Source: a virus | Virus record (IMG/VR): IMGVR_UViG_3300038423_000047 | Span: 1 to 31,888 of that record | Direction: 5' to 3' (one strand) | Length of the DNA: 31,888 nucleotides | Notes under the pieces: generated by a model | Databases searched by the model: none | What the model was told of the DNA's origin: nothing | Seen by the model: the letters and a program-made list of their open reading frames with translations, nothing else | Program-made: the position numbers and the translations under genes | Part shown: piece by piece, positions 1 to 31,888 of the stretch | How positions within the stretch are numbered: position 1 is the stretch's first letter | Layout: every line of letters starts with the position of its first letter

Positions 1-2489
1 AGGTCTTCGGCAGATAAACCGGTATCATTGACCAGACCTTCCACCAAAGAAACAAACCGGTCAATGTTCTCACACTTCGTCCGTGCCTTGCTGGCCTCCC
101 GTGCATACTTCTGATTGATGTAATCCTTGTACCGAAAGAGGTTAATGATTTCCTCTAAAGCGGCCATTGGAGAAGAAAGGCGGCTCTTCACTTCCCCCAT
201 TGCCCGAGAGAACAAGTCAAGTTTATCATTGGTACCGCACGCCGCCAGCAGGTCGCCGCCGTGGTCGGCCTCCGCCCGGACTCGTATCTTTTCGATGGCT
301 ACATCCCCGACTCCCCGCTTGGGAGTGCTGATTGCCCGACTAAAAGCGGGGTAATCTTTGGGGTTGACCGCCAGACGGAAATAAGAAAGCAGGTCTTTGA
401 TTTCCTCGGTTTGAAGTAATCCCCTGCCGCCCCGGACGATATAAGGGATACGCAGGCGAACGAGCGCACCTTCTAGGTCCCGGACCTGGATGGCGCTACG
501 CACGAGGATGGCATTATCCTTGTAGTCAATGTGCTTTCCCTTAACGCCATTGTCGTGTTGTATCTCCCGAGCGATGATGTTGGCGATTTCTCCCGGCGTG
601 CTAGAACGAATGAGCCGGGCGGTGCCGGTCTCTACTTCCTTGTCCCCCTCCATTCCCCGGAACACTTGCATCTTGAGGGGAATGACCTCGGTCATCGTGG
701 CATTGATGCGGTTGGATAACCGGATGATGGCGGGAAGGCTCCGGTGGTTGCGAGAGATACGATACAGGTCCGGTACATGCCCACGCCAGCCCTCACTAAA
801 CTCCTTGAGCAACCGTGGCTCTGCCCCCTGAAAGGCGTAGATAGAATTCCCAACCGGTACTTCATCAGCTACATATCTATGGTCTATCTCTACGTCAAGG
901 GAGTACACTAACCCGGAGTAATTCTCGGAGATGACTGAAGTTATCGGAGAACTACCCCTGTCTTCCAGATGAGGCAATTCCATAACTTCAGGAATAAGGT
1001 TGGCTGCGACTATCTTGAAATATGGACTCCGTCCCCAATTCTGCCTGTTCTTTTCAGGCTTACTCCATATGGGGTATTCAAATAGAAGACCTTGGTCCTC
1101 CAGACACCTATACCCGCCACTGGGGTCAGACGCAGCAAATATCCGCTTCACCTGTTCGATGCTTTTTTCGGATAGTCCGTAATTTTCAAATTCGGTATGA
1201 GGTATGCCGTACCTAAGAGAAAATATCTGTTCTTGGGTCTCTGCTTCAATGTGGTCATCTGTAATTTTTAGCAACCACATCTTGTCGCATTTCTGAACCG
1301 CCGCCCTTCGGGCGAACAAGCTGACATTGCCAGACCCTTTGAGCGTAACCCTACCGACCCTAAATCCCCAGTCCTGTCGCCACATAAGATAGACTGCAAA
1401 AACTCTTCTCGTGGTCAAGGATGGAGAAAATCTAGCCCAGAACCAGTGATTGGGGGTAACTCTGGTTGTATTTCCCTTATAGGATACAGAAAGCATCCTT
1501 CCATTATACATACGGCTAGAAGTCTTTATCTTTCTTCCATCTAAAACCACAAACTGCTTCTTCTGCCCCCTTCTACAAACCCAAAACGGGCTCCAAGACA
1601 CGACTCTGTTGCCATCACGAAGCTCGCTTATATCCTTTAACGTGACTTTTGCACCTGAAAGTTTGTATGCTCGCTTCTCAAGCACTCTTACCTTTGTTCC
1701 CGCAGGCTGACATTGGGCCAAATCTCCGACCATATACAGGTTTTGATTAGAGTCGGGTAGCAAGTTATTGACAAAAACATGCTGGGTCGGGCTGAGGTCT
1801 TGACTTTCATCGACCAAAACATGCCAAAACCGAGATTGGAGCTTCAGTTTCCATGCTGACTGCTCTGCTGCTCGTTTATTTACCAGTAACACCATGTCGT
1901 CAAAATCCACCATCCGGCACTTTTTCTTCTCTTCCTCGAAGCTGTACCAAATCTTGGTCTCCCAGTCTTCCAGAGCGTGATATCCGGCGTGGTGTTCAAG
2001 GGCCTCCTCATGCACTTCATCGGTGTAGTCGGCGGAGAATCCTATCCCCCGTGCCCGATGGTAGCCGAGCTTCTCAAGGAACCGATAGGGATTGTGTTCC
2101 TCCCCCGGTTCGGGCTTGCTCCGTTCGATGAGCTTCTTTACCATTTGAGATTGGTCATAGTCGTCCATCGGTGTGACCCTTCCCTCGAATCCGAAACCCT
2201 CGGGGTCTTTACGGATGGCATTCAAGGCAAGGCTGTGGATGGTACTGATGTGCGGTCTCTCGGTGGTAAGGTTATCGTCAGAGCCACAAACACGTCTCTC
2301 CAGTTCGGATGCCGCCTTCGAGGTAAAGGTTATGGCCGCAATCCGAAAAGGAGGCACCCCTTGAGTCATCAACCATCGCACTCTCTCTGTCAAGGTAGCG
2401 GTCTTACCAGAACCGGCACCAGCTATCAAACAAGCGGGACGCCCTATTGGATGAGCCACGGCTCTGATTTGCTCGTCAGTAAGTTGCAC
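1..2489 (-). CDS. UvrD/Rep-type superfamily 1 DNA helicase interrupted by an intein (partial, 3' end outside window)
   Basis: This is a 3'-5' SF1A helicase, a DNA-unwinding motor of phage replication or repair. Translation from a GTG shows the Q-motif (LTDEQ, residues 4-8), Walker A AGAGSGKT (23-30), motif Ia ITFTSKAASEL and motif II VDESQD (226-231). The motif III region GDLAQ/SIYAFQGA is split by an intein after residue 259. The C-extein continues with SRNHRSLPAII and helicase 2A/2B-like sequence to the window edge. The GTG start is preceded by AGTGAGG at good spacing; the alternative GTG a few bases upstream hits a stop in its frame. The gene is divergent from a GIY-YIG gene 64 bp away. 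The family call is firm; the exact role (UvrD, Rep or Dda-like) is not resolved. Confidence 0.93.
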   Translation of the reverse strand, partial: MQLTDEQIRAVAHPIGRPACLIAGAGSGKTATLTERVRWLMTQGVPPFRIAAITFTSKAASELERRVCGSDDNLTTERPHISTIHSLALNAIRKDPEGFGFEGRVTPMDDYDQSQMVKKLIERSKPEPGEEHNPYRFLEKLGYHRARGIGFSADYTDEVHEEALEHHAGYHALEDWETKIWYSFEEEKKKCRMVDFDDMVLLVNKRAAEQSAWKLKLQSRFWHVLVDESQDLSPTQHVFVNNLLPDSNQNLYMVGDLAQCQPAGTKVRVLEKRAYKLSGAKVTLKDISELRDGNRVVSWSPFWVCRRGQKKQFVVLDGRKIKTSSRMYNGRMLSVSYKGNTTRVTPNHWFWARFSPSLTTRRVFAVYLMWRQDWGFRVGRVTLKGSGNVSLFARRAAVQKCDKMWLLKITDDHIEAETQEQIFSLRYGIPHTEFENYGLSEKSIEQVKRIFAASDPSGGYRCLEDQGLLFEYPIWSKPEKNRQNWGRSPYFKIVAANLIPEVMELPHLEDRGSSPITSVISENYSGLVYSLDVEIDHRYVADEVPVGNSIYAFQGAEPRLLKEFSEGWRGHVPDLYRISRNHRSLPAIIRLSNRINATMTEVIPLKMQVFRGMEGDKEVETGTARLIRSSTPGEIANIIAREIQHDNGVKGKHIDYKDNAILVRSAIQVRDLEGALVRLRIPYIVRGGRGLLQTEEIKDLLSYFRLAVNPKDYPAFSRAISTPKRGVGDVAIEKIRVRAEADHGGDLLAACGTNDKLDLFSRAMGEVKSRLSSPMAALEEIINLFRYKDYINQKYAREASKARTKCENIDRFVSLVEGLVNDTGLSAED
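846..1712 (-). mobile_element. Intein (289 aa) inserted in helicase motif III
   Basis: This self-splicing protein element lies in frame inside the helicase. It starts at Cys1 (CQPAGTKVRV, block A). It has a block B motif TPNH at intein residues 86-89 and ends VYSLDVEIDHRYVADEVPVGN, followed by extein Ser. Removing it restores GDLAQ-SIYAFQGA, the normal SF1 motif III text. The penultimate residue is Gly, not the usual His. At 289 residues it is longer than a minimal intein. The extra middle part (about 104-172) has VYLM, then FRVGR, then an E-rich helix, an order like T5orf172/GIY-YIG domains. That last comparison is inference; no LAGLIDADG motif is visible. Confidence 0.9.
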
Positions 2490-2553
2490 GGAACCTCACT
2501 TTGTTCGTAAACGTGACCTAAATGACTACCGAAATTATACTTAGGAGGAGCCT

Positions 2554-3186
2554 ATGAGTAAAATGTGCGGCGTCTATTCAATCACTAATACTGAAAATGG
2601 AAAAAAGTACATCGGGTCAAGCGTCAACATCTACCATCGGTGGAGACTGCACCGCTGGAGGCTTGATAGGGGGGAACACCATTCCCCTCACCTTCAAAGT
2701 AGTTGGAAAAAACGAGGACCGAAAGCATTCAAGTTTGAGGTCCTGCTTGAATGCGACCGAGATTCACTTATAAAATACGAACAGGAATTCATAGACCGTT
2801 TTAATACCACCCAAAACGGGTACAACATCTGTCCTGTAGCGGGCAATTGTCTTGGGTTATCCCCATCTCCTGAGACCCGTGCCAAATTAGCAAAAGCTTG
2901 GAAAGGAAGGAAACATACCAAGGCCAGCAGGCGGTTGATGTCCTTGGCTACAAGAGGTGTGCCCAAATCTTATGCTCACAAGGCGGCGTTACGGGGACCC
3001 CGTGGTAAGCTGGAAAATATCCGTTTATCTAAACTGGGGGATAAGAATCCCAATTTTGGCAAGCCCCGTTCAGAGGAGACAAAACGAAAGATAGCTGAGG
3101 CACAAAGAGGTATTCCACGGAAGGGAAATTGTCTTCGATGGAACATCAACCGTGGGAAGTCCTGCACCTGTGGAAAGCATCTTTAG
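2554..3186 (+). CDS. GIY-YIG homing endonuclease, the only plus-strand gene
   Basis: A free-standing homing endonuclease of 210 aa that probably cuts DNA lacking the element. The N-terminus carries CGVYSI and KKYIGSS (the GIY and YIG motifs), then the catalytic Arg region and Glu in KYEQEFIDRF. The C-terminal half has NUMOD3-like DNA-binding repeats (SPETRAKLAKAWKGRKH, SEETKRKIAEAQRG) and a last Cys pair CTCGKH. An AGGAGGAG site precedes the ATG. It is transcribed against all other genes and is convergent with the HNH gene, the two stop codons overlapping by 2 bp. This orientation suggests an independent insertion next to the helicase start. Confidence 0.93.
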   Translation: MSKMCGVYSITNTENGKKYIGSSVNIYHRWRLHRWRLDRGEHHSPHLQSSWKKRGPKAFKFEVLLECDRDSLIKYEQEFIDRFNTTQNGYNICPVAGNCLGLSPSPETRAKLAKAWKGRKHTKASRRLMSLATRGVPKSYAHKAALRGPRGKLENIRLSKLGDKNPNFGKPRSEETKRKIAEAQRGIPRKGNCLRWNINRGKSCTCGKHL

Positions 3187-3635
3187 CTAGACATATTACG
3201 TTCACCAAAAAATATACCCTTGGGGTTACCGGTTTCTAATCTTGTCATTTCCTCTACGATTTTACTACTTACACTTTCAGATAATTGATTTGTAGATAAA
3301 GCATCCCGAAGAGCAAACCACGCTTGTCCTACCGGGGTTTTATCCCACAACCATTGACGATACGCTTCTACAGTTTTATGCCCTTTTCTACAGTTACAGG
3401 TTTTACAACAGGCTACCAAATTAGATAGTTGGTTTCCTCCTTCGGGGTTTTGATGGTCTCTAGTATAGTTATGACTCAAACTATTTGGGTCACAGATTAA
3501 GACTACGCCACAATACCAGCAACGTTCTTTACTCAATTGTAACGTTTCCAAGGACGAGGGGAACCTCATATTAAATCTTCTTGGAATATCCCTCTGTTTC
3601 CGATACTCATCGCAATAAGCGTCGTAGTTGGACAT
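3183..3635 (-). CDS. HNH endonuclease
   Basis: A 150-aa HNH nuclease, probably a homing endonuclease. The core is a ββα-metal finger: CWYCG, then YTRDHQNP (the first His of the motif, with Asp), then NQLSNLVACCKTCNCRKGHKT, with zinc-binding Cys pairs CxxC and CxxC. The start ATG follows AGGAGGACAC. It is convergent with the plus-strand GIY-YIG gene and its stop overlaps that gene's stop. The two endonucleases may have arrived together or successively at the same site. Its substrate is unknown. Confidence 0.92.
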   Translation of the reverse strand: MSNYDAYCDEYRKQRDIPRRFNMRFPSSLETLQLSKERCWYCGVVLICDPNSLSHNYTRDHQNPEGGNQLSNLVACCKTCNCRKGHKTVEAYRQWLWDKTPVGQAWFALRDALSTNQLSESVSSKIVEEMTRLETGNPKGIFFGERNMSS

Positions 3636-3646
3636 GTGTCCTCCTG

Positions 3647-3856
3647 CTACTTCACGTTACCCCTTGGTCCACGCCACTCAACATCCGTGTAGGTGGTTGC
3701 CTTGACCCTTTCAACCGCCCGGTCAAGGTTCCTTTGTTCTCGTTCCCTATCCTGTACACGCTTGCGCCAACGAAGTAAGTGTTTGATGACGACGATAATG
3801 AAACAACCCCCTGTGGTGTAAAGACACAGGGTCGTGATAGAGTTCAGGTCAATCAT
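3647..3856 (-). CDS. Small membrane protein with basic coiled-coil tail (69 aa)
   Basis: No family recognised. Residues 8-28 (TTLCLYTTGGCFIIVVIKHLL) form one hydrophobic segment. A strongly charged stretch rich in Arg, Glu and Gln follows (residues 29-53) and looks like a short coiled coil. The start is the ATG after AGGAGATGC; a longer open frame upstream has no Shine-Dalgarno site and would overlap the HD gene. The layout resembles small spanin- or holin-associated membrane proteins of phages, but no lysis gene is nearby, so no role is assigned. Confidence 0.65.
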   Translation of the reverse strand: MIDLNSITTLCLYTTGGCFIIVVIKHLLRWRKRVQDREREQRNLDRAVERVKATTYTDVEWRGPRGNVK

Positions 3857-3936
3857 GCATCTCCTAATGCCACTTGGAATGCCAACGACGTTTGATGGGC
3901 GGCTTTTGTCCAAGGTGCTTGCAACGTTCCACACTT

Positions 3937-4569
3937 TCAAGAAACAGTTGCCACAGTTCCTTTTTCCGGCGCTTCGACAGGAGGTACTTTGCCATTCCCA
4001 TTCTCCCAAGAGTTATAATACCCACGCATGGGGTGAGGTTGATTGAAAGTGTTGAACATCCACTTGTATGTTTTGTCTTGCAAGCTCTTATGCCACTTGC
4101 GGGGACTCTCTGTGGACTCGTCGGTGTTCTCCGCCTCGTGCATGTATTCTTTCAAGGTCCCCGAGAGCCGGGCGAGGGGGAGGAATATCCACCATGGAGT
4201 AATGACGAATGCCATCTTGTCGGCGAGAGCTAAAGCCGATACCGGGTGCTCCGTCTGCCGAGCATAATACCTAGAATGGAATAGACAGAACTCATACCAT
4301 ATTGGAGGATAGGTGGTCCAGAAATCGACACCCCCTTTCTTATCAAAGAGCCAGTGAGCCATCTGCGCCCCCAACTCCGGGTGGGTCCTACCCTCCTCCC
4401 CATCCATATTAGGCTTACCCCAATAGCCTAAATCATGGATAAAGAAGCACACCCAAAGTTTGAAGCTCTTGGGAAAGCCAAACAACTTCCACCATGCCCT
4501 CGCCAAAAACAAAGGGTGAAGTAGAAAGTGATGGTCCCCGAATAGCAGGCTTTTTGTGCCATTTCTCAT
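3937..4569 (-). CDS. HD-domain phosphohydrolase-like protein
   Basis: A 210-aa protein with the metal-binding pattern of HD hydrolases: His in FLLHP (about 18), the HD pair in FFIHDLGYW (45-46), His in RTHPELG (63), His in FHSRYY (98) and Asp in ALADKMA (117). Such enzymes usually cleave phosphate esters of nucleotides. The substrate cannot be read from the sequence. The C-terminus after about residue 160 has no recognisable domain. It follows the 4578-4886 gene after 8 bp and probably shares its transcript. Confidence 0.75.
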   Translation of the reverse strand: MRNGTKSLLFGDHHFLLHPLFLARAWWKLFGFPKSFKLWVCFFIHDLGYWGKPNMDGEEGRTHPELGAQMAHWLFDKKGGVDFWTTYPPIWYEFCLFHSRYYARQTEHPVSALALADKMAFVITPWWIFLPLARLSGTLKEYMHEAENTDESTESPRKWHKSLQDKTYKWMFNTFNQPHPMRGYYNSWENGNGKVPPVEAPEKGTVATVS

Positions 4570-4577
4570 AAGCTCTT

Positions 4578-4886
4578 CTACGCCGGAATGACGTACCCAT
4601 CATTGATTTCCCGTGCTCGGGATAAATCAAGAGGGGCGGTCGGGTTGGGATTCTCCGGGTCGTAATGCCGGGGAGCGAATCCTCCGTTGCGGTCAAAGGA
4701 CTGTAAAGCCGCAACAAGCAAAGTGGCCGCTTTGAGGACACCCTTACGTTGCTCTTCCGGTGTGGCTTTCATAGCCGCTGCCTCGCCAAGATAGATATTG
4801 GCGTAGGCAATCCAGTCATTCAGGGTGTTCTTATCGTCAAAGGCAGTGCCCCACGTATTTTCCTGATACACCCGTTCCTTAATCAT
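4578..4886 (-). CDS. Small all-alpha protein of the 'Q-x-x-x-WG' type, possibly N-terminally frameshifted
   Basis: The 102-aa reading frame begins IKERVYQENTWG, then NDWIAYANIYLGEAAAM and RKGVLKAATLLVAALQSF. This pattern recurs in small helical phage and bacterial proteins of unknown function and is loosely like MazG-type folds (inference from memory). Family members normally carry about 20 residues before the QxxxWG motif. Here those residues (AALAGILTD) are readable directly upstream, but joined to the well-placed ATG at 4954 only through a -1 shift near 4918. Either the gene starts at the internal ATG, or an indel or frameshift separates the parts. Confidence 0.7.
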   Translation of the reverse strand: MIKERVYQENTWGTAFDDKNTLNDWIAYANIYLGEAAAMKATPEEQRKGVLKAATLLVAALQSFDRNGGFAPRHYDPENPNPTAPLDLSRAREINDGYVIPA

Positions 4887-4954
4887 GTCGGTGAGAATTC
4901 CGGCGAGGGCGGCGGTCTTCCCGTGCTGGCATCAATATGAACTGTCAACTCCAT
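4883..4954 (-). CDS. Short frame with strong RBS; probable detached N-terminus of the next gene
   Basis: A 23-codon frame starting MELTVHIDASTG has the best Shine-Dalgarno site locally (CAGGAGGAG, 4 bases before ATG). It ends in TGA overlapping the ATG at 4886. After codon 12 the residues become proline-rich and unlikely (RPPPSPEF). A -1 shift at the GGGAAG sequence gives STGKTAALAGILTD, running smoothly into the downstream 102-aa protein. I therefore read it as the 5' part of that gene, split by a sequencing indel, a mutation or a recoding event. A true leader peptide is the alternative. Confidence 0.4.
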   Translation of the reverse strand: MELTVHIDASTGRPPPSPEFSPT

Positions 4955-4976
4955 AGACTCCTCCTGCTGGATAATA

Positions 4977-5279
4977 CTACTTTGCAGGGGAATCGAAGGC
5001 ATCCGGGGCGAGAAATATCCGTTTGCCTATGGCGGTGAAGTAGGAATCAGGGTGGAGCTTTCGGTCCCGAAAGGTCTGCCAAGCGTAGCCGGTGTGACCG
5101 TTGATGGTCATTCCACCATAGTAGGCGGTGGTCCACTGGATACCAGCATCGGGGAATTTCATCATGACGTAGTAGATGCCGCTGTTACGAGCCGGTTCCT
5201 TGGTAGCACCGCTACTCTCGAAGAACACTTCGGCCTCGGTGTCCTTGCACCACTGCCAATACCGTTTGAACGGGTTCAT
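4977..5279 (-). CDS. Hypothetical protein, 100 aa
   Basis: Not recognised. It is a soluble, aromatic-rich protein (MNPFKRYWQWCKDTEAEVFF at the start, many Tyr/Trp later) with no membrane segment or Cys cluster. The ATG follows GAGGGAAAATC and overlaps the stop of the 5276-5602 gene by 4 bp (ATGA), which implies translational coupling. It is part of a run of five short overlapping genes between 4977 and 6097. Confidence 0.72.
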   Translation of the reverse strand: MNPFKRYWQWCKDTEAEVFFESSGATKEPARNSGIYYVMMKFPDAGIQWTTAYYGGMTINGHTGYAWQTFRDRKLHPDSYFTAIGKRIFLAPDAFDSPAK

Positions 5280-5602
5280 GATTTTCCCTCTTTCCTGAAC
5301 GTGAAGGTTGGCTCATAAGTCTCATTGTAGCCGGGTTTGTCGTACTCCACTTGCCAGCCCACCGCCCGGTAAATTTCCTCTACATCCAGCCAGTGGTTAT
5401 CGTAGATGTTCCTGTCATAGATGCAGGCCCCAGCTTCCTCTGCTTTCTTGAGAATGGGGGTGACAACACTCCGCTGACCAACCACGGAATAAGTTCCGTT
5501 CCAGTTTTTGGCGATGAGTTCATTAAACGCCGCAATGACATAATCAGGGGTGATTTCCTGTTTCTTTCCAACAACTTCATGTGGTTTAATGGGCGATAGC
5601 AT
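5276..5602 (-). CDS. Hypothetical protein, 108 aa
   Basis: Not recognised. It appears to be an alpha/beta protein: a helical part (ITPDYVIAAFNELIAKNW), a basic strand (TYSVVGQRSVVTPILKKAEEAG) and a C-terminal half rich in Tyr and acidic residues (NHWLDVEEIYRAVGWQVEYD). The start ATG follows CTGGAGGAATA, a strong site, and lies inside the last codons of the upstream gene. The stop overlaps the next start by 4 bp, so it is probably translationally coupled. Confidence 0.75.
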   Translation of the reverse strand: MLSPIKPHEVVGKKQEITPDYVIAAFNELIAKNWNGTYSVVGQRSVVTPILKKAEEAGACIYDRNIYDNHWLDVEEIYRAVGWQVEYDKPGYNETYEPTFTFRKEGKS

Positions 5603-5903
5603 TATTCCTCCAGTATCCTCGGAAATCCCATAATCCTCGGCGCTGCACTTCCCACATGGCCTTGCGGGTAGCTTCTGCTTCGGAGCGCCCCCTTCTCAAA
5701 ACACGAACGCCGCTATACCCCCCGGAATTACGGAGGTCAGGGTGGGGCATGATGGTGATTTCCGCATCCCAACGCCACGCCCAGTTTTCCCATGGACCCC
5801 AATGCCGTATTTCGAGTGCAAGGGTCCGCTCACCATCCCGAAGGTGGACCGTATGGACAGGAGTCCACGCAAATTTCTGTGCTACCTTCGTCTTAGTTCC
5901 CAT
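5586..5903 (-). CDS. Hypothetical protein, 105 aa
   Basis: Not recognised. It is rich in Trp and Arg (HWGPWENWAWRWDAEITIMP, then RRGRSEAEATRKAMWEVQRRG). The ATG at 5903 was chosen because it is followed by a plausible N-terminus and preceded by GGTGA. A GTG at 5948 would extend it without any ribosome site and deeper into the upstream gene. It overlaps the upstream zinc-ribbon gene by 22 bp and the downstream gene by 17 bp. Confidence 0.65.
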   Translation of the reverse strand: MGTKTKVAQKFAWTPVHTVHLRDGERTLALEIRHWGPWENWAWRWDAEITIMPHPDLRNSGGYSGVRVLRRGRSEAEATRKAMWEVQRRGLWDFRGYWRNNAIAH

Positions 5904-6097
5904 GCTTTCACCATTGGCACGGTGACAGAGCCGCCGCAGGTCGGACACCCTATAGTTGCGTAATCCGGCTCCCGCTGACCATCACCCTCATGAATCTTAA
6001 CGTCGGAAGGTAGGTAGCTCAAGAGCGACCGGCATTCCGTACATTCGACTTCCTTTGGTTCCGATTTAGGCGGAGCCTTAAGCACCCTGATTGCCAT
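5882..6097 (-). CDS. Small zinc-ribbon protein (71 aa)
   Basis: Two Cys pairs, VECTECRSLL and IGCPTCGGSV, about 30 residues apart, form a typical zinc ribbon. Between them lies a short charged linker. The start has AAAGGAG upstream and overlaps the end of the DUF262 gene by 20 bp. Small zinc ribbons in phages often bind nucleic acid or another protein. No specific partner can be named; adjacency suggests co-expression with the DUF262 protein. Confidence 0.75.
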   Translation of the reverse strand: MAIRVLKAPPKSEPKEVECTECRSLLSYLPSDVKIHEGDGQREPDYATIGCPTCGGSVTVPMVKAWELRRR

Positions 6098-6971
6098 CTC
6101 TTTGCTCCTTTATTGCGGCCTCGTACTGCTTGCGGAGAGCGGTGTCGGCCTTCTGCCGGGCCTCCTCCGCCAGAGCTTCCTCATAAAGCGCCTTCGCCTT
6201 GGCGATGTGCTCTTCGGACTGCGGCACCCCGGCTGCGTTGACGCTGAGGAACAGCCACAGGATGTCCGCCTTGCCGACCTTGGTGGAATCCAGCATCACG
6301 TACTGCACATTGGTATCCTCGAACGCATGAACGTCAGCATTGGAAAGCTGGTAGAAGGTCTTGCCCTTGTAAGGGAAACGCCCCTCGATATACTCCCGGA
6401 TGGAGACGATACGCTGCTTGCCGTCCACGATTTCCAGTCGGTACTCCGGGTAGGGATATTCCACAAAGACAAACTTGCCGATGTCGGTCCGATTGAAGAT
6501 GGAGTCAATGAGCCGCTGCTTATCTTCGAGGGTCCACACGTATCCCCGCTGGTACTCCGGGTTGTCGATGTATCCCCGGCGATAGCCGGTCAGTATCATG
6601 CCATCCATGCCGGTGGTGACGTATTGGGCGTGGATGCGGGGGCGAGCAAAGTTGGTGTTCTCTTGCAGGCACTTGGGGGTAATCTGGTTCCACCAGACAA
6701 TACGGGGTTTCCGACCGCAGTCAACCTCGTTCCCATAGACATGTTGAACGTCGTGGTAGGAGATGTGGTAACTCATCCCGTTATCAAAGATTTCCTCTAT
6801 CCGGGCGTCCTTTAGACCACCGAGAATGACTTCCTCTCCCACCTTGTAGAGATAGGTGGGGTTCGGCGGCACAACCCAATCCTCACCTTGGGAATGCCAG
6901 TTGCGCTTTTCCCACGCCAGCCACTCGGCGTAAGTCTCGGGTTGCTTCTCTTTAGGTTGCCGTTTCGCCAT
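6078..6971 (-). CDS. DUF262-domain (ParB-like fold) protein
   Basis: A 297-aa protein with the DUF262 signature: NPEYQRGYVW (137-146), a helix for SIFNRTDIGKFVFVE (157-171), and IVDGKQRIVSIREYIEGRF (181-199), the last being the DGQQR-type motif. DUF262 is the N-terminal domain of GmrSD-type modification-dependent restriction enzymes and also occurs alone. The DUF1524/HNH nuclease half of GmrSD is absent. The C-terminus is a charged helix rich in Ala, Glu, Lys and Arg. The start at MAKRQPK has GAGGGGGTT upstream; the gene overlaps the T5orf172 gene by 20 bp. DNA binding or NTP-dependent processing is possible; the role in this phage is unknown. Confidence 0.82.
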   Translation of the reverse strand: MAKRQPKEKQPETYAEWLAWEKRNWHSQGEDWVVPPNPTYLYKVGEEVILGGLKDARIEEIFDNGMSYHISYHDVQHVYGNEVDCGRKPRIVWWNQITPKCLQENTNFARPRIHAQYVTTGMDGMILTGYRRGYIDNPEYQRGYVWTLEDKQRLIDSIFNRTDIGKFVFVEYPYPEYRLEIVDGKQRIVSIREYIEGRFPYKGKTFYQLSNADVHAFEDTNVQYVMLDSTKVGKADILWLFLSVNAAGVPQSEEHIAKAKALYEEALAEEARQKADTALRKQYEAAIKEQRDGNQGA

Positions 6972-7482
6972 TCTTAACCCCCTCATTAAAAGAAACCAGC
7001 CTGTATTGTCCATAGCTGGTTCTCTCTAACCAACCCTTCTCTCGCAGAGCCGAAATCACATGGTCGGCAGCCTTTTCCGTTCCTTCGAGAAACTTGATGA
7101 TTTCAGAACGGCTCGTCCTTTTTCGTCCCTGCTGCTCCAGTGTCAAAACCACTTTAGCTTCCTGACGTGATAACGTTCGAGGAGTATGGCAAAGTTTAAT
7201 CGGTTTGTTCGCTATCAGAGTTTCTCCCATATTTTTCAAATCATCTGGCGACAACCGATACCACTCATGATGCTCATGCTTCTCTGCGAACAACTCGTGT
7301 AACCGTGTCTCTTCCCTTGGGGCATTTTCAACATAGGTACAAGCTGCCAACCTTAAAATCACGGGGGAACCAACCTGTAAGTGTTTCAAACGATTCTCAG
7401 ATGGGTGATTCCGTGAAAACCCAATCTTAAAAAGACCTAACTCATCATTTCCAATGACATACACAAAACCTTTAAGCCGCAT
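6952..7482 (-). CDS. T5orf172/MUG113-type GIY-YIG protein with C-terminal winged-helix-like region
   Basis: A 176-aa protein. Residues 4-75 fit the T5orf172 branch of the GIY-YIG superfamily: GFVYVIGND, then LFKIGFS, Arg in SENRLKHL, and the acidic helix EETRLHELFAEK. After it, RTLSRQEAKVVLTLEQQG through RTSYGQYRLVSF looks like a winged helix, probably DNA-binding. The start MRLKGF was chosen because AATGGAGGTCAT precedes it. It overlaps the DUF262 gene by 20 bp, so the two are probably made together. It could be a homing-type nuclease or a partner of the DUF262 protein. Confidence 0.82.
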   Translation of the reverse strand: MRLKGFVYVIGNDELGLFKIGFSRNHPSENRLKHLQVGSPVILRLAACTYVENAPREETRLHELFAEKHEHHEWYRLSPDDLKNMGETLIANKPIKLCHTPRTLSRQEAKVVLTLEQQGRKRTSRSEIIKFLEGTEKAADHVISALREKGWLERTSYGQYRLVSFNEGVKNGETAT

Positions 7483-7574
7483 ATGACCTCCATTAAATAT
7501 CAATGGAAGTCTAAATCTTTCAATAGCTTAATCCCAAAATCCCCCCGATACAAAGGGTTTCGTGTAGAGGAATC

Positions 7575-7766
7575 TCACCCGGACTTGTAGACCAGATGGA
7601 TACTGACCTCAATGGTCGCTCCCCGGTACTGGACAAAGAGAGAAGTAGGGTCGGGGTTCCGGCGCTGCAACTCGGCGCAATCATCCGTATACTGCACCAT
7701 CCCAATGTTGCTGTGATGGAGGATGTCTCCCACCTTAAGCTCTTCAACTTTAACGGGTTGTCTCAT
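7575..7766 (-). CDS. Small SH3-like/KOW-like protein (63 aa)
   Basis: MRQPVKVEELKVGDILHHSN followed by beta-type sequence (GMVQY, LFVQYRGATIEVSIHLVY) suggests a small SH3-like barrel. The start overlaps the stop of the upstream gene by 4 bp (ATGA). An alternative frame on the same strand over this DNA lacks a ribosome site and has a less plausible composition. No function is known. The approximately 90 bp after the gene up to the next start hold no other gene, only a weak CCATT/AATGG hairpin close to the T5orf172 start. Confidence 0.6.
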   Translation of the reverse strand: MRQPVKVEELKVGDILHHSNIGMVQYTDDCAELQRRNPDPTSLFVQYRGATIEVSIHLVYKSG

Positions 7767-7954
7767 TTTGCCCTCGAAACAAAAGTTAGCCGGTCAGCGG
7801 CAATCCACAGGACTTCGTCCGTGGTCAGGTCCCCATACCAGAAAATCCTTAAACCGTCGCCGTCCGCATTCCAGCCCTTGACCAAACCAATAGTGCCATC
7901 AGGACGGGAAACTTTGTCACCCCTGCTGAGCAACTTCATTAGTTCAATGGTCAT
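7763..7954 (-). CDS. Small SH3-like protein (63 aa)
   Basis: The text GDKVSRPDGTIGLVKGW, then LRIFWYGDLTTDEVLWIAAD and RLTFVS, is the pattern of short KOW/SH3-type barrels found in phage accessory regions. It is preceded by GGGAGAGAACT and, a few bases further up, by a sharp extended -10 promoter-like site. It is translationally coupled to the next small gene of similar build. The function is unknown. Confidence 0.7.
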   Translation of the reverse strand: MTIELMKLLSRGDKVSRPDGTIGLVKGWNADGDGLRIFWYGDLTTDEVLWIAADRLTFVSRAK

Positions 7955-7970
7955 AGTTCTCTCCCACTCT

Positions 7971-7982
7971 CAGTATACCACG
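7971..7982 (-). promoter_or_regulatory. Extended -10 promoter-like site (CGTGGTATACTG)
   Basis: On the minus strand the 12-mer CGTGGTATACTG contains TGGTATACT, a good extended -10 box. It lies 16 bp before the start codon at 7954, which would give a very short leader. The identical 12-mer occurs before the gene at 16307 and a variant before the ncRNA candidate. No convincing -35 hexamer is seen, as expected for an extended -10 promoter. Confidence 0.55.
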
Positions 7983-8006
7983 GGAAAAGGAATTTTGAGG
8001 GATTTT

Positions 8007-8102
8007 TTACTTCTTGAGGCGGCGGAGGATTCCCCACACGGCGAGGGCGATGAAACCTCCGGGGATGATGCAGGCGGCACATACGATGAGGGCTTTTTTC
8101 AT
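8007..8102 (-). CDS. 31-residue single-pass membrane peptide
   Basis: A frame reading MKKALIVC, a hydrophobic middle (AACIIPGGFIALAVWGIL) and a basic end RRLKK: one transmembrane segment flanked by positive charges. The ribosome site is weak, which lowers confidence. It lies between the 839-residue gene and the SH3-like genes, with a 160-bp gap upstream. Small phage peptides of this type can be holin-like or membrane anchors; nothing specific can be claimed. Confidence 0.45.
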   Translation of the reverse strand: MKKALIVCAACIIPGGFIALAVWGILRRLKK

Positions 8103-8261
8103 AAACGTAGAAGAGGGTCGGAGTCGGGGGTTTCAGTCGTTGACCGGCTGCGCCCCCGATGCTCCGCCCTCTTCACTTCGCCGGAAACCGCCGAACCTGC
8201 TTTGGTGAAGCCCTTTCGGGCCTCTGCATGTTAGAAGGAAGGGTCAGCATACCCGGCTAAT
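8103..8261 (-). other. Gene-free spacer with two stem-loops
   Basis: This 159-bp gap carries the recurring intergenic element at its upstream end. It then has a GCCC-GAAA-GGGC hairpin (8210-8222) with a GNRA loop, and further on a 7-bp stem TCGGGGG/CCCCCGA (8124-8159) enclosing 22 nt. No U-run follows the first stem, so it is not a classical terminator. Only very short frames are present, among them one of 25 codons starting inside the element. Confidence 0.5.
8231..8258 (-). repeat. Recurring intergenic element, copy A
   Basis: The minus strand reads AGCCGGGTATG, six variable bases, then CTTCCTTCTAA. The same two 11-base blocks occur in copy B, and a close version in copy C. This copy starts 3 bp after the stop codon of the 839-residue gene and lies 129 bp before the next start. 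Unlike copies B and C it has no CAGTAT box upstream. Its function is unknown; see the findings. Confidence 0.65.
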
Positions 8262-10781
8262 TCAAAAAGCATAACCACAATCAGGACTGGAACAGTACTC
8301 ACCTTCTTGGCAATACCGTAAAGGTGAACCACACCTTGGGCACTTATCGCTTGTACTCGGCGGCGGCAACGGGATAATTTCCGGTGCATCCAGTGCCGCC
8401 AAGAGTTCCTGTGCAGCCGCCCATTTGCTGAGCGGTGAAGGCCCATTACAGGCAACATAGGTGGTTGTCAGGGTCTCACCCCGCAGGAGCCACTCGTTTA
8501 ATTCCACTGTCTTCCGAGCCGCCTCCTGCTCTTCTTCGAGCCACTTCTCAGCCAATTTGCGAAGCTGTTCCTTGGTAATCACAAGTCTCCACTCCCGGCC
8601 AGACGCCCTTTGAACCTTTGCCTTTTTCGGGGCGTCTGCCATGAACTCGGAAGCCAGCTTTTCGGTCTCGTACTGGGTTCCGACCTTGGTGCTGAACACC
8701 GTGTCGGCGTCCTTCGGCTTGTCTACAAGCTCGCCCCGAGCCTTGGCGTGCAAGTAGAGCAGGTCGTACACGGTTGCCTTGTTGACCTTCGAGAGCGCCT
8801 TGCCGATGAGCGCAATCGTGTCTTCATTGTTACGGACATTGATGCTGGCATAGCGGTTGACCGTAATTGCCATGTCGCACCAGATGACCTTCCGCTCCTC
8901 AAGGTCAAGGATGAGCGGGATACCTGCCTTCGCTTCCATAGTCAGGTCGGCCTTGTCTTCCACGGTGCGAGGGTCATACACTTCCCCGGACTGAGCTTCC
9001 TCCCGGAGCATCCAACCGGCGCAGCACTCGGGAACAGTGGAGAAAAACTGTCCCGTGAAGCTGTTGACGTTCATGACGATGTACCGGTAGCCGTTCGCCA
9101 TCGCCCGCTTGATGTCAACGTCAATAAACTCGCTGGCACCATTCGGAGCCGAAGTGATGTCTCCCGAGTGACGGGCAAAGTTCTCCCAGAGGTTGTAGTA
9201 AGTGATAGCCCCGAGATTGCGCCAGTCAGACGAGTAACCCACGGCGGACAAGTCAATGTCCACCCGGTTGTTCCAACCATCCTTGTCGGCGTTCATGTCG
9301 TGCCAGTGGATGAAGAACCGCACGGTATTCTTGTCGTTGAAGCCGAACGGAATGTGGCTTCCCCGGACAAGGGTCCGCATGGTCTTCGAGGCGGCTCGCT
9401 GGCTGAACGGCAACAGGTAGTTCTTTAGGTCCGGGTCCAGATACACCTTGCCCAACGACGGAAGCTCACTGAACCGCTTGCGGAGAACACGACGGATGCC
9501 ACGAGACACCCAACCGGACAGATACTCCGTGCGTCCGTCACCGGCCTTGCCAAATCCCGGCAGAGCGTCGATAGTCATGGCCTTTGCCACGTTTCCCTTG
9601 GGGAATACAGTACGCCGTCCCCCTTCGTCACGGTGGTCAAAGTGTGCCATCAACTGCAACAGCACGGGAGTGCCCGCCTTCGGAGCCACAGCCAAGAACT
9701 CCAAGAGAGCGTTCTTCTTGGATTCAAGGGTGCGGGCGGTGCGCATGAGATGGTCCAGACGCCGGGCAAACTCTCCCGGACGGTCCCGGAGCAGGTCCGC
9801 TGCCTCTACGACATGACCGGCACGTACAGCCTCTTCCACCTTCGACCGGAAGGTCTGCTTGGTGTTGTTGTTGCGGACGGCCTGAATTGCCTGAAATGCC
9901 TTCTTGTACTTGTCCCAGTAGTCGCCGGGGTGGAGACGCTCGGAGAGCTTAATCCACCGGCCTTCCCACCGCATGATGTCTTCCTCAAGGTTGCCGCAGT
10001 TGTTCAACAGGGCGAGCAGCTTACGCCGCTCAGCACGCTTGAACTTGCGGAACTTGGTCGGCTCGGCGAGGGACACATCACCCCCGGATACCACTACGGC
10101 GAGACGCAGTACGTCAGTGGCAGTCTTGAACCACGGCGACAGGTCCACGTCGGTGTCGAAGTACAGGGAGGCCAAGAAAGCAAGATTCTCCTTGTTCGGG
10201 ATTTCCACGGGCGGGGCGCAGGCAAGCGCCAGGACCGGCACGAGGACCTTAAGGTCGGCCTTGTCGGTTTCGGACAGAGAGGTGTTGGCGGTAGCCAACT
10301 GCCGGGCGAGGGTGAACAAATCCTCGTCGCCGCCGAGATTGAGCACACGTAGCTGCACACGCTCGTTGAGCGGGTCCCGCTTGTCCTTGTGATAGCGGGG
10401 AAGCCAGATATAGTCCTTCTCCCCGATCACATCAGCGACCCAAACAGTGAAGTAATGGAAGATAGCGTTCAGATATAGCTCCGCCGCATCCATGTCGATG
10501 ACCTGCTGAGGGAAGTTCGGATACATCGGGTTGTAGCGGTACACTCCCCGAAGCTTCTTGACGATTTCGAGGACGCCGTGGAACACTTCAAGGGCGTTAC
10601 GCTCCGTGGTGTTGGAGAGCGCCGTGATGACCTTGGGGGCGAAGGTGTAACCGATGTCCTGTAAGTTGCGGTTCATCGTGGCGACGAACGCACGCCCGGC
10701 CCGGTTCTTCGTGCTGGCGGGCGGACAAATGACCAGATGCCGGTGACGGATTAGGATATCGTTCTTCTGTACGGTGTTCAT
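8262..10781 (-). CDS. Large MXAN_6230/SCO0854-like protein with TerD-like region and C-terminal zinc ribbon (839 aa)
   Basis: The N-terminal third carries a text I associate with the bacterial MXAN_6230/SCO0854 family: DIGYTFAPKVITAL (42-55), PMYPNFPQQV (85-94), ELYLNAIFHYF (101-111) and ATANTSLSETDKADL (163-177). Residues about 485-645 look TerD-like: VRFFIHWHD, RVDIDLSAVGY, RHSGDITSAPNGASEFIDVD, RYIVMNVNSF. The protein ends in a four-Cys ribbon CPRCGSPLRYC...CSSPDCGY (808-837). The start follows TAGGAGGTAGTC and lies 9 bp after a coiled-coil gene. TerD-type proteins belong to stress and tellurite (Ter) systems. The family match is from memory; the role in a phage is unknown. GC-rich codon use stands out against the AT-richer endonuclease genes. 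Confidence 0.75.
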   Translation of the reverse strand: MNTVQKNDILIRHRHLVICPPASTKNRAGRAFVATMNRNLQDIGYTFAPKVITALSNTTERNALEVFHGVLEIVKKLRGVYRYNPMYPNFPQQVIDMDAAELYLNAIFHYFTVWVADVIGEKDYIWLPRYHKDKRDPLNERVQLRVLNLGGDEDLFTLARQLATANTSLSETDKADLKVLVPVLALACAPPVEIPNKENLAFLASLYFDTDVDLSPWFKTATDVLRLAVVVSGGDVSLAEPTKFRKFKRAERRKLLALLNNCGNLEEDIMRWEGRWIKLSERLHPGDYWDKYKKAFQAIQAVRNNNTKQTFRSKVEEAVRAGHVVEAADLLRDRPGEFARRLDHLMRTARTLESKKNALLEFLAVAPKAGTPVLLQLMAHFDHRDEGGRRTVFPKGNVAKAMTIDALPGFGKAGDGRTEYLSGWVSRGIRRVLRKRFSELPSLGKVYLDPDLKNYLLPFSQRAASKTMRTLVRGSHIPFGFNDKNTVRFFIHWHDMNADKDGWNNRVDIDLSAVGYSSDWRNLGAITYYNLWENFARHSGDITSAPNGASEFIDVDIKRAMANGYRYIVMNVNSFTGQFFSTVPECCAGWMLREEAQSGEVYDPRTVEDKADLTMEAKAGIPLILDLEERKVIWCDMAITVNRYASINVRNNEDTIALIGKALSKVNKATVYDLLYLHAKARGELVDKPKDADTVFSTKVGTQYETEKLASEFMADAPKKAKVQRASGREWRLVITKEQLRKLAEKWLEEEQEAARKTVELNEWLLRGETLTTTYVACNGPSPLSKWAAAQELLAALDAPEIIPLPPPSTSDKCPRCGSPLRYCQEGEYCSSPDCGYAF

Positions 10782-10790
10782 GACTACCTC

Positions 10791-11189
10791 CTACCACAGG
10801 AAATAACTGCTCTCTGGTCGTGGACTCGCTGTAAATGGCGAAGCACTCCACAACAAACCTTCTTGGCGCTTAAGGGTCTTTATCCGCCCCATTCCCACTT
10901 CTTTTTCAAGCTGCCACTGAACTTTTCGATAACTGGAGCGAAGCCGCTCAACTTCTCCAAGGCCGGGAGCCTCCAACGCCGCCCATTGACCCAAACCACT
11001 TAATGTGTTCGTTTCCCGGATGCGGCGAATGTACATGCGCTTCGCCCTAATGTAACTTTTCAGGCGACTCAAAAACTCTGACTCCAAAGGCAGAAGACTC
11101 GCCAAGAGGGAATTAACTAGCTTTTCCATTCCCTCTGGCGAGTCCGCCCTGAGTGCGACCTCTTGCTGAATTGAATCAAGCAAACTCAT
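10791..11189 (-). CDS. Helical protein of 132 aa, second gene of the TerD-like unit
   Basis: Not recognised by family. The sequence is almost entirely helical and charged: MSLLDSIQQEVALRADSPEG, LVNSLLASLLPLESEFLSRL, then a basic stretch RAKRMYIRRIRET. The start at MSLLDS overlaps the upstream gene by 14 bp; a longer frame upstream would be arginine-rich nonsense. It directly precedes the 839-residue gene. Gene order suggests an operon of coiled-coil protein, helical protein and TerD-like protein. Confidence 0.72.
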   Translation of the reverse strand: MSLLDSIQQEVALRADSPEGMEKLVNSLLASLLPLESEFLSRLKSYIRAKRMYIRRIRETNTLSGLGQWAALEAPGLGEVERLRSSYRKVQWQLEKEVGMGRIKTLKRQEGLLWSASPFTASPRPESSYFLW

Positions 11190-11544
11190 AGAGTTTCTTG
11201 AAGTCGCTCTCCGTGAACGCCTTCTCCAAAGCCTTCTGGAGGGACTCGATTTCCTCACGGAGTTTGTTCATGGTGTCCACCTGCTGCTTCGTGAACACGG
11301 GGTCTGTGGTGGGCGCACCCGCTGAGTTATACGTCACGGTGCCCTGTTTTTCCGCCTTCTTGAGTTCCTTGTACTTGTCTTCGACCTTGCCGAGGACACT
11401 CAGGACGGCGACCTTGCGCTTTTCGATTTCTTCGTCCACCAGCTTATTCACGACAAGGTTGCGAACCTGCGTGCCGGAACCGGCAAGCCTTTCCACAACA
11501 TCCTTGCGCAGAATGACGCTGGGTGCTGGATTACCTTCTGACAT
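11176..11544 (-). CDS. Coiled-coil protein of 122 aa, first gene of the TerD-like unit
   Basis: Not recognised by family. Two long coiled-coil stretches are visible (VDEEIEKRKVAVLSVLGKV, KVEDKYKELKKAEKQ, then VDTMNKLREEIESLQKALEK) separated by a Gly/Thr/Pro-rich linker. The start MSEGNP has GGGGAGGCAC upstream. A 140-bp leader with intergenic element copy B precedes it, so transcription of this three-gene unit may start there. Confidence 0.75.
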   Translation of the reverse strand: MSEGNPAPSVILRKDVVERLAGSGTQVRNLVVNKLVDEEIEKRKVAVLSVLGKVEDKYKELKKAEKQGTVTYNSAGAPTTDPVFTKQQVDTMNKLREEIESLQKALEKAFTESDFKKLYEFA

Positions 11545-11624
11545 GTGCCTCCCCAATCGTGCTTTAGTTTTTCTTGCAGGAACGGAGCCGGAAATCAGAA
11601 GAGCTAGTTTTTCACCATTGAAAG

Positions 11625-11670
11625 TTAGAAGGAAGCGCTCCCATACCCGGCTACCACTTGTATGATACTG
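11625..11670 (-). repeat. Recurring intergenic element, copy B, with upstream CAGTATCAT
   Basis: The minus strand has TTTTCAGTATCATAC, 10 bases, then AGCCGGGTATG, GGAGCG and CTTCCTTCTAA. TATCAT is a fair -10 box. The core is 22/28 identical to copy A. AGCCGG in the core can pair with CCGGCT 55 nt downstream (11586-11591), so the leader of the coiled-coil gene may fold. The core ends 80 bp before that gene's start. Confidence 0.65.
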
Positions 11671-11684
11671 AAAATTCCGAAAAC

Positions 11685-11990
11685 TTAGAGGTGCTTGCGC
11701 CTGTCTTTTTTCACTTCCACATTGCGCTTGCGCCTGTCTTTCTTAACCTCAACGTGGGGGGTCGTAATCACAATTGAGTGCTGCCCACGTATCGGGTCAA
11801 ACCAGAAAACATCCTTGATGAGGTGCCCTTCGAGACCGGACTTGAACTTGCACACGGCGTCCTTCTTGTCCTTAGCCTCAATGATGGTGTAGATGTCGAA
11901 GAGCCGCTTGCTGTCCTTAAAGCGTATCCCCCGGAGTTGAGCCAGATACAATCCCCGCTTTTTCAACCCGTGGGTCTTGCTGACCTTCAT
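11685..11990 (-). CDS. Basic protein of 101 aa with a tandem repeated tail
   Basis: Not recognised. The body (GLYLAQLRGIRFKDSKRLFD, IYTIIEAKDKKDAVCKFKSG) looks alpha/beta. The end is an exact-length tandem duplication of 11 residues, VEVKKDRRKRN then VEVKKDRRKHL, coded by two 33-bp units that differ mostly at third positions. The strongly positive tail suggests nucleic-acid or membrane-surface contact (inference). The start at MKVSKTHG has TGAGGTGCTT upstream; a longer frame reaching 12047 would run into element copy C. Confidence 0.7.
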   Translation of the reverse strand: MKVSKTHGLKKRGLYLAQLRGIRFKDSKRLFDIYTIIEAKDKKDAVCKFKSGLEGHLIKDVFWFDPIRGQHSIVITTPHVEVKKDRRKRNVEVKKDRRKHL

Positions 11991-12050
11991 AAGCACCTCA
12001 AAACATCCCGAGGAAAGCGAAGGAGCTAGGGTTTGATTAGGCGTCAAATT

Positions 12051-12098
12051 TTAGAAGGAAGCGCCTTCATACCCTCGGCGATGCAAAGAATAATACTG
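12051..12098 (-). repeat. Recurring intergenic element, copy C, with upstream CAGTATTAT
   Basis: The minus strand has CTCAGTATTATTC, 10 bases, then GCCGAGGGTATG, AAGGCG and CTTCCTTCTAA. TATTAT is a good -10 box and sits at the same distance from the core as TATCAT in copy B. The copy starts just after the stop of the PEGA-like gene, and the core ends 61 bp before the start of the 101-aa gene. GAAGG/CCTTC can form a small hairpin inside the core. Confidence 0.65.
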
Positions 12099-12102
12099 AG
12101 CT

Positions 12103-12501
12103 TTAGTGCTTTTCATCGGGATATAGCCGAAGTTTCTTACCGGCCAATACCTCGATTCGTTCCCGATACAAAATCTTGCCGTAGTCATCTTCAATCTGAA
12201 TGGTGTGCGACCCGGCCTTGAGCCAAAACTTCCGCAAGGTGCCGGTCATTCCGGCGAATCCCCCGTCCACGATAACCCGGTTACCCACCTTGGTGGTTTT
12301 TATCTCCACCCTGCCAGCGGCGGCAACCACGATGTAGTTGTTCCCCCACGGGGGAACGCAGTTGATGCCGAAGCACTGCGCCGGGTAAGCCACAGGTCCA
12401 TAGTAGAAGACGTAGTGCGGGTGACCCCACCAAGCCGAAGCCGGGACACTGACCGCAAGTACCAGTACTAACGCTGCAATAAACTTTGAGAGCTTGTTCA
12501 T
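12103..12501 (-). CDS. Exported PEGA-like protein with signal peptide (132 aa)
   Basis: The N-terminus MNKLSKFIAALVLVLAVSVP followed by ASA/WWG is a clear Sec signal peptide with an AxA cleavage site. The mature part begins with an aromatic, Gly/Pro-rich stretch containing two Cys (QCFGINCVPP). It continues as a beta domain like PEGA: GRVEIKTTKVGNRVIVDGGF, GSHTIQIED, RERIEVLAGKKLRLY. PEGA domains are surface beta modules. The start has GGAGGTTCAC upstream; a longer frame would start inside the preceding HNH gene. It would act outside the cytoplasm, perhaps changing the host surface during infection (inference). Confidence 0.75.
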   Translation of the reverse strand: MNKLSKFIAALVLVLAVSVPASAWWGHPHYVFYYGPVAYPAQCFGINCVPPWGNNYIVVAAAGRVEIKTTKVGNRVIVDGGFAGMTGTLRKFWLKAGSHTIQIEDDYGKILYRERIEVLAGKKLRLYPDEKH

Positions 12502-12517
12502 GTGAACCTCCACACCA

Positions 12518-13276
12518 TTAGATACGGGAGACCAAACCACTGTTATCGTCGTTTCGTCGTTTCATTCTTTTCATCATTCTGCGGACCGCCGTCTCGGTGA
12601 CTCCAAGCTCTATCGCCACGGCGATGTTGTTGGAAGCCTCTACTCGGCGTTTGAGTTCTTCATAGGATGGCCAAAAAGCCTTGCAATTCAACCCAACCCG
12701 GTCGTGCCCGGCACAGCTTTTGCATTTTTTAGACGGCTTGCTAACCCTCTTCCCGCAAGCAGAACAATACCGATAGATGTTCACCCCCCTATTATTCCTT
12801 CCCGTGAAAGTAGAACTCTGACTGTCGCAGTTAGGGCAAAGTAGACGCAAGTTGCCTATTCGGTTGTCGTTGTTCACACCATTGATATGGTCAAGACGGA
12901 GCACTAATGGTCTGCCGTTCCACTCAGGGAGAAGTCCGCACTCAAAGCACTTGTTCTCAAGCAGACCGTCGTGGAGCAACCGGCGTTTAAGTTGGCACCT
13001 GCTGTAAGGTGAATTTTCTACTAGAACGGTATCTAATGGTACAGCTTTGCGGTGCCCGCCTGAACCTTTCCTATTTCCTAGACCTCTGGGAATATGGGAA
13101 ATGTCTAGACCATCTTCTTTGACCCTCCGAAGCACGGTATGGAAGTTCCCGCCGATATTCCTAAGACCGCAACGACTTACCATCTCCCTAATGGTTCTAG
13201 ATGTGCGGACAATCTCCGTAAATTCCTCAGATGGAATAAACCAGATTCGACTACGTTTTTTTCTCTTTAGACTCAT
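12518..13276 (-). CDS. HNH homing endonuclease with zinc fingers and C-terminal helix-turn-helix
   Basis: A 252-aa protein. The core holds KCFECGLLPEWNG, RLDHINGVNNDNRIGNLRLL and CPNCDSQ: the HNH ββα fold with zinc-binding Cys pairs. A second zinc pair follows (YCSACGKR, KCKSCAG). The C-terminus ELKRRVEASNNIAVAIELG, TETAVRRMMKR reads as a helix-turn-helix. The ATG at 13276 was preferred to a TTG seven codons upstream; neither has a good ribosome site. The gene lies directly after the two tRNA-Gln genes, so the tRNA region is a likely target. Confidence 0.9.
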   Translation of the reverse strand: MSLKRKKRSRIWFIPSEEFTEIVRTSRTIREMVSRCGLRNIGGNFHTVLRRVKEDGLDISHIPRGLGNRKGSGGHRKAVPLDTVLVENSPYSRCQLKRRLLHDGLLENKCFECGLLPEWNGRPLVLRLDHINGVNNDNRIGNLRLLCPNCDSQSSTFTGRNNRGVNIYRYCSACGKRVSKPSKKCKSCAGHDRVGLNCKAFWPSYEELKRRVEASNNIAVAIELGVTETAVRRMMKRMKRRNDDNSGLVSRI

Positions 13277-13328
13277 ACTAAAGAGATACGAAGTCAAGGT
13301 ACGAAAAATTATAAATTATTGAAAACTT

Positions 13329-13406
13329 TGGTTCCAGAGGGAGGACTCGAACCTCCAGTCTCAACGGGTTCAAAGCCCGGCGTGTTACCAATTACACTAC
13401 TCTGGA
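13329..13406 (-). tRNA. tRNA-Gln (TTG)
   Basis: The cloverleaf folds with acceptor TCCAGAG/CTCTGGA, discriminator A and encoded CCA. The D-arm is GTGTAATTGGTAACAC, the anticodon stem carries loop CTTTGAA (anticodon TTG, codon CAA), and the T-arm is GGAGG-TTCGAGT-CCTCC. The variable region is 7 nt. U1-A72 is typical for Gln. The D-arm and anticodon loop match the next tRNA, suggesting duplication. Confidence 0.9.
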
Positions 13407-13413
13407 ATAAAGC

Positions 13414-13501
13414 TGGATGGGAAGGAGGGACTCGAACCCTCACAAGCATTTACTGTCTCCTGATTCAAAGTCAGGCGTGTTACCAATTACACCACTTCCC
13501 A
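13414..13501 (-). tRNA. tRNA-Gln (TTG) with enlarged variable arm
   Basis: The acceptor TGGGAAG/CTTCCCA is followed by discriminator T and encoded CCA. The D-arm is the same as in the neighbouring Gln tRNA. Anticodon stem CCTGA/TCAGG holds loop CTTTGAA (TTG). The T-arm is GAGGG-TTCGAGT-CCCTC. Between anticodon stem and T-stem lie 17 nt that can form a small hairpin (ACAG/C-TGT with one bulge), unlike normal tRNA-Gln. The rest is intact, so it is probably functional. Confidence 0.88.
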
Positions 13502-13540
13502 ATCTATGTCAAACGCATCAAAAATGGTGCATTTGGAAAC

Positions 13541-13626
13541 TGGAGCCGGGTGCGGGATTTTAACCCACGTGGGATTTCTCCGCCTGCTTACAGGACAGGT
13601 GCCATCGTACACTAGGCTAACCCGGC
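13541..13626 (-). tRNA. tRNA-Thr (TGT), atypical elbow and variable arm
   Basis: Acceptor GCCGGGT/ACCCGGC, discriminator T, encoded CCA. Anticodon stem CCTGT/GCAGG with loop CCTGTAA gives TGT (codon ACA). The variable region is 14 nt and forms GGA-GAAA-TCC. The D-loop lacks the GG pair and the T-loop is TTAAAAT, lacking C56, so the usual D-loop/T-loop contact is lost on both sides. The 5' G is the last base of the HNH stop codon TAG. Confidence 0.82.
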
Positions 13627-14078
13627 TAACGACCGATACCACCACTTCTACATGCTCTACAAAATCTCTGGACTCCCGAGGGTTGCCACTTATTAAGATT
13701 GAACAATCCCTTACCCAGAAACTTTTTATGTCCATAGCACCATGCTTCTCCTTCTGGTGCTGTGTTTACATGATTAATTCTAGCTCTTTCTAGTTGTTCT
13801 CTTAACTTGGGAATATTCCTTCGTGCCGCCCTAATGTTGCATGACTTGTGAGAAAAGGCAATGTTACCTAAATCCCAAAACAGGTCAGGCGACATATCCA
13901 GCCAAGGTTTCTTGTGTTCAATAGAGAACTGAGCGGCGTTCTCAATCTTTTTGCCACATTGAAAGCAGCTATCCAAATTAAGTTGCTTCGCCATATGGAA
14001 AAGTAGTTGCTTCAACAACCTTCCACTTGCTGTTCCAAAAGGCATCCCCAACTGATTTCTTACCTTATAGTGGTCCAT
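13626..14078 (-). CDS. HNH endonuclease ending at a tRNA
   Basis: A 150-aa protein with CFQCGKKI, FSIEHKKPWLD and DLGNIAFSHKSCNIRAARR: the HNH ββα-metal core with its zinc-binding Cys. The C-terminal part ends with a further Cys pair (FCRACRSGG). The start ATG follows GGGGGTGGAG. The stop codon TAG shares its last base with the first base of tRNA-Thr(TGT). The 83-bp spacer upstream, before tRNA-Thr(GGT), holds no other gene. Confidence 0.88.
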   Translation of the reverse strand: MDHYKVRNQLGMPFGTASGRLLKQLLFHMAKQLNLDSCFQCGKKIENAAQFSIEHKKPWLDMSPDLFWDLGNIAFSHKSCNIRAARRNIPKLREQLERARINHVNTAPEGEAWCYGHKKFLGKGLFNLNKWQPSGVQRFCRACRSGGIGR

Positions 14079-14161
14079 ACTCCACCCCCAATAAAGGTGG
14101 AGATAGTTGAGAATTTGGGAATTACAGTTGTCTCCATTCTAAAAAAATACTCAATAAAACT

Positions 14162-14236
14162 TGGAGCCCAAGGTCAGAATCGAACTGACGACCCCTCCCT
14201 TACCAAGGGAATGCTCTACCACTGAGCTACGAGGGC
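14162..14236 (-). tRNA. tRNA-Thr (GGT)
   Basis: The D-arm GCTCAGTGGTAGAGC, anticodon stem TTCCC/GGGAG with loop TTGGTAA (anticodon GGT, codon ACC), T-arm GTCAG-TTCGATT-CTGAC and encoded CCA are all present. The acceptor stem GCCCTCG/CTTGGGC pairs at five of seven positions, with mismatches at 5-68 and 6-67. It is otherwise canonical and probably functional. Confidence 0.88.
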
Positions 14237-14242
14237 TAAAAA

Positions 14243-14318
14243 TGGAGCCGATGAGCGGCCCTGACCCGCTGACCTCTCGCTTACGAGGCGAGTGCTCTGC
14301 CACCTGAGCTACATCGGC
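14243..14318 (-). tRNA. tRNA-Thr (CGT)
   Basis: Acceptor GCCGATG/CATCGGC, discriminator T, encoded CCA. D-arm GCTCAGGTGGCAGAGC. Anticodon stem CTCGC/GCGAG with loop CTCGTAA gives CGT (codon ACG). T-stem AGCGG/CCGCT encloses an unusual loop GTCAGGG, in which the normal T54 is G. It is the third threonine tRNA of the cluster and lies 6 bp from tRNA-Thr(GGT). Confidence 0.9.
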
Positions 14319-14325
14319 ATAGGGA

Positions 14326-14364
14326 CGCCCCGAGGGCGACCCCAACTCCTCCCACTATGGTGGG
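14326..14364 (-). other. Two adjacent hairpins in a tRNA spacer
   Basis: Between tRNA-Ile and tRNA-Thr(CGT) lie two 5-bp stems: CCCAC-CATA-GTGGG (14351-14364) and CGCCC-TCG-GGGCG (14326-14338). No U-run follows on the minus strand, so processing or insulation of the polycistronic tRNA precursor is more likely than termination (inference). Confidence 0.45.
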
Positions 14365-14368
14365 TGAG

Positions 14369-15211
14369 CTAAAAACTTGGTCCAGTCGGGAAGAGTCGAA
14401 CTTCCGTTGTGCGATTATCAGTCGCAAGTTCTACCGTTGAACTAAGACTGGTCTTCAAATTTCCGTGTCTTACAAGCGCACGGAACTTCCCGGAACAAGA
14501 CTGGTTGCAAAACTTCAACTTTCCTTCTTCGTGAGGACGGTCTTTTAGCTCTTGATGGCAGAATCCGCACTCTGCTAGTTTACACGCCTCGGCTGTCATT
14601 CCACCATGTCGCTCCAAAAGTGCCTTACAGCGACGATAGTTTAAGGCATTGCGATTCTTCCCAAGAGACTCCAAGGCTGCGCCAATGCTACGAGTCTCAA
14701 GTAGAGCTACTAAAAGCCGCTCATCAGTTATTTCGTAATCGCCTTTCCTATGACCCCTTCCCCTTCCTTTACCACAGTATGTCGGCGTCTGGCTGTGGCA
14801 ATTAGGGCATAGACCTCGAAGGTTCTCACGCTGATTATTTTGCGTATCCCCGTCAGCATGGTCAACCTGCAACGTCAGAGGAGTTCCCATCCACTCCTTA
14901 ATTCCACAACGAGAGCAAGCCTTGTCTTGCTCAACGATAACCCGTTTCTTCTTGCTCTCAACGGTCAAGGAATCAAAATCCGCTTCCAACAACTGTCTAA
15001 GCTTGGTTTGGCTTGAGCGCCGACCCGCTCTTTCCCTGGCCTCCTGACTTACCTTATGACCATAAAGCTTAAGGGATATTTTTTTGTTCTTCTCCTTCCG
15101 ATTCTGTGTTGAAACAAAATTTCTAGCACAAAACTCGGAACAGAACCGCCCTGACCCATACGACCCATCATGCTCTTTCTTGCACTTCTCGTTCTCACAT
15201 TGAACCACCAT
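14369..15211 (-). CDS. HNH homing endonuclease whose 3' end contains tRNA-Ile
   Basis: A 280-aa protein. The N-terminal zinc element is CENEKCKKEH...FCSEFCARNF. The HNH core is CSRCGIKEW, LQVDHADGDTQNNQRENLRG and CPNCHSQ. A helix-turn-helix-like stretch DERLLVALLETRSIGAALES follows, and a last zinc pair CGFCHQ...FCNQSC. The final 28 codons are the tRNA-Ile gene read as protein, so the native C-terminus is probably around NLKT. A ribosome site TAGGAGCATACTATA precedes the start. Confidence 0.88.
   Translation of the reverse strand: MVVQCENEKCKKEHDGSYGSGRFCSEFCARNFVSTQNRKEKNKKISLKLYGHKVSQEARERAGRRSSQTKLRQLLEADFDSLTVESKKKRVIVEQDKACSRCGIKEWMGTPLTLQVDHADGDTQNNQRENLRGLCPNCHSQTPTYCGKGRGRGHRKGDYEITDERLLVALLETRSIGAALESLGKNRNALNYRRCKALLERHGGMTAEACKLAECGFCHQELKDRPHEEGKLKFCNQSCSGKFRALVRHGNLKTSLSSTVELATDNRTTEVRLFPTGPSF
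14378..14451 (-). tRNA. tRNA-Ile (GAT), nested in an HNH reading frame
   Basis: Acceptor CCAGTCT/CGACTGG (one mismatch at 7-66), discriminator A, encoded CCA. D-arm GTTCAACGGTAGAAC, anticodon stem TGCGA/TCGCA with loop CTGATAA (GAT, codon ATC), T-arm GGAAG-TTCGACT-CTTCC. The whole gene lies on the same strand inside the 3' end of the HNH frame. Confidence 0.9.
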
Positions 15212-15252
15212 TATAGTATGCTCCTATAATAGTGGTTCAAAAGTCCAATCTT

Positions 15253-15327
15253 TGGTGCGCCCGGAAGGACTCAAACCTTCGTGACTCCCCTATCGAGGGA
15301 GCATATTCGTCGCTATATGACAGGCGC
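15253..15327 (-). tRNA. Degenerate tRNA, anticodon GAT in the regular register
   Basis: Acceptor GCGCCTG/CGGGCGC, discriminator A and encoded CCA are perfect, and the T-stem GAAGG/CCTTC is intact. The D-loop lacks GG, the T-loop is TTTGAGT (C56 lost), and loop TCGATAG has C at position 33 instead of the near-universal T. Shifting the loop by one gives T33 and anticodon CGA but a poorer stem. It may be a decaying or specialised tRNA. It follows the stop of the 119-aa gene by 6 bp. Confidence 0.65.
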
Positions 15328-15333
15328 ACAATC

Positions 15334-15693
15334 TTAACCTAATATCCTCTTAATCTCTTCCTCAACTCTCTCCCGGAACAACGCAAAGTGCTGCACAAAT
15401 CCAAGCGGTGGATCACAAGATCCGGGGAAGATATCCACTCCCTCGGGGACCCTGTCGTAGTCCCGCTCATGCGGAACCTTTCCCATATCCCGGACGATGT
15501 GAACAATAGCCGCTTTGGCTCCCTCCGGGCCGAACAACTTCTGCGCCTCTCTCACTCCATGCAGGTTATGGCGCATCCTGCGGTGCCGGGGGCCGAACTT
15601 CCAGAACAATCCATCGACCCACAGGTTGACATCCTCATGCTTATTGCCGAGGATGATTTGACAGTCCATGCAATGCTGCTGGAACTTCGCCAT
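15334..15693 (-). CDS. DUF6915-like protein of 119 aa
   Basis: The pattern HCMDCQIILG, WVDGLFWKFGPRHRRMRHNL, GVREAQKLFGPEGAKAAIVHI resembles small proteins of the DUF6915 type (H, then D, then FRHR-xx-RHH-xx-G), compared from memory. It is rich in His and Arg and has no membrane segment. The start MAKFQQH has GGGGGTTCT upstream. A terminator-like hairpin separates it from the ncRNA candidate, and a tRNA follows directly. The function is unknown. Confidence 0.68.
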   Translation of the reverse strand: MAKFQQHCMDCQIILGNKHEDVNLWVDGLFWKFGPRHRRMRHNLHGVREAQKLFGPEGAKAAIVHIVRDMGKVPHERDYDRVPEGVDIFPGSCDPPLGFVQHFALFRERVEEEIKRILG

Positions 15694-15701
15694 AGAACCC
15701 C

Positions 15702-15737
15702 CATAAAACACGAAAGCCGCCAGAAAGAATGGCGGCT
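15702..15737 (-). terminator. Intrinsic terminator-like hairpin
   Basis: On the minus strand a perfect 8-bp stem AGCCGCCA/TGGCGGCT with loop TTCTTTC is followed by TTCGTGTTTT. The U-run is interrupted, so termination may be partial and allow read-through into the 119-aa gene and tRNA cluster. It closes the structured region upstream. Confidence 0.65.
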
Positions 15738-16022
15738 GCTGAGTCTCGGCTTGGTCTTTGTTATGCCAAGCAGGCTCCGCCGCCTGAACTAATCGTAGTT
15801 TGCGTTTGTGTGTGCGGCATGGTGATAGTCAACATTGCGCTTCTCTTTGAATGTCCGGGGCGGTCGCCTAGCGTCCACCCCGGATGGGTATATCTGCTGT
15901 AATTCGCCGGGACCTTGTCCGAGTCCGCTTCGGGGTCTAACCTAACGGGAGGCCCTTTTAAGACCAGCCATTTTTCTGGGACAAGAAGGTTCCCGGTTAG
16001 GAGTAGAGCCGTAGCTCCCTCC
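15705..16022 (-). ncRNA. Candidate structured noncoding RNA (about 320 nt)
   Basis: The minus-strand region has no convincing gene but dense secondary structure. (i) A 5' hairpin (16000-16022) is capped by a C(UACG)G tetraloop. (ii) A 14-bp stem with two small bulges joins 15979-15996 to 15907-15920. (iii) A 13-pair hairpin lies at 15854-15884. (iv) A 6-bp hairpin lies at 15749-15771. (v) The terminator hairpin closes it. Two pairs are G-U only if the minus strand is the RNA. An extended -10 site 7 bp upstream would start transcription at the first hairpin base. Short frames exist (10 codons MAGLKRASR then TAG, and an in-frame stretch after it) but none has a placed ribosome site. No match to tmRNA or group I intron cores was seen. 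Confidence 0.6.
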
Positions 16023-16028
16023 TTCTAT

Positions 16029-16037
16029 ATAATACCA
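16029..16037 (-). promoter_or_regulatory. Extended -10 promoter-like site (TGGTATTAT) before the ncRNA candidate
   Basis: The minus strand has CCGGTGGTATTATATAG; TGGTATTAT is an extended -10 box. TGCAAA lies 17 bp upstream, a weak -35. The first transcribed base would fall near 16022, the first base of the UACG-capped hairpin. It shares GTGGTAT with the sites at 7971 and 16323. A short ACCG/CGGT stem with a plus-strand T-run lies just upstream. Confidence 0.5.
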
Positions 16038-16058
16038 CCGGTAGTCGGTTTTTTGCAG

Positions 16059-16307
16059 TTATTTCTTTCCAAGAGGCACAAAACCCGACATAGCTTTCTC
16101 GAAAAGACCCTTACTGACTTCCGCCACAGCGGCTACGGGGTCAGCCAGTTTCGGGTAAAAAATGCCCTTAGCATGATTGCACCCCATGATGAAACCCCGC
16201 ACCAAAATGCTGTTAACCACCATATAATCCATGGAGGTAGGGTTGCAAAAGTACTCGTCAGTGAGTTTCTCCGACTCCTCTTTCAATTCTTTCGTGAGGT
16301 CATCCAT
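16059..16307 (-). CDS. Hypothetical protein, 82 aa
   Basis: Not recognised. The N-terminus is charged and helical (MDDLTKELKEESEKLTDEYF), the middle hydrophobic (YMVVNSILVRGFIMGCNHAK), the C-terminus Ala-rich. The start ATG follows GGTGGAGGATACT; a GTG further up lies inside that ribosome site. An extended -10 promoter-like site sits immediately upstream. It is a single-gene unit followed by the ncRNA promoter. Confidence 0.7.
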   Translation of the reverse strand: MDDLTKELKEESEKLTDEYFCNPTSMDYMVVNSILVRGFIMGCNHAKGIFYPKLADPVAAVAEVSKGLFEKAMSGFVPLGKK

Positions 16308-16322
16308 AGTATCCTCCACCTA

Positions 16323-16334
16323 CAGTATACCACG
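16323..16334 (-). promoter_or_regulatory. Extended -10 promoter-like site (CGTGGTATACTG)
   Basis: The minus strand carries the same 12-mer as the site at 7971, containing TGGTATACT, with the start codon of the 82-aa gene 15 bp downstream. The transcript would begin close to the GGAGG ribosome site. Exact identity of the 12-mer in two unrelated spacers supports a real regulatory signal. Confidence 0.55.
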
Positions 16335-16360
16335 TTACGGACGATTTGGAAGGTAAAATT

Positions 16361-17065
16361 CTAAACTTTAATTTCTTCTCGCATCTGACGGATAAGTTTT
16401 CCAATTCGCAGCCACTCCTCGTAGGTGAAGTGGTCGAGCTTAGCTTTATTACAACGGGTACAACTTACTACCAAGTTATTTTTGGAATATCCAAGCGATG
16501 AATCCTTACGGTCAAGGTTTGTCGGTCCTTTCTTACCGACATTCCACTTCGTCCAAGAAACCATGTCCCCACAATAATGGCAGTTGGATACAACGGTATA
16601 AGAAATAAAATCAGCATATGAAAGGTCAAAAGGTACACTGCGTTTAGCTGCACTCTGACGCACCCTGTTATAAAGAGACTCGAATGGTTGTTTACGGCTT
16701 GAAAACCCACGGAAGCATCCACAACTTCTAACTCCATGTATCATCAGCAAGCTTGTTGACTTAACAACCTTGACTTTACCACAACCACAACGGCATTCCC
16801 ATTTGGGGGGCTGACGACTGACCATCCTAAGTGCTATAAGTTTCCCGAAAACCCGCCCGGTTAGGTCTTTAGGGAGTACCTTCATTCCTAAATTACATCC
16901 ACAACTCCTTGTTCGCTTGCCACGAAGGCTACCTGTTTGTATTATTTTTGTGGTTCCGCAATCACAGAGGCATAACCATCTTGTTTTTCCATATAAATTC
17001 TCAGCTTTAGATTTAACAACCAACTTTCCAAACCTTACTCCTACCAAATCAACTGGTCTTCCCAT
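16361..17065 (-). CDS. HNH endonuclease with two tandem N-terminal zinc motifs
   Basis: A 234-aa protein. The N-terminus has two copies of a Cys-rich DNA-binding motif: GVRFGKLVV...WLCLCDCG...RSCGC and GRVFGKLIA...WECRCGCG...RSCGC. Then a linker and an HNH core: CHYCGDMVSW, GPTNLDRKDSSLGYSKNNLV and SCTRCNKAKLDHFTYEEW. Such repeats precede HNH domains in phage homing endonucleases. The AT-rich DNA differs from its neighbours. The start follows GGGGGTTTTACACT. Confidence 0.9.
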   Translation of the reverse strand: MGRPVDLVGVRFGKLVVKSKAENLYGKTRWLCLCDCGTTKIIQTGSLRGKRTRSCGCNLGMKVLPKDLTGRVFGKLIALRMVSRQPPKWECRCGCGKVKVVKSTSLLMIHGVRSCGCFRGFSSRKQPFESLYNRVRQSAAKRSVPFDLSYADFISYTVVSNCHYCGDMVSWTKWNVGKKGPTNLDRKDSSLGYSKNNLVVSCTRCNKAKLDHFTYEEWLRIGKLIRQMREEIKV

Positions 17066-17097
17066 AGTGTAAAACCCCCATAAGAAGATGTGCGTAG

Positions 17098-17646
17098 TTA
17101 TCTTTTTGTATATTCTTTACAATCTTGGCATTTGGAGCACTCAGCATGATACTGGAATCCATTTTCATCTATAGCTCTGCGATGTTCACTCGAATCACAG
17201 CCACAAATGCATTTGTAGCTGTCATCCACCTCGCCAATGATACGTTTAGCCGGTTCGTCATAAGGAAGAACATCCACTCCCTGACAGATGAACTTGCCCA
17301 TGGGAGTGCTGAATACATCGCCCTCCCGGAGGTTGTCGTTGGTTTGGAACTCAGCGTAAAGCTCTCGATAAAGCTGTTCAGCCAGTTCCAGCCCCTTGAC
17401 TTCGTTGTGAACGTTCAGCCACGTGTTGGGGGTAGGAACAACAGGAGCATCCTTAATTCCCTCGGAAAGCTCCTCGCCGGGTAGACCCATGACATACCAG
17501 AAGCCTTCCTTATCCTTCTTCACGGGGTATTCTCTCGGGGCGGACCCAGCAGCGGCTTCTTTCAGTTCGGGGATTGACATGTATTCCGGGTGGCGAACCA
17601 AAGCGGCGGATTTCAAGAAAGACGACTTAAAGTTAAAGGTGGGCAT
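17098..17646 (-). CDS. Hypothetical protein with C-terminal zinc cluster (182 aa)
   Basis: No family recognised. The N-terminal and middle parts look globular (MPTFNFKSSFLKSAALVRHP, GFWYVMGLPGEELSEG, WLNVHNEVKGLELAEQLYRE). The C-terminus has CICGCDSSEHRR...YHAECSKCQDC, enough Cys/His for one or two zinc sites. The start at MPTFNF has GTGAGGAGAAT upstream and lies 10 bp after the ASCH gene; a longer frame would start within that gene. Confidence 0.72.
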   Translation of the reverse strand: MPTFNFKSSFLKSAALVRHPEYMSIPELKEAAAGSAPREYPVKKDKEGFWYVMGLPGEELSEGIKDAPVVPTPNTWLNVHNEVKGLELAEQLYRELYAEFQTNDNLREGDVFSTPMGKFICQGVDVLPYDEPAKRIIGEVDDSYKCICGCDSSEHRRAIDENGFQYHAECSKCQDCKEYTKR

Positions 17647-17656
17647 ATTCTCCTCA

Positions 17657-18106
17657 CTAAGGAGTTGGGTATCCATTGTAGTAGAGGTCTTTAGCATCCC
17701 ACTCCCACAAACAAAGCGCTCCCTTGGCTTCCACCGGCTCAATCATTTGGGGATGAGCTAGCCGGAAGCAATACCTGCCCTTGGACCAGTCTCCAAGGCT
17801 GTACTGCACGTAATCCAGCGCCGGGGCGACCTCCGCTACCGGTTGGCAAGTCTCCACGTCCACAGTGCCAATGATACAGCCGAGGCGGAGCATATCCGGG
17901 TCCACGTCGTGCATGGCAAAGCGAGTCAGAAATGGGTCTATGAAACACCCATCGGAGTCAAGAAAATCCTTGAAGTGGTGCGCCGAGGCGTGAATGCCAA
18001 CAGTCTGCCCCACAATCTTGCGGTTGGGTCGGCTACGGGTTTCCCATTTCTTCTCCCCGAGGACCACCAGACTTGCCCATGGTTCCCGGAGCGTCCAGAC
18101 TTTCAT
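17657..18106 (-). CDS. ASCH-domain protein (149 aa)
   Basis: The text VWTLREPWASLVVLGEKKWE, TRSRP, VGIHASAH and LGCIIGTVDVE is the ASCH/PUA-like pattern: a beta barrel that binds RNA or modified nucleotides. The single domain covers the whole protein. The start follows AGGATGGC and lies 74 bp inside the upstream gene in another frame. In phages such proteins are thought to act on RNA or base modification; the exact role here is unknown. Confidence 0.85.
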   Translation of the reverse strand: MKVWTLREPWASLVVLGEKKWETRSRPNRKIVGQTVGIHASAHHFKDFLDSDGCFIDPFLTRFAMHDVDPDMLRLGCIIGTVDVETCQPVAEVAPALDYVQYSLGDWSKGRYCFRLAHPQMIEPVEAKGALCLWEWDAKDLYYNGYPTP

Positions 18107-18716
18107 GCCATCCTATCTTTCCGGCAGGGAAAGCCGCCTCATCCTGTCCGGGGGTCTCGTCGTAGGGCATCCCCCGCAGTTCATCCTCAATCTCAGATTC
18201 AACCGGAGCGACGGGGATATCCGGGAATACCACGTCGGGCGTCGGGTCCTTATACCCGTACATATCGCTCGCTGACCGCATACTGTGACCGTTGGGGTAA
18301 CGCACGTGGTAGGGCGGTATCCGACTCTCCACAGGCGGGGTTTTCACCGGCTTTTTCAAATCTCGTGCCTGCCGGTCAAGGGACAGGAGAAGGTTGTTTA
18401 CGGACTTGCTATCCGTGGCCTTAACGTCCCCCCGGTTCACGATGAGCACCGGCTTTTTGAACACGAATGCCATGCCAATATCAAACACGCTTCCTTGGCT
18501 ATCGGCATCGTACCAGATGTGGACTTCGTCGCTGTGCTCCATGGCAAAGCGATTGTCCTCACAAATCTTAAGGGTATCTTGGGTCTGCAATGTGTCACGG
18601 GCAGGCCAGTGTACAGTGTTGCCCTCCGCCTTCTCTTGGAAAGCAACATACTTCGCTATCATTTCGGTCTGCTCGGGACTCGCATAACGCACAGGACAAA
18701 TCAGGAAGATTCGCAT
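18033..18716 (-). CDS. Nucleoside 2-deoxyribosyltransferase-like protein with disordered tail (227 aa)
   Basis: Residues 1-90 follow the NDT-like Rossmann pattern: MRIFLICPVR, a middle with DTLKICEDNRFAMEHSDEVH, then YDADSQGSVFDIGMAFVFKK and PVLIVN. Family members cleave or transfer at the N-glycosidic bond of deoxynucleotides, or bind nucleotides. The following 110 residues are Pro-, Asp- and Gly-rich with no fold visible. The start has GAAGGAG upstream. The tail overlaps the ASCH gene by 74 bp. An enzymatic role is likely but unproven. Confidence 0.75.
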   Translation of the reverse strand: MRIFLICPVRYASPEQTEMIAKYVAFQEKAEGNTVHWPARDTLQTQDTLKICEDNRFAMEHSDEVHIWYDADSQGSVFDIGMAFVFKKPVLIVNRGDVKATDSKSVNNLLLSLDRQARDLKKPVKTPPVESRIPPYHVRYPNGHSMRSASDMYGYKDPTPDVVFPDIPVAPVESEIEDELRGMPYDETPGQDEAAFPAGKIGWHESLDAPGTMGKSGGPRGEEMGNP

Positions 18717-18916
18717 GGTTTCTCCTTCTCCAAAGTTCTTTCCACATACAAGCACCAACCGCAAAACAGGAGGGCTAAACCACAAAAATCCCACCACGCC
18801 GGACCCATTTCGGTGATGCTGTTAAACCAAATAGTCACGTCGATATACCAGAAGCTAAGCACCGTTGCCGTCATCACCACGGTCCGCTCGAAACGAAATA
18901 GCGGGGAATCCTTCAT
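18701..18916 (-). CDS. Small membrane protein with two hydrophobic segments (71 aa)
   Basis: After MKDSPLFRFER come two hydrophobic stretches, TVVMTATVLSFWYIDVTIWF and WWDFCGLALLFCGWCLYV, then a charged end RTLEKEKPC. The start ATG follows AAGGAGATGC, identical in form to the site before the 69-aa membrane protein at 3856. It overlaps the upstream gene by 62 bp and the next by 16 bp. Role unknown. Confidence 0.65.
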   Translation of the reverse strand: MKDSPLFRFERTVVMTATVLSFWYIDVTIWFNSITEMGPAWWDFCGLALLFCGWCLYVERTLEKEKPCESS

Positions 18917-19181
18917 GCATCTCCTTTTGCTCCTTAGTCCAGTGCTCACAGAACTCGGCAAGGTCCCAAAGGCAACTGGCGGCAAAAGTGGTGCCTGTCT
19001 CGGGATTAAAATTGTACTGCCGCCATGAGGCATAGTACTCCACAGTGCCGAGATAGTTCTCATGCTGCTGAGAAGAGAAAACTCCAAAGATTCCCGTCTT
19101 CCCACTGGGACTAGGTCCGAGATAAGAGAATTTCAGGTGTTTACCGGTAGCGGTCCAATCGGTTGCAAATTTGAGTGCCAT
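18855..19181 (-). CDS. Hypothetical protein, 108 aa
   Basis: Not recognised. It has a beta-rich start (MALKFATDWTATGKHLKFSY), a Gly/Ser linker (GPSPSGKTGIFGVF) and a C-terminal helix (WDLAEFCEHWTKEQKEMHEG). The text around LGTVEYYASWRQYNFNPETG resembles small phage proteins of unknown role. A clear AGGAGAAGAAT ribosome site precedes it. The GIY-YIG gene upstream ends 13 bp away. Confidence 0.7.
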   Translation of the reverse strand: MALKFATDWTATGKHLKFSYLGPSPSGKTGIFGVFSSQQHENYLGTVEYYASWRQYNFNPETGTTFAASCLWDLAEFCEHWTKEQKEMHEGFPAISFRADRGDDGNGA

Positions 19182-19194
19182 ATTCTTCTCCTAA

Positions 19195-19971
19195 TTATAT
19201 TACCAATTTTTGTCCTCTTTTACTCATTTTGATTAGATAATTTGGGTCAGACCACAACTCCTTTGAAAGCTTACTCATGCTAGCACGATATTCCGGGTCA
19301 GTCCATCGCTTTTTAGCCGCCTCCGACCTTCTAATTTGTTCTTCCGGTTTAGATAGAGCCTCACTGATTTTTTTACCCCTCTTTGCAAGTCGTTCGGAAT
19401 CAGACCAGATTTCTTTCCCAATTTTACTTTTTTTAGTTACGACTTCTACTCTAATCTGTGATTTTTTTTGAATTTCAGATAGTTTATCCTTAAACTCAGG
19501 GTTAGACCACCTTCTCTTAGCAATTTCCGCTTGTTTAGAGCGTTCTTCATCAGCCCATCCCCTTTTCATGGCTTCTGATTGTCTGATACGAAATTCAGAA
19601 TCTTCCCACATTTTCTTACTATGGATAGATATTTTTTGACGAGTTTCTTTGGAACATGGCCCCGTGAATCCTTCTCCTCCTCGGCAAATGTTATAACCAT
19701 ATTCAGGGTCTTGGGCTTTTAGAAACTTGATGAAATCTCGTTCGGTCTCGTCAAGTTCTCCTCGGGTTTGAATGTCAGAACGAAGGGCATGAATAGACCA
19801 TAGGGTAGCTTGTGGGTACTTCCGCATGGCATTAAAAAGGTGGGATTTTCCGTTTTTTTGATGCCTTGCACCAGACAGTTTCGTTTGAAGATACTTTTTA
19901 AGGTTATTTCCCTTATGCTGACCGACATAATATTTGCCGGTCTTATGGTTAACGATGAGATATATGAACAT
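19195..19971 (-). CDS. GIY-YIG homing endonuclease with NUMOD-like repeats (258 aa)
   Basis: The nuclease domain shows MFIYLIVN and KYYVGQHKG (GIY and YIG equivalents), then the catalytic Glu in ELDETERDFIKF and GYNICRGGEG. After residue 105, at least five degenerate repeats of the form (K)RW-(S/T)-(D/N)-PE-(F/Y) and (K)E-(I/L)-WSD follow, a DNA-contacting array. It sits between a putative structural gene and small genes. AT-rich DNA suggests separate ancestry. Confidence 0.92.
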   Translation of the reverse strand: MFIYLIVNHKTGKYYVGQHKGNNLKKYLQTKLSGARHQKNGKSHLFNAMRKYPQATLWSIHALRSDIQTRGELDETERDFIKFLKAQDPEYGYNICRGGEGFTGPCSKETRQKISIHSKKMWEDSEFRIRQSEAMKRGWADEERSKQAEIAKRRWSNPEFKDKLSEIQKKSQIRVEVVTKKSKIGKEIWSDSERLAKRGKKISEALSKPEEQIRRSEAAKKRWTDPEYRASMSKLSKELWSDPNYLIKMSKRGQKLVI

Positions 19972-20017
19972 GAACTTTTTCCTTATAGATACTTTAAAAA
20001 GTTCATTTTTCCAGTCG

Positions 20018-20515
20018 TCAACTGATTTTAATCCGATAATCCGGTGTCTGGTTCTCCACCGGACAGAAATCTTGGAAGATGGGGATGTGCAGGCGGAAGT
20101 TCCCCTTGAAGGTCAACCACCAACCCTTGAGGGGGTCATAGCCGCTGGCAAGCAGAATCATAGGACCGGCAGACTCGGGCGGCTCGGCCTCGGGGACGGC
20201 GATAACGTAGGTGCGGGCGAGATAGTAAGAGGGATTGTAGGGAACATTGACGAACTGTCCCCACCCCCGGCGCTTGCCTACGAACTGATTGAGGAATAGG
20301 TTAAACTGGGCGATGACCGAAAGGGAGCCGATGTCCACGGTTCCCACCCCCCATGGGGAGCCGGTCGCCATGAGAATCTGTTGTCCCCAAAAAGTGGTGG
20401 TCTGAACATTCATCTGGACACGTTGCGTAGAGAGAACGACACGATAGCCGGTGTCAACTACGCCATCCGACAACTCCTGCCATTCTCCCAACTGCACCGC
20501 TAAGATGTTCCCCAT
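20018..20515 (-). CDS. Hypothetical beta-rich protein, possibly virion (165 aa)
   Basis: Not recognised. The sequence is beta-rich and aromatic (ILAVQLGEWQELSDG, WGQQILMATGSPWGVGTVDI, FNLFLNQFVGKRRGWGQF), with no Cys motif or membrane segment. The composition is close to that of the tail genes further right, which makes a virion or assembly role possible (inference). The start has GGTAGGAGATTC upstream and lies 7 bp after the preceding gene. Confidence 0.68.
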   Translation of the reverse strand: MGNILAVQLGEWQELSDGVVDTGYRVVLSTQRVQMNVQTTTFWGQQILMATGSPWGVGTVDIGSLSVIAQFNLFLNQFVGKRRGWGQFVNVPYNPSYYLARTYVIAVPEAEPPESAGPMILLASGYDPLKGWWLTFKGNFRLHIPIFQDFCPVENQTPDYRIKIS

Positions 20516-20522
20516 GAATCTC

Positions 20523-20936
20523 CTACCAACTTGACCAAATCGTGTCCGGGGTCTCCATCAGCTTCTCCAACTCGGCACGGTTCCGGTGCTCGTCGCACAG
20601 CATCCAAATGTGGCAATCCACTTCTACAAACCTGCTGGTCCAAGCCTTGCACACATCGCACTTTCTCTGTGTCCCGCTATCCTCGCCCTCACGGTACTTG
20701 TGGTCAAGCAGGTATTGCTTGTAGCACTCGCCTGCTTCCTCCTTCGTAGCGTGCCCATCGGTGTGATACTTCTCTTTGAACTTCCCATACCGGAGGTTAT
20801 AGCGCTCCACCTCTCCGTCGCTGAACACTGACCCTTTCTTGAATTCCTCATACGGACGACAATAACCCCACGGGTGACCATTACAGGTGAAGTCCCATCT
20901 GCCGTCTGTTCGCTGTCGTGCCGTATAGTAGTTCAT
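20523..20936 (-). CDS. Hypothetical protein with treble-clef-like Cys motif (137 aa)
   Basis: Not recognised. Near the end KCDVCKAWTSRFVEVDCHIW, then MLCDEHRNRAELEKLM, gives a CxxC...C...CxxH set that would bind zinc. The N-terminal part begins MNYYTARQRTDGRWDFTC and contains several Tyr/Trp. The start overlaps the stop of the PD-(D/E)XK-like gene by 4 bp (ATGA), which implies coupling with that nuclease. Confidence 0.7.
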   Translation of the reverse strand: MNYYTARQRTDGRWDFTCNGHPWGYCRPYEEFKKGSVFSDGEVERYNLRYGKFKEKYHTDGHATKEEAGECYKQYLLDHKYREGEDSGTQRKCDVCKAWTSRFVEVDCHIWMLCDEHRNRAELEKLMETPDTIWSSW

Positions 20937-21820
20937 GCTGGCTCCTGTATAAGGAACCGAAAGGGGATAAACTCAATGGGGTTATTTTCCCGTTTCCTGA
21001 TATTGTTGCCCATCACGGCAACCGTAAACTCCCAACCAGCATCTTGGCAAGCCCGACCTTTACGGATAATGAGGTCCAAGTCACGCTCAAACCACTTCCT
21101 TGCCTTGACCTCCACAATTGAATTGTGGGTAGGGAGAACCAAATCTGGGTGGTAGCGGCGTCTCCTTCCAGCCTTGTCCGTGTACCAGAACGATGGCTTG
21201 TTACGCCACTGGAAGTCCTGTTCTTTGTAGCCATCATTAAGCATATGGGTAACCACATATGGCTCATAGCCTTGGAGGAACACGATTGCCCCGGAGGGAA
21301 GGACGAAGACCTTGTGCTTGAAGCAGGAATCCACATTGCGCTGGAAAACATCGGGGTCTTGGATAGGCCAGTCAGTACCATATTTAGCTTGACTTGTCAT
21401 ATTTCTCTTCTTCAAGTCCCCACCAAATGTCCCATTTTCCATTCGTGTGGCATTGGCCTTTTCTAACACGCCGGGAATTTGGCTAATGTGGGTCACCCCG
21501 TGACGGGTCTGTAGGGTTTTTTTATACTTATTTTGAACCTTGACAGACCGCATTACCTGTTCAGCTTTGTAGCGTTTCAAGTTGGTCTTACGACGTTTGG
21601 CATCGACAGCGGGGTTCTTGGTGGGCACTGGGACACCATAGTGCTCCATCATAGTGGCAGTATATTTCGCTCGTCCCTTTTCAATCATAGCAGGACACCC
21701 CTGCCATAGACGGGAGCATGTCCAACGTGGTTTATAGGATTTATCAGAGTAAAACTTAGCTGGCTGGCCACAACCCCAAGCACACTTTTCGGTTTTTGAA
21801 GAAATCTCTAGTTCAATCAT
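20933..21820 (-). CDS. PD-(D/E)XK-like endonuclease with DNA-binding repeats (295 aa)
   Basis: The N-terminus has zinc-type Cys pairs (CAWGCGQ...TCSRLWQGCP). Three repeats follow: YGVPVPTKNPAVDAKRRKT, HGVTHISQIPGVLEKANAT and YGTDWPIQDPDVFQRNVDS. The C-terminal part RRRYHPDLVLPTHN then SIVEVKARKW fits the PD-(D/E)XK pattern (Asp, then ExK), with GYEPYVVTHML before it, like Vsr-type folds. I infer a homing-type endonuclease. The ATG at 21820 was preferred to a GTG three codons upstream because of GAGGTGAAAGTT. AT-rich upstream DNA contains AGTATAC. Confidence 0.75.
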   Translation of the reverse strand: MIELEISSKTEKCAWGCGQPAKFYSDKSYKPRWTCSRLWQGCPAMIEKGRAKYTATMMEHYGVPVPTKNPAVDAKRRKTNLKRYKAEQVMRSVKVQNKYKKTLQTRHGVTHISQIPGVLEKANATRMENGTFGGDLKKRNMTSQAKYGTDWPIQDPDVFQRNVDSCFKHKVFVLPSGAIVFLQGYEPYVVTHMLNDGYKEQDFQWRNKPSFWYTDKAGRRRRYHPDLVLPTHNSIVEVKARKWFERDLDLIIRKGRACQDAGWEFTVAVMGNNIRKRENNPIEFIPFRFLIQEPA

Positions 21821-21871
21821 AACTTTCACCTCGTATACTAAATACTGTGAAAGTCATCATCTTGTAGTTTA

Positions 21872-21908
21872 CTAAAGGACTTACCAAAAACTAAGATAAG
21901 TCCTTTAG
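21872..21908 (-). terminator. Perfect 12-bp stem-loop at the end of the structural operon
   Basis: CTAAAGGACTTA and TAAGTCCTTTAG pair completely around a 13-nt loop. It lies 6 bp after the stop of the last tail gene. No U-run follows on either strand, so it may be an RNA-processing or mRNA-stabilising hairpin as well as a weak terminator. Confidence 0.55.
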
Positions 21909-21914
21909 AATCAA

Positions 21915-22652
21915 CTAAAAGGAAAAAATCCAACTGAAGATTATATCTATTCCGGGAGGTAACAAAAGTGGAGGAAGTGTCTTATAGTTCAGAAGTATGA
22001 CCGTCTGCTGCGATGCTTGAACTGTGGCATAGGAGGACGGATTGCCATTGAAGTACGGAGCGGTCAACATGGTGTAGCTGCCCATGTTGGCGATACCGCC
22101 GCCGATGAGGCCCATTTCCCGGATGCCTTGGTTGATGTTGTTGGTCGTGCTGTTTACCGTGGTCTGAAACTCCACGTTGGTGGTCAGCACCGCCTGCGGG
22201 TTCCAGTTACCGCTGCTGTCCTGAGTAACGAAGTTCACCCGGCTCAACTGCACACGGGCGAGCGGCTGGATGAGTTCCACCTGAGTGGCCGTTTCCACGG
22301 GTTGGGTAGTTGGTGCCCACGTGGGACTGCCAGCGCCCAATGCCAACCCCCAGACGCCCCATGCCGGTTCCGTAGCAGCGATGCTGACCGGCTGAGTCTG
22401 CGGCGGGGAGAGGTTCAGGGGAGAAGCACACGCCATGAACTGGGCAAAGAGCCAACTGGAGATGGACGTGATGATATTGTGCTCGGAGTAAAGGACCTCT
22501 CCGGTGTCCGGGCGGTAGACAGTGATGTTCCCCTTCTTTATCGGAGGAGGAACTTTCTCCCCCCACTTTCCCCGTGCAGCGGCATTAAGCTGTGCCGCCT
22601 GCTCCCGGAGCTTTACCAGTGCCGGACTCTCTAACCTTGCTTGGTTTTCCAT
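21915..22652 (-). CDS. Putative tail structural protein (245 aa)
   Basis: After a charged N-terminus (MENQARLESPALVKLREQAA) the text turns to NITVYRPDTGEVLYSEHNII, a beta opening common in phage tail and fibre-associated proteins. Repeated Thr/Ser/Asn-rich beta stretches and REMGLIGGG follow. The hydrophobic C-terminus (LPPLLLPPGIDIIFSWIFSF) is unusual and may be an assembly tip. The start lies 68 bp inside the Nudix gene. Placement last in the structural operon supports a virion role. Confidence 0.65.
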   Translation of the reverse strand: MENQARLESPALVKLREQAAQLNAAARGKWGEKVPPPIKKGNITVYRPDTGEVLYSEHNIITSISSWLFAQFMACASPLNLSPPQTQPVSIAATEPAWGVWGLALGAGSPTWAPTTQPVETATQVELIQPLARVQLSRVNFVTQDSSGNWNPQAVLTTNVEFQTTVNSTTNNINQGIREMGLIGGGIANMGSYTMLTAPYFNGNPSSYATVQASQQTVILLNYKTLPPLLLPPGIDIIFSWIFSF

Positions 22653-24174
22653 CGCCTTTTCCCTTCTTGGGGGCTGCCTTCGCACAAATCTGCTCGATAA
22701 GCTTCCCCGAATTCTTGAACAGAGCTATAACCCCACTATGAAACTCATGTGGACTTTTTGTCATGTATTCCCGGACCTGCGGGAGAGTGAACCACTCCAG
22801 CCCTTCGGTCTCCCATACGGCATCACTTTGAGGGTGGAAGTCAAATTCCTGCGCAGTCTCGCCGATGAAGTTAAAGTAACGAAATGTCCCACTTTGGAAC
22901 ACAAAGGCCGGGTGGAGAGTCATGCTGCCGCTATACCCCGTCTCCTCTCGAAGTTCCTTCTGTGCGCTCTCGCCGGGCTGCATATTCTCTTGGATGGCTC
23001 CGCCGATAGTTCCCCAGCATGAACCCTGTTGGACCTCGGGAGACCGCCATGCAAAGCAAATACGACCCGTTGTAGTGCAGACCGGGAGAATTCCCGAGGC
23101 TCCGCCGCCATCACCGGCCCAGAAGCCCTGTTCGTCGTAATAGTCGGCCCTGACCGCCTTTGCCAAGGGCATAGGCTCGGAGCCGGGTTCGGTAACTACG
23201 AGATTTGGTTTCTCTCCCGGACTACCAAGCTCCGGGTGTTGGGCATAGTATTCATCCTGTTTGCCCGTCCCCCACGCTCGCATCTCATCGACCCGGAGGA
23301 AACGCCCCATTTTTTTCCTTCGTTCATCCGTGGCATCCTGATTCCATTTGATTTTAGCCGCTACCGCCTCGGGGGTTACTTCCGTGGTATCCAAAACGAG
23401 AGTTGACTTGGTAGCGGCGTTATCGAAATAAACTATGAAACCGCCCACGCCGTTATCTCCAATGCCCTTCCATACGCCTCCACCGGCCCTTACAGCGTCT
23501 TTATAGGCTTGGTTGGGGTCATCTCCCTTCTTTTTGTACTGCATTTTCAAAAGCTCATTGTGGAATCCCGGCCCCAGTGTTAATGTGCCCTTGGGCTGCC
23601 CCATGTTATCGTAGACCACGAGATACAGGGGGAACGGCTGGCTCTTGATGCTCTGGAAGCGATAGCGCCGGATAGCCTTGAGAACATCGTTCTTGGAGGG
23701 GTTGACCGGACGCTTGGGGACAATCTCCACCCGGCGCTGCCGGGGGCTGCGGTCTACCTTCTTACCTGCTGTCACCACATACCGCTGAGTCTCATTGATA
23801 AAGTCCGCAGGGATTTGAAATTCTCCCCGCACGGAGCCAATACTGGGGTCCTTCTCCCGATTCTCCGGGTGGTCATTAGCGACCAAATCCTTGTAGCAGG
23901 CTAGCGTGAGGGCGTAAATTTTGGCGATGACTTCTTTCTTGTAGCCCACCGATATCATGAAGGCGGTCATCTCATCCAGCATGACCCCCAGTGCCTCGCT
24001 GGCGACCTGCTGGAAAGCTTGGGTCTCCTCGGGTATGGGGAACTTGATGGAGAACGTGGTAAACTTGGGAATTCCCAAATCGAGGACGATGGAGGCAGTA
24101 GGAGACAAACCTGTGTGCATCGCTGAGACCTCCAGCGTAGCGAACGTCGGCGAAATGTAAGCTGTCTTATTCAT
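22585..24174 (-). CDS. Two-part protein with C-terminal Nudix domain (529 aa)
   Basis: Residues 1-300 are of unknown fold; the start MNKTAYISPTFATLEVSAMH looks beta-rich, and 165-260 contain FPLYLVVYDNMGQPKG and GVGGFIVYF. Residues about 358-490 form a Nudix domain with box GGAIQENMQPGESAQKELRE then ETGY (391-414). Compared with the canonical Gx5Ex7REUxEExGU the sequence keeps G, E16, E19, E20 and G22, but has Met for E7 and Lys for R15. The tail is Lys/Gly/Pro-rich. The start follows the 56-aa gene after 4 bp; a longer frame would overlap that gene. It sits among tail genes, so a virion-associated or assembly role is possible. Confidence 0.75.
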   Translation of the reverse strand: MNKTAYISPTFATLEVSAMHTGLSPTASIVLDLGIPKFTTFSIKFPIPEETQAFQQVASEALGVMLDEMTAFMISVGYKKEVIAKIYALTLACYKDLVANDHPENREKDPSIGSVRGEFQIPADFINETQRYVVTAGKKVDRSPRQRRVEIVPKRPVNPSKNDVLKAIRRYRFQSIKSQPFPLYLVVYDNMGQPKGTLTLGPGFHNELLKMQYKKKGDDPNQAYKDAVRAGGGVWKGIGDNGVGGFIVYFDNAATKSTLVLDTTEVTPEAVAAKIKWNQDATDERRKKMGRFLRVDEMRAWGTGKQDEYYAQHPELGSPGEKPNLVVTEPGSEPMPLAKAVRADYYDEQGFWAGDGGGASGILPVCTTTGRICFAWRSPEVQQGSCWGTIGGAIQENMQPGESAQKELREETGYSGSMTLHPAFVFQSGTFRYFNFIGETAQEFDFHPQSDAVWETEGLEWFTLPQVREYMTKSPHEFHSGVIALFKNSGKLIEQICAKAAPKKGKGDGKPSKVRESGTGKAPGAGGTA

Positions 24175-24178
24175 CTGT

Positions 24179-24349
24179 TTAAGCGACAGGTAGTTCCCGC
24201 TTCTCCCGAAGCCAAGAAGCTTCAAAGGCTTCCATGACCCGCTCATGCCGGTCACTCTTGAGTATATTCCTTAACTCCTCCAACATGTCCTCAGTGATTA
24301 CCGTATTTTCCACGTTAACTGGTTTATCGTCAACCCTATTGTCGTACAT
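24179..24349 (-). CDS. Small charged protein (56 aa)
   Basis: A frame MYDNRVDDKPVNVENTVITE, then DMLEELRNILKSDRHERVME, AFEASWLREKRELPVA. It is acidic at the N-terminus and helical after it. A strong site GAAGGAG lies 9 bases before the ATG; an in-frame ATG nine bases further up is too close to that site. It fills the gap between two tail genes and its stop is 4 bp before the Nudix gene. No function can be assigned. Confidence 0.72.
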   Translation of the reverse strand: MYDNRVDDKPVNVENTVITEDMLEELRNILKSDRHERVMEAFEASWLREKRELPVA

Positions 24350-24364
24350 TGAACCCATCTCCTT

Positions 24365-25846
24365 CTAACTCTCATTGAAAATATTTAATATATCACCTTT
24401 GCACTCCCACACTGTGTTCTCCCTCGGAGCGAGCAGACCCATGGGGTTGTTGACATTCCAGTTGGCAACCTCTCCCGTGGGGGTGAATACGCCGCCAGCA
24501 ACCCAACCAATTTGAATCCACTGACCGGGGTCCACAAGATAGTTGGTCCCGAGGCACTCCCACGTCACGGCGGTCGGCGGGCTGGTCGTACCATCGGTCA
24601 CCGTTCCCCCCTGCGTGGTGGAGAAGGCCGGGGCGGTCATCCCACTAACTCCCCCTACTATAGCAATCTGGAGATTACCGTTTGGGTCGATGATGAACTG
24701 ACCGGTATAATAGGTGGTCAGCGCCGTCCATGGGGCGATACCCACCGTATACATGCCGAAAGTGTTCCTGTAGTATGCTTGCCACACCGCAGGGGAGGGC
24801 AACAGCTTCCAATAAGCGTTGCTCGTACCAATGGTTGGCGGCTGATTGGTGTTGCGCTTAAGTGCCCGGTACATTTGGTAGCTTGGAATGGGAGGACTGG
24901 AGGTAGAGTACTGAACCAAGGCCCCCCGAGCATAAGTCATTCCACTGTTCCATTCAGCCGGGAGCAAAGTTGGCGGGGAGGTGGGGGCATAGTAGAGCGC
25001 CTGCCAATCCGCCTGAGATAGTGTCGGGGTCAAGTGCCTGCCGTATGCCGCCAAGGTGGTCTTGGGATGCTTGGGGTCAAACAGGGGCGCTACCCACAGC
25101 ATCGGACCGAGCGGAGGATTTTCCACCTGTAGGATGATGATACGCAGGATATCGTTGATGTTGAGGCTGACGTTCTCCGCTTCGGTGAATACCGTGGTGA
25201 ACTCCAATCCCACATGGGCGGGCTTGGCTAGGTCGATAGCCCCGTAAAGATTCTGGACAATCTCCTGCAATTGGGTAAGACTGAGGACGTTGTTTAGGGG
25301 GTTGTTTCCCCCCACGTTCACCGATACCTGAATGGCATTGCGGTCGGACTGGTCGTAAACTCCCTGCCCGATGAGCTTGTAAAGCTCCACCACCTGCACG
25401 GTCTTTCCCGTGTAAGCATAAATGACGGCGGCAATAGCAGCAGTGGTTGCCCCCATGCCATAGGCATTGATGAGGTCTACCAACATGTCCCGGTAGCCCA
25501 CGGGATTATCCAAGGCCCCGAACCCGGTGAAATCTCCCTTGTCATATTGAGCCGGATATGGGTAAGCGCTCTTGATTTGAAGGGGGGCGGCGTCCCGGCG
25601 CTTGATGTCGGGAGGAGTGAGGTATTGCGGTTGAATTCCGAGAATGTCATATTGATAATCATATTCGAGCTTGGCAAGTTCTTGTGCTATCACCCGAAGG
25701 AGATATCCCCACTGCGGCTGGTCATTCCTCGGAAGATAGTAATTAGCGGTTGCCTGCAACAGACCGAGCAGACGAGCATCCTCGAACAAGAGGAGTGATT
25801 CCCTCGGTAGCAGGTAGAGAAGGTCGGGATTGTTATTGGTCGCCAT
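24365..25846 (-). CDS. Tail/baseplate protein with carbohydrate-binding-like modules (493 aa)
   Basis: The N-terminal half (RESLLLFEDARLLGLLQATA, AQELAKLEYDYQYDI, GYRDMLVDLINAYGMGATTA, AIAAVIYAYTGKTVQVVELY) resembles baseplate wedge-associated tail proteins of myoviruses. From about residue 300 there are two modules of the type seen in phage fibres: EWNSGMTYARGALVQY...YRALKRNTNQPP and WTALTTYYTGQFIIDPNGN...GGTVTDGTTSPP, a CBM5/12-like arrangement. It probably forms part of the baseplate periphery or host-contact region. The start is 1 bp after the GIY-YIG stop, with an AAGG inside that gene's last codons. Confidence 0.75.
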   Translation of the reverse strand: MATNNNPDLLYLLPRESLLLFEDARLLGLLQATANYYLPRNDQPQWGYLLRVIAQELAKLEYDYQYDILGIQPQYLTPPDIKRRDAAPLQIKSAYPYPAQYDKGDFTGFGALDNPVGYRDMLVDLINAYGMGATTAAIAAVIYAYTGKTVQVVELYKLIGQGVYDQSDRNAIQVSVNVGGNNPLNNVLSLTQLQEIVQNLYGAIDLAKPAHVGLEFTTVFTEAENVSLNINDILRIIILQVENPPLGPMLWVAPLFDPKHPKTTLAAYGRHLTPTLSQADWQALYYAPTSPPTLLPAEWNSGMTYARGALVQYSTSSPPIPSYQMYRALKRNTNQPPTIGTSNAYWKLLPSPAVWQAYYRNTFGMYTVGIAPWTALTTYYTGQFIIDPNGNLQIAIVGGVSGMTAPAFSTTQGGTVTDGTTSPPTAVTWECLGTNYLVDPGQWIQIGWVAGGVFTPTGEVANWNVNNPMGLLAPRENTVWECKGDILNIFNES

Positions 25847-25847
25847 A

Positions 25848-26516
25848 CTAGGCAGCCTTAACTACTATAGCCTTGGGTTCCTTTAATGGGGAGGAATAAC
25901 GATGCTCACCCCACCATTGTTTTTTAGCTATTCCTATACGAGAGTTTTTTTGTTGACGAATAAGCTCATTGAGCTTAGCATCGTCGGAATAACCCGAGAT
26001 TTTCCAAAGTCTGCTGGCTGTCATATAGGAAAATCCTAGTTGCTTGCTAATTTCTCTAAAAGTGCATCCCTTAATTCTAAGATTAATAACGTCGCCTATA
26101 CGCCCCCAATACTTCTTTTTAGCTTCGGCGGCGTTATACCGATGAGTTTCAATCTTTGGTTTGCCTTTGAGTTTGAAGCTAATCGAAAGTTTATGTTCCA
26201 TAGAAGGTACAAAACCGTCATGTCCATCTCCACCCCCAGTTATGTTATATCCAAAAATAGGATTATTAGATTGATATTTCCCTATGAAATATCTTTCTTG
26301 AGCGTTGAGGTCTTGTTTAGATGCCACAAACCCGGATAACAAGCATACTTCAAACGCCGTTTCTCCATACGCTCGAATAGCTCTATGAAAGTGGGTCTGG
26401 CTTCCTCTCTTTGCTTCTTGCTTATGCCTTGACCATCTTTTTGACGGGGTATTTCCCGAAGCCTTTCCGATATAAACTTTTTGATTTACTAAACATCGTA
26501 CCAAGTATATAATCAT
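25848..26516 (-). CDS. GIY-YIG homing endonuclease between two tail genes (222 aa)
   Basis: The nuclease domain starts MIIYLVRCLVNQKVYIGKAS (GIY/YIG), with Arg in SKRWSRHKQ, catalytic Glu in LNAQERYFIGKY, and GYNITGGGDGHD. The C-terminus has a helix-turn-helix (VINLRIKGCTFREISKQLGF, SYMTASRLWKISG). It sits in the only gap between the baseplate-J-like gene and the next tail gene with no spare bases (2 bp before, 1 bp after), so it must have been inserted precisely. Confidence 0.93.
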   Translation of the reverse strand: MIIYLVRCLVNQKVYIGKASGNTPSKRWSRHKQEAKRGSQTHFHRAIRAYGETAFEVCLLSGFVASKQDLNAQERYFIGKYQSNNPIFGYNITGGGDGHDGFVPSMEHKLSISFKLKGKPKIETHRYNAAEAKKKYWGRIGDVINLRIKGCTFREISKQLGFSYMTASRLWKISGYSDDAKLNELIRQQKNSRIGIAKKQWWGEHRYSSPLKEPKAIVVKAA

Positions 26517-26518
26517 AC

Positions 26519-29500
26519 CTAAGTTCCTGATGTTAAATAATTTATAGTTACTCTCCCAGCAGAAAAATATTCCGTAGCACTCAATGTTATATCTTTAGCA
26601 CTACTCTCACCCTCTACAACATATGTGACAAAGTAAGACTTCAAAGAGGGGGAGGTGGTATCCGCAGGGATGGTGATGATGACCTTTTGAGCATAGGCAC
26701 TTTGATATTGCGCAGCAAGACCGGGGTCGTTGGTACCGATGATGTAGAAAGAGCCATTCTGTGACGAAACCAAGGGCGTGGCAGCGGTAGACAGGAAGTT
26801 GCTTATTGAAGAGGTACGGGCGTAAGCCTGACCCTCATAGAGCAATCCCACAAACGCTTCGGCAGGTCCGCCACTGGGCACCGTGCTATCCGGTAAAATG
26901 GGAACGGTAGTGATGAAACTGTGGGCGGGCACCGCTTGTCCGCTAAAGGCCGGGTCATTCGTCAGAGGAGTCCACAGCGTGCCCGTGGGAATAACAAAGC
27001 CGATATCGTAAGAACCATCCGACTTGGCGCACTTGATGAGTGGGATTCCCACCGACTTGACGCCACTTATCGCCTGCACCAATGAAACGATGCTGGACTG
27101 ATACAGAGTTCCCGTAGCGCTGTCCAACGCTTGGTCAATGGCGGTGCGCACAGCGGAGTCTACTGTATCCGGTGAAATGCCACTATTGAGAGTCACCGTC
27201 AAGGTGATGTCGATAGGATTGGCAACCATGGCCTTGACAAGGACGCTTGCACCCGCCGCCTTAGTGATGTTTATCTGGTTAACCAAGATGGGAACGAACG
27301 AGGGATACTCGGTCGCAGTGGTGAATGCTTCGGTGTAGAAGTAAGACACCAACACCTGCCCACCGTCTGGGATGCGGCTGGTCGCATTGGTGCCGAGATT
27401 GCGGGCAATGGTCACTGCGCCGGATGTCGTGTCCACGTTAAGAACAAAGTCCACGTTCTCAATCATGACCTCGTAGGCGGGCGGGCTGACGCTGGTCTGA
27501 TAGAGGACTTCGATATAGCGGCTGTCATGAGGAACTCCCGCTCCCACCAGTCCGGTGGAGTTGGTGAGGTTGATGGTCCCATCCGTATTGTATGCTGCCC
27601 CATTCAACGTCAAATCAAACCGGCCATAACTCTCGGGAAGCCACGTATTATACACAAACCCGTTGTTATCAAGGGAGTTTGCAACGCTGCCATTAAGGGT
27701 CTGAGGCTCCATGGAAGCGAAGCTGAGGTTCTCGTGCAGGATAAACTGATTGAAGCTCACCACGACTTGCTGGTTGTTCTGGATGGAGCTTCCGGTCGCT
27801 GTCCCCGTGTCGGAGGCAAAAGCATAATCGCTGTGATTGTAAACGGCAGTGAACTGTGTCCCATTGGAGCTTGCCACGGTCACATTCTGACCGTTAAGGA
27901 AAGAAGCGGATGTAAGTCCGGCAAGCGTGAGGGGCGCTCCTGCTCCAAAGCTGTTGATGCAATTTACGGTGAGGATGTTGTTGGAGATGGAGATACCTGT
28001 AATGGTCTTGGACACGGTGAGTGTTTTAAGGCCGTAGGTAGCGTAGCAGCCGACATAAGGCCCTGCGGGGGTGCCGTAAGGAGACGGCTCTGGCACCAAG
28101 GTGTAATCAGACCCGTTGACATACAGGGTAGACAGGTCCGAAGAACGGACTGAGAGGACATCCCCCAAAACACCACTAGGGTCAACGGAGATATCCATGG
28201 CGGTGCCGATGGTTACAGGTGTAGTGGTGCTAGCGGTGATGGTCACAGTGATGGGGGTTGTAGCGGTGGAGACCACCTGCACCATGTCACCCGCCTGATT
28301 AGACCCACCATTGAGCAGGAAGTCAGAGGTGTGTACGAGGTCCAACAGGGCCTCGGGGATGGTGCCGGTGAAATTCGTCTGCCCGATGACCGAGTTGACG
28401 TTGGTGACCGGCTGATTCGTGGGGGTATCCACGAGGGGAGACTGGAGCCGGGCATTCAGGAGATAGGTGCCGTTGAATCCCACGCCCTGCACGGCGGCGA
28501 GATTGCTCAGTGGAGCGGCGAGCGTAGGATAAGAAATTCTGACCTGTGTTGCCCCGCTCCCGGAGATGTAGTAGGCATTGGCGCTGGGATTAAGGATGAT
28601 GTATCCGCCATTGGTGTCGAACTGTGCCTCACTGATATCAAGGAAGAAGGAGTTGGAAAGCCCTTGAACGAGAAGCTCCACTCCTTGGTAGAGAGGCCAA
28701 TTAAGCGCTTGAAAGTTGGCGCTGGCAACCTGAAACTTGAGTAGGTTGTTGGTAGCCGACACGAGGGTGAGTGGAAGGTAGGTGCTGTATACTCCCGGAG
28801 CACTGGCATTATCATATTCAAACGATACGATGTCATCCTCCTCGGAGGAGGAAGTTCCCTGACAGTAAACGTCCACACAACCAAACACGTGCTTTTGCCG
28901 AATGTTATCCCAGTCACGAACCATCTCAAGGTCACCGGCTGCTACCACTTCTACCGCAACGATGCCCGGTGTGGATGCTGCCGTGGTGTAATACCCATTG
29001 CGGGTTCCCGAGTCCACTCCAGTAAACTGCCGGTTGACAATGCGAGCGGCGAAGTGAGAGTTGATTTCATCATCAACTCCGAAGGTAGCCGCCGCAAGGT
29101 TGGTGACCGACCACCCTGCCGGGGCATTGGAGCCGATAGAGTTGATAGTCCCCGCTCCCACATTGGTACTGGAGCCGGTGGTTTGGCAAGATGCCGGAAC
29201 TGTAACTCCCCACCAACCATACACGGGGTTGTAAAATGAGGCAGCGGAGGATGGGGTGATGGAGGCCGAACCGGTAGTCTGGAAGTTAATGGATGGGGTA
29301 GAGGCGTCTCCTGTGGTAGAACAGATGATGCCAGTAGGAAAGGTGGTGGTCGTTGTGGGCTGGCTATAGGTATAGAAAGTGAGATTGACGACCGATGGTG
29401 TAGCTCCTCCACGAGTGAGACCCACAGACTGTCCGAGATGGTCGAATTGTTGGTCAATGAATGTCTGAGTATCGGCGGCATTAAGCCCATAAGCTCGGGC

Positions 29501-30985
29501 AATCTGCTGCTTTATAGGAGAAGCATTAAAGGTGTCACTAACCCCGTTACCACTTACATTATCTATCTGGCTTATTGCCGATACCGATTGGGCGCACCGT
29601 GAAAACCACTCACGAACACTCATGTTGCTGAGTTCAATCGACACTGGGTCGATAAGCAAATCTCTTATCTCCGAACGAGGAGTCAAGTCAAGGTCGGGAT
29701 AAAGCTGAGTCATTTGGGTGATAAGCCGACCGGCGATATCCTGTTGCCGTTGAAGAGCAAGAAAATCCGTAGGGTTAGCAAGAGATAAGTTGACAAAACC
29801 ACACGTAACCGGTCCGCTTTGCTGACTCTCAAACAGGACGTTATTGAGAGGGCTTTGAACAACCACGGATAGCATTGCATAAAACTGCGTGGCATTATTC
29901 ACCGCACCGGGAGGAACATCCACGTAGTTATAGGTGTAGGCCACGGTACTGTTCGTGGTAGTTATGATTTCCTGTCCTGTAGTGGGGTCGTAATTAGTCA
30001 CACTGTTGGTGTTGGTGATTTGCGTATTCACTCGGCTGACTTGGGTCAGAGGAACAACATCTCCATACTGAACATACGGAGGATTCACCCCGGCTGGGTC
30101 TGTGGACAACATCACCTTAACGCCGATAGCCCCAACAAAATTAGGCATGAGCCATTCTATCCGACAGCTTACCTGAGATTTATAGGCGTTTATTCCCGAA
30201 GGTGGGCCGATAACTTGAGCAAGGCCACTTTGCACTGGAACGATGGTAAATTGCACCGTGGGAGAAATGGCGTAGAAACCCACGTTGAGCCACGTGACAT
30301 TTCCATCGGATGTAACTACGCCGGATGTGCCAGATTCCGGTGAGGGTTGCGAATAAGTCCCCGTGTAAGCGTAAATAGCCGTAAAACTGGTGGGAGTCAC
30401 AGAAGCTACGATTACGCTCACACCGTTCAGGAAAGTGGCCTGCAAAAGGTTGTTAAAAGAAACGGTCATTCCCACGGAAAAATTGTGGTTGGAAGTAACA
30501 GTCAGCAAATTGTTGGATATCGCTATCCCGGTAACGGGAGCGGACAAATCCGAGGCTGCTCCCGATGTTGTAAACACCGTGGGTTCACTGCTTCCTGTGG
30601 ACCCAGTGGAGGTGATAACCAACTGCACGTAGCCATTATCATCTACAAACCTATATCCCACGGCACGGGGAGTGCTGGCCTCCCAAGCCATCTGGCTGGG
30701 GTCGTAATTACGAGCTAAGAATTGAATAGAAGCATCCCCATAACCAACATCCAAAGTGATGCTGTCAGAAAACTGTGCTACCCCATTTGACACAGTGGGG
30801 GTAGTGGTGATTTTTTGAGCATAAGGAAGAGAAACCTCAAGACGCACGTAGGACTGCCCAGCCTGTATGACATACGGAAGAACAGAGGTATCCACCGACA
30901 TGGCATTAATCTGCACAGGCGGACTGCCGAAAGTGATAACCGGCGTGATGAACGTGAGCGGACTTCCTACACTGGGCGGTATCAT
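26519..30985 (-). CDS. Giant baseplate-J-like protein (1488 aa)
   Basis: The baseplate-J core is visible around residues 430-710 (LDLTPRSEIRDLLIDPVSIE, SVREWFSRCAQSVSAISQID, DDEINSHFAARIVNRQFTGV, GTRNGYYTTAASTPGIVAVE) and a J-type C-terminal region further on (ILVNQINITKAAGASVLVKA, DITLTVTLNSG, AISGVKSVGIPLIKC). The N-terminal 420 residues and several internal stretches are beta-rich insertions, among them two copies of a 74-residue module (about 151-224 and 993-1066). The length is several times that of P2-type J proteins. It overlaps the upstream gene by 4 bp and follows GGGGAATCAACA. It builds the baseplate wedge. Confidence 0.88.
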   Translation of the reverse strand: MIPPSVGSPLTFITPVITFGSPPVQINAMSVDTSVLPYVIQAGQSYVRLEVSLPYAQKITTTPTVSNGVAQFSDSITLDVGYGDASIQFLARNYDPSQMAWEASTPRAVGYRFVDDNGYVQLVITSTGSTGSSEPTVFTTSGAASDLSAPVTGIAISNNLLTVTSNHNFSVGMTVSFNNLLQATFLNGVSVIVASVTPTSFTAIYAYTGTYSQPSPESGTSGVVTSDGNVTWLNVGFYAISPTVQFTIVPVQSGLAQVIGPPSGINAYKSQVSCRIEWLMPNFVGAIGVKVMLSTDPAGVNPPYVQYGDVVPLTQVSRVNTQITNTNSVTNYDPTTGQEIITTTNSTVAYTYNYVDVPPGAVNNATQFYAMLSVVVQSPLNNVLFESQQSGPVTCGFVNLSLANPTDFLALQRQQDIAGRLITQMTQLYPDLDLTPRSEIRDLLIDPVSIELSNMSVREWFSRCAQSVSAISQIDNVSGNGVSDTFNASPIKQQIARAYGLNAADTQTFIDQQFDHLGQSVGLTRGGATPSVVNLTFYTYSQPTTTTTFPTGIICSTTGDASTPSINFQTTGSASITPSSAASFYNPVYGWWGVTVPASCQTTGSSTNVGAGTINSIGSNAPAGWSVTNLAAATFGVDDEINSHFAARIVNRQFTGVDSGTRNGYYTTAASTPGIVAVEVVAAGDLEMVRDWDNIRQKHVFGCVDVYCQGTSSSEEDDIVSFEYDNASAPGVYSTYLPLTLVSATNNLLKFQVASANFQALNWPLYQGVELLVQGLSNSFFLDISEAQFDTNGGYIILNPSANAYYISGSGATQVRISYPTLAAPLSNLAAVQGVGFNGTYLLNARLQSPLVDTPTNQPVTNVNSVIGQTNFTGTIPEALLDLVHTSDFLLNGGSNQAGDMVQVVSTATTPITVTITASTTTPVTIGTAMDISVDPSGVLGDVLSVRSSDLSTLYVNGSDYTLVPEPSPYGTPAGPYVGCYATYGLKTLTVSKTITGISISNNILTVNCINSFGAGAPLTLAGLTSASFLNGQNVTVASSNGTQFTAVYNHSDYAFASDTGTATGSSIQNNQQVVVSFNQFILHENLSFASMEPQTLNGSVANSLDNNGFVYNTWLPESYGRFDLTLNGAAYNTDGTINLTNSTGLVGAGVPHDSRYIEVLYQTSVSPPAYEVMIENVDFVLNVDTTSGAVTIARNLGTNATSRIPDGGQVLVSYFYTEAFTTATEYPSFVPILVNQINITKAAGASVLVKAMVANPIDITLTVTLNSGISPDTVDSAVRTAIDQALDSATGTLYQSSIVSLVQAISGVKSVGIPLIKCAKSDGSYDIGFVIPTGTLWTPLTNDPAFSGQAVPAHSFITTVPILPDSTVPSGGPAEAFVGLLYEGQAYARTSSISNFLSTAATPLVSSQNGSFYIIGTNDPGLAAQYQSAYAQKVIITIPADTTSPSLKSYFVTYVVEGESSAKDITLSATEYFSAGRVTINYLTSGT

Positions 30986-31770
30986 TGTTGATTCCCCACT
31001 AGCTGCCTAGACGATGTTATCGAAAACGAAACCGAAGACGGCGTAGTCTGATTGCCATAAGAAGTGACGGCGCATTGGGCGGCTACCGACGTTGGGTCAG
31101 GCATCGTTATCGAAATATTTCCTATGTCTTTAAGCATCTCCAAAAGGCTCAAACTCTGCACGGTTCTTTGAGCGGACTGAATGTTTTTGATATTCTGGAG
31201 CGCATCCATTATCTGTGAAGAGATGTCTGCTTCGGTAATGGTCACCCCAAACTTCTTACCAATGTAACTCCGAATAGCACAAGTGAACTGAGGATAAAAC
31301 GGACACGTAGAGGTGAGAACGAACTTCAACACCTTCTGCACCAACTTGTTCGTATCCCAAACTCGCTGCATGGTGCCATACGGAGATATCACAAAGTCAT
31401 TAAGCTGCCCCGTAGCCGAGCATCGGAGGCAATAATCTTGAAGGGTGATATAACTCACCTCAATCAGGGGAACATACCACCTCACCGGCTTGATGAACAC
31501 TATTTTGTAAAACTGAGCGCTGGTGTTCAGCCGGTTCTCATCCGGGAGAATCTGATAAGCATAGGGATTGTTAGCTCCCGGCGTTGGAGAAGCCAACTCC
31601 CCGCTTATGTAAAGTTGTACGACCTCCTGACCGTTAATCGGAGCACGCATGTTCAAAGCCGGATTTGACGCTAAGTGCAACGTCATAAAATCTGTAGTAT
31701 CAATTACATACCTCTCCCCGTAAATCGTATGAGGACATGCTTGGAGACCGGTATTGAAGTCATAACTCAT
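30982..31770 (-). CDS. Virion/baseplate-associated protein (262 aa)
   Basis: No family recognised. Beta-type stretches (GQEVVQLYISGELASPTPGA, FYKIVFIKPVRWYVPLIEVS) precede a middle with two Cys (DYCLRCSATG) and a helical C-terminal region (ADISSQIMDALQNIKNIQSA, LSLLEMLKDIGNIS). It directly precedes the baseplate-J gene with a 4-bp overlap, a position typical for a partner of that protein. The ribosome site is weak; its start overlaps the previous stop, so coupling is likely. Confidence 0.72.
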   Translation of the reverse strand: MSYDFNTGLQACPHTIYGERYVIDTTDFMTLHLASNPALNMRAPINGQEVVQLYISGELASPTPGANNPYAYQILPDENRLNTSAQFYKIVFIKPVRWYVPLIEVSYITLQDYCLRCSATGQLNDFVISPYGTMQRVWDTNKLVQKVLKFVLTSTCPFYPQFTCAIRSYIGKKFGVTITEADISSQIMDALQNIKNIQSAQRTVQSLSLLEMLKDIGNISITMPDPTSVAAQCAVTSYGNQTTPSSVSFSITSSRQLVGNQQ

Positions 31771-31888
31771 GATGTCGAACCCGTTGTTGGTGTTATAACC
31801 CCCCTATCCACGATATTGATGGGAGTGGTGGGCTGACTATGATTGGCCTGCTCCAACTCCCACTGAGTCATGTCATCGGCTTGATTAA
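31767..31888 (-). CDS. C-terminal end of an unknown protein (partial)
   Basis: The last 39 codons of a gene entering from the right: NQADDMTQWELEQANHSQPT, then TPINIVDRGVITPTTGSTS and TGA. The stop overlaps the next start codon by 3 bp. It is Thr/Pro/Gln-rich, like the end of a structural protein. Too short for a family call. Confidence 0.7.
   Translation of the reverse strand, partial: NQADDMTQWELEQANHSQPTTPINIVDRGVITPTTGSTS

Follow-up and report, generated by a model that had tools for sequence, protein, structure and literature searches.

Leader of a phage tRNA operon with the features of ribosome-mediated transcription attenuation, and matched leader peptides ahead of other phage tRNA clusters

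Described attenuators and phage tRNA arrays

The trp, his, thr, leu, ilv and pheST leaders of enterobacteria share a short open reading frame (ORF) of control codons with a terminator soon after its stop codon, an antiterminator and a terminator that have one strand in common, and downstream genes that relieve the shortage being sensed. The leaders described herein resemble them in each of these respects, but are phage-encoded and precede tRNA genes rather than biosynthesis or synthetase genes; they also differ in covering up to nine amino acids per leader, with many synonymous codons and unrelated sequences. T-box riboswitches likewise respond to tRNA charging by controlling transcription termination, although the T-box RNA binds uncharged tRNA directly and without translation, and the leader reported here has no match in Rfam. 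With regard to the downstream genes, the arrays of T4, T5, XacN1, phiCbK and phage G similarly consist of clustered tRNA genes, often interspersed with HNH genes, whilst the clusters examined in T4, T5, XacN1 and LukeCage differ in having no convincing matched leader. GOLLD and ROOL are large structured phage RNAs found near phage tRNA genes, from which the present RNA is set apart by the conserved ORF and attenuator within it, as well as by the lack of an Rfam match.

Why phages carry tRNA genes, and when they express them, is debated, the usual answers being biased codon usage and evasion of defences that cut tRNAs. No charge-sensing control of phage tRNAs is known to us from earlier reports, and a search of the openly available full-text literature yielded no account of leader peptides controlling phage tRNA genes. 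The paper on Tunturiibacter phage Tunturi_5 lists 43 tRNAs and describes no such control (PMC11924767), and a 2026 review of jumbo phages mentions neither leader peptides nor attenuation (PMC13282480). Attenuation as a mechanism is thus known, and as far as open full texts go no earlier description was found of it in the setting of phage tRNA operons.

The leader ahead of the Ile/Thr/Gln tRNA genes

The window analysed is a stretch of 31,888 nt (IMG/VR record IMGVR_UViG_3300038423_000047), in which a first-pass annotation had proposed positions 15705-16037 of the minus strand, taken to hold no convincing gene, as a candidate independent, structured noncoding RNA equipped with promoter and terminator. 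The structural part of that description holds: the minus-strand fold contains P1, the long-range stem, the 15883-15855 hairpin and the terminator, the -10 hexamer is found where it had been placed, and a tRNA/HNH cluster lies downstream (Table 1). What does not stand is the absence of a gene, and with it, probably, the status as a stand-alone noncoding RNA, as the region contains a 24-codon ORF that is in frame in all relatives and escaped notice in a list restricted to ORFs of at least 60 aa. Our reading, to which we assign a probability of roughly 0.9, is that the region serves as leader to a phage tRNA operon under ribosome-mediated transcription attenuation of the trp/his type.

Table 1. 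Features of the leader and operon in the window
Feature	Position	Strand	Remarks
Promoter	16028..16058	-	Extended -10 GGTGGTATTATATAG, with hexamer TATTAT at 16034-16029; weak -35-like CTGCAA 18 bp upstream, -35 assigned by eye
P1, 5′ hairpin of the leader	16000..16022	-	Arms 16022-16014/16009-16000; equivalent hairpin of other sequence in relatives
P2, long-range stem	15907..15996	-	15996-15988 paired to 15914-15907 around an inner region
P4 hairpin, CCGGGGTGG...CCGCCCCGG	15855..15883	-	Arms 15883-15875/15863-15855; from fold and relatives
Leader peptide ORF, MLTITMPHTQTQTTISSGGGACLA and stop	15761..15835	-	Putative Thr/Gln/Ile control codons; conserved frame
Segment 2, GGCGGC (codons Gly18-Gly19)	15779..15784	-	Upstream strand of antiterminator, with segment 3 as its partner in ribosome-masked folds
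Inner hairpin, GCTTGG...CCAAGC	15749..15771	-	Around and after the stop codon, within the antiterminator
Intrinsic terminator, AGCCGCCA-loop-TGGCGGCT	15715..15737	-	5′ arm is segment 3, 3′ arm is segment 4; T-rich tail TTCGTGTTTT, 15737-15705 with tail
DUF6915-like protein, first gene of operon	15334..15693	-	Pfam PF21866 just under cut-off
Operon body	13329..15327	-	tRNA-Ile(gat) x2, tRNA-Thr(cgt, ggt, tgt), tRNA-Gln(ttg) x2; HNH genes inserted

The locus combines a predicted leader ORF rich in codons for the amino acids concerned, a match of these amino acids to the operon, a terminator 23 nt beyond the stop codon and, in folding, an antiterminator that excludes it. The tRNA genes behind the leader are of Ile, Thr and Gln isotypes only, and these three amino acids occupy 10 of 23 codons of the leader, with 9 of 12 in its best window and all four Thr codons represented. 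The start sites of this and the other leaders are predictions, and the Shine-Dalgarno sequence of the window leader is poor.

Searching with the DUF6915-like neighbour returned two near-identical contigs and the 317-kb phage G001, whose unit is ~97 % identical to that of the window; more distant contigs were reached via a baseplate protein and an alignment of DUF6915, and the nearest named phage is Tunturi_5. The identity to G001 is not special, because coding stretches of the two phages share identical runs of up to 271 bp, and ultra-conservation was accordingly discarded as evidence for an RNA gene. The longest such run (27484-27754 of the window) lies in a gene that is otherwise ~70-80 % identical, and may reflect mosaic exchange between the two phages. 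Beyond the known relatives, the hits of a 16-mer scan of IMG/VR were mostly due to chance and those of an 18-mer scan were unrelated coding sequence only; the apparent matches L055 and L108 proved to be coding sequence and were set aside, and BLAST of the window RNA against phages and plasmids gave no match.

All distant relatives keep the promoter block, structured stretch, small ORF and terminator, with the DUF6915-like gene immediately 3′ of the leader in every case. The promoter block itself, ACTACCGGTGGTATTATAT, is also near-identical ahead of stable-RNA and tRNA units in G001. The leader frame is maintained in relatives where the adjacent protein is 59-89 % identical, with peptides of MLTITMPHTQTQTTISSGGGACLA in the window and G001, MLSMNKPQTQTTQTIGAGGGACSA in G005, MLMNVTMPHTQTQTQIRAGGGACSG in G010, MMTITMPHTQTTTQIRVGGGACSG in G011, MMNITMPHTQTQTQIWAGGGACSG in G012, and a longer version ending ...HTSTTTQIRSGGGACSG in G014. 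Behind these ORFs there are always Thr and Gln tRNAs, and nearly always Ile; the more distant phage G007 similarly has MSQQHQTRTTTQTQITGHSGFVSDGWYD ahead of Ile/Thr/Gln tRNAs. Homologues therefore conserve the reading frame, and they conserve base pairs too: every relative retains the terminator (100 % of cells paired), and the inner hairpin has 95 % of cells paired, with one U-A pair changed to C-G. Covariation in the window family is otherwise weak, since segment 2 is invariant, the stretch GGC GGC GGA GCC TGC being unchanged, third positions included, in 7/7 sequences.

HNH endonuclease genes are located at 16361-17065 and 14369-15211 of the window, between or beside the tRNA genes. Neither stretch has a counterpart in the G001 alignment, which suggests recent homing insertions, and the ORF at 14369-15211 overlaps tRNA-Ile at 14378-14451.

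Matched leaders in other clusters and phages

Peptides matched to their tRNA cluster were identified in 19 leader-cluster pairs. In G001, each of the four main tRNA clusters is preceded by a leader with the isotype composition of its own cluster. One, MKNLSSNSLSSLSYSSSLLSGL..., lies ahead of Tyr/Leu/Ser tRNAs; another, MRNRKPNPMQWQPKRHFSRPSFGGLPFAP (also given as MRNRKPNPMQWQPKRHF), ahead of His/Arg/Asn/Lys/Phe/Met/Pro/Gln(ctg)/Trp tRNAs; a third, MNMKTAITNPVDLIEAVAAVCEGGD..., ahead of Val/Gly/Ala/Asp/Glu/Cys tRNAs; and the fourth ahead of Ile/Thr/Gln(ttg) tRNAs, such that the four sets jointly amount to all twenty amino acids. Glutamine is split by anticodon, with the leader of the ctg cluster using CAG only and that of the ttg cluster, in G001 and the window, CAA only; elsewhere, Ile/Thr/Gln leaders use both codons. 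Sampling of cognate codons is broad, as in G001-A, which contains all six Leu and five of six Ser codons. The same pattern of leader and cluster is displayed by G009, G010, G012 and Tunturi_5, the latter with three different sets, and where Tunturi_5 places Cys in its Leu/Tyr/Ser cluster, the leader of that cluster has Cys codons.

Lineages that stand apart also carry such leaders, namely Tunturi_5 (three clusters), CcrColossus and phiCbK-type phages, Atu_ph07 and phage G. In CcrColossus, MMTYRNNVRQIRVRQFNLAG... accompanies an Ile/Asn/Gln/Arg/Val cluster, in Atu_ph07 ...EIIAIERNVFVRAEAAMFWYPI... an Ala/Glu/Phe/Ile/Met/Pro/Arg/Trp/Tyr cluster, and in Bacillus phage G MMKCSWFEFDTDFTDVFYCEYTFYSLYTF... 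a Cys/Asp/Glu/Phe/Ser/Thr/Tyr cluster. Several of these ORFs are already annotated as hypothetical genes at the same coordinates (Tunturi_5 gp308, Atu_ph07 AUZ95228.1 and phage G gp86), the leader ORF of RBC57 was called as a gene by other annotators (XTP78787.1), and the terminator of the CcrColossus leader is present in the existing annotation. A total of 46 records of Caulobacter and Brevundimonas phages, phiCbK included, contain the CcrColossus leader region, with an antiterminator of ~16 bp.

One CcrColossus cluster was examined with no convincing leader being found, as for the XacN1, LukeCage, T4 and T5 clusters, and matched leaders are therefore not universal. A G008 cluster of 16 tRNAs with the Val/Ala/Gly/Asp/Glu/Cys set (30356-35676, minus strand) yielded no leader under the automatic rule described below. 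In RaK2 (L301), a short ORF, MRGTLRLSLGLNRKDCVLNRLES..., matches its own Leu/Gly/Arg/Ser/Asn tRNA cluster; it has no proper terminator and was not counted, and is possibly a decayed or different version of a leader.

The strength of these matches was gauged against 10,282 short ORFs from the same genomes, each scored by its best 12-codon window. The 9 of 12 reached by the window leader is equalled by 0.12 % of this background, and most leaders fall within its top 0.01-0.4 %, with G009-A, B and C and G010-C being weaker (1-6 %). Each leader gives its top score, or a tie, with a cluster of matching type, and when 13 leaders were randomly reassigned to clusters, none of 100,000 reassignments reached the observed match score, although the first leaders were chosen by eye and related phages within the set are not independent. 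An automatic rule, requiring, upstream of a tRNA cluster, a short ORF with an intrinsic terminator 5-60 nt past its end, recovers nearly all leaders among those to which it was applied, and its top candidates in CcrColossus, Atu_ph07 and phage G rank in about the top 1 % of regional short ORFs.

Folding of the proposed switch and competing explanations

Folding of the RNA from 12 nt past the start of the A-site codon through the terminator loop, so that the ribosome masks what lies upstream, indicates that the 5′ arm of the terminator is bound by upstream sequence with the ribosome on the control codons, and is freed once it moves on. For the window, the probability of sequestration is 0.75 through Thr14, 0.63 at Ile15 and 0.13 from Ser16. 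Across 17 leaders (G009-B, with a matched peptide and an unclear terminator, was excluded from the folding statistics), 162/203 codons are cognate within the 12 positions ahead of the switch, as against 44/164 beyond it (Fisher p 4e-25, with relatedness disregarded); in G009-A, G009-C and T5-c cognate codons run past the switch. This masked-antiterminator behaviour is strongest in G001-A and B and in the Caulobacter phages, and modest in the window, where 0.75 compares with 0.51 for shuffled spacers and 10 % of shuffles are as high. The stalled-state fold of Caulobacter and Brevundimonas phages reaches about -50 kcal/mol, and phage Bajun displays matching changes in both antiterminator strands. 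In equilibrium folds that include the finished terminator, the terminator of the window wins whatever the position of the ribosome, and the switch must therefore be co-transcriptional, and hence kinetic, like that of classical attenuators.

We infer translation of the window leader, stalling, read-through and biological purpose as follows. Transcription would begin near 16022 and the leader ORF, with its Thr, Gln and Ile codons, would be translated. Were charged tRNA-Thr, -Gln or -Ile scarce, the ribosome would stall on these codons and leave GGCGGC free to pair with GCCGCC in the 5′ arm of the terminator, forming the antiterminator before the 3′ arm is made and allowing RNA polymerase to continue into the tRNA genes. 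With tRNAs plentiful, the ribosome would reach the stop codon and cover GGCGGC, the terminator would form, and only a leader RNA of ~300 nt would be released. Other clusters of these phages, and several unrelated jumbo phages, would employ the same switch, each with its own matched peptide. As the leaders spell the isotypes of their own clusters, the signal would be a shortage of those charged tRNAs, and each set would be made when the infected cell runs short of it, for instance through draining, degradation or cleavage of the host pool by a defence nuclease. Matched leaders thus predict on-demand tRNA expression, and a readable sequence code for the amino acids sensed by each cluster. That charge-sensing attenuation is a general and repeatedly evolved control of phage tRNA arrays, with some jumbo phages splitting the amino acids among a few tRNA regulons, each turned on when its own charged tRNAs run short, and the tRNAs serving as a demand-driven repair kit against a drained or cleaved host pool, seems on balance probable; if true, textbook attenuation extends from amino-acid biosynthesis to viral translation machinery.

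With regard to the original reading, in which a stand-alone structured RNA has the tRNA genes and the small ORF as incidental neighbours, several properties are those expected of it. The minus strand of 15705-16037 folds with an MFE of -121.6 (z -3.4, 0/100 shuffles as stable), as had been anticipated, the unit has its own promoter and terminator and is ~97 % identical to G001, and helices of the 5′ domain are kept despite sequence change. The plus strand, however, folds above shuffles just as well (z -3.6), so that folding stability alone cannot pick the strand, the identity to G001 is unremarkable for the reason given above, and neither the conserved frame nor the cluster-matched peptides are explained, which makes this a very unlikely account. 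Similarly improbable is a version that keeps the leader and passes its signal through Rho-dependent termination or RNA stability. The long and structured 5′ domain, and the equilibrium preference for the terminator at all ribosome positions, would suit such a scheme; against this, nearly every leader ORF is followed by an intrinsic terminator, and the antiterminator ceases to form at about the point where the control codons end.

The product of the ORF could alternatively be a functional micropeptide acting in trans, its likeness to the tRNA set being only compositional, and a C-terminus of GGGAC(S/L)(G/A) is indeed conserved in the D family. The C-terminal Gly codons, however, do not vary even at third positions and also serve as an antiterminator strand, and between clusters the peptides share nothing but a composition fitted to their own tRNAs, leaving this even less credible than the two preceding accounts. 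Least plausible of all, with a negligible chance, is a T-box or other metabolite- or tRNA-binding riboswitch. A structured leader and terminator do precede tRNA genes, but Rfam, with T-box, riboswitch, GOLLD, ROOL, tmRNA and group I intron models included, gave no match over the region at gathering threshold or permissively (E up to 10), in keeping with the first-pass annotation having recognised no known class; and because the peptides match their clusters, a riboswitch is unnecessary. A tmRNA-like reading of GCAAACTACGATTAG was rejected in view of a missing tRNA-like domain and a negative ARAGORN result, as was a group I intron, for which no convincing motifs were seen by eye.

Beyond ribosome-mediated attenuation, the ~190 nt 5′ of the leader ORF (15855-16022 of the window, and equivalents) fold into P1, P2, P3 and P4 with changed sequence in relatives, a P2-equivalent stem of mostly different sequence occurring in five more distant ones. 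The leader of G001 cluster C has almost no such domain, which is thus not required for the attenuation scheme, although it may have an extra role, and the terminated leader of ~300 nt might go on to act as a small RNA. At L178:18600-18780 (minus strand), G001 has a second promoter-like site, GGTATAATG, and after it ~190 nt that look structured and have no match in Rfam; both immediately precede the promoter of the cluster C leader. G001 also carries genes for a class A RNase P RNA and for a tmRNA (L178:12982-13290 and 15448-15801, both minus strand) in addition to ~60 tRNAs, and a TATTATAT promoter, as found at the leaders, is likewise present upstream of its RNase P region.
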